Assembly (NCBI RefSeq): GCF_003669035.1
Contig: NZ_CP033070.1
Location: 1,922,001-1,986,000 of the forward strand
Direction: 5' to 3'
DNA from: Chryseobacterium sp. 3008163
GTDB taxonomy: Bacteria; Bacteroidota; Bacteroidia; Flavobacteriales; Weeksellaceae
DNA length: 64,000 bases
Shown: piece after piece, positions 1 through 64,000 of the stretch
How positions within the stretch are numbered: position 1 is the first letter of the stretch
How the letters are laid out: each line of letters opens with the position of its first letter
Translations under genes and position numbers: made by a program
The notes under the pieces: model-generated
What the model saw: only the letters and a program-made list of their open reading frames with translations
What the model was told of the DNA's origin: nothing
The model's database searches: none

Positions 1-1
1 G

Positions 2-385
2 ATTAGTTCGACGAGTATTCTTATCCAGACCAACAATACCATTCGTTTAGACAAAAAGAAAACATGGTTCTTGGGCGTAAATTATTTCTTTGTAGACAAG
101 CAGCAAATCGAATTGGGAATGTTGAAAAATCTGATGAGTTTAGATTTAAGCATCAAGAAAAACTGGAACGACTGGACGTTTGCATTAAACTTAAATGATG
201 TTTTAAGAACAAACATCGTAGAAATCGAAGACTATCAGGCCAACGGAAATTACAATTATGTAAGAAACGACCAATTCAGAAGAGGCGGAACTTTCAGCAT
301 CACGTATAATTTCGGAAACCAGAAAGTGAAAAAAGTAAGAGACATCGAAGGCGCATCAGACGCTATAAAAAGCAGAACACGTTAA
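2..385 (+). CDS. Outer-membrane beta-barrel receptor, C-terminal fragment
   Basis: The reading frame is already open at the left edge, so only the last 127 or so residues of a longer protein are present. They alternate polar and hydrophobic residues in the way of beta-strands (for example around LSIKKNWNDWTFALNLNDVL). The piece ends with a strand of the type FSITYNFGNQK followed by a short basic tail. This pattern is usual at the C-terminus of Bacteroidota OMP_b-brl_3 / TonB-dependent receptor-like proteins of the outer membrane. The substrate cannot be judged from this piece. A hairpin terminator follows directly. An internal TTG at 71 is not the real start. Confidence 0.7.
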   Translation: MSSTSILIQTNNTIRLDKKKTWFLGVNYFFVDKQQIELGMLKNLMSLDLSIKKNWNDWTFALNLNDVLRTNIVEIEDYQANGNYNYVRNDQFRRGGTFSITYNFGNQKVKKVRDIEGASDAIKSRTR

Positions 386-417
386 CATTCAATCTTCATA
401 TATTTTATTTTGTACAG

Positions 418-450
418 AAACCCATCAAGAATTTGATGGGTTTCGCTTTT
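418..450 (+). terminator. Rho-independent terminator after the receptor gene
   Basis: An 11-bp perfect stem (AAACCCATCAA / TTGATGGGTTT) with a 4-base loop is followed by a T-rich stretch. It lies 33 bases after the receptor stop codon. Confidence 0.8.
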
Positions 451-469
451 AAATCTAAATATTTTCAGA

Positions 470-2456
470 TTACCAGGTAAGGTCTTTTTCTTGTTTAAAA
501 ATAAACTGATATATTTTCTTTGTAAGAACAACTACTTCTGGAACTTGTTTAAAATCCTCCCAAGTTATTTCTTTATTTAAAGTTTTCTCAAGAATTATTC
601 TGCTCAACCTTGCTTTATCATTAAATGTCTGCCACTCTTCACCGGTACCTCTACCTTGTTTCTTACAAACTTCATTAAGCGGAATATCAGATTCTTTAAT
701 CTTTTTCAAAAACTTACCTACATATTCTGTGCGATTTAACTCGTTACTTTCTATAAAGAATGTGTCAATTTTATTTTGAGTTGATTCATCAATATTATTT
801 TTGTTACAAAACTCAATTAATATTTTTTTCCAGACTTCTTTAGGTAAAAGATTTTCTGATTCTCTAATATTCCAAAGAATTAAACCGTCAAAATTTTTAT
901 CTCGAGAAAACTTTTCTTCGAAAGATTTTAATCTTAAATGTTTTTTTGTTCCTTCCTTCGCCATATCTGAATCTGCTAACAGAAAGATTTTATTTGATAA
1001 TGCCAAAGCATTTATTTCCTCTACAAATCTTTCTTCTTCATTATCATTAAGTTCTTCACCTAAAATATAATGTTCAATATTTCCACCCGCATATTCAAAA
1101 AAAGTAAAATCTATATCCTCTTTAGGATAAACTCTACCTTCTCCAGCATCACAATACGCTTTCAGAAATGCTTTGATGTAATTACGGTCAGAAATTCCTT
1201 CAACCCAAATACTTGCGTTAGCTAAGAACACTGAAGTATTGTTAACTCCTAAATCTCGTAATAATTCTGCATTTCCAAAATTGATATTTTTAACAATAAT
1301 CTTTTTATCTCCATTCTCAACTATTGGAGTAAAAGAATAAATAGAAACATCATCACTTTCTAAGGTCAAATCTAATAAGTGATTCGAATGAGTTGATATA
1401 AAATATGTAAGTTTCTTATTAGTAATATCTTTATTAAATGAAATCTGTTCAAAAAATAATCTTTGCATTCCTGGATGAAGATTCAATTCAGGTTCATCAA
1501 TAAAAATTACTGAATTTTCTTCAGACATAAATATTTGATACATCAAAATGATTATAGCTTGTATTCCGTCTCCTAATTCGTATAGTTTTCTTGTATCATT
1601 CTCGCCATCAATATGAATACTAATAATTTCTTCGGAATTATCATTATTAATACTTTTGTCTTTGTTGAACTCAGCAACTATATCAATCTTTTTGCCGCTG
1701 AAAAAATTGTTTTGTACAAATATTTCGAAATCTTCAAATCTTTTTCTAATTTCTTTTCTGGCGTTTCTAGCGTTCAAGATTGATTTGTATAAGTGTAATC
1801 CAGTGAATGTTTTTACATTCTCAGTGGGATGATTTCTTTGAAGTGTATTATAAAAATATCATCTTCTATTTTTAAATATTTTTCTTCTTTATAATTATAA
1901 AGTGAATGTGCTGTTCTTAAGGTGGGAATATAAATTTTATCAGGATTTTCATATTCTAAATTATCTTCTATTAAATCGATAATTTGATTATTTATAGTAT
2001 CTAAATAAATCATTTTACTATCATCTATAACAACATTATAATATGATCGTCTATTCCTTCCTATGTTCGATAATTGCTTAAAATTACTATGGTTTTGTTT
2101 AGCTATTTTAGCTATTTCGTTGAAGCTTTTATTATTAAATCTTTCTATTTCAAATGTTGGTAAATTCTCATCATAAAAATTAATGCCTTTGGCTTGATTG
2201 GCAAGAATATTTTGACCAAGGGTATTATTGAAGTTAATTGTTAAATTATTAATTTTACGAAAGTGAACATTCTTGTAATTTTTCAATTGCATTAAATGTC
2301 TCATCATCCAGCTTTTTCCGCTATTATTAGCTCCTACAAAAATGTTTATTGAATTTATATTAGGTAAAAAGCGTATAGCTATATCATCTTCAAAAAGTAA
2401 TATCTATCAATGATTTTACTATCCGTATTCTCATTTAAAATTAAGTCATATTTCAT
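470..2456 (-). pseudogene. OLD-family ATPase with TOPRIM domain, two frameshifts
   Basis: Three pieces of one gene are read in different frames. The start is ATG at 2456. After about 21 codons the frame breaks at a five-base A run (2392-2396), and a second break lies near 1826-1839. Adding one base at each gives 662 residues. In the joined product the Walker A motif GANNSGKS is at about residues 42-49. A GDGIQ motif, Walker B (VIFIDEPELNLHP) and an H-loop (STHSNHLLDL) follow. A C-terminal TOPRIM-like domain has EGISDRNYIKAF and an LADSD acidic pair. OLD-family proteins are ATP-driven nucleases, and many act in phage defence (as in Gabija GajA or retron-linked OLD proteins). No UvrD-like GajB partner or reverse transcriptase is nearby, so this looks like a solitary OLD gene. 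Single-base losses also occur in essential genes of this window, so the gene may be intact in the living cell. Confidence 0.75.
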
Positions 2457-2472
2457 TATTTAGTTTTTTAAT

Positions 2473-2510
2473 TAAAAAAAATCCTCAGAGTAAATACAAT
2501 TCTGAGGATT
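2473..2510 (-). terminator. Terminator after the GH43 gene
   Basis: A 10-bp stem (AATCCTCAGA / TCTGAGGATT) with an 11-base loop is followed, on the minus strand, by eight T. It separates the GH43 gene from the OLD-family gene that starts at 2456. Confidence 0.8.
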
Positions 2511-2525
2511 AGAAGATAATTTTAT

Positions 2526-4289
2526 TTATTCTGATTTAAAAACCTCCGTTCTTTCAGAAATTCCAATTGCATTAAAGGCTTCAATCTGGAAATAATAAGA
2601 ATCTACTCTGTCTGCCCCGGTGAAGAAATATTCATTTTTACCGTAGACCATAATGCTTCCATATAATTTGTCAGGAGACTTTCCCCAATAAATAACATAA
2701 CCATCAGCTTCCGAATTTTGTTGCCACTTCATCCAAATACTTCTTCTTTCGCCATATTTTTTAGCATCAGCTCTTAACGGAACAAACCCCTGCACTTTTC
2801 CGGGTTTTGCTCCCGCTCCTTTTCCAAATACTCTGAAACCGCTTAATGCAAACTTTCCTGTCGGCATTTTGAGGTTTTCCATTTTTAAATATCTTGCTTC
2901 CGCAGGTTTTTCTAATTCTATATAATCGTGAGGTACGTCTTTGGTGTTTTTGCTTTTATCGACAATAACTTTCCATTTTTTACCGTCGTTTGAACCATAA
3001 ATTTTATACTGATGCATTTTGCCCTCAGTTTTTCCCATAAATTCTACATCCTGATCTGCATAATTGACCTGAATTGCATTAATAGTAGAGATTTCACCTA
3101 AATCTGTCTGAAACCATTCTCCCGAATTTCCGGTTTTTGCACTCCAATACGTTTTGATATCTTCATCCACCGCATTGTTAGAATGATAACCACCCAAAGT
3201 TGACGAAACCTGAACGGGTTTGTTGTAATTTAGCAACATCCAATTCGTGAAAAGTCCTTTTGAAAAATCTTTTCCTTGTGCAAACTGCGGAAGTAAAGTG
3301 GGATAATCTCCGTAAGCCGTGTTGGTGTACATCACATCATCTTTATCAAACCCTGCAGGCCAGATTCCCAAACGTCTTTCAAAATTATTTTTAGTGGAAA
3401 TAAAAATCGTTGAAACGTGCCACCAGTTTTTAAAATTATCTTCAAAAGTTGCTCCGTGCCCCGCTCCCCTTGCAAAACCTCCCGGCTTGTAAGAAAAAGG
3501 ATTGTGCTGTTGATATTCATACCCTTCTAAAGGATTTTTCGAAACATACACTCCGTCAGAATAACCGCTGAATTCTGTTGCCGGAGCACCGTACTGCATA
3601 TAATATTTGTCTTTGTACTTGGTTACCCAAGCTCCTTCCACAAAAGGCTGCAGGAAAACATTATCATTGTACTCACCGAATCTTTCCCAGCCGTGATCTT
3701 CAGGTTTCAGTCTTAAAATAGGTTTTACAAAACCTTCAGACTGTAAGTTTTTAACTTTAACTTCTGTACCTAAAAGTGGCCATTCGTTGCTTGACCCCCA
3801 ATACAGATACAGTTTGTTTTTATCTTCATCATAATGAAAAGCAGGATCCCAAGCTCCAACCTTTAAAGTATCAACGGCAATTTTCCAATCGTCCACAGTT
3901 GGGTTGGTAGATTTCCAAATCGGGAAATCGGATTCCCAGGTTGAGCCGTAAACGTATAAGGTATCTTTCATTGCCCAGACTGCAGGAGCATTCAGATCGT
4001 GGGTATATTTATTGTCTCTGAGGAATTTTCTTTTGACAAATTTCCAGTCGAGCATATTGTCGCTGTGCCAATACCCTTCCTGATTGGTGGAAAATAGAAA
4101 CAGTTTCTTTTGAAAATTTACAATTACCGGATCGGCTGTAGCGCGGTGCTTTCCTTGCTTAGAAAAAACTTCAAAAGGTGTGTAACCATAATCGATGTTG
4201 ATCGGGTTACAATAGGTTTTTTGCTGAGCGTCAATGGAAAAGCTTAACAGAATCGCTAAACTCAGGTATATTTTTTTAATCATAATCAT
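2526..4289 (-). CDS. Secreted GH43 glycosidase with discoidin (F5/8 C) domain
   Basis: This is a 587-residue exported polysaccharide-degrading enzyme. Residues 1-22 form a signal peptide ending in DAQQ. The N-terminal five-bladed propeller of family GH43 follows, with the expected acids in order: Asp53 (TADPVIV, general base), Asp148 (AWDPAFHY, pKa modulator) and Glu218 (FVEGAWV, general acid). Residues of roughly 350-495 match a carbohydrate-binding discoidin domain (NNAVDEDIKTYWSAKTGNSGEWFQTDLG-type sequence). The tail resembles a fibronectin type III fold. GH43 enzymes usually act on arabinan, xylan or related side chains, but the exact substrate cannot be read from sequence. It stands alone between two terminators, without a SusC/SusD pair, so it is not part of a typical utilisation locus here. 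Confidence 0.85.
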   Translation of the reverse strand: MIMIKKIYLSLAILLSFSIDAQQKTYCNPINIDYGYTPFEVFSKQGKHRATADPVIVNFQKKLFLFSTNQEGYWHSDNMLDWKFVKRKFLRDNKYTHDLNAPAVWAMKDTLYVYGSTWESDFPIWKSTNPTVDDWKIAVDTLKVGAWDPAFHYDEDKNKLYLYWGSSNEWPLLGTEVKVKNLQSEGFVKPILRLKPEDHGWERFGEYNDNVFLQPFVEGAWVTKYKDKYYMQYGAPATEFSGYSDGVYVSKNPLEGYEYQQHNPFSYKPGGFARGAGHGATFEDNFKNWWHVSTIFISTKNNFERRLGIWPAGFDKDDVMYTNTAYGDYPTLLPQFAQGKDFSKGLFTNWMLLNYNKPVQVSSTLGGYHSNNAVDEDIKTYWSAKTGNSGEWFQTDLGEISTINAIQVNYADQDVEFMGKTEGKMHQYKIYGSNDGKKWKVIVDKSKNTKDVPHDYIELEKPAEARYLKMENLKMPTGKFALSGFRVFGKGAGAKPGKVQGFVPLRADAKKYGERRSIWMKWQQNSEADGYVIYWGKSPDKLYGSIMVYGKNEYFFTGADRVDSYYFQIEAFNAIGISERTEVFKSE

Positions 4290-4302
4290 CCTTATATTTT
4301 TA

Positions 4303-4310
4303 CAAATTTA
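4303..4310 (-). promoter_or_regulatory. Possible -7 element of the GH43 gene
   Basis: TAAATTTG fits the Bacteroidota -7 pattern TAnnTTTG, 14 bases before the start codon. No clear -33 TTTG is visible, so this is weak support. Confidence 0.3.
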
Positions 4311-4344
4311 ATTATTTTTTAATGGCTGACTAAAAGCATAACAA

Positions 4345-4379
4345 TAAAAACTTCTGACTCTATTTAAAAGTCAGAAGTT
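4345..4379 (-). terminator. Terminator after the ctlX operon
   Basis: A perfect 11-bp stem (AACTTCTGACT / AGTCAGAAGTT) with a 9-base loop is followed by T residues on the minus strand. It lies 24 bases after the ctlX stop codon. Confidence 0.8.
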
Positions 4380-4402
4380 GTATTTTATTAAATTAAAATG
4401 AA

Positions 4403-5326
4403 TTATTTTTTAGGCAAGAAGACTTCAGCCAACATACAACGAGCGCTTCCTCCTCCGTTCACTTCAATGGTATTCAAATCTGAATAAATAATTTCGCAAT
4501 ACTTTTCAATATTTGAAATTTGCTCAGCATTTAAAGACTGATAAGCAGTCTGACTCATTACGAGAAATTTTTCGCCATCTTTATTCTGAACCTGAAGCAT
4601 ATTTCCGGCAAACTGCTGCATTTGTTCTTCGGAAATTTCTATGATTTCTTTTCCTGAATTTTTAATGGTTTCAATGACTTTACTTCTTTCCAGTTCATTA
4701 TCGATGCAATCAAGACAAATCACGACAAACTTATCTGCCACGCACATCATCACATTGGTATGATAAATTGGAAGTCTTTCTTCTCCCACCGTTTGAAAAG
4801 AATGGAAAACGACAGGCGTGAAATCATATTTAGCACAAAATTCTCTGAATAAATTCTCATCTAATCTCAAAGAAACCGAGCCGTAAGCTATTTTATTATC
4901 GTGATCGAAAATCATACTTCCAGTCCCTTCCAAAAAATGTCCCTGAATTTCAGGTAAAGACCAATCGTCGATTTCACTAACTTCAAAACCTTGGTTTTTG
5001 ATGCTTTCAATGATATCTTCCCTTCGTTCAACCCTTCTGTTGGTAGCGAACATCGGATATAAAACCACTTTTCCATCATTGTGAAAACTTACCCAGTTGT
5101 TTGGAAAAATAGAATCTGGCGTGTGAGGATCGATGGTATCTTTTATCGTAATGACATTGATTCCTTTACTTTTTAGTTTTTCAACAAAAATTTTGAATTC
5201 TGCCAAAGCTTTTGACTGAATGTCTGCACCTTTCTGCTCTACCTGAAAGTAGTTGTTCTCAGCTGTTTCTGCATTATAACCGAATGCGATCGGCTCTATC
5301 ATTAATACTGTATCTGTTGTTTGCAT
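4403..5326 (-). CDS. ctlX: CtlX-type guanidino-group hydrolase (arginine deiminase superfamily)
   Basis: The 307-residue cytoplasmic protein belongs to the amidinotransferase / arginine deiminase fold. Visible family features are FPNNWVSFH, RRVERRE, the central EGTGSMIFD segment (acid pocket), YHTNVMMC with the catalytic-type histidine, and a C-terminal GGGSARCMLAE with the nucleophile Cys297. CtlX proteins are linked in the literature to citrulline or arginine breakdown. The exact substrate is not certain here. It is the last gene of a three-gene operon, 17 bases after the secreted unknown and with a second deiminase-like gene at the operon head. A terminator follows. The length is usual for the family and I see no damage. 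Confidence 0.85.
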   Translation of the reverse strand: MQTTDTVLMIEPIAFGYNAETAENNYFQVEQKGADIQSKALAEFKIFVEKLKSKGINVITIKDTIDPHTPDSIFPNNWVSFHNDGKVVLYPMFATNRRVERREDIIESIKNQGFEVSEIDDWSLPEIQGHFLEGTGSMIFDHDNKIAYGSVSLRLDENLFREFCAKYDFTPVVFHSFQTVGEERLPIYHTNVMMCVADKFVVICLDCIDNELERSKVIETIKNSGKEIIEISEEQMQQFAGNMLQVQNKDGEKFLVMSQTAYQSLNAEQISNIEKYCEIIYSDLNTIEVNGGGSARCMLAEVFLPKK

Positions 5327-5343
5327 TTTTGCTTGATTTTTTA

Positions 5344-6707
5344 TTAATAATCTTCTTTTGTTAAAAATATATGAATCGGGAAAGATAGAAATTCTGGAAT
5401 TTGTGAGAGATTGATTTTGTATTTTTTACCTGTCATTGTTTCTACTTCCACTTCCAAACCTTCGAAATATTTTTTCAAGTACCACTCTTTTCTCCTAAGG
5501 CTCTTGGACGTTCTTCTCAATTCATCTTTTATATCTTTTGATGCTGAATAATCTGCTGGAACGTTTGAATTGTCAGTAAAATTTAAATGAGCATAAACTA
5601 ATTCTTCATCCTCCTCAAAAGCTGCTGTATCAAAATTATCAACGAAATTCTTACTCAGTTTTAAGTTAAATAATATCGAAGAAGAATAGAGTTGCAGATA
5701 ATACATTGATAACATTTTGTTTTTGACAGTATAAGAATTACCACAACCTTTGATTCTATGTACATTTTGTCTATAAACTAAAATTCCGTCTTTAATTTTG
5801 TATATAGATTTATTAGGAAATTTACGGCTGAGGCGCTTTCCCTTTCCATCATATTTTATTTCTTCCCAAAGAATCCATTCATTAAAACCGTTTTGATAAT
5901 TCTTGTAAACAATTTCTTCTTTTATATTCTCATTTCCATCGTAAAAAACTTCTCTAAAAGGTGAGCCTGCATATTCCAATTTTTCACTTACTTTTTTTCC
6001 ATTTTTTTTATGAATGGTAAGAATAGAATCTTTTTCAATCCTGATGATTTGATGATCAGGGTAATTATCAAAATGGTATTTCGTGACTTTATAATCTTTC
6101 TGTAAAATTGAATCTATCGTATGATAATCAGCAAATATTTCTTTCTTTACTTCAGTTTGATTGAAATATTTTTTATTCCAAATTTTTCCATTATCATAGG
6201 TTTCTTCATAACCTAAATCTGGATTTTTTGATTAAAAAAATATTTTGTTCTGAAAACATAGATTGAATCTTTTTTCTTACTATCAAAGTTGTAGACATCC
6301 CTTTCTTCGTACAAAGTATTGTTAAAAGATACTTTTGAAAATTTACTGAAGGTGACAACTCCATTATTATCAATTGCTTTTGAAAGCTGATTGACGTAAT
6401 TATTTTTAAAATTTAAATTAAATTGTTGTTGCCACATGTCTTTGACCAACTTTACAGAAATCAGTCTATTTTCGTCATCAAAATCAAAGTATTGGATATT
6501 TAACGAATCTTTTACCAGAATCGATTTGTCTGAAATTACTTCAATAGATCGGAGAACTTTATTGTCTTTTTTTAGCTTTAAAGTCTTAATTTTATTTTCT
6601 CTTAAACCTTTAATATCTCCATATAAAACTTCTGCCCAGTTGATTTTTTGCTGAGAATAAGCTCTGCATATAGATAGCAGAAGGAAAAATACAACTAATT
6701 TTTTCAA
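5344..6707 (-). CDS. Secreted protein of unknown function, frame broken once
   Basis: The gene starts at ATG 6707 with a clear signal peptide (MKKLVVFFLLLSICRAYSQQ). The frame breaks at a six-base T run (6224-6229). Adding one base joins the first 160 codons to the downstream frame, which is open from the same point to 5344, and gives 454 residues. The restored middle (GYEETYDNG, IKEEIVYKNYQNG, EIKYDGKGK) has short beta-rich repeats with G/N turns, loosely like MORN or YwqK-type repeats. No catalytic motif is recognisable. It lies between two deiminase-superfamily genes with gaps of 16 and 17 bases, so it is surely co-transcribed with them. A periplasmic or surface role is inferred from the signal peptide only. 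Confidence 0.65.
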
Positions 6708-6723
6708 TAAACTTCAATTTGGT

Positions 6724-7638
6724 TTATTCCCTCACCAAAGGCATCGTAGAACATCTCAACAAACCACCCATTTTAGAAATTTCTCTGTACGGAATTTCTT
6801 CAACCGTCATTCCCCACTCATTTCTCAGGTGATTATTCATTCTTGTAAACGAACTGTCTGAAACAACGACTTCTGGAGAAATTGAGAAAATATTCGGGAA
6901 CATTTCAAACATTTCTTCGTCATTGACATGGAAACAATTTTCTTCTCCGAAAATATCGATGATTAAGTTGTAATCACTTTCGTCAACAAAACCGTTTTTG
7001 TAAACAATACATTTATCAGTACCAATCGGGTTGAAAGTGCAATCTAAATGCAAAATTCCCTGATAGGGTTCTCTGTCATTTTTCTTTAGTTCAAAATCTA
7101 GAATTCTTTTCTTTGGAAAATATTCTTTAAGAATTTCAATAGCGTATTCGTTGGTACGGGCTGTTTTGTAATTTCTGTAATCTTGTGAAAAACAAGTTCC
7201 AATGAAAATAAAGTCATTCCACACGATGACATCACCACCTTCGATATGAGCAGTATCGGGAAGATTAATGATATCTCTCCATTTTACTTTTTCAAAAATT
7301 GATCGGTAAGCATCTTGTTCGTCGGCGCGATCGGCAATGACATTAGAAATTATCATTTTATCTTCAATAACAAACGAAACATCTCTTGCAAAAACCTGAT
7401 TGTAATCTTTGATAATACTCGGACGCAAAACTTCTACATCATATTTCTTCAGTACTTTTTCAAAAGCTTCCATTTCATCAATGATATCTTTTTCTTTCGG
7501 ATAAATATTGTGCTGGATAGAATGGTATGATTTTGCATCATAACTTTCTTCTAAAGTAGGATCTGCCCCCATTGAATTGGGCTGACCCAAAACCACTGAT
7601 TTCAGTTTCCCAGTTTCGTTTTTGATATTTAATTTCAT
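6724..7638 (-). CDS. Arginine deiminase / DDAH-like amidinotransferase-fold enzyme
   Basis: A 304-residue member of the guanidino-group-modifying superfamily. The order of active-site blocks is complete: ARD near residues 84-86, HIEGGD at 131-136, ILHLDC with His197, and a C-terminal LLRCSTMPLVR with the nucleophile Cys296. Family members hydrolyse or transfer the guanidino group of arginine or methylated arginines through a covalent Cys adduct. Dimethylarginine hydrolase, arginine deiminase or amidinotransferase activity all remain possible. It heads a tight operon (16 bases to the next gene) that ends with ctlX, so two related but distinct enzymes are made together. It shares only the fold-level motifs with CtlX, so this is not a recent duplication. 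Confidence 0.8.
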   Translation of the reverse strand: MKLNIKNETGKLKSVVLGQPNSMGADPTLEESYDAKSYHSIQHNIYPKEKDIIDEMEAFEKVLKKYDVEVLRPSIIKDYNQVFARDVSFVIEDKMIISNVIADRADEQDAYRSIFEKVKWRDIINLPDTAHIEGGDVIVWNDFIFIGTCFSQDYRNYKTARTNEYAIEILKEYFPKKRILDFELKKNDREPYQGILHLDCTFNPIGTDKCIVYKNGFVDESDYNLIIDIFGEENCFHVNDEEMFEMFPNIFSISPEVVVSDSSFTRMNNHLRNEWGMTVEEIPYREISKMGGLLRCSTMPLVRE

Positions 7639-7695
7639 AAAAATTCTTCTGATGTATTGGCTTTAAATAAAGCGTTCTGTACATAGCATGAGCCA

Positions 7696-7703
7696 CAAAT
7701 ATA
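7696..7703 (-). promoter_or_regulatory. Possible -7 element of the deiminase operon
   Basis: TATATTTG matches TAnnTTTG about 58 bases before the start codon at 7638. No good -33 box is visible at the usual distance. Confidence 0.35.
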
Positions 7704-8197
7704 ATGAAACGGCGTTGAAGTCGAAAATTTAATATTGAATAAATGCATGGAATTTACGCCTACAATATTGGCTTGAAATGTTGTAGAAATATTCAAATTC
7801 TATCTGTTTAATTTCGCTTTTTCAGATAGAAATAAGGGATCGATCTTGAAATCAAATGATATTATCTTTAGACTGAAAATTACAGTTTACAATTTTGGGT
7901 TATTTAGAATGTCGATTCAAAAAGAATTTTTAGAAATAAGCAATTTTGAATGACCAAAACATCGTATTAGGTTCATCTTTTTGAATAATTTTTGATTTAG
8001 ATATAAATTATAAAGTGGATACTATCAATTAGCTGATTGATTAATGATGTCTTTTCTGATACAAACATGATGTTCCTACGTAGCTTTTTATTCGATTGAT
8101 AGCTCTTTTCTTTAAAAAAATTATAATTTCTATTGTGGATATTTACTGCTAAAAATTTAAAATCCAATACAGTGAAAAGCTTTAACATAAAGAACAA
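7704..8197. other. Non-coding stretch between the deiminase operon and gltA
   Basis: About 500 bases of AT-rich DNA without a credible gene. An 83-codon minus-strand frame (7997-8248) runs through the gltA terminator and has no family features. I see no RNA gene, repeat or operator that I can support here. Confidence 0.5.
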
Positions 8198-8228
8198 AAA
8201 ATCCCAAAGCAAAAAACTTTGGGATTTT
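8198..8228 (-). terminator. Terminator after gltA
   Basis: A perfect 12-bp stem (AAAATCCCAAAG / CTTTGGGATTTT) with a 7-base loop and T residues on the minus-strand side. It lies 22 bases after the restored gltA stop codon at 8251, which supports that stop over the shifted frame that runs through the hairpin. Confidence 0.85.
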
Positions 8229-8250
8229 AAATTTATCTGAGAAAACAATA

Positions 8251-9536
8251 TTATCTGTTGGTAATATCGATGTAATCTCTTTTTGAGCTCCTTGGTAAAC
8301 CTGTCTTGGTCTTCCGATCGGGTCTCCTTTTAGTCTCATTTCTTTCCATTGAGCGATCCATCCCGGAAGTCTTCCTAATGCGAACATTACGGTAAACATT
8401 TCTGTAGGAATTCCTAACGCTCTGTAGATGATTCCTGAATAGAAATCTACGTTTGGATATAATTTTCTTTCGATGAAGTATTCGTCTTCAAGAGCTACTT
8501 TCTCTAACTGCATTGCAATATCAAGAGCTTTGTCTTCAATTCCCAATGCAAGTAACAAATCGTCAGCAGCTTTTTTGATGATTTTCGCTCTTGGATCGAA
8601 GTTTTTGTACACTCTGTGTCCAAAGCCCATCAAACGGAAGCTGTCATTTTTATCTTTAGCTTTCTCCACCCACTTGTTAACGTCTCCACCATCTTTTTCG
8701 ATTAACTCAAGCATTTCGATAACTGCTTGGTTTGCACCACCGTGAAGCGGCCCCCAAAGTGCAGAAATACCCGCAGAAACCGAAGCAAAAAGACCTGTGT
8801 GAGCAGAACCTACCATTCTTACAGTAGATGTAGAACAGTTTTGCTCGTGGTCAGCGTGAAGAATCAATAATTTATCTAAAGCAGCAGTAACTACAGGATT
8901 GATTTCAAACTCTTCATTTGGTAATCTGAAAGCCATTTTGTAGAAGTTTTCTACATAGTTCAGGCTATTATCTCCATGGTTTAATGGTAAACCTAAAGTT
9001 TTTCTGTAAGTCCAAGCAGCAAGGTGAGCAAATTTAGCAATCAGCAATTCTGCAGCAAGATCCATCTCTTCTTTAGACTGTACGTTAACCGCTTTAGGAT
9101 TAAAAGCAGTTAATGCAGAAGTAAGAGAAGATAAAACTCCCATTGGGTGAGCAGAACGAGGGAAAGCGTCGATGATTTTTTTCATCTCCTCTGCTACGAA
9201 GTTATATTTTTTGATATTCCCGTTGAAAGTTTCAAATTGTTCTTTTGTAGGCAATTCACCGTGTAACAAAAGGTACATTACCTCAGTAAAGTTTGATTTT
9301 TCAGCGATTTGCTCGATAGGGTAACCTCTGTAGAACAATTCTCCTTGGTCACCATCAAGATAGGTAATCTCGCTTAGTGTTGCACCTGTATTTTTGTATC
9401 CTAAATCTAGGGTAATAAGACCTGTCTGGTCTCTTAATTTTGAAATATCTATTCCTCTGTCTCCGATTGTACTATCCACGATTGGATATTCATACGAATT
9501 ACCGTCGTAATTCAATATAACTTTGTTGTCTGACAT
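8251..9536 (-). CDS. gltA: Citrate synthase, last codons frame-shifted in this sequence
   Basis: Joins acetyl-CoA and oxaloacetate to citrate, the entry step of the TCA cycle. Catalytic residues are all present: His265 (GPLHGGAN), His307 (GFGHRVY) and Asp364 (NVDFYSG). As given, the frame runs on to 8157 with a nonsense tail that crosses the gene's own terminator. Adding one base to the five-T run at 8280-8284 turns the end into QKRDYIDITNR and stop. This gives 428 residues, the usual length and ending for this family in Bacteroidota. The break is therefore most likely an assembly error. The gene stands alone, with 88 bases to eno upstream. Confidence 0.93.
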
Positions 9537-9624
9537 TATTTAATTTATTTTTTTAAATATACTATTTATTATAAAATACGGCAAACAAAAAATTTCGTTC
9601 GCCGTTATTTATAAATTCAATTGA

Positions 9625-10935
<1,311 letters not shown>

Positions 10936-10940
10936 TTAGA

Positions 10941-10948
10941 CAAATTTA
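10941..10948 (-). promoter_or_regulatory. Possible -7 element of eno
   Basis: TAAATTTG fits TAnnTTTG 23 bases before the eno start. The -33 region has no TTTG, so this is weak. Confidence 0.3.
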
Positions 10949-11052
10949 ATTAAAAAATAAGTTTTTTCGTTATTCGAAGTATGGTAATTGATGTTTTTTG
11001 AGTTAAATTTTAGTTAATATTGGGATTGTTATTAAGCATTAATTAAAATAAT

Positions 11053-11092
11053 AAAAAAACCTTCTTTGAATTATTTCAAAAAAGGTTTTTTT
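11053..11092 (-). terminator. Terminator after the 378-residue protein gene
   Basis: A long hairpin with outer arms AAAAAACCTT and AAGGTTTTTT around a partly paired CTTTGAA/TTTCAAA inner stem. T residues follow on the minus strand, right after the stop at 11107. Confidence 0.75.
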
Positions 11093-11106
11093 ATTATTTT
11101 GTTCAT

Positions 11107-12243
11107 TTATTCTTTTTTCACTGCATCAAAATTGAAACTGACATTCAGAAAACCGAAGAGTTTCCCGTTGTCAACATTATACTTTAAAATTAGAGGCAGC
11201 CACAAATTCTTTAGAATCCTCACTCTCACATCTGCATTGGCAAAAAATTGATTGTATTTTTCGTCTTTTATCAATCCGGAAAAGATTCTTCTGAACTCAA
11301 AGTTTGGTTTAACTTCTAAAAAAGAGACTTCATTTTTCGCTATAACAGAAATATTTAAACCCAACTGAGAAGCAAATTCTTTTCTCTTATAAACAGCCAT
11401 AGAAATACTATCAGTCACTTTATAATGATTTCTAAAATCTATTTCTAAATTTGTTTTTTCAGATTTGATACCTTGTAGGTAAACCATGTTGATATTATAC
11501 TCGTCAAAAAATTTAGAATCTTTTCGAAAATTGCTTTTAAAACCAATTGTCAGCAAAGGTTGACGTTTGATGCTATCTACTTGCTTTTGAAATAAACTTG
11601 CAAAATCTGTAGATATCTGATCGTAATTTGCTGACACTAAATTTGCTATTTCTTTTGGCAGCTTATCTTTTGGAACATATCTTTTTTCTGCTAAAATTTT
11701 GTCGATTTTTTCTTTCAACTGTAAAATCTCTTCCTCACTTGGCTTAGCATCATTACGATATTTTTGAAAAGCAACCACGATGTCAGAACTCATGAAGTCA
11801 AAAAGCTTACCGGGTTCAGTCTTAGCTAAACTTGCAACAGTTGAGTCTCTTTTATTAACAATTGCCCAATCAAATCCATAATTAAAGCCTTTAAATTTAT
11901 AGTCGTTATCTAAATCTAAACCTACTTCTATCTGAAAATTTCTGCTAAACTTTTCTTTCGTGTAATTGTAATCTATTAGCAAATCATTATCTGCTTTTGA
12001 CTTTAGTGAAAATAAATTTGCTTTGAACTGTAGAGCTTTTTTATCACCCGTAATATCTTTTAATGAAGCTTGCATAAAATCTGTAAAAACATCCTTCCAG
12101 TTTCCAGATTTTGTCTCTTGTAAAAAATTGTAAAGATTTGCTGATGATAAGCTATCTTGATTTGTTTTTCCATTTTGAGCAGAAAATAATATCACATTTA
12201 GAAAAAACAAACTCAAGATAATTTTTTGTATAAAATTTTTCAT
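11107..12243 (-). CDS. Secreted, probably outer-membrane protein of unknown function
   Basis: A 378-residue protein with a signal peptide (hydrophobic 6-22, ending FSAQ). After an acidic helical segment it carries many alternating strands such as LEIDFRNHYKV, VSFLEVKPNFEFRRI and LWLPLILKYNV. It ends in FLNVSFNFDAVKKE, which suggests a beta-barrel or a lipid-facing beta sheet. I do not recognise the family. It starts 12 bases after the stop of a small unknown gene, so the two form an operon. In front of that operon is a copy of the palindrome also found before the nearby response-regulator gene. A role in the output of that two-component system is therefore inferred. Confidence 0.6.
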   Translation of the reverse strand: MKNFIQKIILSLFFLNVILFSAQNGKTNQDSLSSANLYNFLQETKSGNWKDVFTDFMQASLKDITGDKKALQFKANLFSLKSKADNDLLIDYNYTKEKFSRNFQIEVGLDLDNDYKFKGFNYGFDWAIVNKRDSTVASLAKTEPGKLFDFMSSDIVVAFQKYRNDAKPSEEEILQLKEKIDKILAEKRYVPKDKLPKEIANLVSANYDQISTDFASLFQKQVDSIKRQPLLTIGFKSNFRKDSKFFDEYNINMVYLQGIKSEKTNLEIDFRNHYKVTDSISMAVYKRKEFASQLGLNISVIAKNEVSFLEVKPNFEFRRIFSGLIKDEKYNQFFANADVRVRILKNLWLPLILKYNVDNGKLFGFLNVSFNFDAVKKE

Positions 12244-12255
12244 GATTTGTAGTTT

Positions 12256-12569
12256 TTAATTTGTATTAAATGAATATGTAACAAAATATGACTTACCTGT
12301 TCTTGTTGTCGGGTTCGGGTCTGAAGTTTTATCATAGGTAAACCCTTCTCCTCCTAATTTTATGACTGTCTTTTTGTTTTCAGATAAAGGATTGGAACCA
12401 ATAATGTACAAATCATACTCACCTTTTAAATCTGTAAAGTCATGTGAAAAAGAACCTTCTTCAGTTCCTTCCACTAAAGGCTTATCATCTCCTTTTTAAA
12501 AAGTTTAAATACAATGCCTAAGATTGACGTTCCATTTTTTACTTCGATGTTTAATTTTAATGTTTTCAT
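12256..12569 (-). CDS. Small protein of unknown function, frame broken once
   Basis: From ATG 12569 the frame runs 25 codons and stops after a five-T run (12493-12497). One added base joins it to the downstream frame and gives 104 residues. The restored product has no signal peptide. It starts MKTLKLNIEVKNG and continues FKLFKKGDDKPLVEGTEEGSF, then a strand-rich body with DLYIIGSNPLSENKKT and ends KSYFVTYSFNTN. This looks like a small immunoglobulin-like or carboxypeptidase-regulatory-like beta domain, but I cannot name it. It is the first gene of a two-gene operon with the 378-residue secreted protein and probably the direct target of the response regulator encoded at 14868-15500. Confidence 0.55.
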
Positions 12570-12597
12570 GGTTATTAGTTTTAAAAGTTTTACATCT

Positions 12598-12645
12598 CAA
12601 ATTTCCGATTTAAAAAACAGCCAATCAATTACACAAACGGGTGAT
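12598..12645 (-). promoter_or_regulatory. Response-regulator site and promoter box before the two-gene target operon
   Basis: On the minus strand ATCACCCGTTTGTGTAAT (12645-12628) is followed, after 22 bases, by GAAATTTG (12605-12598) and the start codon at 12569. The same arrangement with the same 22-base gap lies before the response-regulator gene (15520-15567). The two 18-mers agree at 16 positions. GAAATTTG resembles a poor TAnnTTTG box, as expected for an activated promoter. Confidence 0.6.
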
Positions 12646-12653
12646 TCTCATAA

Positions 12654-12684
12654 CAAAAAAACAGCACCATAAAAATGATGCTGC
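12654..12684 (-). terminator. Terminator after the histidine kinase gene
   Basis: A stem of about 7 bp (CAGCATC / GGTGCTG, one wobble) is followed on the minus strand by seven T. It lies about 22 bases after the kinase stop codon and just before the regulator site. Confidence 0.65.
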
Positions 12685-12705
12685 TTTAATATTTTTCAAA
12701 AGAGA

Positions 12706-13490
12706 TTATAAGCTAATCTTGAAGAAAATAGAAGTTCCGTTTTCTGTGGATGAAATTTCAAATTTCCCACAAGACTCTTTCATTCTGCGATCCATATTCC
12801 GGAGACCGTTTCCTGTTGCATTTTCTAATTTAAATCCTCTGCCATTGTCTGATATTTCCATAATCAAATATTTATTCTTCTGGATAAACGAAAGCTTCAG
12901 TTGATCTGCGCCACTATATTTATAAGCATTGTTTAAAGCTTCTTTGATACATAGAAACATACTACGTCTTAATTCTGTTGAGATAGGTGTTTCAGAAGTT
13001 ATTTGATCTTTATCAAAAGTCAATACAATTGGTGTTTTTTTAAAAAACCCTCGGCATAAGTTTTAGCATATTCAACGAAACTTCCGACGGTATCATTACC
13101 TGAATTTAAACTCCAAAGCATTTCACGCATAGAGATATTCATTTCTTCAGAGGTTTTTAGAAGTTCATTAATGTCGCTTATTAAATCTTCATCTTCTGCC
13201 TTCTGCATTAAAAATTCTGCCTGAAGTTTTAATGCTGAAATCCCCGCTCCAAGATCATCATGCATATCGTGAGAAATACGTTGTCTTTCTTTTTCTATCG
13301 ATTTTTGTTTCTCGAGTTCTTTTTGGAGAAGCTGGTTTTGGTATTCTGATTGCTGAAGTTGTTTTTCTTTGATGTGAAGAAGTTGTTTTCTGTTGTAAAC
13401 TATCACTACAAAAATAATAAACACCACAAAGAACATCATCACAATCGTAATCATGATATAAGTAATTTTGATCTCAGATATATTATCCAT
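12706..13490 (-). CDS. Sensor histidine kinase (NarX/LiaS-like), frame broken once
   Basis: Phosphorylates its partner response regulator in a two-component system. From the N-terminus there is one membrane span (about 9-32), a coiled coil rich in K/Q/E (35-70), and a HisKA_3 block with SHDMHDDLGAG (probable phospho-His77). A HATPase_c domain with KEALNNAYKYS (N box) and SDNGRGF / GNGLRNMDRR (G boxes) follows. The frame breaks at a seven-T run (13035-13041). One added base gives GFLKKTPIVLTFDKDQ and a whole protein of 261 residues. There is almost no periplasmic loop, so sensing may go through the 7-span neighbour whose gene overlaps the start by 8 bases. The response regulator is three genes upstream in the same operon. 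Confidence 0.85.
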
Positions 13491-14127
13491 TAATTCCCTT
13501 CTTGTACTTTAATAATGAAACAAAAAACATTGCATAAAAAACCATATTTATTATAAAGAAGAACAACTGTGAGGCAATTAAAAATTGCTCGTCAACTTTA
13601 TTAAACAGATATCTTGGAATAATTCTAAGAATAAAAAAAACGCCCCAAAACAACAATCCGCTTGAAATCCAAAATTTCGGATCATCCAAAATACTTTTTT
13701 TATCTGGCTTCATTATCTTGCCATAAAACCAGATAAGACTGTAGAAGATGTATAAAAATGAGAATGCAATACCTATAACCTGATTAATTTCTACAAAACT
13801 TTTAAAAATATAAAAAGAAAAAATTACAAAAAAAACACAAAAAATCAGGGTCGTTATTGTTTTTAAGTGTTTGGTTTGGTTTCTATTTAGATATATCAAG
13901 AAAAACACCCCACAAAACAAGATGTAAATATTATAAAGAAAGCCAAAGTTTGCCGTACTCTTAAAAAACAACTGAAAACAGTACATAACGAAGTCCAGAA
14001 AAAAACTTACCATTAAATAAATGTATAAGTATTCTTGTTGAACTTTTCCCTTCAAAACTAAAGAAAGAGAAAAGGCTGTTACAAGAAACAGAACTGATAA
14101 ATAGGCGAACTGAAATTCAGCATACAT
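13483..14127 (-). CDS. Polytopic membrane protein of unknown function in kinase operon
   Basis: The 214-residue protein has about seven hydrophobic segments (roughly 5-25, 33-52, 60-78, 85-110, 117-135, 150-170 and 180-205) with short loops. The layout resembles 7TM sensor modules that are elsewhere fused to kinases. I do not recognise a named family. Its start codon shares bases with the upstream stop (TAATG), and its end overlaps the kinase start by 8 bases, so translation is coupled on both sides. The kinase itself has only one span and almost no sensing loop, so I infer this protein could be a detached sensor subunit. Confidence 0.6.
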   Translation of the reverse strand: MYAEFQFAYLSVLFLVTAFSLSLVLKGKVQQEYLYIYLMVSFFLDFVMYCFQLFFKSTANFGFLYNIYILFCGVFFLIYLNRNQTKHLKTITTLIFCVFFVIFSFYIFKSFVEINQVIGIAFSFLYIFYSLIWFYGKIMKPDKKSILDDPKFWISSGLLFWGVFFILRIIPRYLFNKVDEQFLIASQLFFFIINMVFYAMFFVSLLKYKKGING

Positions 14128-14849
14128 TAGGGTTGCATATTTCCAATGTTAAAATAAGCTTCCGAAAGTGATGTCTCTGCATTAATTACGTGTAAGGTTG
14201 GTATCTCCAGAATAATATTTTGTCTTAACTTTCCATCAACAGGATCATTTTTAGCAGCTGCTAAAAATTTTGTAACAACGGGAAAGCTGCTATAATGTTT
14301 TTTAATATTACCACTATTAAAAGTAATATATTGAGTGTAGCTAAATTTATTTTGGTCAAAATTTCCAGAATTATACAACCTCGCAAAAGCCTCTATACAA
14401 GTTTTAGCATCTTGAGGAAGAATTTCCTTCAAATATTCTCCTTCCAGCATATATATAGTGTCTTCGGCAGAAAAAGTTATATTTTGACTGTCGTTTACTG
14501 GATGGCCGTTAAACCTGAACAATAAACTTACTCCTGCAGCACTGTACACAAAATATATATGCAGATAATCTGAAGTGTATATATTCGCATTAAAAACATT
14601 CCCTATATCATGAATCAGAAAATACTCGGGAGAGTTTAGAAGTGCAAAATCCTGCATTTTTGCAACTTCTTGTTCTGCAACTTTTTTTTCAATCTCCTCA
14701 TTTAAATCTATTTTTAATAACGAAAGAAGTTTTTCATATCTACTATTTTTTGACTTATCTCTATCCCAATTTCCGAAATCTATCTTTAAAATAAGTTCGA
14801 TAAGATGTAATTTCTTCTCTGCTGGAGTCATTTTTTGCTTTAAGCTCAT
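14127..14849 (-). CDS. Cytoplasmic protein of unknown function in kinase operon
   Basis: A 240-residue soluble protein without signal peptide or membrane span. It begins with a charged helical region (about 5-65: MTPAEKKLHLIELILKIDFGNWDRDK) and continues as a mixed alpha/beta domain. It lies 19 bases after the response-regulator stop and overlaps the next start (TAATG), so it is part of the four-gene sensory operon. I cannot assign a family. An accessory or connector role in the signalling pathway is inferred from position only. Confidence 0.55.
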   Translation of the reverse strand: MSLKQKMTPAEKKLHLIELILKIDFGNWDRDKSKNSRYEKLLSLLKIDLNEEIEKKVAEQEVAKMQDFALLNSPEYFLIHDIGNVFNANIYTSDYLHIYFVYSAAGVSLLFRFNGHPVNDSQNITFSAEDTIYMLEGEYLKEILPQDAKTCIEAFARLYNSGNFDQNKFSYTQYITFNSGNIKKHYSSFPVVTKFLAAAKNDPVDGKLRQNIILEIPTLHVINAETSLSEAYFNIGNMQP

Positions 14850-14867
14850 AATTTCTAGTTTTTAGTT

Positions 14868-15500
14868 TTAATTTTTAAAATGGTTAAATTTATTTATAGC
14901 TTCAACTTTATTATTTACGTGAAGCTTTCTGTAGATGTTTCCGACGTGTTTTTTTACGGTATCGATGCTAACAAATATTTTATCTGCAATTTCTTTGTAT
15001 AAAAGACCTTGAGATAAAAGTTCTACGATTTCGGTTTCACGTTTTGTGAGTTCTTCATAATCTTTCTCTTCAATTGTTTTTCTTTCAAAATGATTTAAAA
15101 CTCTTCTGGCAATTGAAAAACTCATCGGGGCACCGCCGTTGTACACATCTCTTATTGAAGAGAGAATCTTATCCATACTTTCTCCCTTGATAAGATATCC
15201 CATTGCACCGGCTTTTAGGGAATTAAAAATCATTTCATCATTCTCAAAGCTTGTACACATGATGAATTGAGATGTAGGCATATCTTTTTTTAACTTTCCT
15301 ATAATATCAATTCCGAGCATATCCTGAAGTTGGATATCCATCATGACTACATCTGGAGAAAGAACAGATAAATTTTTGAGAGCGGCATTTCCGTCAAAAA
15401 ACTGTGCGATCACCTTCATATCAGTCTGGTAATCGATCACTTTCTTCAACGCATTGTTGTAGTTTTTTTCGTCTTCTACTATGGCTATGGAAATGCTCAT
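14868..15500 (-). CDS. LuxR/NarL-type response regulator
   Basis: A 210-residue transcription factor. The receiver domain (about 1-120) has the acidic pocket VEDE near residues 8-11, phosphoacceptor Asp55 (VVMMDIQL), a conserved CTS near 82-84 and Lys in GYLIKGES. The C-terminal LuxR helix-turn-helix (about 143-205) reads LTKRETEIVELLSQGLLYKEIADKIFVSIDTVKKHVGNIYRKLHV, here cited only to place the domain by its key residues. I chose ATG 15500 because the receiver fold starts there, although the frame is open to a TTG at 15539. It leads the operon ending in the histidine kinase. A perfect palindrome 50 bases upstream suggests autoregulation. Confidence 0.9.
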   Translation of the reverse strand: MSISIAIVEDEKNYNNALKKVIDYQTDMKVIAQFFDGNAALKNLSVLSPDVVMMDIQLQDMLGIDIIGKLKKDMPTSQFIMCTSFENDEMIFNSLKAGAMGYLIKGESMDKILSSIRDVYNGGAPMSFSIARRVLNHFERKTIEEKDYEELTKRETEIVELLSQGLLYKEIADKIFVSIDTVKKHVGNIYRKLHVNNKVEAINKFNHFKN

Positions 15501-15519
15501 GTTTGTTATTTCTTTAAAA

Positions 15520-15567
15520 CAAATTTCGACAGAAAACAAAGCAGAAACAATTACACGTTTGTGTAAT
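15520..15567 (-). promoter_or_regulatory. Response-regulator site and promoter box before its own gene
   Basis: A perfect inverted repeat ATTACAC-GTTT-GTGTAAT lies at 15550-15567. On the minus strand it is followed after exactly 22 bases by GAAATTTG (15527-15520), with the start codon at 15500. The same module is before the operon at 12569. Together these suggest activation by the NarL-type regulator at both promoters. Confidence 0.6.
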
Positions 15568-15678
15568 AATAGAATTTTGAGTTCAGGGTTATTGGTTTGT
15601 TTTTTGTTTTTATTAAATTTAAAGAAAATTTCACAATTGGGGAATTAATTTAAATTAATAATAACAAAAATATATTGA

Positions 15679-16107
15679 ATGAAAAGAAGTATTCTAATCG
15701 CGACATCTTTTTTGGCTGTATCTTTAGTTGGCTGCAAAAAAAATGAGAGCGGAAATAAAAGAATTGTAAAAACCGAAAATTCTGAACAAACGGTTCTTGC
15801 AGACGACGGAAAAGCAGATTCTACGATTGCTTACAATGTTGATGTAAATGGAAAGAAAAGCATCAAAACAGATTATGTTTATAAAGCAACCGACGGAACT
15901 TTGGTAAAAGTTGTTTATGACTATAATCCGGAAAAGAGAACTTTGAAAGTGACTAATAACAACAAGACTTTTGTACTAGAAAAGTCTGAAGCCAAAACCA
16001 ATGAAACAACTTATGAAAAAGCTGATATGAAAGCTACGGTGAAAGGCGACAGTCTAATTATACATCAAGGTGATAACATTATTGAATTGGTAAAAACCAA
16101 AATATAA
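15679..16107 (+). CDS. Lipoprotein of unknown function
   Basis: A 142-residue protein with a lipoprotein signal peptide (LAVSLVGC, lipid-attached Cys19) followed by KKNESGNK. The mature part is mostly beta-strand, with repeats of the kind DYVYKATDGTLVKVVYDYNPEKRTLKVT. The family is not recognised. It is read divergently from the response-regulator operon across a 180-base gap and is followed by a shared terminator. It may respond to the same regulator because the palindrome at 15550 lies in the shared gap, but that is an inference. Confidence 0.65.
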   Translation: MKRSILIATSFLAVSLVGCKKNESGNKRIVKTENSEQTVLADDGKADSTIAYNVDVNGKKSIKTDYVYKATDGTLVKVVYDYNPEKRTLKVTNNNKTFVLEKSEAKTNETTYEKADMKATVKGDSLIIHQGDNIIELVKTKI

Positions 16108-16112
16108 GGCAC

Positions 16113-16147
16113 AAAAAAACCGCTCAGAAATCTGAACGGTTTTTTTT
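16113..16147. terminator. Bidirectional terminator
   Basis: A hairpin with arms AAAAAACCG(C)TCAGA and TCTGA(A)CGGTTTTTT, flanked by an A run and a T run. It serves the lipoprotein gene on the plus strand and the ankyrin gene on the minus strand. Confidence 0.85.
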
Positions 16148-16164
16148 ATATATCTGAATGAATA

Positions 16165-17073
16165 TTATTTTCCAGCTTTTCCTTCATATTTTAGCAGCAA
16201 CTGATGAATATCTTCCCGGCCAGCATTTTTGGCCCAATCTAAAGCAGTCCATCCCAAATTATCTTTGGAATTAACGTTTGCTCCCTTGTCAAGTAAAAAC
16301 TGAACAATAGATAGAGGTGCTGATTCTACACTAACCATCAAGGCGGTCCATCCTTTCTTATTTTGCTGATTAACATTTACGCCCATATCAATCAACTTTT
16401 GCATAATCTTAATTTCTTCTTTATCGGAAGGGTGTATCTCTCTCCCATTTAAACCAGCAACGCCAACCGCTGTTCCCCAATCTGCAAGCTTTAATAGGTA
16501 AGTACTTTCATCTTTTGATTTAACATCTATTTTATGGTCTAAGAGAGTAAGAATAACAGGATAGTTTCTATCTGAGATAGCATATTCTAAAAGGCTTATT
16601 CCTTTTTTATTTTCTAAATTAATATTTGCACCTGCATGAAGCAGTATATTAAGAATTTCATTATTCTGGCTAGAAACGGATCGCGTTAGAGCTGCTTCAC
16701 CTACTTCATCCTGTGCATTTATTAGCGCTCCCTTTTTAAGCAAAAACGAAACAACTTCGGGATGGTTTGATAAGGATGCATTCATCAATGCTGTTGCATA
16801 CCCATTTCCACGTACATTAATATCTGCTCCTTTATTTATAGCCTCCTCCAGTTTTTTTAAATTACCCTGTGCTGCTGCATCCAGCATTTCTCTATTGAGT
16901 GGAGATATTTTAACCTGTGCAAAAGAAATCTCTTCAGTCTTGGATACTGCATCTTCTGCTATTTTAGAATTAGTCGTTTTTTTAGAATCAGGTATTGACT
17001 GGCATGCATATAAACTTAATATTAATGCATAAAGTAGTACATTTTTTTTCTTGCAATTTGTGTTCATTCTCAT
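16165..17073 (-). CDS. Ankyrin-repeat lipoprotein
   Basis: A 302-residue protein with a hydrophobic leader ending in LSLYACQS, which fits a lipoprotein signal with Cys24. About six ankyrin repeats follow from residue 60 on, with the typical pattern G-TALM-AS---HPEVVSFLLKKGA-INAQDE and TALDWAKNAGREDIHQLLLKY. Such proteins bind other proteins in the periplasm or at the membrane. Some protect the cell from oxidants or from its own toxins, but nothing here points to a partner. ATG 17067 is an alternative start two codons later. It is a single gene between two terminators. Confidence 0.8.
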   Translation of the reverse strand: MRMNTNCKKKNVLLYALILSLYACQSIPDSKKTTNSKIAEDAVSKTEEISFAQVKISPLNREMLDAAAQGNLKKLEEAINKGADINVRGNGYATALMNASLSNHPEVVSFLLKKGALINAQDEVGEAALTRSVSSQNNEILNILLHAGANINLENKKGISLLEYAISDRNYPVILTLLDHKIDVKSKDESTYLLKLADWGTAVGVAGLNGREIHPSDKEEIKIMQKLIDMGVNVNQQNKKGWTALMVSVESAPLSIVQFLLDKGANVNSKDNLGWTALDWAKNAGREDIHQLLLKYEGKAGK

Positions 17074-17156
17074 AAGTGTGTTTTACAGTCGTAAATGTAT
17101 TAATATTTTTATAAATATGAACAATATTTCACTTAAGAAGTATTTAAGTAATAAAC

Positions 17157-17184
17157 AAAAAAACCAAGCTATTAGCTTGGTTTT
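17157..17184 (-). terminator. Terminator at the end of the ribosomal-protein block
   Basis: A perfect 11-bp stem (AAAACCAAGCT / AGCTTGGTTTT) with a 3-base loop is followed by T residues on the minus strand. It lies 25 bases after the rplQ stop. Confidence 0.85.
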
Positions 17185-17208
17185 AATTTATAAGAAAAAA
17201 GAACTTTA

Positions 17209-17730
17209 TTATTCTTCTGTTTTCTCTTCTGTAGAATCAGTTGCTTCTGCCTTAGGCTCTTCAACTTTTTCTTCTACTGCTGGAGTTGCTTCAACAGCTA
17301 CTTTTGCAGTAGAAGTAGATCTTCTACTTCTTCTTGTCGTCTTCTTCTCCTCAGCATTAGGATTATAAAGCTCATTGAAATCAACTAACTCGATCAAAGC
17401 AGTATCTGCAGCATCACCAGGTCTGAAACCAGTCTTGATGATTCTCGTATAACCACCGTTTCTTTCAGCGATTTTCGGAGCTACAGTTCTGAATAATTCA
17501 GTAACCGCTTCTTTACTTTGAAGATATGAAAAAACAATTCTTCTGTTGTGTGTAGTATCTTCTTTTGCTTTTGTTAATAGAGGCTCAACGTATACTCTTA
17601 AAGCTTTCGCTTTAGCTACAGTAGTGTTGATTCTTTTATGCTCAATCAGAGAACAAGCCATATTAGAAAGTAACGCGCTTCTGTGAGAAGCTGTTCTTCC
17701 TAAGTGATTGAATTTTTTACCGTGTCTCAT
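17209..17730 (-). CDS. rplQ: Ribosomal protein L17
   Basis: Large-subunit protein near the peptide exit tunnel. The conserved core covers about residues 1-120 ([34 protein letters not shown]). It is followed by a 50-residue tail rich in Thr, Ala, Glu and Val ([21 protein letters not shown]) that is common in Bacteroidota L17 and absent from E. coli. It is the last gene of the alpha-operon part, 6 bases after rpoA. Confidence 0.95.
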
Positions 17731-17736
17731 TATTAT

Positions 17737-18732
17737 TTAATTATCAGCGTCTAATTTATATTTTGCAACGTCGAAACCGAAGTTAAGACCTTTTGAATGC
17801 ACTAATTCTTCTAGTTCTGTCAAAGATTTTTTACCAAAATTTCTGAATTTCATCAAATCAGACTTACTGTAAGAAACTAGTTCTCCCAATGTTTCAACTT
17901 CAGCCGCTTTCAGACAGTTTAGGGCTCTTACAGAAAGATCCATATCTGCTAATTTAGACTTAAGAAGTTGTCTTGTGTGAAGAGTTTCTTCATCGTATTG
18001 GATAGATGCCTTTACAGCTTCAGTTTCTAGAGTGATTCTCTCATCAGAGAACAACATGAAGTGATAAATCAATATCTTAGAAGCTTCAGTTAAAGCATTC
18101 TGAGGGCTTATAGAACCGTCAGTTTCAATATCTAATACTAATTTTTCGTAGTCTGTTTTTTGCTCTACACGATAATTTTCAATGCTGTACTGCACTTTTT
18201 TGATCGGCGTAAAAATAGAGTCAATAGCAATAGTTCCTACAGGAGCATTGTTTGACTTGTTTTGGTCTGAAGGTACATACCCTCTTCCTTTTTCTACATT
18301 AAACGTGATTTCGAAAGTTACATCTGAGTTTAAGTTACAGATCATCAATTCTGGATTAAGAATCTCAAAACCGTTGATAGATTTACCTAAATCCCCAGCA
18401 GTAATTACAGTTTGACCGGAAACTTTAGCAACAACCTGTTCGTTAGTTTGGTTTTCTGCCGTAGCTTTTAATCTTACCTGCTTAAGGTTAAGAATAATTT
18501 CGGTAACGTCTTCAATTACTCCTGGAATCGTTGAAAATTCGTGCTCTACACCTTCTATTTTGATAGATGAAATAGCGTATCCTTCCAGAGAAGAAAGCAA
18601 CACTCTTCTCAAAGCATTACCGATTGTAAGCCCGAAACCTGGTTCTAAAGGTCTGAATTCGAATTGACCTTTAAATTCATCAGAGTTAAGTAGAATTACT
18701 TTATCGGGTTTTATGAATTGTAAAATTGCCAT
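17737..18732 (-). CDS. rpoA: RNA polymerase alpha subunit
   Basis: Scaffold subunit for RNA polymerase assembly. The 331-residue length is standard. The N-terminal dimerisation domain (about 1-235) has [24 protein letters not shown]. The C-terminal domain (about 255-320) has the helix-hairpin-helix motif [39 protein letters not shown], which binds UP elements and regulators. It lies between rpsD and rplQ, the normal order. Confidence 0.97.
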
Positions 18733-18765
18733 ATTATTGGGTTGAGCAAAAATTTGATTAAAAAA

Positions 18766-19374
18766 TTATTTAGAGTAAAGTTCGACGATAAGCTGTTCCT
18801 TGATGTCTTCCGGGATTTGGATTCTCTCAGGAGCAGATACGAAAGTACCTTGCTTTTTCTCATCGTTGAATTGTAACCACTCATAGTTTGCTTTAGAAGC
18901 TAAAGCATCTGCAACAACCTCTAGAGACTTAGATTTTTCTCTTACAGCGATTACATCACCAGCTTTTACCAAATAAGAAGGAATGTTAAGGATCTCACCA
19001 TTCACTGTGATGTGTCTGTGAGAAGTCAACTGTCTTGCACCAGCTCTGGTTTTAGCAAAACCTAATCTGTATACAACGTTATCCAATCTTGATTCGCAAA
19101 GCTGTAATAAAACTTCACCTGTTACACCTTTACTTCTGTGCGCTTTTTCGAATAAGTTAGCAAACTGTCTTTCTAAAATACCATAAGTATATTTAGCTTT
19201 TTGCTTTTCCATCAACTGGACAGCGTATTCAGATTTCTTTGCTCCTCTTCTTTTGTTAACACCATGTTGTCCTGGCGGTTGGTTTTTTCTTTTCTCGAAG
19301 TTCTTATCATCTCCGTAGATTGCAGCACCAAACTTTCTAGCAATCTTTGTTTTAGGTCCAATATATCTTGCCAT
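18766..19374 (-). CDS. rpsD: Ribosomal protein S4
   Basis: Primary 16S rRNA binder and 30S assembly protein of 202 residues. The S4 RNA-binding domain sits at about 94-155 ([35 protein letters not shown]). It lies 19 bases after rpsK and 33 before rpoA, the usual alpha-operon order. In E. coli S4 represses this operon; whether that holds here cannot be seen. Confidence 0.97.
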
Positions 19375-19393
19375 AATGGGTAAATTCTAAAAA

Positions 19394-19783
19394 TTAAACT
19401 CTTCTTCTTTTTGGTGGTCTACATCCATTGTGTGGCATAGGAGTAACGTCAATAATTTCGCTAACCTCGATACCTGAATTGTGAATTGTTCTGATAGCAG
19501 ATTCTCTACCTGCACCAGGACCTTTCACATACACCTTTACTCTTCTTAAACCAGCCTCGTGAGCTACGTTTGAGCAATTTTCTGCTGCCATTTGAGCAGC
19601 AAAAGGAGTGTTCTTTTTAGAACCTCTGAACCCCATTTTACCGGCAGATGCCCAAGAGATAACTTCTCCGTTTTTATTTGTTAAAGAAATGATGATGTTA
19701 TTGAAAGAAGCTTGAATATGCGCTTCACCAATAGCCTCAACTTTTACTTTTCTTTTTTTAACTACTTTACTTTGTTTTGCCAT
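19394..19783 (-). CDS. rpsK: Ribosomal protein S11
   Basis: Platform protein of the 30S subunit, 129 residues. It has the core [17 protein letters not shown] and the very conserved tail [18 protein letters not shown]. It lies 12 bases after rpsM. Length and ends are standard. Confidence 0.97.
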
Positions 19784-19795
19784 AATTCCTAACGA

Positions 19796-20173
19796 TTATT
19801 TACTTGCTTTTTTCTTGTTAGCAACTGTTTTTCTCTTTCCTTTACGGGTTCTCGAGTTGTTTTTCGTTCTCTGGCCTCTTAAAGGTAGTCCTAGTCTGTG
19901 ACGTATTCCTCGTTGGCATCCTATGTCCATTAATCGCTTAATGTTCAATTGCACTTCAGATCTAAGCTCACCTTCTACTTTAATGTTTTCAGTGATGTAA
20001 TTTCTGATTGCAGCCAATTCATCGTCATTCCATTCGTTGACTTTCTTGTCTTCGCTGATACCGGCAGCTTTAAGGATTTCAGAAGAAGTACTTCTTCCTA
20101 CCCCATAGATGTAAGTTAAACCGATAACACCTCTTTTGTTTTTTGGTAAATCAATACCTGAAATTCTCGCCAT
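19796..20173 (-). CDS. rpsM: Ribosomal protein S13
   Basis: Head protein of the 30S subunit that contacts the P-site tRNA and S19, 125 residues. The N-terminal [25 protein letters not shown] helix-two-turn-helix region and the basic tail [24 protein letters not shown] are typical. It starts 3 bases after the rpmJ stop. Confidence 0.97.
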
Positions 20174-20176
20174 AAT

Positions 20177-20293
20177 TTAGCCTTGTCTTTGTTTAAATTT
20201 TGGGTTCTTCTTGTTGATTACAAATAGAACGCCTTTTCTGCGAACGATCTTGCAATCAGCACTTCTTTTTTTAATTGATGCTCTAACTTTCAT
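20177..20293 (-). CDS. rpmJ: Ribosomal protein L36
   Basis: A 38-residue protein, [21 protein letters not shown] then [17 protein letters not shown]. It has the family pattern but keeps only one of the usual zinc-binding cysteines (Cys14), so it is the zinc-free type seen in many Bacteroidota. It is short and easily missed. It lies 3 bases before rpsM and 165 bases after infA, with two hairpins in that gap. Confidence 0.93.
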
Positions 20294-20319
20294 TTGATAT
20301 ATATAATCTTTTAAAAAGG

Positions 20320-20451
20320 ACAAATGGAATCTTTCGATTTCATTTGAAATATAATTATTATTTTATACTAATACAGTCATCAAAATGACTTCAATATTGA
20401 GTATTTATTTTTTAACAATAGCCAAATGGAGATCAAAAGATTCCATTTGGC
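20320..20451. repeat. Inverted pair of near-identical hairpins between infA and rpmJ
   Basis: The left unit (20321-20346) begins CAAATGGAATCTTTCGAT and ends CATTTG. The right unit (20421-20451), read on the minus strand, begins CCAAATGGAATCTTTTGAT and ends CATTTGG. Each unit folds on itself (the right one with a perfect 10-bp stem), and the two units are inverted copies differing at about four positions, with 74 bases between them. The right hairpin could act as a terminator after infA. The paired arrangement resembles a REPIN-type element. Confidence 0.55.
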
Positions 20452-20458
20452 ATTTTGT

Positions 20459-20674
20459 TTAATATCTAAATGTAATTCTCCCTTTTGATAAATCGTAAGG
20501 AGACATTTCAAGTTTTACCTTATCACCAGGTAAAAGTTTAATATAATGCATTCTCATTTTACCAGAAATATGAGCGATAAGCATATGCCCATTTTCTAGT
20601 TCTACACGGAACTGGGCGTTCGAAAGTGCTTCCGTAATAACGCCATCCTGTTCAATATGTTTCTGTTTTGCCAT
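20459..20674 (-). CDS. infA: Translation initiation factor IF-1
   Basis: A 71-residue OB-fold factor that blocks the A site during initiation. It begins [30 protein letters not shown] and ends [10 protein letters not shown], the family ending. The start is 3 bases after the secY stop, so the two genes are translated from one message. It lies in the usual place between secY and rpmJ. Confidence 0.97.
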
Positions 20675-20677
20675 AAA

Positions 20678-22057
20678 TTAATATCCAGTCGATCTTGATA
20701 GTTTAGACTGCATTAAGCCATCATAATGATGATTCAGCAGATATGTGTTAATCTGTTGAACAGTATCTAATACCACCCCAACCATAATTAGCAACGAAGT
20801 TCCCCCGAAAAATAGGGCGAACGCATCTGTCTGAACAAGACTCCCATGCACTATTGCTGGAAGGACTGCAAAGATAGATAAAAATATTGCACCTGGCAAG
20901 GTAATTTTTGATAAAATGTCATCTAAGTAATCAGCTGTCTCTTTACCAGGTCTTACCTTCGGTACCAAACCTCCGTTTCTCTTTAAATCATCAGCCATTT
21001 GGTTCACCGGAATTGTAATTGCGGTATAGAAAAATGAAAAGATAATAATTAATAGTGCAAACAATACATTGTACTGCCAGCTAAAAACATTCTTGAAACC
21101 TGCAAGAAAAGTATTAGACTCATCAAATTTTGTCAATAAACCAGGTACAAACATTAATGCCTGAGCAAAAATGATTGGCATAACCCCAGCTGCATTAACT
21201 TTCAATGGAATCCACTGTCTTGCTCCCTGCATAAGATTTTTATTAACACCTCCTCTTGCCTGAGCTCTGCTTACATACTGGATAGGGATTTTTCTGACAG
21301 CAACAGATAGTACTACTGCTAAAAGAACAACCAACATCCAGAATATTACTTCAACCAAAATCATGATCGATCCTAAACCTCCTTTTCCGTTCTGTACAGC
21401 GATTTCCTGTACAAATGCTTCTGGTAATCTAGATAAAATACCTACCATAATAAGGATAGAAATACCATTTCCAATACCTTTATCGGTAATTTTTTCACCT
21501 AACCACATCGCAAATACAGAACCACCTACCAAGATAACAATACTTGGCAACCAGAACATAATAGAGTTTGGATCTACAAAATATGCAGACTGGAACTGAG
21601 CATACGGTAAGAATAATTGAGTAATAGAAGTTAAATAAGAAGGCGCCTGTACAAGACAAACCCCAATTGTTAACCATCTAGTAATTTGATTCAATGTATT
21701 TCTACCAGACTCTCCGTCTTTTTGAAGCTTCTGAAGATAAGGGATAGCCATCCCCATCAACTGAACAATAATAGAAGCAGAAATATAAGGCATGATACCT
21801 AACGCCATCACGGAAGCGTGGCTGAAAGCCCCACCCGTAAACGACGAAAGCAAGCCAAGGAGACCTGCTCCTTGCTTGTTACCGCCTTGATTTTTATAAT
21901 GCTCTAAGAGATCTCCTACTTCTGCAAGGTTAATCGCAGGTAGAGAGATGAAAGATGCGAATCTATACACAAGGATAATACCTAAAGTAAAGAGAATTTT
22001 GTCTCTCAGTTCTTTAAGGCTCCAAATATTCTTAAGGGTTTGTATAAATTCTTTCAT
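20678..22057 (-). CDS. secY: Protein translocase channel subunit SecY
   Basis: Main pore of the Sec translocon in the inner membrane, 459 residues and about ten membrane spans. The N-terminal SecY signature region (FTLGIILVYRFASFISLPAINL), the plug-region glycines around LLSSFTGGAF, and the cytoplasmic loop PIQYVSRAQARGGVNKNLMQGARQWIPLKVNAAGVMPIIFAQ are present. It lies 8 bases after rplO and before infA, the normal spc-operon order. Confidence 0.97.
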   Translation of the reverse strand: MKEFIQTLKNIWSLKELRDKILFTLGIILVYRFASFISLPAINLAEVGDLLEHYKNQGGNKQGAGLLGLLSSFTGGAFSHASVMALGIMPYISASIIVQLMGMAIPYLQKLQKDGESGRNTLNQITRWLTIGVCLVQAPSYLTSITQLFLPYAQFQSAYFVDPNSIMFWLPSIVILVGGSVFAMWLGEKITDKGIGNGISILIMVGILSRLPEAFVQEIAVQNGKGGLGSIMILVEVIFWMLVVLLAVVLSVAVRKIPIQYVSRAQARGGVNKNLMQGARQWIPLKVNAAGVMPIIFAQALMFVPGLLTKFDESNTFLAGFKNVFSWQYNVLFALLIIIFSFFYTAITIPVNQMADDLKRNGGLVPKVRPGKETADYLDDILSKITLPGAIFLSIFAVLPAIVHGSLVQTDAFALFFGGTSLLIMVGVVLDTVQQINTYLLNHHYDGLMQSKLSRSTGY

Positions 22058-22065
22058 TAGTAATA

Positions 22066-22515
22066 TTATAAGGTAATTGCTTTTCCACCTGCTTTAGAAA
22101 TCAATTCTTCAGCAGATTTAGTGAATTTGTCAGCAGAAATTGAAACCGCAGATTTCAATTCACCTCTACCCATAATTTTCACTATTTCGTTTTTGGTAGC
22201 TAAACCGTTTTGTACCAAAACTTCTTTAGTAATATCTCCTGTTATAGATTTAGTATCAATTAAGTTTTGAATATCATCCAGGTTAATACCTCTGTATTCT
22301 TTTCTGTTTACGTTTCTGAAACCGAATTTAGGAAGTCTTCTTTGCAAAGGCATCTGTCCACCTTCAAAACCGATTTTTTGAGAATAACCAGCTCTAGCTT
22401 GCTGACCATTGTGACCTTTCCCAGCTGTACCGCCTTTTCCACTACCTTGTCCTCTACCAATTCTCTTTGAACTAAAAGTAGAACCTGCTGCAGGTCTTAT
22501 GTTGTTTAAATTCAT
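22066..22515 (-). CDS. rplO: Ribosomal protein L15
   Basis: A 149-residue late-assembly 50S protein. The glycine-rich basic N-terminus (KRIGRGQGSGKGGTAGKGHNGQQARAGY) and the globular C-terminal domain ending AGGKAITL are typical. It lies between rpmD and secY with short gaps. Confidence 0.97.
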   Translation of the reverse strand: MNLNNIRPAAGSTFSSKRIGRGQGSGKGGTAGKGHNGQQARAGYSQKIGFEGGQMPLQRRLPKFGFRNVNRKEYRGINLDDIQNLIDTKSITGDITKEVLVQNGLATKNEIVKIMGRGELKSAVSISADKFTKSAEELISKAGGKAITL

Positions 22516-22534
22516 TTTAAAATTATTTTAAAAA

Positions 22535-22711
22535 TTATTTTTGAACTTCAAGTAAGTGACTAACTGCAGCTATCATTCCTAAAATTGAAGGAGTAGCTTC
22601 GTGCTCTATAACTTGGTGAAGTTTCTTAAATCCTAATGCTTCAAGCGTTCTCTTTTGGGTTTTTGTTCTACCAATAGCGCTTCTTACTTGTTTTACTTTA
22701 ATTGTTGCCAT
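22535..22711 (-). CDS. rpmD: Ribosomal protein L30
   Basis: A 58-residue protein starting MATIKVKQVRSAIGRTKTQK and ending AAVSHLLEVQK. The pattern RTLEALGFKKLHQVIEHEATPSILGMI is the family core. It lies 10 bases after rpsE and 19 before rplO, the standard position. The frame is intact. Confidence 0.95.
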   Translation of the reverse strand: MATIKVKQVRSAIGRTKTQKRTLEALGFKKLHQVIEHEATPSILGMIAAVSHLLEVQK

Positions 22712-22721
22712 TGTATATTTA

Positions 22722-23243
22722 TTAACCGTTAAACACTTTACTTAGAGAAACTCCTCTCATTCTTGCAATTTCTTCTGGTCTTCTGATGTCTAACAATGCT
22801 TTGAAAGTTGCCTTTACCACATTGTGAGGGTTTGAAGATCCTTTAGATTTTGAAAGGATATCGTGAATACCTGCAGACTCCAATACCGCTCTTACCGCAC
22901 CACCGGCAATAAGACCTGTACCATGAGAAGCTGGTCTCAAGAAGATATCAGCACCACCATATCTAGCAGAACTTTGGTGAGGAATTGTATGGTTCATTAC
23001 AGGAACTTTTACTAAGTTTTTCTTAGCATCTTCTACTGCTTTAGCAATAGCAGAAGCAACTTCCTTAGATTTTCCTAAACCAAAACCGATAGTTCCAGCT
23101 TCGTCTCCTACAACAACAATTGCAGAAAATCCGAAAGCTCTACCCCCTTTAGTTACTTTTGTTACCCTGTTTACGGATACGAGACGATCTTTTAATTCTA
23201 ATCCTCCCGGTTTTACTCTTTCTATATTATCTAGTCCTAACAT
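22722..23243 (-). CDS. rpsE: Ribosomal protein S5
   Basis: A 173-residue 30S protein important for decoding accuracy. The double-stranded RNA-binding domain reads [32 protein letters not shown], and the C-terminal domain has [15 protein letters not shown]. The Val/Lys-Gly-Gly loop is wild-type in form, so no spectinomycin-type change is obvious. It lies 19 bases after rplR. Confidence 0.97.
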
Positions 23244-23262
23244 ATTTTCCGAAATTTAATGA

Positions 23263-23616
23263 TTAGAATTTAAGTCCTCCTTCTCTCGCACCATCAGCTA
23301 GAGCCTTAACTCTACCGTGATATACGAAACCGTTTCTATCAAATACAATAGCTTCAATTCCAGCAGCAATAGCTTTAGCAGCGATAGCTTTACCTACAGC
23401 AGCAGAAATTTCACTTTTAGTACCATTAGCATCTACACCTTTTTCTCTCGAAGAAGCTGAGGCTAACGTTTTACCATCTTTATCGTCTATTAACTGAGCG
23501 TAAATTTCCTTATTACTCTTGTATACAGATAATCTTGGCAATTCAGAAGATCCAGAGATTTTCCCTCTTACTCTTCTTTTGATTCTTATTCTTTTTTCTA
23601 ATTTACTTAGTGCCAT
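23263..23616 (-). CDS. rplR: Ribosomal protein L18
   Basis: A 117-residue 5S rRNA-binding protein of the central protuberance. The basic N-terminus ([18 protein letters not shown]), the [17 protein letters not shown] strand pair, and the ending [21 protein letters not shown] are typical. It lies 14 bases after rplF. Confidence 0.97.
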
Positions 23617-23630
23617 TTTCTTAAAATTTA

Positions 23631-24176
23631 TTAAGCAGATTTACCAGCTTTACGTCTAACATTTTCTCCTACGAATCTTACACCTTTTCCTTTGTATGGC
23701 TCAGGCTTTCTGAATGAACGGATCTTTGCAGAAACCATTCCTAGAAGTTGCTTGTCATGAGACGTTAAAGTAATAATTGGGTTTTTACCTTTTTCAGTCA
23801 ATGTATCGATTACTACTTCTTTTGGAAGTTCTAGTACGATACCGTGAGAGAAACCTAAAGCTAACTCAAGTTTTTGACCTGAGTGAGAAGCTCTATATCC
23901 TACTCCCACTAGTTCTAACTTCTTAGTGAAACCTTCAGTAGCTCCAATAATCATGTTATTTACTAACGCTCGGTATAAACCGTGTAGCGCTCTGTGTTGT
24001 TTAGAATCAGATGGTCTGCTGAATGTAAGCACTCCATCTTCTTGTTCTAAAGTAATTCCTTCTGTAAGTTCCTGAACTAATTCTCCTTTAGGACCTTTTA
24101 CAGTTACAACGCCATCTTTTTCAGTGACAGTAACTCCAGCTGGAATTGTTATAATTGCTTTACCAATTCTTGACAT
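23631..24176 (-). CDS. rplF: Ribosomal protein L6
   Basis: A 181-residue 50S protein near the GTPase-factor site. It has two repeated alpha/beta domains, the family signature [14 protein letters not shown] near the C-terminus, and an N-terminal [16 protein letters not shown]. It lies 17 bases after rpsH. Confidence 0.97.
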
Positions 24177-24193
24177 TTTCCTTTAATTAAAAA

Positions 24194-24592
24194 TTAATAA
24201 ACATAGCAAATTACTTCACCACCTACTTTTTCTTCTCTAGCTTTCTTATCTGTCATTACTCCTCTAGAAGTTGAGATAATCGCTACACCCAAACCGTTCA
24301 ATACCCTTGGAAGTTCTGTAGAACCTTTGTATTGTCTTAGACCTGGTCTTGAAGCTCTCTGGATAGATTTGATTGCAGGCTTGTTTGTTTGCTTGTCATA
24401 CTTAAGAGCGATTTTGATTGTCCCTTGAACAGCGCTATCTTCAAACTTGTAGTTTAAGATATACCCTTGATCAAATAAGATTTTCGTAAGCTCCTTTTTG
24501 ATTTTCGATGCAGGAATTTCCACCACCTTGTGGCCTGCGCTTTGTGCGTTCCTTACTCTTGTTAGGAAATCTGAAATTGGATCTGTTACCAT
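24194..24592 (-). CDS. rpsH: Ribosomal protein S8
   Basis: A 132-residue primary 16S binder. The start MVTDPISDFLTRVRNAQSAGH and the C-terminal signature GVAIISTSRGVMTDKKAREEKVGGEVICYVY are clear. Unlike its neighbours it is preceded by a 349-base gap with a hairpin and a promoter-like box, so it may be the head of its own transcript (rpsH to rplQ). Confidence 0.97.
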   Translation of the reverse strand: MVTDPISDFLTRVRNAQSAGHKVVEIPASKIKKELTKILFDQGYILNYKFEDSAVQGTIKIALKYDKQTNKPAIKSIQRASRPGLRQYKGSTELPRVLNGLGVAIISTSRGVMTDKKAREEKVGGEVICYVY

Positions 24593-24812
24593 TTCTTTGT
24601 TTTAAATTATTGGTTAATGACAATCAGTATTGAAAAGACTTGAAGATTAAAGACTATATGGTTCCGAATGTTTCTTCACCTGATCTCTTTACCTTCAGTA
24701 TCTCAACAACTTAATTGTCACTTTGATTTTTTTTAACTTCATTTTATTCTAATAAACATAGCCAAAACGAAGATTAGTCTCCCAGAGAAATAATAATTTT
24801 CCTGAGCGGGTG

Positions 24813-24820
24813 CAAAAGTA
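24813..24820 (-). promoter_or_regulatory. Promoter -7 element before rpsH
   Basis: TACTTTTG matches TAnnTTTG and is followed by CACCC, as often seen at strong flavobacterial promoters. The -33 position lacks a clear TTTG. The start codon of rpsH is about 220 bases further on. Confidence 0.5.
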
Positions 24821-24891
24821 CAAAAAAAATTAATAATATTATTTTTTCTCTGCCTCTAGGCCGACTTAATTTTGTACTCTATTTATTAAAA

Positions 24892-24927
24892 TACAGCTGA
24901 CTTATAAAAATATAGAAGTCAGCTGTA
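24892..24927 (-). terminator. Terminator-like hairpin after rpsN
   Basis: A perfect 12-bp stem (TACAGCTGACTT / AAGTCAGCTGTA) with a 12-base AT loop lies 15 bases after the rpsN stop. On the minus strand it is followed by TTTTAATAAAT. The T run is short, so termination may be partial. Confidence 0.6.
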
Positions 24928-24941
24928 AAAATTCTTATTGC

Positions 24942-25211
24942 TTACCAACTAGCTTTTTTCACTCCCGGGATAAGACCGTTATTGGCCATTTCTCTGAAAG
25001 TTACTCTAGAAATACCAAAGGTTCTCATGTAACCTCTTGGTCTCCCTGTCAATTTACATCTGTTGTGTAATCTAACAGGAGAAGCATTTTTAGGCAATTT
25101 TTGAAGTCCTTCGTAATCACCAGCTTCTTTAAGAGCTTTTCTCTTTTCAGCGTATTTAGCTACAGTAGCTTCTCTTTTGCGCTCACGCGCTTTCATTGAT
25201 TCTTTAGCCAT
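24942..25211 (-). CDS. rpsN: Ribosomal protein S14 (zinc-free, long form)
   Basis: An 89-residue 30S head protein. The family core is [43 protein letters not shown]. It lacks the CXXC pair of the zinc-binding short form. It starts 3 bases after rplE and is followed by the gap and hairpin described separately. Confidence 0.96.
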
Positions 25212-25214
25212 TTC

Positions 25215-25766
25215 TTAGTTCTTTTTGAAAGGTAAACCGAAGTGAGTTAATAATGCTTTAGCTTCTTTGTCTGTTTTCGCAGTTGTAACGAAAGTAATGT
25301 CCATCCCTTGGATTTTCTTTACTTTGTCGATTACGATCTCAGGGAAGATAATTTGCTCAGTAATACCTAAGTTATAGTTACCTCTACCATCGAAACCGTC
25401 AGCTTTGATACCAGAAAAATCTCTAATACGTGGTAAAGCAGAAGAAGTCAATCTGTCTAAGAATTCGTACATTTTCTGAGCTCTAAGAGTTACCTTAGCA
25501 CCTACAGGCATACCTTTTCTTAATTTGAAAGCAGCTTCATCCTTTTTTGAAATAGTACCTACGGCTTTTTGCCCGGTAATATTTGTAAGTTCTTCAACAG
25601 CATAATCGATGATTTTTTTATCAGCAGTAGCGTCTCCTAAACCTTGAGATAAAATAATTTTCTCTAGTCTTGGTACCTGCATTACTGATTTGTATCCGAA
25701 TTCTTCCATCATTGCTGGAACAATTGTTTCATGATATGCTTTTTTGGGTCTTGCGATATATTCCAT
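25215..25766 (-). CDS. rplE: Ribosomal protein L5
   Basis: A 183-residue 5S rRNA-binding protein of the central protuberance that contacts the P-site tRNA. It shows [18 protein letters not shown], the signature [14 protein letters not shown] and [15 protein letters not shown]. It lies 13 bases after rplX. Confidence 0.97.
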
Positions 25767-25779
25767 GTGTTATTTAAAA

Positions 25780-26106
25780 TTATAAAGTTTCACCCGTTTT
25801 TTTGTCGATTCTTACTTTCTTATCTCCGTCGATTTTGTAACCAACTTTGATAGCTTTTCCGTCTTTATTAACTAAAGCTATGTTTGAGATATGAATAGAA
25901 GCTTCCTTTTCTGTAATTCCTCCTTGAGGATTTGAAGCTGAAGGCTTAACGTGTTTTTTAACGATGTTAAGTCCTGCAACGATTACTCTAGGGTCTTTTC
26001 CTTCTTTTTTGATCACTTCAATAACTTCACCAGTTTTACCTTTGATATCTTTTTTACCAGTGGTAATGATTACGTTATCTCCTCTTTTTATTTTTAACTT
26101 TGACAT
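25780..26106 (-). CDS. rplX: Ribosomal protein L24
   Basis: A 108-residue early-assembly 50S protein. The KOW motif near the N-terminus (KIKRGDNVIITTGKKDIKGKTGEVIEV) and VKKHVKPSASNPQGGITEKEASIHISN are typical. It lies 19 bases after rplN. Confidence 0.97.
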   Translation of the reverse strand: MSKLKIKRGDNVIITTGKKDIKGKTGEVIEVIKKEGKDPRVIVAGLNIVKKHVKPSASNPQGGITEKEASIHISNIALVNKDGKAIKVGYKIDGDKKVRIDKKTGETL

Positions 26107-26125
26107 TTTTTTAAAATTTTAAATA

Positions 26126-26494
26126 TTAAAGTACTTCAGGAGCTAATGAAATGATTTTCATATATTCTTTGTCTCTCAACTCACGAGCCACAGGTCCGAA
26201 AACACGTGTTCCTCTCATTTCTCCACCAGCGTTTAGTAAAACACAAGCATTGTCTTCGAATTTGATGTAAGATCCATCTTTTCTTCTAACTGCTTTTTTA
26301 GTTCTTACTACTACCGCCTTTGATACTTGACCTTTCTTAGCGTTTCCTGATGGTGTAGAATCTTTAATAGTAACTACGATTTTATCACCAACTGAAGCAT
26401 ATCTTCTTCTGGTACCTCCCAGAACTCTGATCACTAGTACTTCTTTAGCACCTGTGTTATCAGCAACTTTTAATCTTGATTCTGTTTGTAACAT
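26126..26494 (-). CDS. rplN: Ribosomal protein L14
   Basis: A 122-residue 50S protein at the subunit interface. It begins [27 protein letters not shown] and ends [14 protein letters not shown], both family features. Its start codon shares a base with the rpsQ stop (TAATG). Confidence 0.97.
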
Positions 26495-26748
26495 TACTTA
26501 GCTTTTTCAATGATTCTTACTAATCTCCATCTCTTGCTCTTGCTCAAAGGTCTTGTTTCTGTAATTAATACAGTATCTCCTTCTGTGCATTCGTTGTTCT
26601 CGTCGTGTGCAGTATATTTTTTCGTTTTCAAAACGAATTTACCATACATCGGGTGCTTTACTCTTGTAGTTTCACTAACAACAATAGTTTTTTCCATTTT
26701 ATTGCTGGAAACCACTCCGATTCTTTCTTTTCTTAAATTTCTATCCAT
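26494..26748 (-). CDS. rpsQ: Ribosomal protein S17
   Basis: An 84-residue primary 16S binder with an OB fold. The signature region [29 protein letters not shown] and the ending [15 protein letters not shown] are present. It lies 11 bases after the rpmC stop and overlaps the rplN start by one base. Confidence 0.97.
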
Positions 26749-26759
26749 TGTAAAAAGGA

Positions 26760-26944
26760 TTATTGTTTGTTAGTTAACTCAGTGTTTAGTCTTGCGATTG
26801 TCTTTCTCAAATCTCTGATTTGGATTGGATTTTCAAGTGGACTGATTTTGTGAGCCAATTTCATTTTGAGAATTGAGCTTTAGCTTCAGCCAATTTTGCT
26901 TGAATATCTTCAGCGCTTAGATTTTTAATTTCAGCTTGTTTCAT
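26760..26944 (-). CDS. rpmC: Ribosomal protein L29, frame broken in this sequence
   Basis: The start [27 protein letters not shown] fits L29, but the next codon as given is a stop. One added base at the four-T run 26864-26867 restores [26 protein letters not shown] and the ending NTELTNKQ, for 61 residues, the usual length. L29 sits at the peptide exit, and an S10 operon without it is unlikely, so this is best read as a sequence error. It lies between rplP and rpsQ, the normal position. Confidence 0.9.
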
Positions 26945-26955
26945 TGTTTCAGAGA

Positions 26956-27381
26956 TTAAAGAGGTTTAACAAAATCGTTTGCAACTATAAATCTAGTCGT
27001 AACTGGTAATTTCTGTGCAGCAAGTCTTAAAGCTTCCTTAGCGATTTCGTAAGATACACCTCCGATTTCGAACATAATTTTACCTGGTTTTACTACAGCT
27101 ACCCAATATTCTACAGCACCTTTACCTTTACCCATCCTTACTTCGGCTGGTTTTTTAGTAATAGGCTTATCTGGAAATATTTTGATCCATAGTTGACCTT
27201 CTCTTTTCATATATCTTGTCGCAGCGATACGAGCAGCTTCGATCTGTCTAGCAGTGATCCAAGCACCTTCATTAGCTTTGATTCCGAAAGTTCCGTAAGC
27301 AAGTTGATTACCTCTTTGAGCAATCCCCTTCATTTTCATCTTGTGAACTCTACGGAATTTGGTTCTTTTTGGTTGTAACAT
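26956..27381 (-). CDS. rplP: Ribosomal protein L16
   Basis: A 141-residue 50S protein near the A-site tRNA. It begins [30 protein letters not shown] and includes the signature [24 protein letters not shown]. It lies 78 bases after rpsC, with no terminator visible in the gap. Confidence 0.97.
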
Positions 27382-27459
27382 AATTTCTTAAATTTTAGAT
27401 TTTAGAATTTAGATTTTAAAAAAGTAACGGTCATTTAAAAACTATCCTCTAAAATTTTA

Positions 27460-28203
27460 TTAATTATTTTTTTTATCTCTAGAAGGTCTTCTGTTGTCTC
27501 TGTCTCCACCTCCTCTGTTTCCGCCACCTGAAGGACCACCTTTCTTCTGTTGTCCTACTAATGGAGAAAGATCTCTTCTTCCGTAAACTTCTCCTTTCAT
27601 GATCCAAACTTTAACTCCTAACTTACCGTATTGAGTTAATGCTTCACCGATATGATAATCGATATCTGCTCTGAAAGTTGATAATGGAATTCTACCGTCT
27701 TTGAAAGACTCAGATCTTGCCATTTCAGCACCGTTCAATCTACCAGAGATTTGAACTTTAATACCTTCAGCACCCATTCTCATTGTAGAAGCGATTGCCA
27801 TTTTCACAGCTCTTCTGTATGAGATACGGTTTTCGATCTGCTTAGCGATACTGTCTGCAACTAATACTGCATCAAGCTCAGGTCTTTTGATTTCGAAAAT
27901 ATTGATTTGAATATCCTTTTTTGTAAGTTTCTTCAATTCTTCTTTTAACTTGTCAACTTCCTGACCTCCTTTACCGATGATTAAACCCGGTCTAGCAGTA
28001 GTGATTGTTACAGTTACTAATTTAAGTGTTCTTTCAATATAAATTTTTGAAATTCCACCTTTAGATAATCTTGCTTCAAGGTATCTTCTGATTTTGTAAT
28101 CTTCAGCGATTCTATCACCGTAGTTTTTACCACCAAACCAGTTAGAATCCCATCCTCTGATGATACCTAATCTGTTACCAATTGGATTTGTCTTCTGTCC
28201 CAT
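27460..28203 (-). CDS. rpsC: Ribosomal protein S3
   Basis: A 247-residue 30S protein at the mRNA entry site. The KH domain has [23 protein letters not shown], and the C-terminal domain has [16 protein letters not shown] disordered tail after about residue 218 is rich in Gly, Arg and Asp ([21 protein letters not shown]) and longer than in E. coli. It lies 8 bases after rplV. Confidence 0.97.
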
Positions 28204-28211
28204 ACCTTGAA

Positions 28212-28610
28212 TTAATTTTCTTTTGTACCTAAGATTAGTGTAATGTGGTTTGATCTTTTTCTGATTCTGTACCCTCTACCTTGTGGAGCTGGTCTTAGTC
28301 TCTTCAATTGTCTTGCACTGTCTACAAAAATTTCTTTAACGATAAGGTTAGCTTCTTCAATATCAGCACCATCATTCTTTGTTTGCCAGTTGGCCATCGC
28401 AGAAAGTAATACTTTTTCTAATTTCTCAGAAGCTCCTTTTTTTGAATATTTTAGGATGCTTAAAGCTTTGTCAACTTCTACCCCTCTGATAATATCAGCA
28501 ACTAATCTCATCTTTCTAGGAGATGTCGGGCAATCATTGTGTAATGCTTTTACTACATCTTGATTTGTTAATTTACGTGCTAATGCACTTTCTCTTTTTC
28601 TTGATCCCAT
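28212..28610 (-). CDS. rplV: Ribosomal protein L22
   Basis: A 132-residue protein whose long hairpin lines the peptide exit tunnel. Signature regions are [16 protein letters not shown] and [26 protein letters not shown], the second forming the tunnel hairpin. It lies 2 bases after rpsS. Confidence 0.97.
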
Positions 28611-28612
28611 GA

Positions 28613-28891
28613 TTATCTACTTCCTTTGTTTTTATTACCACCATGACCTCTGAAAGATCTTGTTGGAGAAAATTCGCCTAGCTTGTGACCAACCATGTTT
28701 TCTGTAACATATACAGGGATAAAAGATTTCCCGTTGTGTACTGCAATAGTTTGTCCTACGAAGTCCGGAGAGATCATTGATGCTCTAGACCAAGTTTTGA
28801 TAACTGTCTTCTTACCAGACTCTATGTTTGTCTGAACCTTCTTATCTAAAGTATGATGAATGAATGGTCCTTTTTTAAGTGATCTTGCCAT
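28613..28891 (-). CDS. rpsS: Ribosomal protein S19
   Basis: A 92-residue 30S head protein. It begins [20 protein letters not shown] and contains [20 protein letters not shown], the family signature. It lies 2 bases after rplB. Confidence 0.97.
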
Positions 28892-28893
28892 AA

Positions 28894-29715
28894 TTATTTA
28901 CGTTTAGATATGATATGACGGTTAGACGCTTTGTTTTTCTTTCTGGTTTTGTAACCTTTAGCTGGCATACCGTTTCTAGATCTTGGGTGACCTCCAGATG
29001 AACGACCTTCACCACCTCCCATTGGGTGATCTACAGGGTTCATTACTACCGGTCTAGTTCTAGGTCTTCTACCTAACCATCTGCTTCTACCAGCCTTACC
29101 TGAAACAGTTAACTGATGATCAGAGTTAGAAACAGATCCAATCATTGCATAACACTCAGTAAGGATCATTCTAGATTCTCCTGAAGGCAATTTGATGATT
29201 GCATATTTCCCGTCTCTTGAAGTCAATTGAGCTGATGAACCAGCACTTCTTGCTAAGATTGCACCTTGACCAGGCTTCATTTCGATACAAGAAATTACAG
29301 TTCCCAAAGGAATACTTTTTAATTTCATTGCGTTACCTACATTAGGCTCTACGCTTTCTCCTGAAATGATTTTTTGGTCAACTTTGATCCCGTTTGGAGC
29401 GATGATATATCTCTTCTCTCCGTCTGCATACTCCACTAAAGCGATGAAAGCAGTTCTGTTTGGATCATATTCTACAGTTTTTACCGTTGCTTCAACATCA
29501 TGCTTGTTTCTTTTGAAGTCGATAATTCTGTATTTCTTTTTGTGTCCACCTCCGGTGTAACGCATGGTCATTTTACCAGTTTGGTTACGTCCACCTGACT
29601 TACTAATACCAACGGTTAGAGACTTCTCTGGTTTGTTGGTAGTAATTTCCTCAAAATTGTTTACAATTCTGAATCTCTGTCCTGGGGTGATAGGTTTTAA
29701 TTTTCTAACAGACAT
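28894..29715 (-). CDS. rplB: Ribosomal protein L2
   Basis: A 273-residue, highly conserved 50S protein needed for peptidyl-transferase assembly. The conserved C-terminal region [27 protein letters not shown] contains the invariant histidine (HPMGGGEG). It lies 22 bases after rplW. Confidence 0.98.
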
Positions 29716-29737
29716 TACTATTATTTATAATTAATAA

Positions 29738-30028
29738 TTAATTTACAGCAAAAATGTCGATTACTTCTCCTTCAGCAAGAGTGATAATCGCCTTTTTCAA
29801 TTTGTTTGTCTTTCCTACTTGAAGACCTTTTTTAGTGTATTTCGAAGAAACTTTAGGAGCATAAATCATGGTTCTAACGTCTGCTACTTTCACACCATAA
29901 GCTTGCTCTATTGCATTTTTAATCTGGATTTTATTCGCCTTAGGTTGTACTAAGAAAGAATAAGCACCTCTTAAATCTGTAAGATAGTTTGCTTTTTCTG
30001 AAATAACTGGTTTAATAATTAGTGACAT
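29738..30028 (-). CDS. rplW: Ribosomal protein L23
   Basis: A 96-residue 50S protein at the exit tunnel and a docking site for trigger factor and SRP. It shows IIKPVISEKANYLTD at the start and the FLVQPKANKIQIKNAIEQAYGVKVADVRTM core. It lies 3 bases after rplD. Confidence 0.96.
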   Translation of the reverse strand: MSLIIKPVISEKANYLTDLRGAYSFLVQPKANKIQIKNAIEQAYGVKVADVRTMIYAPKVSSKYTKKGLQVGKTNKLKKAIITLAEGEVIDIFAVN

Positions 30029-30031
30029 GAT

Positions 30032-30661
30032 TTATTTCTTTAAATTTTCCTGGAATTTTTCAACTGCACCTTCTAAGAAAACGATCTCACCTGCATTGAT
30101 TAAGTCATAAGAAGAAATTTCGTTGAATTTCATAACCTTAGTCTTAGGTAAGTTTCTTGAAGATAAATATACATTCTTGTTTGTATCAGGAAGAATGAAT
30201 AAAGACTTCTTATCATTCAATGACAATGCATTCAAGATAGTGATGAAATCTTTAGTTTTAGGAGCTGAAATGCTCAATCCTTCAACAATTTTGATGCTGT
30301 TATCTCTCATTTTCTGAGAAAGAACAGATTTTTTAGCTAATCTCTTAAGAGCTTTGTTCAATTTGAATCTGTAGTCTCTCGGTTTTGGACCGAAAATTCT
30401 ACCTCCACCTCTGAAAACTGGAGATTTGATATCACCATATCTTGCAGAACCTGAACCTTTTTGCTTTTTCAACTTTTTAGTTGAACCAGTGATTTCGCTT
30501 CTTTCTTTTGATTTATGAGTACCTTGACGCTGAGCAGCAAGATATTGTTTTACTTCTAAGTAAACCGCGTGCTTATTTGGCTCAATTCCGAATACTGTTT
30601 CGTCTAGAGTTACTTTTTTTCCGGTTTCTTTTCCTGATGTATTTAATACTACTAGTTCCAT
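30032..30661 (-). CDS. rplD: Ribosomal protein L4
   Basis: A 209-residue 50S protein with an extended loop into the exit tunnel ([39 protein letters not shown]). In E. coli L4 also represses the S10 operon through its leader. Whether it acts on the leader before rplC here is unknown. It overlaps the end of rplC by 10 bases. Confidence 0.97.
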
Positions 30662-31278
30662 TTTCTGATAATTACATAAGAATTTTTAGCTCCCGGAACA
30701 GCACCTTTTACTACTAAAAGATTTTGTTCTTGATCCACTTTTAATACTTGAAGGTTTTGTACAGTTACCTGCTTACCTCCCATTCTACCTGCCATTCTCA
30801 TCCCCTTGAATACTCTAGAAGGATCCGATCCCGCACCGATTGAACCTGGAGCTCTTAATCTGTTGTGCTGACCGTGAGTAGCTTGCATTACACCTCCAAA
30901 ACCGTGTCTTTTAACAACACCTTGGAAACCTTTACCTTTTGAAGTTCCTGTAACGTCTACATATTCACCTTCAGCGAATAAGTCTACTTTCACTTCATCT
31001 CCTACGCTTACAGTATCAACGAATTCTCTGTAGAATTCTACCAACTTAGCTTTAGGAGCAGAACCAGCCTTTTTAAAATGGCCAGCTAACGCTTTACCAA
31101 CGTTCTTTTCACTCTTGTCATCGAAACCTAACTGAACAGATTTGTATCCGTCCTTTTCAATGGTTCTGACCTGTAAAACTGAGCAAGGACCTGCCTGAAT
31201 AACGGTACACGGCATGTTTTTGCCGTTTTCGTCAAACAGAGAAGTCATCCCAATTTTTTTTCCAATAATACCTGACAT
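30652..31278 (-). CDS. rplC: Ribosomal protein L3
   Basis: A 208-residue 50S assembly protein. It has [18 protein letters not shown] at the start and the loop [56 protein letters not shown], cited only to place the central extension near the peptidyl-transferase centre. In most Bacteroidota rpsJ directly precedes it. Here it leads the block behind its own promoter, and rpsJ is at 43052-43357. Confidence 0.97.
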
Positions 31279-31385
31279 TATTTATATAATATGTTATAAA
31301 ATTTCTTGTATTCACGTTCATTTTGCGAGATCTCAAGTAATTACCAAGTTTGAATTGGGCATACTCCTCCCCGAAAATGAGTGTG

Positions 31386-31416
31386 CAAATGTATGAATAA
31401 AATTTAATTTGACAAA
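31386..31416 (-). promoter_or_regulatory. Promoter of the rplC ribosomal operon
   Basis: TTTG (31416-31413), 19 bases, then TACATTTG (31393-31386) is a textbook Bacteroidota promoter. It leaves a leader of about 100 bases before rplC, which holds a purine-rich segment (GGGGAGGAG) that could fold. Confidence 0.75.
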
Positions 31417-31530
31417 TATTTATAGTAAAATATTTTGATTTTTAATGATTTAGGGAAATTTGGAAAAATCTGGTTGAATGTTTCGCTAAATATTTTTGAA
31501 CTACAGAAAATTTAAAAATGAGTTTATTTT

Positions 31531-32295
31531 TTATTTAATAATTACACTCACTCCAATTTCTTCAAGATTATTTTTGTCTTCTTCTAAAATACCATTGTCC
31601 GTGATCAGATAATCTATCTTATCCAAAGGAGCGATTTTACCGAAACCTTTTACGTTCAATTTAGAAGAATCTGCTAGAATGACAACCTTTTCAGAACAAT
31701 TAATCATTAATTGATTCAGGTGAGCTTCTGCAGCATTAGAAGTACTAATTCCGAAATCCATATCGATTCCGTCTACCCCAAGAAATAATTTATTACAGGA
31801 GAATTGTTTTAAAATAGCTTCAGAAATAGAACCTACAATAGAAGTAGAACTTTTTCTCACTTCTCCACCCAATTGTATGATATTAATGTTAGGATTGTTA
31901 CACAATTCAATTGCAACACGCAAAGAAGAAGTTAAAACCGTTAACGGACCGAAATTCACTAGCATTCTTGCCAGATAATGCATCGTCGTTCCGGAAGCCA
32001 AAATAATACAGTCATTTTCTTGAATCAAGGACAATGCGGTTTTTGCAATATTTTTCTTTGCTTCTACATTGATGTTTTCCTTTTCATCCACATTCTTTTC
32101 ATACGCATATCTTACATGCCTACTTGCACCGCCATGATTTCGGAAAAGCAATCCTAAACTTTCGAGATAATTCAAATCCTTTCGAATTGTAACTGACGAA
32201 ACATTAAATTTTTCACACAAATCCTGAACAAGCACATAATCTTTTTCATCCAATTCTTTCAAGATATCATTATGTCTTGGCAGCAGCTTTTCCAT
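31531..32295 (-). CDS. glpR: DeoR-family repressor of glycerol genes
   Basis: A 254-residue regulator. The N-terminal helix-turn-helix (about 6-60) has VLVQDLCEKFNVSSVTIRKDLNYLESLGLLFRNHGGA, the DeoR pattern. The C-terminal sugar-phosphate-sensing domain (about 75-235) has ILASGTTMHYLAR, LTSSLRVAIELCNN and LGGEVRKSSTSIVGS, followed by LFLGVDGIDMDFGISTSN. Such repressors release DNA on binding glycerol 3-phosphate. It is divergent from glpD across 115 bases that hold several TTTCGTTT-type boxes, so it probably controls itself and the glp operon. The name glpR rests on that context. Confidence 0.85.
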   Translation of the reverse strand: MEKLLPRHNDILKELDEKDYVLVQDLCEKFNVSSVTIRKDLNYLESLGLLFRNHGGASRHVRYAYEKNVDEKENINVEAKKNIAKTALSLIQENDCIILASGTTMHYLARMLVNFGPLTVLTSSLRVAIELCNNPNINIIQLGGEVRKSSTSIVGSISEAILKQFSCNKLFLGVDGIDMDFGISTSNAAEAHLNQLMINCSEKVVILADSSKLNVKGFGKIAPLDKIDYLITDNGILEEDKNNLEEIGVSVIIK

Positions 32296-32310
32296 TTCGT
32301 TTCATTTCAT

Positions 32311-32339
32311 CAAAAATACCAATTTTATTTTGATTCAAA
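32311..32339 (-). promoter_or_regulatory. Promoter of glpR
   Basis: TTTG (32339-32336), 17 bases, then TATTTTTG (32318-32311) fits the Bacteroidota consensus. The start codon lies only 15 bases further, so the leader is very short. Confidence 0.65.
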
Positions 32340-32379
32340 AAAATTTCACTTATTTTCTTTTTAGTTTCGTTTTAATTTA

Positions 32380-32387
32380 TACATTTG
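32380..32387 (+). promoter_or_regulatory. -7 element of the glpDKF operon
   Basis: TACATTTG matches TAnnTTTG and sits between the two arms of a GlpR-type inverted repeat. A repressor bound there would block RNA polymerase. No strong -33 box is visible. Confidence 0.6.
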
Positions 32388-32410
32388 AAAACGAAACATA
32401 ACGAAATATT

Positions 32411-34000
32411 ATGAAACGAAACGAAGAACTTAGCAAATTAACCTCCATAAAAGAGTGGGACTTTCTAATCATCGGTGGAGGAGCGAGTGGTTTAGGTTCG
32501 GCATTGGACGCTACAAGCAGAGGATTTAAAACCTTACTGTTAGAATCACACGATTTCGCAAAGGCGACTTCCAGCAGAAGTACAAAATTGGTACACGGAG
32601 GAGTAAGATATTTAGCACAGGGAGATATAGGTTTAGTAAAAGAAGCTTTGAAAGAAAGAGGTCTACTCGCCAAAAATGCAGCTCATGTGGTTAAAAACCA
32701 GTCTTTTATTATTCCAAATTACACTTGGTGGGGAGGAATTTATTATAAAATAGGACTTTCGATTTACGATTTCCTTGCAGGAAAACTAAGTTTAGGAAGA
32801 ACACAATACATCAGCAAATCAAAAACCGTAGAAAAACTTCCAACAATTCAGCAAAAAGGTTTGGCAAGCGGAGTTGTTTATCAGGACGGACAGTTCGATG
32901 ATGCAAGACTGGCGATTAATTTAACGCAAACCATTATTGAAAAAGGAGGAACTGCCGTTAATTATGTTAAAGTTATTAATTTAATTAAAAATGATTCCAA
33001 TAAAATAACAGGTGTAGTTGCAGAAGATCAGTTCACGAAACAGCAATTCGAAATTAAAGCGAAAGTGGTCATCAATGCAACCGGAGTTTTTACGAATGAT
33101 ATCTTAAATATGAATAACCCGAAACACGGAAAATTTGTAGTTCCAAGTCAGGGAATTCATTTGGTTTTGGATAAATCTTTCTTAAAAAGTGACGACGCCA
33201 TTATGATTCCTAAAACTTCAGACGGAAGAGTCTTGTTTGTCGTTCCTTGGCACGACAGAGCTTTAGTCGGGACAACTGATACTTTACTGGAAAACGAAAG
33301 TTTCGAACCGAGAGCTTTGGAAGAAGAAATTAATTTCGTTTTAAATACAGCAAGACAATATTTATCTAAAAAGCCAACCCGTGAAGATGTAAAATCTGTT
33401 TTCGCTGGACTTCGACCCCTTGCCGCTCCAAAAGACGGAAGCAAAAGCACAAAAGAAGTTTCCCGAAGTCATAAAGTGGTTACATCCGACACCGGATTGA
33501 TTTCCATTATCGGTGGAAAATGGACAACGTACCGTAAAATGGCAGAAGACACGATCGATGAAGCATTAAAAGTTCACAACTTAGGAATTACAACTTCCAA
33601 AACAGAGCATCTTTCGATTCATGGAAATGTAAAATCTGAAACTGTTGACAGAACCAATCATTTATATGTATATGGTTCAGACATTCCTGAAATCAAAAAA
33701 TTACAACAAAACAATCCTGAATTTTCAGAAAAAATACATCCTGATCATCCTTTCACAATAGCAGAAGCAGTTTGGGCAATTCGAAACGAAATGGCGCAGA
33801 CTATTGAAGATATTTTGGCAAGAAGAGTCCGTCTTTTATTTTTGGATGCAAGAGCAGCGATCGACAGTGCACATAAAATCGCTTTTATTATTGCAAAAGA
33901 AAACGGACATTCTGCAGAATGGGCAAACGAACAGGAAAACGAGTTTATCGAATTGGCGAGAGGATATTTACTGACTCCTTATTCGCCAAGAAACATCTAA
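32411..34000 (+). CDS. glpD: Glycerol-3-phosphate dehydrogenase, FAD-dependent
   Basis: Oxidises glycerol 3-phosphate to dihydroxyacetone phosphate and passes electrons to the quinone pool at the inner membrane. The 529-residue protein has the FAD-binding motif [21 protein letters not shown] near residues 19-40, the signature [15 protein letters not shown] near 56-70, and a [13 protein letters not shown] block near 366. A C-terminal DAO_C domain starts at about 390. It is the first gene of the glp operon and its start region overlaps an operator box. Confidence 0.95.
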
Positions 34001-34019
34001 CTTTAATTTAATCTCAAAG

Positions 34020-35516
34020 ATGAGTGACCAATTAATTCTCGCTCTAGACCAAGGTACAACATCGTCAAGAGCCATTTTATTCAATCACAGCGGAGAAATA
34101 GAATTTGTTTCTCAGAAAAGTTTTGAACAGATATACCCTACTCCGGGTTGGGTAGAACATGACCCCAACGAAATCTGGTCTTCTCAAGTTTCCGTAGCTG
34201 CAGAAGTTATTGCCAAAGCAGGAATTTCCGGAAGAGAAGTTGCCGCTATCGGGATTACCAATCAACGTGAAACTACCGTCGTCTGGGACAGAGAAACCGG
34301 AGAACCCGTCTACAATGCAATTGTCTGGCAAGACAGAAGAACGTCTAAATATTGTGATGAATTAAAAGAACAGGGTCATGCCGAAATGATTAAAGAAAAG
34401 ACAGGTCTTGTTTTAGACGCTTATTTTTCTGCAACAAAGCTGAAGTGGATTTTAGACACTGTAGAAGGTGCAAGAGAAAAAGCTGAAGCAGGAAAACTGT
34501 GTTTCGGAACAGTGGATACTTTCCTTGTATGGAAATTAACACGTGGAAAAATGTTCATTACCGATGTTTCGAATGCTAGTAGAACCATGCTTCTAAACAT
34601 CCATACTTTGGAATGGGATAATGAGCTATTAGAATTATTCAATATTCCAAGAGCCATTTTACCTGAAGTAAAACAAAGCAGTGAGATCTATGGAGAAACT
34701 GCCACTACTCTATTTTCAACAAAAATTCCGATTGCAGGAATTGCAGGAGATCAACAGGCTGCTTTATTCGGGCAAATGTGTACAACTCCCGGAATGGTAA
34801 AAAATACGTACGGAACCGGCTGTTTCCTTTTAATGAATACAGGAACAGAAGCTGTTTCATCCAAAAACAATTTGTTGACGACTGTTGCATGGAAAATTAA
34901 CGGAGAAGTAAATTATGCATTGGAAGGAAGTGTATTCGTTGGTGGAGCAGCCATTCAATGGTTGAGAGATGGTTTAAAATTAATCAATTCTGCAGAAGAA
35001 GTCAATACGTTAGCACAATCTGTTGAAGATAACGGCGGCGTTTATTTCGTTCCTGCTTTGACAGGTTTAGGCGCTCCTTACTGGGATCAGTATGCTCGCG
35101 GAACGATTGTAGGTGTAACCCGTGGAACGACCAATGCACATATCGCAAGAGCCACTTTGGAAGGAATTGCTTTTCAGGTTTACGATATCGTAAAATCAAT
35201 GGAAGCCGATGCAGGGAAAAAGAGTCCTGAATTAAGAGTTGACGGCGGAGCTTCTGCAAGTGATATTTTAATGCAGATTCAGTCAGATATTTTCGGTGCT
35301 AAAATTACAAGACCAAAAACATTGGAAACAACAGCTTTAGGAGCAGCTTATCTTGCAGGTCTTGCAGTCGGATACTGGAAAAATATTGATAAAATCCAGT
35401 CTCAATGGATCGTTGACAAACATTTCCAACCTCAAATGGAAGAAGAGAAAGTTGAAAAGATGCTTAAAACATGGAAAAAAGCTGTAGAACGTTCTCAAAA
35501 CTGGATCGAAGATTAA
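34020..35516 (+). CDS. glpK: Glycerol kinase
   Basis: Phosphorylates glycerol with ATP in the cytoplasm and traps it in the cell. At 498 residues it is a normal FGGY kinase. It shows [19 protein letters not shown] at the N-terminus, the substrate site [17 protein letters not shown] with the family Arg-Glu pair, [15 protein letters not shown], and the C-terminal [20 protein letters not shown] block. It lies 19 bases after glpD in the same operon. Product and substrate link GlpF uptake to GlpD oxidation. Confidence 0.97.
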
Positions 35517-35540
35517 ACCCATTTAAAACAAATTAAAACT

Positions 35541-36272
35541 ATGACTCCATTTGTAGCAGAAATAATCGGCACTATGCTGATGATACTTTTAGGAAACGGC
35601 GTGGTGGCAAACGTTGTCTTAAAAGGAACCAAAGGAAATAATTCCGGATGGATCGTGATTACCACGGCTTGGGCTTTGGCAGTTTTCGTTGGCGTAACCG
35701 TTGCGGGACCCATCAGCGGAGCACATCTGAATCCGGCAGTAACTTTAGGGTTGGCAATTGCAGGAAAATTCTCTTGGGATTTGGTTCCAACCTATATTGC
35801 AGGAGAGATGATTGGGGCAATGCTGGGTGCTTTTCTGGTTTGGTTATTTAACAAAGATCACTTTGCTATTACAGAAGATGAAGGTGCAAAACTGGCTTGT
35901 TTCAGTACAGGTCCAGCAATCAGAAAACCTATTTCAAATTTAATCAGCGAAATCATCGGAACTTTCGTTCTTGTCTTTGTGATTTTCCATTTTGCAGATC
36001 CGAGTGTTACTTTAAATAACGATCCGACCGCAAAAATTGGTTTAGGAACACTTGGTGCTTTACCAGTTACGTTATTGGTTTGGGCAATTGGCTTATCTTT
36101 AGGAGGAACGACAGGTTATGCCATCAATCCTGCAAGAGATTTAGGACCAAGAATTATGCACGCTATCCTTCCGGTAAAAGGAAGCAGTGACTGGAGCTAC
36201 GCATGGATTCCTATTGCAGGACCTATTGTAGGAACCACTCTCGCAGCTTTACTACATCTCGCCTTAAGTTAA
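35541..36272 (+). CDS. glpF: Glycerol facilitator (aquaglyceroporin)
   Basis: Passive glycerol channel of the inner membrane. The 243-residue protein has six spans and two half-helices with NPA motifs (HLNPAVTLGLA near 66-76 and INPARDLGPRI near 196-206). The Asp after the second NPAR is the mark of glycerol-conducting members rather than pure water channels. It lies 24 bases after glpK. Confidence 0.95.
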   Translation: MTPFVAEIIGTMLMILLGNGVVANVVLKGTKGNNSGWIVITTAWALAVFVGVTVAGPISGAHLNPAVTLGLAIAGKFSWDLVPTYIAGEMIGAMLGAFLVWLFNKDHFAITEDEGAKLACFSTGPAIRKPISNLISEIIGTFVLVFVIFHFADPSVTLNNDPTAKIGLGTLGALPVTLLVWAIGLSLGGTTGYAINPARDLGPRIMHAILPVKGSSDWSYAWIPIAGPIVGTTLAALLHLALS

Positions 36273-36291
36273 TCACAGAAAAGTCTACACA

Positions 36292-37092
36292 ATGAAAAAA
36301 CTATTTTATATATGCCTGATTGCATTAGGCACAGGGAATCTTTATGCCCAGCAAAATGAAGAAAATCAGGAAGACAGCAGATTAGATTTCACTGCAAACA
36401 TTCAGAATAATCACCTTTGGAGAGGTTTGATTATTACGGATAAACCCGTTATCATGGGAAATGTTTCCTACGCATTAGATAAAGATAAAAACTGGAAAGT
36501 CGGAATTTGGGGAGCATCTTCAATGACTGATGATAAAGATGGAACGCACTATAAAGAAATCAATTATTATGTTCAGTATTCCAACGGGCGTTTATATATT
36601 GGTTTGTGGGATTTGTTTAATTCAAGAAACATTAATACTGCGGTTGCTTCGGATGATATTTTTAATTATTCAAACAGAAAAACCGCGCATATTATTGATT
36701 TAAGAACCAACTATACTTTCGGACCAGCATTTCCATTAAATATTGAAGCAGACATTATGCTTTACGGTGGTGCTAATGCAGGAGAAGTTGTTTTGGAATA
36801 TGACGGAACTTATAAAAAGAATAAATATTCCACCTACGTTCAGGTAAGCTATCCCGTGATTAAAGATAAAAAAGTTAACCTTGATGCTTTTGTAGGAGCT
36901 GGTTTTGCCTTAAATGACAAAAACTTTCTGTACGGAAACGGGACGAATAGTTTTGATATTGTAAATGTTGGCGTAAAAGCGACCAAATCTCTTAAAATTA
37001 CGGAACATTACACACTGCCGGTTTCTATGATGGCGATGTGGAACCCTTCGAATAAGTTTGCGAGAATACAACTTGCCGCAACGGTATTTTAA
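36292..37092 (+). CDS. Outer-membrane beta-barrel protein of the glp operon
   Basis: A 266-residue exported protein (signal peptide 1-20, ending NLYAQQ) rich in alternating strands and aromatic girdle residues. The segment NNHLWRGLIITDKPVIMGNVSYALD resembles the N-terminal strand of a known group of uncharacterised barrels with a WRG motif. It ends with FARIQLAATVF, a C-terminal beta signal with terminal Phe. It is 19 bases after glpF and before the terminator, so it belongs to the glycerol operon. I infer that it could be a channel for glycerol or a glycerol ester across the outer membrane; no direct proof is in the sequence. Confidence 0.65.
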   Translation: MKKLFYICLIALGTGNLYAQQNEENQEDSRLDFTANIQNNHLWRGLIITDKPVIMGNVSYALDKDKNWKVGIWGASSMTDDKDGTHYKEINYYVQYSNGRLYIGLWDLFNSRNINTAVASDDIFNYSNRKTAHIIDLRTNYTFGPAFPLNIEADIMLYGGANAGEVVLEYDGTYKKNKYSTYVQVSYPVIKDKKVNLDAFVGAGFALNDKNFLYGNGTNSFDIVNVGVKATKSLKITEHYTLPVSMMAMWNPSNKFARIQLAATVF

Positions 37093-37114
37093 ATTAAAAT
37101 TGTTAGTATTTTAC

Positions 37115-37143
37115 AAACCATTCCAATATTGGAGTGGTTTTTT
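37115..37143 (+). terminator. Terminator of the glp operon
   Basis: Arms AAACCATTCCAAT and ATTGGAGTGGTTT (one wobble pair) form a hairpin followed by six T. It lies 22 bases after the last gene of the operon. Confidence 0.8.
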
Positions 37144-37181
37144 GTTTCTATTAATTAAGAGAAGCCTTAATGAAAGTAATC

Positions 37182-37227
37182 ACCGTAATTTTACGGTTTA
37201 ATTATTGCTAAGATATTTTTAATTTTG
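37182..37227 (+). promoter_or_regulatory. Palindrome and -7 box before the secreted-protein operon
   Basis: ACCGTAATTTTACGGT (37182-37197) is a perfect 16-bp palindrome. TAATTTTG (37220-37227) fits TAnnTTTG and lies 14 bases before the start codon at 37242. The palindrome sits near the -33 region and could be an operator. Confidence 0.45.
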
Positions 37228-37241
37228 AGAAAATTTATAAT

Positions 37242-37655
37242 ATGAAAAAGGGTTATAGTTTACTTCTTCTATTCATCAGTATTCTGTCTTTTGCTCAATC
37301 AAAAGCGCCATTTACCGGGAAAAGAAGCTTCAATATCGAACAAGGCGCAAGCGGCTCAGGAACTCCGGCCTATTATCTTGATGTAAAGAAAAACGGGAAT
37401 GTACATTTTGGATTTCTGCAGATTAATCAGGCAGACCAAACTGAAACCAAAGAAGAGATCAATGCAGGAAAATATAATCCGAAAGTGATGAAAATACATT
37501 TCAAAACGTATAATGAAACTTTTTATGTAAAATTTAATAAAGAGAAGATTTATCTTACCGATGAAAAAGGAAATATCAAAAAATCAGATGACTGCTGTCC
37601 GGTTTCTGAACTTGCTTCAATAAATTGCAACTGCGAAAGCATTATATATAAGTAA
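37242..37655 (+). CDS. Small secreted protein with C-terminal cysteine cluster
   Basis: A 137-residue exported protein (signal peptide ending LSFAQS). The body is beta-rich, and the C-terminus carries a dense cysteine group (DDCCPVSELASINCNCES). This suggests disulfides or metal binding. The family is not recognised. Its stop overlaps the next start codon (TAATG), so it is translationally coupled to the downstream lipoprotein. Confidence 0.6.
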   Translation: MKKGYSLLLLFISILSFAQSKAPFTGKRSFNIEQGASGSGTPAYYLDVKKNGNVHFGFLQINQADQTETKEEINAGKYNPKVMKIHFKTYNETFYVKFNKEKIYLTDEKGNIKKSDDCCPVSELASINCNCESIIYK

Positions 37656-38625
37656 TGAAGATTATTCAACTTCTTTTGGCTTTGCTTTTGGTGATTTCGT
37701 GCAAAGAAAAACAAACGCATCCCTACACTTACTATTATTGGAAAACCAATCTTGCTTTAAATCAAACTGAGAAAAAAGCACTTGTAAAATCTACTTCACC
37801 TTATTTATATACAAGATTTTTTGACGTCGATAAGATTAATGGAAAATTTGAACCGGTTGCTGTCATTACCAAAGACGAAAGCTTTAGTACGGAAAAAGAA
37901 ATCATCCCGACAATTTTTATCACCAACCGAACTTTTTTTGAAATTAATGAATCCGACATCAAATTTCTGACTGAAAGCGTTTATCAATTAATTCAAAAAA
38001 AAGTGAAAGAATACAAATTAACTTCTAGCAACGAAATTCAAATTGACTGCGACTGGACTGCCGGAACGAAAGATGATTATTTTAAATTTCTAAATGAATT
38101 AAAGAAAATCTCCGGAAAAGAAATTACCTGTACACTTAGACTTCATCAGGTGAAAGATAAAAATCTGATGGGAATTCCGCCAGTGAAAAAAGTATATCTC
38201 ATGTGCTACTCCACTTCTTCACCGCTTGAAAATTCAGATAAGAATTCGATTTTAGATGTCAATATTCTGAAAAGCTATTTATCTAAGCTCGAAGAATATC
38301 CGTTAAAGAACATTGAAGTTGCATTGCCGATTTATTCGTGGGAATTGTAACCAATCATTTAGGAAAGCACAAGCTCATCAATGCGTTGTCTAAAAAAGAT
38401 CTTGAAAACTCCAACTTCAAAAAAACATCTGATAATGAAATTGAAATTACAAAAGACGGTTTCTATTTTGGGAGTTTCATGAACAAAGGTTTCAAAATAA
38501 AGGTGGAAGAAATTTCTGATGAACAACTTGATAATGTTACACAGTTTTTAGGTAAAAAATTAAACGGCTACAACATTATATATTACCAATTAGATAGTAA
38601 ATTTGTGGAAGGCAGAATTTTCTGA
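37655..38625 (+). CDS. Lipoprotein with TIM-barrel-like (DUF3142-like) domain, frame broken once
   Basis: Starts MKIIQLLLALLLVISCKEK, a lipoprotein signal (Cys16). The frame breaks at a three-G run (38340-38342). One added G gives YSWGIVTNHLGKHK and a 323-residue product. Conserved-looking blocks are YLYTRFFDVD, IFITNRTFF, IQIDCDWT, CTLRLHQVKDKNLMGIPPV and VYLMCYSTSSP. I recall this order from DUF3142-type proteins with a glycosidase-like barrel, but cannot check it. The upstream small secreted protein overlaps its start. Function unknown; a role with envelope glycans is a guess from the fold. Confidence 0.6.
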
Positions 38626-38667
38626 TGGCTGGAAGCAGGAAGATTGGCTCAATAATTAAGCGCAACA

Positions 38668-38754
38668 ATTTCTTCCCACAGATTTCACAGATCTTCACGG
38701 ATTAAATTAAACTAAATAAAAAAATATGCGCAAATCTGTGTGATCTGCGGGAAA
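38668..38754. repeat. Imperfect palindromic repeat
   Basis: The left arm TTCCCACAGATTTCACAGAT (38674-38693) and the right arm AAATCTGTGTGATCTGCGGGAAA (38732-38754) pair over about 20 positions with a few mismatches around a 38-base AT-rich centre. Such words (CACAGATTTCACAGAT) recur between genes in many flavobacterial genomes. No protein is encoded here. Confidence 0.6.
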
Positions 38755-38785
38755 TAAAAAATTAAACAAAACACCAAAAATACAT

Positions 38786-41485
38786 ATGAAAAAGTATATT
38801 CTATCATTAGCCGTTGCATCGCTTATCTATACCAAATCGGAGGCTTGTGCATGGGCAGATCCGGATTATGACTACTTTAATCTGTTTACCCAAAGCATCA
38901 TTAAAGATAAATCTTACCTTCCTTTTCTTCACAACTACTCTTCGAGGTTTTATACCGATTTTAAATCTTCACAGATTCCAAATGAGAATATCGAAGCATG
39001 GAGAAAATTCTTCAACAATCAGTTGACGTACACTGAAACAGATTATCTGGTGAATAAAATTGCCATGAATGATCTCAATGATTTGAAGAGAGGAACACCA
39101 AACAATCTGTTACTGCAAAAAGTTGGAACGGGTTTCTATACAAAATACCGTGAAGGAATTGATTATTTGATTGAGGCAAAATATCTTGAGCCTTACATGA
39201 AAATCAATTATGTGGAAACTGCAGATTCATTTTACTACAGAGAAAATGAAAGCGACAAAAATGCTACACAATTAGATTATGCTAAAACAGTTTCAGCACT
39301 TACATCTTTATATAATGCAGCCAAAAATCCTGAAATTAAGCAGCGGTATGGCTATCAGTTAGTAAGATTCAATCATTATACAAGAAATTTCGATGCAGCG
39401 CTTCAGGCTTTCAAGTCTTACGTTCAGCCAATTTCGTTAAGAGGCGCTTCTTATTATATGGCTTTAGACCAATTGGCAGGTGCACAACGTGGATTGCAAA
39501 TGGGGAATGACGCCAACTGGAATTTCTTTCAGGTTTTTAAAAACAGCAAAAGCCGAAAAGAATCTGCGTTTATCTCGATGAAGCTTTCAGACACGGCATC
39601 TTTCAACAATATTCTGAAAAGAGCGGGAAATAACGAAGAGAAAAACATGGCGTATTTTCTTTTGGGTTATGAAGATTTTACCAACCCGATTCCGATGATG
39701 GAAAAGATGTATGACATTGATCCTAATTCAGAAATTCTGAAAGTGATGGCCGCAAGAAGCATCAACGAACTGGAACGAAGCTATCTTCCGACATATTATT
39801 ACGAATCAAAAGATGCAGACCAGTCAGGAAATACAAAAACTACTGCAACTACAGAAACAAAAAAAATAGAGAAAAAAGAACTGAGCTTCTGGCAGAAAAT
39901 TGTTCTGTTCTTTAAGAATCTTTTTAGCTCAAAATCTGACAAAGTGAAAGACGGAACTAAAAATGACCAAAGCGATGATGAGTTATTGGAAAACCCAAAC
40001 AGAATTCCTTTTTACACAAAAAATCAAAGTTATTATTACGACGAGAAACAGAAAGACTTTCTTGATGATTTAGAAAAATTCACTTCAAAAACTAAAGAAA
40101 AATCTACTGACGAATATTGGCAGATAGCAGATGCTTATCTTAAATTTTTAAAGAAAGATTATGAAACCAGCACAGAAATTTTAGAAAACATCAAAACCAA
40201 CAATCCGGAATATCTTGAAGAAATCAAGAGAATGAAAGTCTTGAATGATATTGTTTCGCAGCCAAAGATTGATGCGGAATATGAAGATCATTTAATGAAA
40301 GACTATGCCGATTACTTTGTTGAAAAGAAAATCGAAAAAGATAGCACAGAGGATGAAAGATATGATTACTATGGTTCTGCTCCTTCTACTGCGTCGTTCT
40401 TAAAAGATGTTTTGGCCAACCGATATTTCCTTCAGGGTGAAGACGGAAAATCTTACCTGATGAATAATAAATTGTCTGATCTTCAATATAATCCGAATTC
40501 TACTTTGGTAAAAAGTGTAGAAGATTTTTACAGAAAACCAAACAAGACAGCATTTGAACAGCAGATCATCGCCAAAAACATGGACAATGTAGGAAATATT
40601 GACGCATTCTTCAATGTGATTTACGGTGACAGAGCGATGAGATTGGCAGATTTCGATAAAGCAAAATCGTATTATCAAAAAGCTCAGACCTTCTCAGGAA
40701 TTCCAAGAGAGAACTATGAAAGATACAATCCGCAAACCGGGAATTATGAAAAACTGGTTTATGATGGTCAAAACTATGATGGTTTCAGCAACATTCCGAA
40801 TTTGGTTTTCGGGCATAACGTTTGGGAAAGTTTCCAAAGTTCTGATGTAGAAAGTATGCAGACAGAAGATTACACTGCTTTTCCTTTCATTAAACCAAAA
40901 ATGAATAAACTTGAATTGGCAGATGCTTTAGTTCAACTTAAAAAAATTGGAAGTGGCAAAGATGAAAAATCAGCTCAGGCAAATCAACTCATAGGAAATA
41001 TTTTGTACAACACTTCTGTTCTCGGCTATTACAGAGAACTGTTTGTAATGGATGTCGACAACAGCAACGGCGGAAAATATGACTTCTGGAGTACTGATAA
41101 GAAAACTCCGTATCAATACTATTACAAGAATTTCACATCGACTACTTACATCGAACCTGATAATTTTGATTTGGCTTTAAATTTTTACAAAAAAGCTTTA
41201 AATCTGTCAAACAACAAAGAACAAAAAGCAAGACTACTTTTCCAGATGGCAAGTGCCGAGCAGGGAAAATACTATCAGTATGAAGCTAAAAATCAGGCAA
41301 ACATTGATTATGCTGATCCGAAATGGTCTGAGAAAAATGATGCTTATCAAAAGCAAATGAATGATCTGAAAAATCAAAAATACAGAACTTACTTTGCTCA
41401 GCTAAAATCTCAGTATTCAGATACCGAAGCAGCGCGAACGCTTTTGGGAAGCTGTAGTTATTTTGATTATTTTATGAAGAGATAA
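38786..41485 (+). CDS. Large secreted TPR-like protein of unknown function
   Basis: An 899-residue exported protein with a signal peptide ending at about SEACAWADPDYDYFNLF. That start (Cys-Ala-Trp, Asp-Tyr-Asp-Tyr-Phe) recalls a group of large Bacteroidota surface proteins without known function. The body is almost all helical, with repeated pairs of the TPR kind (FDKAKSYYQKAQTF; NFDLALNFYKKALNLSNNKEQKARLLFQMASAEQGKYYQYEA). A Lys-rich segment with a hydrophobic patch (SFWQKIVLFFKNLFSSKSDK, about 370-390) breaks the repeats. It stands 160 bases after the DUF3142-like gene, with a palindromic repeat between, and is followed by a terminator. Confidence 0.65.
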   Translation: MKKYILSLAVASLIYTKSEACAWADPDYDYFNLFTQSIIKDKSYLPFLHNYSSRFYTDFKSSQIPNENIEAWRKFFNNQLTYTETDYLVNKIAMNDLNDLKRGTPNNLLLQKVGTGFYTKYREGIDYLIEAKYLEPYMKINYVETADSFYYRENESDKNATQLDYAKTVSALTSLYNAAKNPEIKQRYGYQLVRFNHYTRNFDAALQAFKSYVQPISLRGASYYMALDQLAGAQRGLQMGNDANWNFFQVFKNSKSRKESAFISMKLSDTASFNNILKRAGNNEEKNMAYFLLGYEDFTNPIPMMEKMYDIDPNSEILKVMAARSINELERSYLPTYYYESKDADQSGNTKTTATTETKKIEKKELSFWQKIVLFFKNLFSSKSDKVKDGTKNDQSDDELLENPNRIPFYTKNQSYYYDEKQKDFLDDLEKFTSKTKEKSTDEYWQIADAYLKFLKKDYETSTEILENIKTNNPEYLEEIKRMKVLNDIVSQPKIDAEYEDHLMKDYADYFVEKKIEKDSTEDERYDYYGSAPSTASFLKDVLANRYFLQGEDGKSYLMNNKLSDLQYNPNSTLVKSVEDFYRKPNKTAFEQQIIAKNMDNVGNIDAFFNVIYGDRAMRLADFDKAKSYYQKAQTFSGIPRENYERYNPQTGNYEKLVYDGQNYDGFSNIPNLVFGHNVWESFQSSDVESMQTEDYTAFPFIKPKMNKLELADALVQLKKIGSGKDEKSAQANQLIGNILYNTSVLGYYRELFVMDVDNSNGGKYDFWSTDKKTPYQYYYKNFTSTTYIEPDNFDLALNFYKKALNLSNNKEQKARLLFQMASAEQGKYYQYEAKNQANIDYADPKWSEKNDAYQKQMNDLKNQKYRTYFAQLKSQYSDTEAARTLLGSCSYFDYFMKR

Positions 41486-42011
41486 TTGTTTTAGTTAAAA
41501 GAAAAAAGGAATCAAATTGATTCCTTTTTTGTTTCTGCTCCTGCAGCCAAAGATCATGCTTCTTTTTAAAAGTTTCATGTTTCCTGTCTTGATTTCTTTT
41601 CGCAGCATCTATCGAGTGTGAAGCATGGATATCTTGATCTTCTTCTGCAAAATCTGCCAGCTTTTCGTAATAACAATGTATCTGATCCAGCTCCTTTTCG
41701 GTAAGGTCTTCAATATCGACCATTCGGTTGCTGGCTTTTTCGTTGGCTGCAATGAGCTCATTTAATTTAATCTGAATGGCTTTTGAATCTTTATTTTGAG
41801 ATTTCTGAATAAGGAAAACCATCAGGAAAGTTATGATCGTAGTTCCTGTATTGATTACAAGCTGCCACGTTTCAGAATAATTGAAAACAGGGCCTGAAAC
41901 TGCCCAAATGACAACAATGGCTACGGCACTAAGAAAAGCATAAGAACTTCCTGTAAACTTCGTTGCCCAATTTGAAAATTTTTCAAATATGCTTCTATCT
42001 TCTTTTGACAT
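41472..42011 (-). CDS. Low-affinity iron permease-like small membrane protein
   Basis: Two membrane spans (about residues 25-45 and 50-70 of the long form) after SIFEKFSNWATKFTGSSYAFLSA are the mark of the low-affinity iron permease family PF04120. A long charged cytoplasmic helix follows. The name comes from fungal Fet4 and transport is not proven for the bacterial members. I prefer ATG 42011 (MSKEDRS) over the upstream in-frame ATG 42038. As given, the frame runs through its own terminator and 14 bases into the neighbour gene. One extra base at the six-T run 41525-41530 would give a stop at 41512 just inside the hairpin and 166 residues. This is a possible further homopolymer error. Confidence 0.75.
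   Translation of the reverse strand: MSKEDRSIFEKFSNWATKFTGSSYAFLSAVAIVVIWAVSGPVFNYSETWQLVINTGTTIITFLMVFLIQKSQNKDSKAIQIKLNELIAANEKASNRMVDIEDLTEKELDQIHCYYEKLADFAEEDQDIHASHSIDAAKRNQDRKHETFKKKHDLWLQEQKQKRNQFDSFFLLTKTIISS
41502..41530. terminator. Bidirectional terminator
   Basis: A perfect 12-bp stem (AAAAAAGGAATC / GATTCCTTTTTT) with a 5-base loop lies between the converging TPR gene and the small membrane protein gene. Confidence 0.85.
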
Positions 42012-42071
42012 TATTTTATTTTTATTAAATGTAATCAAAAATTCAGCCTCAAAATAGAGAATGCTTACCTA

Positions 42072-42899
42072 TTATTGTATAGGATAGTGTACCGCTTTAT
42101 CAATTTCTATGGGATTGTTTTCTCTAAGCATTGTTTTTCTCCGTTCATCAGACATTCCTTTTATTTGCTCTAAACTTTTTATCTGCACTCCCATTACATA
42201 AAATGTATTTTCAGGATTGGTATTCGATTTAAATGATTCTGCAATATCCTGTAAGGGATTATCGTAAAGTTCCAATTGTTTTTTTACAATTATTTTTTCA
42301 GTGACAGGAATTGGTTTTCGTCCCATAAAACTATTCAGAAATTGAGCTTCATACGTCTTGGGGAACTTCATGCTTTTAGACAACTTAAAAATAAAGTTTT
42401 TCTTATCGTCTTCAATCTCAAAAATCAATCCGGGAAGTCCTCGGAATTTGTATGGCCCTTCACTGAGATTAACGTCTTTAGAAAACCACGCGATCCAATT
42501 TCTACCGCCAAAAGTTGTCGTTGCTTTCTGTAGTGTGTACTGTCCTTCAACTTTTGTGTCATTGAAAAGTTTCCAATTCATTTTATCTGTTGATTTGAGA
42601 GAGAAAAAATCTTTCAGCAAAATCAATGAAGTATTTTCAAAAGAGTTCTTTTTTCTGATAAGAGCAGGCAGATGATCATCCCACCTAGATCTTCTTTGAC
42701 CCCGAATAATATTTAGAGAATCAGTTTCAGCATAAGAATATGGATAAAATTTAACATCATCCGGATTGATATCCAAAATCATATTGTCTTTACCAAATTC
42801 TGTTGCCAATGAATCTGATTTATATTGAAACTGATAAATAAAGCGGTGCGTTTGTGCCGATAAGAGTAATGGAAATAATAGCAATATCAGTTTCTTCAT
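42072..42899 (-). CDS. GLPGLI family protein
   Basis: A 275-residue exported protein (signal peptide ending LLLSAQ). It contains the name-giving motif in YKFRGLPGLIFEIEDDKKNFIFKL near residues 155-180 and the usual preceding WIAWFSKDVNLSEGPYKF. GLPGLI proteins are known only from Bacteroidota and their role is unknown; many lie near TonB-dependent receptors, but none is adjacent here. It is a single gene. Confidence 0.9.
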   Translation of the reverse strand: MKKLILLLFPLLLSAQTHRFIYQFQYKSDSLATEFGKDNMILDINPDDVKFYPYSYAETDSLNIIRGQRRSRWDDHLPALIRKKNSFENTSLILLKDFFSLKSTDKMNWKLFNDTKVEGQYTLQKATTTFGGRNWIAWFSKDVNLSEGPYKFRGLPGLIFEIEDDKKNFIFKLSKSMKFPKTYEAQFLNSFMGRKPIPVTEKIIVKKQLELYDNPLQDIAESFKSNTNPENTFYVMGVQIKSLEQIKGMSDERRKTMLRENNPIEIDKAVHYPIQ

Positions 42900-42986
42900 A
42901 TTTTAATTTTTAATCAAAAATATCAATAATGTTTGAATTAGATGAAATTTAGAGATTAGATATTTAGCTTAAATAAAATTTAAAGC

Positions 42987-43018
42987 AAAAAAAATCCCTC
43001 TTCTTTCGAAAAGGGATT
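42987..43018 (-). terminator. Terminator after rpsJ
   Basis: An 11-bp stem with one wobble (AATCCCTTTTC / GAAGAGGGATT), a GAAA tetraloop and eight T on the minus strand. It ends the rpsL-rpsG-fusA-rpsJ transcript, so rpsJ is truly cut off from rplC. Confidence 0.9.
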
Positions 43019-43051
43019 ATATTTAAGATGATAAGCCAAAAGGCTCAATTA

Positions 43052-43357
43052 TCACACTTTAATTTCAACGTCAACTCCTGAAGGAAGTTCTAATTTCATT
43101 AGAGCATCAACAGTTTTAGAAGAAGAAGAGTAGATATCCATCAATCTCTTGTGAGCTGATAATTGGAACTGCTCTCTTGCTTTCTTGTTTACGTGTGGAG
43201 ATCTCAACACCGTGAAGATTCTCTTATTTGTAGGTAATGGAATAGGTCCGTTTACAACAGCACCAGTAGCCTTTACCGTTTTTACGATTTTCTCAGCAGA
43301 CTTGTCTACCAAGTTGTAATCGTAAGATTTTAGTTTTATTCTGATTCTTTGTGACAT
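43052..43357 (-). CDS. rpsJ: Ribosomal protein S10
   Basis: A 101-residue 30S head protein that also takes part in antitermination as NusE. It shows [20 protein letters not shown] and the signature [40 protein letters not shown], given to place the tRNA-side loop. It follows fusA by 17 bases and is closed by a strong terminator, while its usual partner rplC lies 11.8 kb away. Confidence 0.97.
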
Positions 43358-43374
43358 TTCTTTAATTTAAAAAA

Positions 43375-45492
43375 TTAACCTTTTGCTTTAGCGATAATAT
43401 CTTCAGCAACGTTTTGAGGAGTAGCCTGGTACTTCTCTAATTCCATAGAAGAAGTAGCTCTTCCTGATGAAAGTGTTCTTAGAGTCGTAACATATCCGAA
43501 CATTTCAGATAATGGAACTGAACCTTTGATAACAACGGCACCGTTCTTTTCTTCTTGTCCACTGATAGTACCTCTTCTCTTGTTAAGGTCACCAATGATG
43601 TTACCCATATATTCTTCCGGAGTTACAACCTCCAATTTCATAATAGGCTCCATAATTACTGGCTTAGCAGCACGTCCCGCTTCTTTAAATCCTAATTTAG
43701 CAGCTAATTCAAAAGAAAGTGCATCAGAATCCACTGCGTGGAAAGATCCGTCTTTAAGAGTTACTTTAATACCTTCAACTTCGAAACCAGCTAAAGGACC
43801 GTTTTTCATTGCAGCTTTAAAGCCTTTTTCAATTGCAGGAACAAATTCTCTAGGAACGTTACCACCTTTGATCTCATTAACGAATTCTAAACCAATTTTA
43901 CCTTCGTCAGCTGGTCCTAATTCAAATACGATATCAGCAAATTTACCCTTACCACCAGATTGTTTTTTGTAAACTTCTCTGTGCTGAGCAACTCTTGTAA
44001 GATTTTCTTTGTATTCTACCTGAGGCTGACCTTGGTTTACTTCTACTTTGAATTCTCTTCTCATACGATCTACAAGAATGTCAAGGTGAAGTTCACCCAT
44101 TCCTGAGATAATCGTTTGACCAGAAGCTTCGTCAGTTTTAACCTGGAAAGTAGGATCTTCTTCAGCTAATTTAGCCAAAGCGTTACCCATTTTATCTTGA
44201 TCTGCTTTAGTTTTAGGCTCAACAGCGATACCAATTACCGGATCAGGGAAAACCATCGATTCTAGAACGATTGGGTTTTTCTCGTCACACATTGTATCAC
44301 CAGTTTTGATAGATTTAAAACCTACCGCTGCACCAATATCTCCTGCTTCAATATAATCTACAGGATTTTGCTTGTTAGCGTGCATCTGATAGATTCTAGA
44401 GATTCTTTCTTTATCACCTGAACGAGTGTTCAAGATATAAGAACCAGCATCTAGTCTTCCAGAGTATGCTCTGAAGAATGCCAATCTTCCTACGAAAGGA
44501 TCGGTAGCAATCTTAAATGCCAAAGCTGCGAACGGCTCATTAACGTCTGGTTTTCTGAAAATTTCAGCATCAGTTCTTGGGTCAGTACCTTTGATATCAT
44601 CTTTATCCAATGGAGAAGGCAAATATTTACATACTGCATCCAACATAAACTGTACTCCTTTATTCTTAAATGAAGAACCACAAGTCATTGGGATAATAGA
44701 TAAATCGATAGTAGCTTTTCTAAGAGCTTCGTTGATTTCGTCTTCTGAAATTGAATCTGGATCTTCGAAGAATTTCTCCATCAAAGTGTCATCATAATCA
44801 GCAACTGCTTCAACTAATTTCTCTCTGTATTCCAGAACTTCAGCTTTCATGTCTTCAGGAATTGGCACTACTTCGAAAGTAGCTCCTTGTCCTGCTTCGT
44901 CCCAAACGATCGCTCTGTTTTTAATTAAATCAACTACACCTTTGAAATCTTCTTCAGCACCGATTGGTAAAACGATTGGAACTGCATTAGATCCTAACAT
45001 TGTCTTAACCTGGTTTACCACGTTAAGGAAATCAGCACCTTGTCTGTCCATTTTGTTTACGAATCCCATTCTTGCAACTTTGTAGTTGTCAGCAAGTCTC
45101 CAGTTTGTTTCAGACTGAGGCTCTACTCCATCTACTGCAGAGAATAAGAATACCAAACCATCTAATACTCTTAAAGATCTGTTTACTTCTACTGTAAAGT
45201 CAACGTGTCCTGGTGTATCGATGATGTTGAAGTGGTAAGGCTTAGTTTCAGCTAATGGCTTACCTTGGTCTGTTGGGAAATTCCAAGAACAAGTAGTTGC
45301 AGCAGAAGTAATTGTAATACCTCTTTCAGCCTCTTGCTCCATCCAGTCCATTGTAGAAGCACCATCATGTACTTCACCAATTTTGTGGTTTACACCTGTA
45401 TAGAATAAGATTCTTTCTGTAGTGGTAGTTTTACCAGCATCAATGTGCGCAGCAATACCAATATTTCTTGTAAATTTAAGATCTCTACTCAT
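43375..45492 (-). CDS. fusA: Elongation factor G
   Basis: The 705-residue GTPase that drives ribosomal translocation. The G domain has [15 protein letters not shown] near residues 14-28, [12 protein letters not shown] (switch I), DTPGHVDF and [10 protein letters not shown]. Domains II-V follow to the C-terminus. The length is standard. It lies 6 bases after rpsG. Confidence 0.97.
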
Positions 45493-45498
45493 TTCTAA

Positions 45499-45975
45499 TT
45501 AGAATTTAAAGTGTGAGAAAGCTTTGTTAGCTTCCGCCATTTTGTGAGTATCAGATTTTTTCTTGTAAGCAGCACCTTCTTCTCTTGAAGCAGCTACAAC
45601 TTCGTTAGCCAATTTTAAAGCCATTGACTTATCATTTCTCTTTTTAGAGTAAAGGATTAACCATTTCATTGCCATAGAAATTTTTCTATCAGCTCTGATC
45701 GGCATAGGAATCTGGAAGTTAGCTCCACCTACTCTTCTAGAACGTACTTCTACGTGAGGCATAACGTTAGTTAATGCATCTTTCCAGATTTCAAGGGCAG
45801 TCTTTTCAGTTTCTCCTTTTTTTGCTTCTACAAGGTCTAATGCATCATAGAATATTTTGAATGCGATAGACTTCTTACCGTCTAGCATCAAGTTGTTTAC
45901 GAATCTAGTTACCAATTGATCATTAAATTTCGGATCTGGTAACAACGGTCTTTTTTTCGCTTTTGTCTTTCTCAT
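45499..45975 (-). CDS. rpsG: Ribosomal protein S7
   Basis: A 158-residue primary binder of the 16S 3' domain. It begins [22 protein letters not shown] and has the signature [19 protein letters not shown] and [16 protein letters not shown]. It lies between rpsL and fusA, the normal str-operon order. Confidence 0.97.
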
Positions 45976-45998
45976 TGTTTCTGTACCTTATTTAATGA

Positions 45999-46412
45999 TT
46001 ATTTTTTCTTTCCTTTAGCTGGCGCAGCTGCTGCCTGACCTGGTTTTGGTCTCTTAGCTCCATACTTAGATCTTCTCTGCGTTCTTCCGCTAACACCTGC
46101 AGTGTCTAATGCTCCTCTTACGATATGATAACGTACTCCCGGTAGGTCTTTCACCCTTCCGCCGCGTACCAATACTATCGAGTGCTCTTGAAGATTATGT
46201 CCTTCGCCCGGGATGTAGGCGTTGACTTCTTTACCGTTTGAAAGTCTTACCCTTGCAACTTTTCTAAGTGCAGAGTTAGGTTTCTTAGGAGTGGTAGTAT
46301 ATACTCTCGTACATACACCTCGTCTTTGTGGACAAGAATCAAGGGCAGCCGATTTACTCTTCTTGGTGAGTGCGACTCTTCCTTTTCTTACTAATTGTTG
46401 AATAGTAGGCAT
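45999..46412 (-). CDS. rpsL: Ribosomal protein S12
   Basis: A 137-residue decoding-centre protein. The two loops linked to streptomycin response, [12 protein letters not shown] and [13 protein letters not shown], have the wild-type lysines. A short Ala/Lys tail ([13 protein letters not shown]) ends the protein. It is the first gene of the operon, with a clear promoter 25 bases upstream. Confidence 0.97.
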
Positions 46413-46436
46413 TTAATTGCTTTTTATTTTAGGGTG

Positions 46437-46466
46437 CAAAATTATGAATAATTTTTTAATTGACAA
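46437..46466 (-). promoter_or_regulatory. Promoter of the rpsL-rpsG-fusA-rpsJ operon
   Basis: TTG (46466-46464), 19 bases, then TAATTTTG (46444-46437), followed by CACCC. This fits the Bacteroidota consensus and ends 25 bases before the rpsL start. Confidence 0.75.
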
Positions 46467-46572
46467 TAAGTTATGTGTAAATAAATATTTTTTATTGAAA
46501 ATAAATTCGACAAAGAATCAGGCGTTTATCTCATAAATATTGACATTCATAAGATAATTCAATCTAAAAAAA

Positions 46573-47943
46573 TTAATCTATAGAAAGTTGTGATGTATAT
46601 AAAACTTCAGATTTGTTTCGCACCGTATCATACTTCAACCATTTTATTTTAGGATAAACGCTTCCAGCTAAACTTTCTTTAAGCTTTCCTTTCTGCTTAT
46701 TGGTATGTTCATAATTGAACGTTTTCTTTATAATAGGTATCTCGTATGTCGTGAGTGTTTTAATATTTCTTTCATCATTAAATAAATATTTTTTGTTTTT
46801 AAATTTTGGCATCTGAGCTTTTATCACTTCTTTCTTAGTCAAATAATATGCAGGATCTTTTAAGCTGTAGGTAGTTAAAAAAATTAAGAAGAAACACGAT
46901 ATCCACCAAATCTTTTTATCATCAGCATTATATTTAAAATACAAGATAAGAAATGAAAAAAACAAACAGAAATTAGCCGCCGCCAAAAGCCTGATTCCCA
47001 TTTCCTCAATCTGCTGAATCCAGCCAGAGAACAACAATGCAAATGTATAAACCACTGCAACTACCCAAAGTAAAACATGAAAATTTCTCTGAAGAGTTCC
47101 CTTTGCTTTTTTGTAATATCTAAAGAAATACATAAAGATGGAAATATCTATCGCTAGAATAAATCCCTGAAACAGTAAACTCCCTAAACTATTAGATGCA
47201 GGCTTTAACCCAATAAAAGGATCAATAACATTACAAACCCCCAACAAATCTCTTATTACATATAGATATGTCATCCCGTTTGGGGTTCCTCTTAACTGTT
47301 CACCTGTAAAGCTTTTAAATTCTAAATAATTGAGAAATAAATACCCTGAAATCCCTAAACCTGATAAAATCAAAAACAAGAAGAAGGCTTTAAAATAAAT
47401 TGCATTTTTAATTTTAATAAAATTTAAAAAAAAGAAAACCAAAATTCCCAAATAAATAAAAACTGCCGAATATCTTATAGAAAACAAGCTGACCATTAAT
47501 AAAGCCGCAATAACTGCATTTTTATATAACTTTTGTGGTTTGATAAGGATTTCATGTAAAAAATAAACAAGAAAATAAAGTACAAAAATAAATGCCGATT
47601 CAGAAATAGCCTGAATAAAAACACAGAAAAAAGTTTTACCCGCAAACAACAATGTGGTCTCTCTGAAATAAAATTTCTTTTTGTAAGAAAAAACTAAAAT
47701 AGAAATAGTAAATAGAAGATTAAGAATTTTATACGCCCAAAAATAATCTTGAAATATCATATGAAAAAACTTAATCAACAACGGATATCCCAAAGGAAAC
47801 AAATTAGTTTCTGGTCTTGGCAAATCTTCCGCAATGCCAAAATACGAAAGACTGTCTGACATGATACCACCAAAAGGTGTAAATATTGATTGTAAAAAAT
47901 AGATAACGACAACAATTATCGCAAGTACCTTATATTTTTTCAT
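46573..47943 (-). CDS. Polytopic membrane protein, possibly GT-C type glycosyltransferase
   Basis: A 456-residue inner-membrane protein with about eleven spans. An early periplasmic loop carries GGIMSDSLSYFGIAEDLPRPETNLFPLGYPLLIKFFH. The acidic residue after the first span and the PLGYPLL segment resemble GT-C enzymes that use lipid-linked sugars (ArnT/PMT type). The C-terminal 80 residues form a soluble domain. No gene for glycan synthesis is next to it, so the substrate is open and the enzyme assignment itself is tentative. Confidence 0.5.
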   Translation of the reverse strand: MKKYKVLAIIVVVIYFLQSIFTPFGGIMSDSLSYFGIAEDLPRPETNLFPLGYPLLIKFFHMIFQDYFWAYKILNLLFTISILVFSYKKKFYFRETTLLFAGKTFFCVFIQAISESAFIFVLYFLVYFLHEILIKPQKLYKNAVIAALLMVSLFSIRYSAVFIYLGILVFFFLNFIKIKNAIYFKAFFLFLILSGLGISGYLFLNYLEFKSFTGEQLRGTPNGMTYLYVIRDLLGVCNVIDPFIGLKPASNSLGSLLFQGFILAIDISIFMYFFRYYKKAKGTLQRNFHVLLWVVAVVYTFALLFSGWIQQIEEMGIRLLAAANFCLFFSFLILYFKYNADDKKIWWISCFFLIFLTTYSLKDPAYYLTKKEVIKAQMPKFKNKKYLFNDERNIKTLTTYEIPIIKKTFNYEHTNKQKGKLKESLAGSVYPKIKWLKYDTVRNKSEVLYTSQLSID

Positions 47944-48062
47944 GTTTGTTTAATAGCAAAATTCTAATACAAATTAAAAATACCAAAGATAAGTATCATC
48001 AATCATCTTCATACAATTTCGGCACAATATTTCCTGTATTTAGAATATAAAAAATAAACATT

Positions 48063-48539
48063 ATGAAAAACGCCAACATTATTGGTTTACAAGAAGCGGA
48101 CTGTAAAAACATTTCAGAAAAACTCAATATACTTCTAGCCAACTATTCAGTATTCTATCAAAACACACGAGGTTCTCACTGGAATATAAAAGGTGAACAA
48201 TTCTTTACGCTTCACCCAAAATTCGAAGAGCTTTACAATAGTCTGGTCTTAAAAATTGACGAAATCGCAGAAAGAATCCTGACGTTAGGCGCAACTCCTG
48301 CACATAATTATTCAGATTACCTTCAGGTTTCCACAATTAAGGAAAGCAAGGAAGTAAGTGACGGCAACAAAAGTGTAGAAATCATTCTAAACTCCTTCAA
48401 AGTTGTTATCGATTTACAAAGAGAACTTTTAAATATTACTGATGAAGCAGGCGATGAAGGTACCAACTCTCAAATGAGCGACTATATCACCGAACAAGAA
48501 AAAGAAGTTTGGATGTACAACTCATACTTAGGAAAATAA
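48063..48539 (+). CDS. dps: Dps family DNA-protecting ferritin-like protein
   Basis: A 158-residue protein expected to form a dodecameric iron-oxidising cage that guards DNA during stress. The dinuclear ferroxidase site of the family is visible across the subunit interface: NTRGSHWNIKGEQFF (His) and FEELYNSLVLKIDEIAERI (Asp, Glu). A four-helix pattern covers the whole length. It is a single gene ending in a strong terminator. Confidence 0.9.
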   Translation: MKNANIIGLQEADCKNISEKLNILLANYSVFYQNTRGSHWNIKGEQFFTLHPKFEELYNSLVLKIDEIAERILTLGATPAHNYSDYLQVSTIKESKEVSDGNKSVEIILNSFKVVIDLQRELLNITDEAGDEGTNSQMSDYITEQEKEVWMYNSYLGK

Positions 48540-48565
48540 AAGACAAAAAATATTTCATTGATTGC

Positions 48566-48597
48566 AAAATCGCCCATCAAAAAGGCGATTTTTTTTA
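48566..48597 (+). terminator. Terminator after dps
   Basis: A 9-bp stem (AAAATCGCC / GGCGATTTT) with a 9-base loop is followed by T residues. Confidence 0.85.
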
Positions 48598-48629
48598 TTT
48601 ATTTTATTAAATTTATTTAAAATTAAAAT

Positions 48630-49808
48630 ATGTCCGAAATACGACTCAATTCAATACTTGACAACGATTTTTACAAAATCACCATGCAAAATGCCGTTGT
48701 CAAACTTTTCCCAAGCCAAATCGTAAAATATGAATTTATCAATCGTGGAAAGCATCATTTTCCTGAAGGCTTCGACGTTGCCCTGAAAATTATTGTTGAT
48801 AAAATGGCAGAATTGAAACTCACCAAAGATGAAAAGAAATTTTTGGCCAAAACCTGTCCGTATTTAAATTTACCTTATTTAGATTTTTTAGAAGGCTATC
48901 ATTACGATCCGTCAGAAGTTAAAATCGTACAAACCGGAAATGATTTAAGCGTTATCGTAGAAGGACTTTGGTACAGAACTATTTTGTGGGAAGTTCCTTT
49001 GTTGGCTTTAATAAGCGAACTGCATTACGAGATGAACCACATGGAAAGAGATTCTAACGACGTGGTGATGAGCAAAACATTAGAAAAAGCGGATTCATTA
49101 AATAACTTAGGAGTAAATTTCGCAGAATTCGGAACCAGAAGAAGGCATTCTTATAAAGTTCAGAATTTGGTCATGGAAGCATTAACGCAAAAAAAAGAAT
49201 CTACATTTATTGGAAGTTCAAACGTACATTTTGCGATGAAGTACAACGTAAAACCTATCGGAACTCATGCTCACGAGTGGTTTATGTTTCATGGGGCTGA
49301 ATTTGGTTTCAAAATGGCCAACGAATTAGCCCTTGAGCATTGGGTAGATGTTTATCGCGGAGATTTGGGAGTTGCACTTTCAGATACTTACACTACCGAT
49401 GTTTTCTTCCAGCAGTTTGACAAGAAATTTGCTAAACTTTTCGACGGTGTACGTCACGACAGCGGAGATCCTTTTGAATTTGCCGATAAAACAATTGCCC
49501 ACTATAAAAGCAACGGAATCAATCCTTTATTCAAATACATTATTTTCTCAGATGCTTTAAATCTTGAAAAAGTAGAAGAAATCACTAATTACTGCAAAGG
49601 AAAAATCGGAGTTTCTTTCGGTATCGGAACCAATCTTACCAACGATGTAGGGTTAAAACCAATGAATATCGTAATGAAACTGATAGGAGTTCAAGCCTTA
49701 AATAAAGAATGGATTCCTACCGTAAAGCTTTCTGACGAACACGGAAAATACACCGGTGATCCTAAAATGATTGAGTTGGCAAAAGAATTTCTAAGAATTA
49801 AAGATTAA
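48630..49808 (+). CDS. pncB: Nicotinate phosphoribosyltransferase
   Basis: Makes nicotinate mononucleotide from nicotinate and PRPP, the salvage step to NAD. The 392-residue protein has LDNDFYKITMQNAV near the N-terminus, FAEFGTRRRHSY, the phosphorylated-His region KPIGTHAHEWFMFHGA, and VRHDSGDPFEFADK for PRPP and nicotinate contacts. Length is standard. A lipoprotein gene follows 13 bases later and is likely co-transcribed. Confidence 0.95.
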   Translation: MSEIRLNSILDNDFYKITMQNAVVKLFPSQIVKYEFINRGKHHFPEGFDVALKIIVDKMAELKLTKDEKKFLAKTCPYLNLPYLDFLEGYHYDPSEVKIVQTGNDLSVIVEGLWYRTILWEVPLLALISELHYEMNHMERDSNDVVMSKTLEKADSLNNLGVNFAEFGTRRRHSYKVQNLVMEALTQKKESTFIGSSNVHFAMKYNVKPIGTHAHEWFMFHGAEFGFKMANELALEHWVDVYRGDLGVALSDTYTTDVFFQQFDKKFAKLFDGVRHDSGDPFEFADKTIAHYKSNGINPLFKYIIFSDALNLEKVEEITNYCKGKIGVSFGIGTNLTNDVGLKPMNIVMKLIGVQALNKEWIPTVKLSDEHGKYTGDPKMIELAKEFLRIKD

Positions 49809-49821
49809 TTAAAACATAAGA

Positions 49822-50340
49822 ATGATGAAAAAACTTATTACACTAATTTTAATCTCATCCACTTTGACCTCTTGTTTTGTTTACAAAAAAGGTGAAGATG
49901 GAAAACCTGGAGCCCCAGGGAAAGATGGAAGTTCTGGCGATTCAAAAATCAGTTACAATCAAAAGTTGGCTGACTCTCTAGGTGCGGATCAATACGGCAT
50001 GAAACCTTATGTTATTGTAATGCTGACAACAGGTTCAGCAAAAATTGATGATAAAACAAAAATGGGAGAATTGATGAAAGGACACATGGAAAACATCGGT
50101 AAACTCGCCAAAGAAGGAAAAATTGTCATAGCCGGACCATTCTCAGGAAAAAACCAACGCGACTATCGTGGAATGTTTATTTTCAATACAAAATCTAAAG
50201 AAGAAGCCGAGTCTTGGGTAAAAACAGACCCCGCAGTTTCGGCTGGAGTTTTCAATTATGAAGTTTTCCCATGGTATGGCTCTGCTGCACTACCTCTTTA
50301 TTTAAAGCATCATGACGAGATTGCAAAAGAGAATCCTTAA
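49822..50340 (+). CDS. YciI-like lipoprotein with collagen-like linker
   Basis: A 172-residue lipoprotein (signal LISSTLTSC, Cys17). Directly after the lipid site comes a run of Gly-X-Y triplets (GEDGKPGAPGKDGSSGDS), then a YciI-like ferredoxin-fold domain (PYVIVMLTTG, GHMENIGKLAKEGKIVIAGPF, RGMFIFNTKSKEEAESWVKTDPAV). YciI domains usually bind small molecules and are cytoplasmic, so an exported one on a collagen-like stalk is uncommon. It lies 13 bases after pncB and before a terminator. Confidence 0.75.
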   Translation: MMKKLITLILISSTLTSCFVYKKGEDGKPGAPGKDGSSGDSKISYNQKLADSLGADQYGMKPYVIVMLTTGSAKIDDKTKMGELMKGHMENIGKLAKEGKIVIAGPFSGKNQRDYRGMFIFNTKSKEEAESWVKTDPAVSAGVFNYEVFPWYGSAALPLYLKHHDEIAKENP

Positions 50341-50350
50341 ACAACAAACG

Positions 50351-50380
50351 GAAACCTTTCAAAACTGAAAGGTTTTCTTA
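50351..50380 (+). terminator. Terminator after the pncB operon
   Basis: A stem of about 10 bp (GAAACCTTTCA / TGAAAGGTTTTC, one bulge) with a 4-base loop is followed by TTATCTTT. It lies 10 bases after the stop. Confidence 0.7.
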
Positions 50381-50404
50381 TCTTTAAATTAAAACTAAAC
50401 CACC

Positions 50405-51160
50405 ATGAAAACCATCGAAGAAGTATTAAAAAAGTTAGATGAAATTATCATTTGGAGCAAAACAAACCAGAATCCTATCGGCTATTTTGCTTGTACTTAC
50501 AGAATAATGACCGCTCAGGTTTTAAAAGGAATTCAGCAGAAAAAGTTTGAAGATAATCCAAGAATGATTCTATTGGATCTCGCTTTTGCTAACCGATATC
50601 TTGAAGCCTGGGACAATTACACTAAAGGGAAAAAATGCACAAACGCCTGGTATCTCGCTTTTGAGGCGACAAAAAATAAAGACCTTTTGATTCTTCAGCA
50701 TATTTTTCTTGGGATGAATGCGCACATTAATTTAGATTTGGGAATTTCTGCAGCTTCGGTGATGCCTTACCGTAAAATAAATCCTTTGAAAAAAGATTTT
50801 GAAAACATCAATTCTGTTATTGCATCGATTAATCAAAATGTTCAGGATTCGTTAAATAAAATCTGTTATCCAGTCAATCTTATCGACAAACTTTCTAACG
50901 GAAAAGACAATGTAATTTTAGATTTTGCTATCTCTAAAGCGAGAGAAACTTCGTGGACAACCGCCGTGATTGCTTCAAACACACCCAATTTCTTAAAAGA
51001 ATCTGTAATCAATATCGTAGATTATGCTGCGGCTAAAGTTGCATCGCAAATTTTGAATCCCAAATTACTTTCTTCAGCTTTAGCCAAAGAATTGAAGAAA
51101 TGTGAAAGCCATGATGTTGTGAAAAATATTGAAATTTTAGAAAAAACAAAAACCATATAA
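50405..51160 (+). CDS. DUF5995 family protein
   Basis: A 251-residue soluble, mainly helical protein. It fits DUF5995 through GYFACTYRIMTAQVLKGI, LDLAFANRYLEAWDNY and the most telling LQHIFLGMNAHINLDLGISAA near residues 98-118, where the His/Asn/His/Asp cluster could bind a metal. The family has no known function. It is a single gene between pncB and rmuC. Confidence 0.8.
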   Translation: MKTIEEVLKKLDEIIIWSKTNQNPIGYFACTYRIMTAQVLKGIQQKKFEDNPRMILLDLAFANRYLEAWDNYTKGKKCTNAWYLAFEATKNKDLLILQHIFLGMNAHINLDLGISAASVMPYRKINPLKKDFENINSVIASINQNVQDSLNKICYPVNLIDKLSNGKDNVILDFAISKARETSWTTAVIASNTPNFLKESVINIVDYAAAKVASQILNPKLLSSALAKELKKCESHDVVKNIEILEKTKTI

Positions 51161-51207
51161 TTACCGAAAGATTACTGTTAACCATAAAAAAATAATTCAT
51201 TGTTTTG

Positions 51208-51215
51208 TAATTTTG
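51208..51215 (+). promoter_or_regulatory. -7-like box directly before rmuC
   Basis: TAATTTTG fits TAnnTTTG and ends 4 bases before the ATG at 51220. If used, the rmuC message would be leaderless or nearly so. Confidence 0.35.
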
Positions 51216-51219
51216 AAAA

Positions 51220-52575
51220 ATGGAAATCACTTATCTCATCATCGCTTGTTTTATTGGAGGAATTTTAGGTTCATTTTTAATCTATTTCTATCTAAAATCT
51301 TCAATGATTTCAAGAAAATCTTATGATGAACTGAATCATTTTTATATTAAAGCTAATGCAGATTTAGAGAATTTAAATCTTAAAACTCAGGATTTAGAGG
51401 AAATTATTAAAAATGAAAAAGAAGCCAATCTTCAGCAATCAGATCTTTTAAATGATTTAAAAACCGAATTTGCAAAAGTTTCTGCTGAAAACACTTTTTT
51501 GAAAGCTCAAAAAGAAGAAACAAAAAGAATTCAGGAAGAAGGAAAACTGCAGTTTGAAAATCTCGCCAATAAAATTTTAGAAGAAAAAACAGAAAAATTT
51601 ACCAATTTAAATCAAACCAATTTAAAAAACATCCTCGATCCTTTTCAGGAAAGAATTACTGATTTAAAAAACAAAGTCAATGAAGTTTATGAAAAGGAAA
51701 ACAAAGAACGCTTTTCTTTGGGCGAAAAAGTAAAAGAATTATCCTTACTGAATCAGCAAATTTCCGAAGATGCCAAAAAATTAACCCGAGCCTTAAAAGG
51801 TGAAAGCAAAACGCAGGGAAATTGGGGCGAAATGATTTTGGAAAGTATTTTGGAAAAATCCGGTTTGGTAAAAGGAAGAGAATATTTTCTGGAACATGAA
51901 CTTAAAGATGAAGATAATAAAGCTTTATTTTCAGAATTTTCAGGTAAAAAAATGCGTCCGGATGCTGTTGTAAAATATCCAGATGAAAGAAATGTGATTA
52001 TTGATTCTAAAGTTTCTTTGACGGCTTTCACAGAATTGGTTGACGAAACAGATTCTGATATTTATCAAATCAAAGTCAATCAACATTTATCTTCTATCAA
52101 AACTCATATCAGCCAACTGAGCCAGAAAGCGTATGACGATTACGGAAAATCATTGGACTTCGTGATGATGTTTATTCCAAGCGAACCTGCTTATATTGCT
52201 GCGATGCAAGCAGATCAAAACCTTTGGAATTTCGCTTATGAGAAAAGAATTCTACTTCTCAATCCGAGCAATCTGATTACTTCCCTGAAATTGATTGCCG
52301 ATCTCTGGAAAAGAGAATATCAGAACAGAAATTCTATGGAAATTGCAGAAAGAGGGGCTAAATTATATGATAAATTTGCAGGTTTCATAGAAAATCTCGA
52401 GAAAGTCGGGAAAAATATTGATCAGGCAAAAAATGTTTACAATGATGCTTTTAAGCAATTATCTACCGGTAATGACAACTTAATTTCGCAAACTCAAAAG
52501 CTGAAATCTCTAGGAATTAAAAACAAAAAAGAGCTTCCACAAAGTCTGATCAATGGTATAAATGAGGATTTATGA
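51220..52575 (+). CDS. rmuC: DNA recombination protein RmuC
   Basis: A 451-residue membrane-anchored protein thought to limit DNA inversions at short inverted repeats. It has one N-terminal membrane span (about 4-25), a long coiled coil (about 30-190), and the nuclease-like RmuC domain with GNWGEMILESILEKSGL, RPDAVVKYPDERNVIIDSKVSLTAF and VMMFIPSEPAY. The Asp and Lys of VIIDSKVSL match a PD-(D/E)XK-type core. An RNA methyltransferase gene follows 59 bases later. Confidence 0.93.
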   Translation: MEITYLIIACFIGGILGSFLIYFYLKSSMISRKSYDELNHFYIKANADLENLNLKTQDLEEIIKNEKEANLQQSDLLNDLKTEFAKVSAENTFLKAQKEETKRIQEEGKLQFENLANKILEEKTEKFTNLNQTNLKNILDPFQERITDLKNKVNEVYEKENKERFSLGEKVKELSLLNQQISEDAKKLTRALKGESKTQGNWGEMILESILEKSGLVKGREYFLEHELKDEDNKALFSEFSGKKMRPDAVVKYPDERNVIIDSKVSLTAFTELVDETDSDIYQIKVNQHLSSIKTHISQLSQKAYDDYGKSLDFVMMFIPSEPAYIAAMQADQNLWNFAYEKRILLLNPSNLITSLKLIADLWKREYQNRNSMEIAERGAKLYDKFAGFIENLEKVGKNIDQAKNVYNDAFKQLSTGNDNLISQTQKLKSLGIKNKKELPQSLINGINEDL

Positions 52576-52634
52576 TGGATAAATGATTTTTAAAAATTAT
52601 TTTTGCATCAACTATCATTTATCAACCACCTATC

Positions 52635-53402
52635 ATGATTATCGAAAGTTTTCAGAACGAAAAAGTAAAAAACATTACCAAACTTTTAACGGATAACCGT
52701 TTCCGAAAAAAATCGGGTGTTTTTGTTGTGGAAGGACAACAGGAAAACGAAAGAGCTCAGAAATATCATTTTGAGGCTGAAGAATTCTTTGTTTGTGAAA
52801 CTATTTTCAAAGGAGAACTTCCGAAAGAGAAAATTCATTATGTTTCTGAAAAAGTCTATGAAAAAATAGCTTACCGAGGAAGTTCTGAAGGAATTATCGG
52901 CATTTATAAAGCAAAAGAAGCTGCATTAAATACTTTTAAACCTAAAGAAAACTCAACCGTAATTATTGTTGAAGGCGTTGAAAAGCCCGGAAATTTGGGA
53001 GCCATTCTGAGAAGCTGCGAAGCTTTCGGAATTGATGCTTTGATTATTGCTGATGCAAAAACAGATTTCTACAACCCGAATGTAATCCGTTCCAGCGTGG
53101 GATGTTTGTTTGGAATGGAAGTTTTCCAGGCTGAAAATCAGGAAACCTTAGAATTTCTTAAAGAAAATAATTTCAACATCTACACAACCATTATGGATGA
53201 GACTTCTGAGGATTTATATAAACGTGATTTTACGAAAAGATCTGCTGTTCTATTTGGAACCGAGCATTCAGGACTAAGTGACTTCTGGTTTGGAAAAGGA
53301 AAGAATACATTAATTCCTATGTCAGGAAGTATTGATTCTCTAAACTTGAGTAATGCCGTAGCAATTACCTGCTATGAAACTTTGAAACAAAAGAAAAATT
53401 AA
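52635..53402 (+). CDS. SpoU/TrmH-type RNA 2'-O-methyltransferase
   Basis: A 255-residue enzyme that methylates a ribose in rRNA or tRNA with S-adenosylmethionine. The N-terminal substrate-binding domain (about 1-95) begins SFQNEKVKNITKLLTDNRFRKKSGVFVVEG. The knotted SPOUT domain has motif 1 VEKPGNLGAILRSCEAFG, motif 2 FGTEHSGLSDF and motif 3 PMSGSIDSLNLSNAVAITCYE. The target nucleotide cannot be told from sequence. A TATTTTTG box lies about 30 bases upstream. Confidence 0.9.
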   Translation: MIIESFQNEKVKNITKLLTDNRFRKKSGVFVVEGQQENERAQKYHFEAEEFFVCETIFKGELPKEKIHYVSEKVYEKIAYRGSSEGIIGIYKAKEAALNTFKPKENSTVIIVEGVEKPGNLGAILRSCEAFGIDALIIADAKTDFYNPNVIRSSVGCLFGMEVFQAENQETLEFLKENNFNIYTTIMDETSEDLYKRDFTKRSAVLFGTEHSGLSDFWFGKGKNTLIPMSGSIDSLNLSNAVAITCYETLKQKKN

Positions 53403-53491
53403 AATTGATTAAAGTAGCGTTTTCACATTCTTTGATTTAATTAAAGTTCAATAGTGTAAAGACTACTTTGCGATTCGTCATTATAAGACAT

Positions 53492-53520
53492 AAAAAACCG
53501 CTTCGCTAGGCGAAACGGTT
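53492..53520. terminator. Terminator between converging genes
   Basis: A hairpin around AACCGTTTCG / CGAAGCGGTT (one wobble) is followed by six T on the minus strand and T-rich DNA on the plus strand. It serves the small lipoprotein gene and perhaps the methyltransferase gene. Confidence 0.75.
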
Positions 53521-53544
53521 CTTTTATTCTTTTGTAACTACTAA

Positions 53545-53772
53545 TTACTTAGCAACTTTAGCAGAATCAACTTTTTTCTCAACAGCAGTAGTAGCTGAAT
53601 CAGCTTTTTTGTTGATTGTATCGATAGCAGCGTTAGCTGTAGAATCGATGTTTTGAATAGCTGAATCACCTTTGTTCTCTAAAGAATCTGTAGCTGTAGT
53701 TGTAGCTTCACCTTTCTTACAAGCAACTAAAGAGATTGCAGCGATAGCAGCTACGAATAATGACTTTTTCAT
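53545..53772 (-). CDS. Small lipoprotein with low-complexity Ala/Thr/Asp tail
   Basis: A 75-residue protein with a lipoprotein signal (ISLVAC, Cys18). The mature part repeats short helical words such as TADSLENKGDSAIQNIDSTANAAIDTINKKADSATTAVEKKVDSAK. This composition suggests an amphipathic helix lying along the cell wall or outer membrane, as in Lpp-like proteins. No family is recognised. A TACCTTTG box upstream points to its own promoter. Confidence 0.7.
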   Translation of the reverse strand: MKKSLFVAAIAAISLVACKKGEATTTATDSLENKGDSAIQNIDSTANAAIDTINKKADSATTAVEKKVDSAKVAK

Positions 53773-53841
53773 AATAAATTAAATTTAATTTGTTAATATT
53801 GTTTTTTAAATCTTTTTCTCTGTTCGGATATTTGAACAAGA

Positions 53842-53849
53842 CAAAGGTA
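53842..53849 (-). promoter_or_regulatory. -7 element of the small lipoprotein gene
   Basis: TACCTTTG matches TAnnTTTG, about 70 bases before the start codon. The -33 box is unclear. Confidence 0.45.
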
Positions 53850-53863
53850 GAGCAGATATGAAA

Positions 53864-53911
53864 TTTGTTTATGAAAAATAATTGTAATACCTTTGTAAAA
53901 CAGTTTTACAA
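53864..53911 (+). promoter_or_regulatory. Promoter with overlapping palindrome before the 388-residue protein
   Basis: TTTG (53864-53867), 20 bases, then TACCTTTG (53888-53895) form a promoter. The perfect palindrome TTGTAAAACAGTTTTACAA (53893-53911) starts inside the -7 box and covers the expected transcription start, a typical repressor position. Confidence 0.65.
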
Positions 53912-53955
53912 ATAAATAATACTGAAAATCAATACATTAATACTTTATTAAAAAA

Positions 53956-55122
53956 TTGACTGATTTAGATTTACTACACTTTGAGCAGCTGAAAAAGGAC
54001 GTACAGGCTCAATATTTGAAAGAATACACTCCTTCCTATGATGATATATCAAAATGGAAAGGGATAGACATCATATATTTTCAGGAAGATCTCCGAAAAA
54101 AGGCTAAAGGTAACATTAGCGAGAAGTCTTTTTATACTTATTTTAAAAATACTCCGGTTACCAAATTACCTCGTATCGACATGCTTACTTTACTCAGTGT
54201 TTATGCAGGTTACACCTCATGGTTTGATTTTAAAAAACAACATCTTTTTGCAGGTGAATTGCTACAGGATGAGAAAGATTTGGAAGATGATGAGCGCAGG
54301 GAATTAGAAAAAACAGTTTCAAGCGCATTAAATCTTCCGAAAACTGATTATCAACCTAAAATAATTGAATTTAAAGCACCCGAAAACGTTATTTTACAAA
54401 AAAATGATACTGAAAATCAAATCATTGAACAAAAAACAGCAATTGAAAATTCTCCTGATAAAACAGAAGCAAAACCAATAAAAAAGAACCATCAAAGAAT
54501 AGCTTGGATTGCCGCAACATCAATTTTTGTAATCTTATTGGGACTTTTAGGTTTTAAAGATGAATTATTTGAGAAAACTTACACTTATTGTTTTACGGAT
54601 GCTGACAGAAATCAAAAAGTACAAAGTAATATCGAAATAAAAGTGATTAAACAAAACGAATCACCCGTTTATTTCAGATTAAAACCTGGTGAATGCTTTC
54701 ATTATCCTACGAAAGATAAGAACTTAAGGATGCAAATAAGTTCTACAGTATATGAAAATCTGGAAATCAACAGAAATCTGGAAAATGCTTCAGATGAAGA
54801 AACGATTGCTCTAAAACCAGATGACTATAAGATGGCGGTATTTTATTACTCAACGAAAGATGTCTCGGGAAACCCATCGGAGCAAATCACCACTAAAAGA
54901 CGTCAATTAGAAAACCGTATCAGCAACGACGCTGTTATTTCTCAAGTTTATGATAATGAAATTTATGGAATTGAAACTTTAGATAAGCAGAAATACATTA
55001 CTTTAGTTACAACACCTACAACCTCCCTGAAAAACCTTTCGGTTATTGAAATGAAAAAGGACAAAAAGGGCAAAATAATTTCCATTAAATTTAAAATCTC
55101 AACCAATGAAAATAATCAATAA
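53956..55122 (+). CDS. Single-span membrane protein with cytoplasmic N-terminal domain
   Basis: A 388-residue protein that seems to start at TTG 53956, since an in-frame stop lies 18 bases earlier. The N-terminal 105 residues form a helical domain (FEQLKKDVQAQYLKEYTPSYDDISKWKG, then KLPRIDMLTLLSVYAGYTSWFDF) that I have seen in other flavobacterial membrane proteins but cannot name. A linker and one membrane span follow (about 181-200, IAWIAATSIFVILLGLLGF), then a periplasmic domain of 180 residues. The layout is like an anti-sigma or sensor protein. The next gene, a lipoprotein, overlaps its end by 17 bases, so the two products probably act together across the periplasm. Confidence 0.6.
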   Translation: MTDLDLLHFEQLKKDVQAQYLKEYTPSYDDISKWKGIDIIYFQEDLRKKAKGNISEKSFYTYFKNTPVTKLPRIDMLTLLSVYAGYTSWFDFKKQHLFAGELLQDEKDLEDDERRELEKTVSSALNLPKTDYQPKIIEFKAPENVILQKNDTENQIIEQKTAIENSPDKTEAKPIKKNHQRIAWIAATSIFVILLGLLGFKDELFEKTYTYCFTDADRNQKVQSNIEIKVIKQNESPVYFRLKPGECFHYPTKDKNLRMQISSTVYENLEINRNLENASDEETIALKPDDYKMAVFYYSTKDVSGNPSEQITTKRRQLENRISNDAVISQVYDNEIYGIETLDKQKYITLVTTPTTSLKNLSVIEMKKDKKGKIISIKFKISTNENNQ

Positions 55123-55690
55123 ACTTTGGATTTTTGCATTAATGATGCTCGCTTTGACATCGTGTAAAAAAGAGGAACAGACTATCAGCGACCTAGAAAA
55201 ATTAAGAAACAGCAGCAATCAGAAGACCTATCCTGCCGTGCAGATGGATAGCGTACAGGTCATCAACGGAATTACAACCCTAAAAGTAGAGCAATTATTA
55301 GAGCTCACTACTTTATATTTGTCGGGAAGCAGAAATACGGAGATTGACACGACCATTTATTCTCAAATGCAGGGATATTTCCACAAACCGGACAGCCTTA
55401 CATTTAAGCCATTATTTAAAGAACTTGAAAGCCTTAAAGTAAAATCTGTGAAAGTAAATAATTTAAAGGTTTATAAAGAAATTCAGAATCAAGACACATT
55501 AGATTTAGCTAAATTTAATGTGGAGTATTTTGACAGCAAAAATAAATCTATCGGTACATTTGAGAAAAATGCTCAATACACCTTGATTTCAAAGCCTGTA
55601 AAATTCAAGAAAGAATTTCAGTTTTACTTTGTTAATTTCTATCAGAACCCTTTGAAAAAAGATAGTACTTCTTTAGGAGTTACCAAGTAG
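55106..55690 (+). CDS. Lipoprotein partner of the single-span membrane protein
   Basis: A 194-residue lipoprotein (signal LALTSC, Cys20), start overlapping the upstream gene by 17 bases. The mature part is mixed alpha/beta with DSVQVINGITTLKVEQLLEL and ends KDSTSLGVTK. The family is unknown. Its 3' end overlaps the restored end of the converging folate gene by about 49 bases, an unusual but possible tail-to-tail overlap. Confidence 0.6.
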   Translation: MKIINKLWIFALMMLALTSCKKEEQTISDLEKLRNSSNQKTYPAVQMDSVQVINGITTLKVEQLLELTTLYLSGSRNTEIDTTIYSQMQGYFHKPDSLTFKPLFKELESLKVKSVKVNNLKVYKEIQNQDTLDLAKFNVEYFDSKNKSIGTFEKNAQYTLISKPVKFKKEFQFYFVNFYQNPLKKDSTSLGVTK

Positions 55691-56219
55691 TCTAAGGGAA
55701 TATCATTTTCCCAGACATCATCAATCATATCATCGGGGTCAAAATAATTGACTCCGATTTTTTTTGAATCTTTGGAAACGCTTTCAAAAATTCATCATAA
55801 AAACCTTTACCATAGCCTACTCTATTGCCTTTACTGTCACAATATAAAAGCGGAGTAATGATAAAATCAAAATCATAAATTCCTGAATCTTGATTTGAGA
55901 CAGGCTCAGAAATTCCCCAATTATTTGTTTTAAATTTTGTTTCATTGAAAATCTGAACAGAAATCAATTTTGTATCAACAATTTTTGGCACAAAAACCTG
56001 AATATTTCGCCTTAAAAAATATTGAATAAAACTTTCAGTTTTGATTTCGTTAAACTTTTCAATTGGAATAAAAACATGAATTTTCTGTCCCGAAATCGGT
56101 TTAAAATAATTGATGAAATTTTCGAAAACTTTCTCAGACAATGAAATAACTTTATCTTGCGACAATGCTTTTCTTTTATCAAGATATAATTTTCTGATTT
56201 CAGATTTTTTCATTATCAA
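55642..56219 (-). CDS. 5-formyltetrahydrofolate cyclo-ligase, frame broken once
   Basis: Converts 5-formyl-THF to 5,10-methenyl-THF with ATP. Visible features are MKKSEIRKLYLDKRKALS at the start, the central HVFIPIEKFNEI and the ATP-binding GNRVGYGKGFYDEFL. As given, the frame ends at 55725 after a wrong tail. Adding one base at the eight-T run 55758-55765 restores IGVNYFDPDDMIDDVWENDIPLDYLVTP and ends at 55642 with 192 residues, the usual length for the family. In the restored form the gene's end lies inside the 3' end of the plus-strand lipoprotein gene. Confidence 0.85.
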
Positions 56220-56284
56220 ATTTATAAAAAATAGTATTCCTTAGATAAAGCTCTTATGGAATTTACTGATGCGATTTCTACATT

Positions 56285-56313
56285 AAAAAAGTTGCACTCT
56301 GAAGAATGCAACT
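56285..56313 (-). terminator. Terminator after the tRNA-hydroxylation operon
   Basis: A stem of about 10 bp (AGTTGCATTC / GAGTGCAACT, one wobble) with a 4-base loop and six T on the minus strand. It lies 24 bases after the stop at 56337. Confidence 0.8.
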
Positions 56314-56336
56314 CGTATATCATCAATCTAAGATTA

Positions 56337-56585
56337 TTATTCTAAAATTTTATATATTTTATCAGACAAACGAACTCTGAAAGGTAACTCAAAGGTAATC
56401 TGATCTCCTATTTTTGCAGTTTCACAAGAACTTCCATTCACAAAAATTTCAGTGATTGTAACCTCCTGTTCGCCTGTTGTAGGTCCTGAAATCAAAACTT
56501 TATCACCAACTGAAAGTTCGTTTTGTTCAATTAAAAACTGTGCAATTTTTGATTTTGTATAATAATGTTCAGCCTTGCCAATCAA
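56337..56585 (-). CDS. Elongation-factor-like small beta-barrel protein
   Basis: An 82-residue soluble protein of the EF-Tu domain-2-like barrel type: IGKAEHYYTKSKIAQFLIEQNELSVGDKVLISGPTTGEQEVTITEIFVNG and a C-terminal IGDQITFELPFRVRLSDKIYKI, cited to place the two half barrels. The same fold forms the C-terminal domain of U32 peptidases such as TrhP. Its start overlaps the stop of trhO by 4 bases (ATGA), so the two are translationally coupled. A tRNA-binding help for TrhO is inferred from context. Confidence 0.7.
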   Translation of the reverse strand: MIGKAEHYYTKSKIAQFLIEQNELSVGDKVLISGPTTGEQEVTITEIFVNGSSCETAKIGDQITFELPFRVRLSDKIYKILE

Positions 56586-57691
56586 AGATTTTTTGATGGC
56601 AATTTTTGACGGATATTCTTTGTTTCCGCTTTTGCCAAAGGTTTATCTGGTAAATCTCCTGAGTTTTTAAAGGTTAAAGAATCAGATTTTCCTTTTCTGA
56701 AGACTTTATTTCCGACTTGTAAGCCTTTTCTTAATCTTAATTGTTCAGCTGCAGGCAAATGCGTTATTTCTAGGCATTCAGTTGAGCAGCAGTTTTCCAT
56801 CGCCGCTTTACATTCATCACATTGAATGAACAATAAATGACAAGCATCATTAGCACAATTAGTATGGTTGTCACAAGGTTTACCGCATTGGTGACACTGT
56901 GAAATAATATCGTCTGTAATTCTTTCGCCTAAACGATGGTCGAATACAAAGTTTTTACCTAAAAATTTACTTTCAACACCATCTTCCTTTACCTGACGTG
57001 CATATTCGATAATTCCGCCTTCTAACTGAAAAACATTTTTAAAACCCTGATGTTTAAAGTAAGCGCTGGCTTTTTCACAACGAATTCCACCTGTGCAGTA
57101 CATCAACAAGTTTTTGTCTTCCTTAAAATCCTGTAGCTGCTCGTTGATAATGGGTAAACTTTCTCTGAATGTTTCAACATCAGGAGTGATTGCGCCTTCG
57201 AAATGACCAACCTCACTTTCGTAATGATTTCTAAAATCAACGACAATTGTATTTGGATCTTCTAATAAATTATTAAATTCCTGCGCTTTTAAGTGAATAC
57301 CTTTATTGGTTACATCAAAAGTTTCATCATTCAGACCGTCGGCAACGATTTTGTTTCTAACTTTTATTGTCAGTTTTAAAAAAGAATGATCATCCTGCTC
57401 CACCGCCACATTTAATCGAATTCCTTTCATAAAATCATAAGCTTCCAGCGTATCACGGAGTTCTTCCAGATGATCAGCAGGAATACTCATTTGGGCATTA
57501 ATTCCTTCATGAGCAACGTAAATACGGCCAAGCGCATCAAGTGCATTCCAGGCTATAAATAAGTCATCGCGAAATTTTTTGGGATCTTCAATTTTGGCGT
57601 ACGCATAGAAAGACAAAGTAAGGCGTTGCTTACCGGCTTCATCAATAAGTTGAGCTCTTTCTTCTGCGCTTAAGGTGTTATACAGTTGCAT
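56582..57691 (-). CDS. trhO: Oxygen-dependent tRNA uridine-34 hydroxylase TrhO
   Basis: Makes 5-hydroxyuridine at the wobble position of tRNAs. The 369-residue protein has the N-terminal ferredoxin-like domain (HEGINAQMSIP near 61-71, SFLKLTIKVRNKIVADG) and a rhodanese domain with the active-site loop YCTGGIRCEKA (Cys199, Cys205). A Cys-rich C-terminal segment (CHQCGKPC, CANDAC, CDECKAAMENCCSTEC) probably binds zinc. A small elongation-factor-like gene overlaps its end. Confidence 0.9.
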   Translation of the reverse strand: MQLYNTLSAEERAQLIDEAGKQRLTLSFYAYAKIEDPKKFRDDLFIAWNALDALGRIYVAHEGINAQMSIPADHLEELRDTLEAYDFMKGIRLNVAVEQDDHSFLKLTIKVRNKIVADGLNDETFDVTNKGIHLKAQEFNNLLEDPNTIVVDFRNHYESEVGHFEGAITPDVETFRESLPIINEQLQDFKEDKNLLMYCTGGIRCEKASAYFKHQGFKNVFQLEGGIIEYARQVKEDGVESKFLGKNFVFDHRLGERITDDIISQCHQCGKPCDNHTNCANDACHLLFIQCDECKAAMENCCSTECLEITHLPAAEQLRLRKGLQVGNKVFRKGKSDSLTFKNSGDLPDKPLAKAETKNIRQKLPSKNL

Positions 57692-57977
57692 GCTATAAAC
57701 GTTTTAAGTGAGAAAAATTTTTGCAAATATATGAAATTCCGACGGTATGACTAAAATGCAAAAACAGATTCTATATCATGTAAAAATGTCACTTTTTCTT
57801 TAATAAAATCTTAAGCTTTGTTAATAAATATTTTAACAATTATGATTTAATGTATAAAATGACACAATAGTCGTTAAATTTTAGTTAAAACAGTAACACA
57901 GCATACATATTGCATACTAATTAAGCATTAAATTTACATTCAGTAATACAAATAATTTTAAACAAAGAAGATATACA

Positions 57978-59513
57978 ATGAAGAGTACTTTAAAAAAACT
58001 TTTACCGTTTGCCGTTGTAGGGGTTATCTCAGGAGCTACTACCGTTGGCGTACAACAATACTTAGGTCACGATTCTAATAATACTGACCAATCTTACTTT
58101 ACCTCATCAAAGAATGCCTCTTTTGTCGGTATGAATACCGGAGCTGTAGGTGATGATTTTGTAAAGGCTGCCAAAACGACAGTTCCGGCAGTGGTAACTA
58201 TCAAAAATTACCAATCAAGAAGCACAAGCAGAGCGTCTGAACAAGATTTATTTGATTATTTCTTCGGTGATCCGTTTGGAGGAAGAGGTCAGCAAAGACA
58301 AAAACAACAACAGCAACAGCAAACGCCTGACAACATGCCTTCAGGTATGGGTTCAGGAGTTATCATTTCTGCTGACGGGTATATTATTTCCAACAATCAC
58401 GTTGTGGCCGGAGCTAATAAGCTTGAAGTTGTTTTAAGCAATAAAAAATCTTACATCGCAACTTTAGTAGGAACAGATCCCAATACGGATATTTCTTTAT
58501 TGAAAATTGAAGAGAAAGGTCTTCCGTTCTTGAATTTTGCTAATTCGGATAATATTGATGTCGGACAGTGGGTTTTAGCAGTAGGTAACCCATTAGGTTT
58601 AAATTCTACAGTGACTGCCGGAATTATCTCTGCAAAAGGAAGAGGAATCGGAATTTTGGGTGGACAAGGAAAAGCTACAAACCCTATTGAAAGTTTTATT
58701 CAAACAGATGCCGCTATTAACCCAGGAAACTCGGGAGGAGCTTTAGTCAACGTGAATGGAGACTTGATTGGAATTAACTCAGCGATTTCATCTACCACAG
58801 GATATTATCAAGGTTACGGATTTGCAGTTCCCGCTAACTTGGCAAGAAAAGTAGTTGAGGACATCAAAAAATTCGGAATCGTACAGAGAGGTTTCTTAGG
58901 GGTAATGTCATTGGATCTTTCAGACCAAAATCAAGTTACCAATTATAATAAAACTGAAAAAGCAAACCTTAAAGTCGGTTCAGGAGTTTTCTTGAGAGCT
59001 TTCCCTGAAAAAAGTGGAGCGCAAGATGCCGGACTAAAAGTAGGTGACGTTATCGTAAAAGTTGACGATATGCCAATTACAGATTTCGCAGACTTATCTA
59101 TCTCAATTGGCAGCAAAAGACCTGGCGATAAAGTTTTGGTAACTTACCTTAGAAATGGAAAAGAAAACACAGCAACAGTTACTTTAAAAGATCAAAATGG
59201 GGGAACTACTGCAAGATCAAAAGCTGACTTGAGTGTTACTGAAAAAATAGGAGCCGAGTTTGAACCGCTAAATGAAAGGTTTAAAACTGAATACGGATTA
59301 AATAGTGGTGTTGTCAGCAAGAATGTATCTGAAGGCAGCGAAATGGCTAAAATAGGTATCGTTGACGATTATATCATCATTGAAATTAACGGTAAACCTG
59401 TCAATTCTCAGAAAGATGTAGAGAAGATTTTAGATAAATATCAAGGTAATGTACAAGTGAAATTTGTAGATAACTTTGGAAGAATTTATACAAAAGGATT
59501 TAAAATGCCTTAG
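57978..59513 (+). CDS. degP: Do/DegP-type periplasmic serine protease
   Basis: Degrades or refolds damaged envelope proteins. The 511-residue protein has a signal anchor (about 8-28), then a Q-rich flexible LA loop (residues 105-116), and a trypsin-like domain with the triad His141 (SNNHVVAG), Asp171 (NTDISLLKI) and Ser252 (NPGNSGGAL). Two PDZ domains follow (about 300-390 and 415-505). It starts 286 bases after the trhO start region; I see no firm promoter in that gap. A good terminator follows. Confidence 0.93.
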   Translation: MKSTLKKLLPFAVVGVISGATTVGVQQYLGHDSNNTDQSYFTSSKNASFVGMNTGAVGDDFVKAAKTTVPAVVTIKNYQSRSTSRASEQDLFDYFFGDPFGGRGQQRQKQQQQQQTPDNMPSGMGSGVIISADGYIISNNHVVAGANKLEVVLSNKKSYIATLVGTDPNTDISLLKIEEKGLPFLNFANSDNIDVGQWVLAVGNPLGLNSTVTAGIISAKGRGIGILGGQGKATNPIESFIQTDAAINPGNSGGALVNVNGDLIGINSAISSTTGYYQGYGFAVPANLARKVVEDIKKFGIVQRGFLGVMSLDLSDQNQVTNYNKTEKANLKVGSGVFLRAFPEKSGAQDAGLKVGDVIVKVDDMPITDFADLSISIGSKRPGDKVLVTYLRNGKENTATVTLKDQNGGTTARSKADLSVTEKIGAEFEPLNERFKTEYGLNSGVVSKNVSEGSEMAKIGIVDDYIIIEINGKPVNSQKDVEKILDKYQGNVQVKFVDNFGRIYTKGFKMP

Positions 59514-59533
59514 TAGAAATTCAGAGCAAAAGA

Positions 59534-59567
59534 AAAACGCTGCGGTTTAATTACTGCAGCGTTTTTT
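59534..59567. terminator. Terminator after degP
   Basis: A 10-bp stem (AAAACGCTGC / GCAGCGTTTT) with a 12-base loop and six T. A run of A on the other side lets it also serve the converging minus-strand gene. Confidence 0.85.
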
Positions 59568-59580
59568 ATGTTTTAAAAAT

Positions 59581-60033
59581 CTATCGATTATTCATTTTAT
59601 CAGCGATTCGTTTTTTCTTTTTTCTTTCATAAATGATTTCTACAATCTTCCCTCCCATCCAGGCAAACGGAAAAAAGATGAGGAAAATTGAGATTTTATA
59701 AAAAGTTGGGTGATAAGGAAAAACAATTACATCAAGCATTGCTATAAACAACATGATGAAACCAATTAAAATCGCATAAGCCACCTTAGCATATTTAACA
59801 ATAATAGCTGTAGCAACTCCACCAACTGTACTTCCCAATCCTGAAATAAAAAGAAGAAAACCAAAAAATGCATCATTATTTTTCATGCTTTCCAAAAATC
59901 TTTGCCAGTGCTCGAAAGGCGCAAAAGCTTCAAAAGTCACCCATTTCGGGAAAGCTCTTATGCCCAGCGTGATGATAAGCCCTGCAATAACAAGACCTAC
60001 TAAAACAGCAAATGTATTTCTGATAAAACTCAT
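59581..60033 (-). CDS. Small polytopic membrane protein of unknown function
   Basis: A 150-residue protein with four membrane spans (about 8-28, 52-75, 80-105 and 110-130) and a basic C-terminal tail (YERKKKKRIADKMNNR). It resembles the many small flavobacterial integral membrane proteins without assigned role. Its start codon shares bases with the ridA stop (TAATG), so it is co-translated with ridA. Confidence 0.65.
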   Translation of the reverse strand: MSFIRNTFAVLVGLVIAGLIITLGIRAFPKWVTFEAFAPFEHWQRFLESMKNNDAFFGFLLFISGLGSTVGGVATAIIVKYAKVAYAILIGFIMLFIAMLDVIVFPYHPTFYKISIFLIFFPFAWMGGKIVEIIYERKKKKRIADKMNNR

Positions 60034-60413
60034 TAATCCTGATGTGCAATCATAGAAATTTCAATATCAACATTTTTTGGCAGACAAGAAACCTGTACAG
60101 TCTCTCTTGCCGGATAGCTTTCTGCATCTAAGTAAGAAGCATAAATATCATTCATCACTGCAAAATCATCCATGCTTTTAAGAAAAATACTTGCCTTAAC
60201 AACATTTTTGAAAGTCATCCCGGCTTCAGTAAGAATAGCCTCAAGGTTTTTCATTACCTGATGCGTTTCTTTTTCTATTCCTTCTACCAATTTGCCAGTA
60301 GCCGGATCAACCGGAATTTGTCCTGAGATGTATAAAACTCCGTTTGCAAAATTAGCTTGAGAATAAGGCCCGATAGCTGCAGGAGCATTTACAGTAGATA
60401 CTATTTTTTTCAT
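60033..60413 (-). CDS. ridA: RidA family enamine/imine deaminase
   Basis: A 126-residue enzyme that hydrolyses reactive 2-aminoacrylate and related imines from amino-acid metabolism. Key family residues are visible: Tyr17 in AIGPYSQA, Arg103 in YPARETVQV (substrate carboxylate) and Glu118 in VDIEISMIA. It is 123 bases after lptD and overlaps the next gene. Confidence 0.93.
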   Translation of the reverse strand: MKKIVSTVNAPAAIGPYSQANFANGVLYISGQIPVDPATGKLVEGIEKETHQVMKNLEAILTEAGMTFKNVVKASIFLKSMDDFAVMNDIYASYLDAESYPARETVQVSCLPKNVDIEISMIAHQD

Positions 60414-60536
60414 AAGTAGATATATTATTTTATTATGTATATCGCACTATCTTCACTACAAGTGAAAATCATGCCGATTTTGACAAAATTTATTTCGGAT
60501 GCAAATATAAAATTTAAAATTAAATAAAAATATCGA

Positions 60537-63151
60537 TTAGAAAGGTGGATTTGGCGATGTAAAGCTTCGGTCTTTGTACTTCAATGCATCGCTTAGGATA
60601 TTGGCTTTAATTCCGATAAAAAAGTCATATACTTTATATTGTCCGAAAGGCACCCAGTTAAAATTGATGGTGAAACTTCGCTGATCTCTTGAGAAACCAA
60701 TTCTGGTGTACGCCAACTCTCTGGTCACCATATCGTAGTGAGTACTTCCTGTAATATTCCAGAATGGAGTTAGTTTAATACTTCCGTCTAAACCTACAGA
60801 AGCGATTCTGTTTGGAGTTCTTGCGGTTGTTTTAGAATATGCGTAGTTGGCATTGACATTCAGCGTCCACGCCTGATCAAAATGGGCATAATTATCATCA
60901 TCGAAATAATAGTTTTCGTTTCTGATTTCCCCTTTCTGTTTGTATTTTTTGGCGTAATCTGTTTTCTCTCCAAACAATTCGCTGCTTAAAGGATAAGATA
61001 ACTGAACATTGAATCCTTGTACACTGAAAGCACCAAATTCTTCCGTCCTCACTCCTATTTCCTCGCCGGGAGCAAAAACTGTTCTATAAGGATCTAAAGT
61101 TAAACTCGTATTAACACTCAATTTATTATCAAATAAAGATGTCTGACCGTTGATAGAGATGATAGACCAAGGATGAGTTTTTGCAGCAAAATTATAATTC
61201 CCTGTAATATTTAATGATTCAAATAGTTTGACTTTCTTAATACCTGTAGAATCGCTTTTAGATTTCACTTTCATCTCGATATTATTCCCGATATTAAATC
61301 CTAAAGCTCCTACCATTCCTGAAGTTGGTGCACCTACAATTCCGCCATCAAAAATTGAATAAGGCGTTATCGCACCATTGGCATCAGAAAAGTTTCTGAA
61401 ATACCCAAATCCTGGCTCACCAAAATCCGGAGAATAAGTAAAACCAATACTTGGTGACATCATATGTCTTATCGCTTCAATTGCTGCTCCTTTTTTGAAA
61501 TTTGCCTGCCCATACAACTGTGTCTGAATACTTGCTGTGGTAGAAAAAGTAGAATATCCTGCTACTTTTTTATTCACCTGATCAACCACTTTGTTTTGAA
61601 GCGGATCATAGAATCTTGTCAGTGTTTTCGTCGTTAAAGCATTATCAATATTAGCTCCCAAACTGAAGGTGAAATATTTTGCAATTGTGGTATTGGTTCC
61701 TATCGTGATATTATTTTTAAGGCCTGTCTGCATCTTATCCCACATCGCTTTTGTGAAAAGTTCGCCTTCACCAGTACTCACAAAATTGGTTAAATTTAAA
61801 CCTGTATTAACTGTAATATTTTCTAATAAACCACTTCGAACACCCGTTTTTGAACCAAATAAATAAAACTGATTGATTGCAACATTCATTTGAGGCAATC
61901 TTAAATCTGCTAATCCTGTAGAGAAATTCTGAGAATAAGAAGCCGTTCCGGTAATTGTAGCGGGAAGCTTTAGAAATCTTTTGGTAAGCGAAAGCGTAGA
62001 ATTCTGAGAGGTTCTCAATACACTCTCATTCAAAATATAAGCATTATTGACCGTATTGTTATAAAACGTCTGGCTGGTAACATCCACCGATGCAGAAAAC
62101 GTCAGAAACGGATTCGATTTTGCATCCTGGCTGTGTCTCCACGCGATTCTGTAAGTTCCGGTTTTGCTGTAATCATCTAAACCTTTAATCCCTCGAATAG
62201 TCGTCCCAATATCTGCCGAGAAGTTACCCGAATATCGGTATTTTTTGAGGTAATTCATTTCAGGACGAAGATTCCAGCTTCCTTTTGTATAAATATCTGC
62301 TAAAACTTTCAGGTCAAAATGTTCTCCGATGGGTTGATAATATCCTATTCCATTTAAGAAAAACCCGACATCTTCCCTTTCTCCAAAGCTAGGAATCAAA
62401 ATACCTGCGGATCTTTTTGCGAAAAAGGCAATATAGCAAAAGGCATCACAAGCGGAGTCGGAACTTCCTCTATATACATCTGCACCGGACCTGTAATTAA
62501 AGAAGAACCGTTTTTACCTTTAACCATTTTTATATGAGATGCACGTAATTTATAATCGGCAACAGTATCTTTCTTTTTGATAAAATAATCATCTGTCGTA
62601 AAATCTGCACGTCGCATTACATATACAGAATCATTGTACTTTTTTGTCTTCTGAGCAACGATAACCCCTTCACTTTCCTCAGTTCTTGCATTATAAGCAA
62701 TTGCCTGCTTCGTTTTTGTATTGTAGCTAAATTCTGTTGTTTCGTACTTTTTACCAGCTTGTGTAACTTGTACCAACTCTACAATTTTACCTAAAGAATC
62801 TTGCTTACCTCTAGCAAAAACGGTACTTTTTGCTTCATCGATCGATATATAATCTGCATCAACCTGCATATCCTGATACTTTATCTGAGCATTTTTGATC
62901 AGATAAATCATCTTTTTCGGAAAATCTCTACGTTCTGTGTCTGCCTTAGTCTCGAATACATCCTCTAGGGCTTCTTTTTTTACAATAATGGTATCCTTTT
63001 TGGGGATGGTATCATTAACTACCTTTGTTTCCGTTAATTTTTTAGGCGACTGCTGTGCTAAAAAACTGTTAAAAATTAGGATAATTAAAATTTGTAATAT
63101 ATTTTTGAAGACGGTTTTGTCCAATTTTGTTTTTATATAATTTAGGCTCAA
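60537..63151 (-). CDS. lptD: LPS-assembly protein LptD (OstA), frame broken once
   Basis: Outer-membrane translocon that inserts lipopolysaccharide. The N-terminal part (63151-62396) has a signal peptide ending SFLAQQ and the OstA beta-jellyroll with YLIKNAQIKYQDMQVDADYISID. The C-terminal 600 residues form the large barrel. As given, the frame stops at 62396. One added base at the five-T run 62414-62418 turns the join into PFSQKRSAGILIPSFGERE, the motif usual for flavobacterial LptD, and gives 871 residues. LptD is essential in LPS-making bacteria, so this is most likely a sequence error. The start lies only 27 bases from the divergent amidase gene. Confidence 0.88.
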
Positions 63152-63178
63152 AATTAGTATAATTTTTAAAACTGTAAG

Positions 63179-64000
63179 ATGTACACACGAAAATTTAAAA
63201 TAATTTTAGCATTTCTCTTCATACTTTCTACTCAATTTGTCTTTTCTCAAAAAAATTCACTGTTGTTTTAGACGCAGGGCATGGAGGAAGTGATCACGGA
63301 GCCAACAGAAATTACTCTGATATAGGCACCGTTTTGGAGAAAAACGTCACTTTGGCAATTGTGCTGAAATTAGGCTCTATGCTTGAGAAAAACAAAGATT
63401 TCAAAGTAATATACACCAGAAAATTTGATGAATATCCATCATTAACGGATCGAACCAATACAGCCAACAGAAGTAAGGCAGATTTATTTATTTCTGTACA
63501 CGTAAATTCTTCACCCAGCAGATCGGCAACAGCAAGAGGAACCGAAACTTTTGTACAAGGGCCTGCCCAAAACAGGGAAAACCTGGAAGTTGCGAAGCAA
63601 GAAAACAATGTAATCTATCTTGATGAGAAAGATAAAGAGACTTTTGCCTCGTATGATGCGGGTTCTCCTGAATCTTTAATCGCCTTAAAACTTCAACAAA
63701 GTAAATATCTTGAAAACAGCTTAATTGTAGGAAGTTTTGTAGAAGGAAATTTTGAAAAAAGCGGACGTTTTTCAAGAGGGGTAAAACAAGAAAACCTTCA
63801 CATTTTAAGAAGAAGTTCGATGCCTTCTATTCTTATTGAAACAGGATTTGTAAATAATTATGAAGACGCAGCATTTTTAAACTCAGAAAGCGGACAACAA
63901 CAAACGGCTGAAAACATTTACAAAGCAATCATTGATTACAAAAAAGCAGTCGACAGAAAAGGCGGCGTGCAAGCACCAACGAGAAAACCCGAACCTGAGA
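63179..64000 (+). CDS. N-acetylmuramoyl-L-alanine amidase, partial, frame broken once
   Basis: Cleaves the bond between muramic acid and the stem peptide of peptidoglycan, often at division. From ATG 63179 a signal peptide runs to VFSQK. The frame then breaks at a seven-A run (63249-63255), and one added base joins the catalytic domain. Amidase_3 zinc ligands and catalytic acids are His35 (LDAGHGG), Glu53 (VLEKNVT), His108 (ISVHVNSS) and Glu221 (LIETGFVNN). The frame stays open at the right edge, so the C-terminus is missing. It is divergent from lptD, an arrangement I recall from other flavobacteria. Confidence 0.88.

Follow-up and report, generated by a model that had tools for sequence, protein, structure and literature searches.

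The window analysed here, a stretch of 64,000 nucleotides from Chryseobacterium sp. 3008163, most probably carries a two-component unit that is conserved, activates its own expression and uses a single dedicated type of promoter, through which the regulator would activate its own operon as well as the cassettes that bear the same promoter module. The unit is larger than the earlier note had recognised, comprising the genes for the regulator, a hypervariable protein of ~250 residues, a seven-transmembrane (7TM) protein and the kinase, then a second module that would drive a swappable cassette ahead of enolase. Since relatives have the conserved switch before ever-changing, mostly unknown genes, the whole resembles a control unit that stays fixed while its outputs are swapped.

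The module is defined by two promoters of the window. Ahead of the regulator gene, ATTACACGTTTGTGTAAT (15550-15567) is the perfect inverted repeat that the earlier note had described, with 7-base arms around a 4-base core (ATTACAC-N4-GTGTAAT), and is the proposed response-regulator site at the regulator's own promoter. The second palindrome claimed there, ATTACACAAACGGGTGAT (12628-12645; ATCACCC-N4-GTGTAAT on the minus strand), is indeed present ahead of the cassette operon; the 16 of 18 identical bases reported for the pair hold only with one copy read on the other strand, and in promoter orientation the arms match at 12 of 14 positions with the core reversed (AAAC versus GTTT). The gap of 22 bases between repeat and box is exact at both promoters, the box GAAATTTG lying on the minus strand at 15520-15527 and 12598-12605, where the forward strand reads CAAATTTC, its reverse complement, and the distances to the genes, given as 50 and 59 bases, are 49 and 58 when counted to the ATGs. 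A -33-like TTG adjoins each palindrome on the minus strand (15548-15550 and 12626-12628), the first of them 20 nt ahead of its -7-like box, so that the module can be written as palindrome/TTG-N20-GAnnTTTG.

The -33 element of flavobacterial sigma-A promoters is TTG-like. The Flavobacterium sigma-A box is given as TAnnTTTG at -12 to -5 in the accessible part of PMC9723704. Against these two elements both window promoters show a single mismatch, G instead of T at position 1 of the box, and GAAATTTG can be read as a Bacteroidota -7 promoter box that departs from consensus. Activators typically bind with a centre near -43.5, and the palindrome, whose predicted centre falls there, would have activator geometry. 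This position bears on the first alternative, in which the same regulator would act as repressor of both operons, obstructing the -33 region until released by a signal; the palindrome does adjoin the -33 TTG, where bound protein could also block polymerase, but the position fits activators, and the -7 boxes deviate alike from TAnnTTTG at both promoters, as expected where promoters need help. This deviation, a G at box position 1, is shared by all 81 regulator modules and by 53 of the 57 modules of cassettes, and repression is considered unlikely.

Each of the 81 loci has the module no further than 700 nt upstream of the regulator gene, with 0 mismatches in 66 and 1 mismatch in 15, and the two letters outside the palindrome that belong to the TTG element are invariant across them; the loci are mutually related, so p-values are not independent. 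Information content reaches 1.79 and 1.75 bits per base for the palindrome plus TG and 1.89 and 1.76 for the box, and is lower in the spacer (1.17 and 0.88). Among the module copies beyond the regulator locus, 7 of 16 inspected sit 77-279 nt from the next ORF, and two genomes (G174 and G130) have extra module sites 232-251 nt ahead of a CNNM-like gene.

Taken singly, the elements are common: the window holds 13 copies of GAAATTTG on both strands and 10 perfect 7-4-7 palindromes, and discrimination comes from the full module only, because the palindrome alone is uninformative, occurring at 214 places with ≤3 mismatches versus 271 for the reversed control. In the 4.56-Mb genome, the whole module occurs with 0 mismatches at the two window sites only, with 1 further site at 3 mismatches and no match to the reversed pattern. 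The earlier note had called the equal spacing hard to explain by chance, had proposed a genome search for the repeat followed by N22 and the box, and had named many random copies as an argument against itself; the search returned no exact match besides the two known sites, the whole module is rare in its own genome though box or palindrome alone is common, and no crowd of copies emerged in the own-genome and genus scans. Across 98 sampled genomes of the genus, the same 84 have the module and the regulator and 14 have neither, with the reversed pattern in 0/98; across 197 genomes of the family, 55 have both, 7 the regulator only, 0 the module only and 135 neither, with the reversed pattern in 0/197. 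Chance origin of the module is rejected on the genus scan with its 0/98 controls together with the own-genome scan.

The link that had been predicted between the NarL-type regulator and both promoters is supported by genome comparison, the presence of regulator and module being concordant in 98/98 genus genomes. The same figures make it highly improbable that another, unlinked regulator binds the palindromes and that the neighbouring response regulator is merely one target; some module copies do lie far from the regulator locus, as such a regulator would allow, but module and response regulator are co-present or co-absent throughout the genus sample, and the family sample holds no module without the response regulator.

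The regulator (14868-15500, minus strand, 210 aa) combines a receiver domain (Pfam Response_reg, 2.4e-21) with a LuxR-type helix-turn-helix (GerE, 1.7e-16), the hallmarks of NarL/LuxR-type regulators. It is followed on the same strand by P240 (14127-14849) of the hypervariable 'M' family, whose conserved C-terminal tail reads YFNIGNMQP in this protein; this gene within the regulator operon had been overlooked, as had the splitting of the kinase gene. Nine BLAST clusters (M1-M9) occupy the M slot, with profile links among M1-M8 and none from M9 (one member, L146) to these. For P240, 5 proteins in 5.8 billion matched at E≤0.001, the window's own cluster among them, and the fold search gave no confident relative, the DNA sliding clamp fold (clamp domains) being among the readings tested. 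P214 (13483-14127, minus strand) is a multi-pass membrane (7TM) protein found in the same slot in 81/81 loci, without a Pfam match above cut-off and with a median identity of 29% among 79 of the 81 slot proteins. P240 is proposed as an interchangeable input part and P214 as a sensor partner. Co-variation was calculated for 79/81 loci, the two with a short 7TM ORF being dropped, and gave partial rank correlations of 0.33 for M versus 7TM (0/200 permutations reach the value), 0.14 for M versus kinase (0/200) and 0.05 for 7TM versus kinase (34/200); the first value is not relied upon, as aligning M proteins at 15% identity comes close to noise. The sensor histidine kinase (12706-13490, minus strand) is encoded without interruption (259-267 aa) in 30/30 relatives listed; in this assembly it is divided into two overlapping frames, in which both HisKA_3 and HATPase_c were found.

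Beyond the kinase lies the cassette slot, whose fixed right-hand border is enolase (9625-10917, minus strand), located downstream of the kinase in 81/81 loci. A second module is present at 57 of the 60 slots that hold a cassette and at none of the 21 empty slots; the three filled slots without a good module (L186, L202 and L215) show 7, 10 and 7 mismatches. The window's cassette, on the minus strand, encodes the small unknown protein P104 (12256-12569) and P378 (11107-12243), a predicted outer-membrane beta-barrel with a helical insertion, for which a membrane-spanning antiparallel beta meander is predicted; the barrel prediction among cassettes covers P378 only. The 104-residue protein described earlier is not one open frame here, since a frameshift leaves one frame starting at 12569 and a second at 12256-12474, although intact relatives of 104-106 residues exist. 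With both the kinase and P104 frames broken, this strain may have an inactive unit, unless the breaks are assembly errors.

Loss of the repeats where the genes are kept had been named as evidence against the proposed pairing; a P378-type gene occurs in the window and in 8 relatives, 6 of them with a P104-type gene as well, and the second module is retained in 9/9 of these loci, with 0 mismatches in 8 and 3 mismatches in 1. The earlier note had missed that its two unknown genes represent one of many interchangeable cassettes, different ones being seen in close relatives. Besides the predicted outer-membrane barrel P378, cassette products include proteins of the YLATT and trypsin-like types: L122 joins trypsin and Endonuclease_NS in one protein, C11 is trypsin-like, L126 is M23+YLATT, and C7 is a YLATT protein with a sub-threshold pYEATS match, and profile comparison could not join the families C1, C4 and C9. 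That the repeats are recombination or insertion sites marking exchanged cassettes, not operators, is hardly credible even though the second copy comes and goes with the cassette, as the first copy precedes the ever-present regulator gene in 81/81 loci at a constant distance from the -7 box, no copy at ≤4 mismatches lies at the window's enolase border (10917-11107), and neither a plasmid match for the region nor a phage match for P378 was obtained.

Candidate diverged sites were found in other genera of the family. In three genera with the regulator but without the module (G151 and G169; G175; G194), an exact ATACC-N8-GGTAT lies 45-52 nt before the regulator; when each 120-nt upstream was shuffled 20000 times, 1-2 shuffles matched it. 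A fourth genus (G173 and G203) keeps the box and has a TTACCAC/CTTCCAC-N4-GTGGAA site whose 5 mismatches are below all 1800 shuffles, and the putative recognition helix of its regulators has KKQ in place of KKH. Both strings, ATACC and GTGGAA, were chosen after looking, and judged by palindromy alone none of these upstreams is remarkable, those of G151, G169, G173 and G175 being equalled by 1443-1786 of 2000 shuffles, that of G194 by 542 and that of G203 by 230; in G169 and G194 the top palindrome differs from the ATACC string. Co-variation of site and regulator across genera is for these reasons only suggestive, the one support for diverged operators being that three genera share one string, and the lack of support for individual operators in the generic test slightly lowered confidence in the preferred explanation. 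No site could be recognised in G204 and G196, although both encode an orthologue of the regulator (59%), and G196 has the module elsewhere in its genome.

In the preferred model of a positively autoregulated unit, the neighbouring kinase would phosphorylate the NarL-type regulator, whose phosphorylated dimer would bind the 7-4-7 palindrome around a centre near -43.5, contact the -33 TTG and help sigma-A polymerase to open promoters with the off-consensus -7 box (GAnnTTTG). Promoter 1 would drive the regulator operon (regulator, variable M protein, 7TM protein and kinase), and promoter 2 any cassette between the kinase gene and enolase, here P104 and the barrel P378. Input is probably handled by the 7TM protein together with the hypervariable M protein; cassettes would be exchanged between conserved borders, with control gained by carrying the module, and their cargo may have a defensive or envelope role. 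A more specific and rather doubtful possibility is an innate-defence or rivalry platform, consisting of a constant signalling chassis, an M recognition slot with a tail docking on the 7TM-kinase complex, and an exchangeable effector slot, where M would be a fast-diverging recognition protein and the effectors (barrels, pore-like transmembrane proteins, proteases, nucleases and wall hydrolases) would be recruited via the portable promoter module.

P378, P240 and P214 matched 0 PADLOC-DB families at E≤0.1 and nothing in NCBIfam, and Rfam gave no window match at the gathering threshold. When seven of the relatives' cargo proteins were compared with PADLOC-DB, the trypsin-like C11 matched RT-Protease_XI (1.4e-5), PDC-M35A (6.2e-4) and LmuA (0.0022); matches of the relatives' C2 and C3 came only at E 0.0055-0.015. 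Judged by title, none of the literature matches listed concerned such a Chryseobacterium locus, which is weak evidence of absence with subscription papers mostly outside coverage, and pYEATS/YLATT gave only a false match. On the preferred explanation, a short DNA pattern would mark members of one presumed regulon genus-wide, though outputs vary by species, uniting many orphan proteins in a single co-regulated class and providing a model for bacteria that hold a signalling unit constant while swapping sensed and deployed parts. If the cargo is defensive, the module would be a marker for new conflict genes in Chryseobacterium and relatives.

Compared with flavobacterial sigma-A promoters (TAnnTTTG), the module keeps the A and TTTG of the -7 box and the TTG 20 nt upstream, and differs in the G at position 1 (81/81 and 53/57) and in the 18-base palindrome overlapping the -33 element. 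A possible likeness to 7TMR-DISM sensor kinases lies in three other-genus loci, which place one fused HisKA_3 kinase of 617-668 aa after a regulator of the same clade, one of these kinases matching 7TMR-DISMED2 weakly and below cut-off (E 3.1e-4). In contrast, Chryseobacterium has separate genes, neither P214 nor P240 matches the 7TMR-DISM extracellular or 7TM domain, and the hypervariable M-slot protein is without a 7TMR-DISM match.

Diversifying conflict systems, as described in the accessible part of Kaur et al. 2020 (PMC7159879), deploy peptidase, nuclease or transmembrane effectors, including a pairing of trypsin with Endonuclease_NS. Some relatives' module cargo has parts similar to those described there (L122, C11, C7 and L126), whereas the window's cargo (the P104 piece and P378) is without those effector domains. 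The present unit further differs from the systems so described in its control by a two-component system and in being without an NTPase core: no Pfam family of the MoxR-vWA, STAND or GTPase kind was found at E≤1 in the regulator, M, 7TM, both kinase pieces, P378 and the second P104 piece.

In domain composition the unit is like NarL/FixJ/LuxR-type systems with HisKA_3 kinases, which share the Response_reg + GerE regulator and the HisKA_3 + HATPase_c kinase. A palindromic operator and autoregulation are usual for such two-component systems. Unlike them, the present unit holds a hypervariable protein and a separate 7TM protein between regulator and kinase, and what it controls as output is an operon drawn from many interchangeable cassettes that stand behind one and the same module.

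Read on the minus strand in the promoter direction, the module before the regulator gene (palindrome at 15550-15567) is ATTACACAAACGTGTAAT-TG-N20-GAAATTTG and the module before the neighbouring cassette (palindrome at 12628-12645) is ATCACCCGTTTGTGTAAT-TG-N20-GAAATTTG, and the palindromes, boxes and 22-base spacings of both copies are exactly as the earlier note described. The two modules share 12 of 14 arm positions with a reversed 4-base core, at both promoters the palindrome runs directly into TTG, and the start codons of the regulator and the cassette lie 49 and 58 bases away, respectively. Each component is common alone, with 13 copies of GAAATTTG and ten 7-4-7 palindromes in the window, and the loose palindrome occurs at 214 places genome-wide versus 271 for its reversed control and so is not commoner than that control. 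The full module is rare in its own 4.56-Mb genome, being found at two sites with 0 mismatches and one with 3, versus none for the reversed control.

The -33 element is TTG-like, and the TTG located 20 bases upstream of the box is placed like such an element. The first base is the sole difference between GAAATTTG and TAnnTTTG, the Flavobacterium sigma-A -7 box assigned to positions -12 to -5 in the excerpted text of PMC9723704, and computation from this Flavobacterium box position sets the palindrome centre at about -43.5. The equal spacing is therefore explained as probable promoter geometry, with the putative operator in the activator position. G at box position 1 was retained in 81/81 regulator modules and 53/57 cassette modules from the relatives' loci, as recovered by a search pattern which specified this G but tolerated mismatches; it represents a weakness common to both promoters, as expected where an activator is needed. 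The polarity of the operator core is fixed as well, A-type in all 81 regulator modules and TT in all 57 cassette modules. It is thus opposite at the two promoters, those of the window included.

In total, 84 of the 98 sampled genomes of the genus bear the module when 2 mismatches are allowed (control, 0/98) and 84 bear the regulator at E<=1e-55, five of these matches being partial or containing a stop, and the 14 genomes lacking the module are the same 14 lacking the regulator. Across the family (197 genomes), module and regulator occur together in 55 and are both absent from 135; seven genomes encode the regulator (E<=1e-50) without a module, and no genome has a module alone. In one genome (G083:C1:1669458-1669934), several stops break the regulator orthologue, though a module copy lies just upstream. 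Regulator homologues (54-67% identity) were encoded in 10 of 13 stretches from other genera that had been selected at module copies, each with a module (<=3 mismatches) just upstream, and the three others (L238, L241 and L244) have a module copy with no regulator within the stretch. In L241 and L244, from another genus, the copies lie 232-251 nt before an ORF whose product resembles membrane proteins of the CNNM/CorC type; a presumably ClpS-like ORF comes next.

The upstream regions of the regulator in the seven regulator-only genomes, G196 and G130 revealed candidate diverged sites. ATACC-N8-GGTAT, a string picked after looking that arises in 1-2/20000 shuffles per 120-nt region, lies 45-52 nt before the regulator in G151 and G169 (one genus) and in G175 and G194 (two further genera). 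G173 and G203, also of one genus, feature a TTACCAC/CTTCCAC-N4-GTGGAA site with the box retained, G130 has a normal module, and no such site was found upstream of the regulator in G204 and G196. A generic palindromy test alone does not make the diverged regions stand out. Across 18 regulators, the recognition-helix region reads KKQ in G173 and G203 and KKH in the others; ETVKKH is present in all four ATACC types but also in G246b with its normal-type site, and the remaining regulators have DTVKKH or DTIKKH. These differences in site and helix, from few independent events, hint at binding by the regulator without proving it.

In 81 loci, comprising the window and the best 80 of 102 relatives, the order of regulator, hypervariable M protein, 7TM protein, kinase, variable slot and enolase is constant, and the regulator, 7TM, kinase and enolase order recurs in 29 of 30 loci compared, the exception being L084 from another family, with no enolase within the stretch examined. 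The module precedes the regulator in all 81 loci (66 with 0 mismatches, 15 with 1), the box lying 15-21 nt from the regulator in 77. This distance is 39 nt in L202, where the match begins only at regulator residue 8, and 324-338 nt in L194, L200 and L212, with a small extra ORF between. This ORF of ~62 codons, also present in L132, encodes a product with a GD..CPSK-like end, GIGAVCPV is the C-terminus of 135-aa proteins behind other modules in L123 and L128, and LCPPGC that of many M proteins; Cys-Pro thus recurs at C-termini. A divergent gene (15679-16107) for a 142-aa protein, by eye a likely lipoprotein, shares the regulator's intergenic region. Of 30 relatives, 22 have the start of its homologue no more than 1 kb from the regulator and seven have it at ~2.1-2.4 kb; none was found in L084.

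The kinase-enolase slot is either empty (139-317 bp) or filled (at least 604 bp). The module (<=3 mismatches) is present in 57 filled slots and missing from three (L186, L202 and L215), and is absent from all 21 empty slots (p = 1.5e-16, a guide only, since the loci are related). The first cargo ATG follows the box by 19-28 nt in 51/57; the window was tabulated at 354 nt owing to its split P104 (the 104-residue cargo protein), and its true gap is 28. An M-like gene (C19, C20) separates kinase and module in L154 and L161. L181, an empty slot without a cargo ORF, has a degenerate module with a spacer one base shorter, possibly the relic of a lost cassette.

The cargo falls into 24 BLAST clusters, including ~400-aa C1 and C4, which mostly occur alongside small proteins (C2, C6, C8, C13-C15, C22), short C0 (28 members, two apparent TM stretches by eye), C7 with YLATT and a pYEATS match below cut-off, trypsin-like C11, C18 (presumably a DyP-type peroxidase), and further C3+C5, C9 and C12. 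Cargo differs between close relatives: L210 carries C14+C1 and L214 carries C4, with 99.3% identity across their regulator, kinase N-part and enolase sequences and 96% in M.

Frameshifts beside A/T runs split the neighbouring kinase and P104 genes of this single-contig genome (13015-13050 and 12474-12500), both of which are open frames in relatives. Genuine frameshifts may leave the unit silent in this strain, and assembly errors would leave the picture unchanged.

Sixteen regions with a module outside the regulator locus were taken from among the matches listed. In nine of them the next ORF begins 16-24 nt downstream of the box, and in seven 77-279 nt downstream. In L118, L120, L124, L129, L133 and L134, a module copy is followed after 16-21 nt by a gene whose variable product (275-426 aa) has a similar start (MKTY or MKTK). 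This is apparently another fixed position at which cargo varies; similar downstream ORFs are shared by several of these stretches and by L123 and L128. Ten proteins from outside-copy regions and other genera were domain-scanned: three are fused HisKA_3 kinases, others have peptidoglycan-binding with a sub-threshold CHAP match (L119), peptidoglycan-binding (L237), M23 with YLATT (L126) or trypsin with Endonuclease_NS (L122), and L118, the first ORF of L119 and L128 gave no domain match at E<=0.01.

The earlier note's interpretation, that the regulator activates its own gene and the neighbouring two-gene operon, is supported and widened, as the module tracks the regulator (84 genus genomes with both, 14 with neither) and slot outputs vary among relatives. 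As judged from sequence, the most likely mechanism is that the regulator would directly and positively autoregulate its own operon and would also activate a swappable output cassette.

PMC7159879 names the pairing of trypsin with NucA as a conflict type, and in PMC12799240 a different nuclease, of MBL type, acts against phages together with trypsin-like proteases. The likeness to conflict systems is confined to the relatives' cargo, the window's own cargo being without such domains. Two-component regulation is known; what is unusual here is the degree of modularity, at the input and output sides alike.
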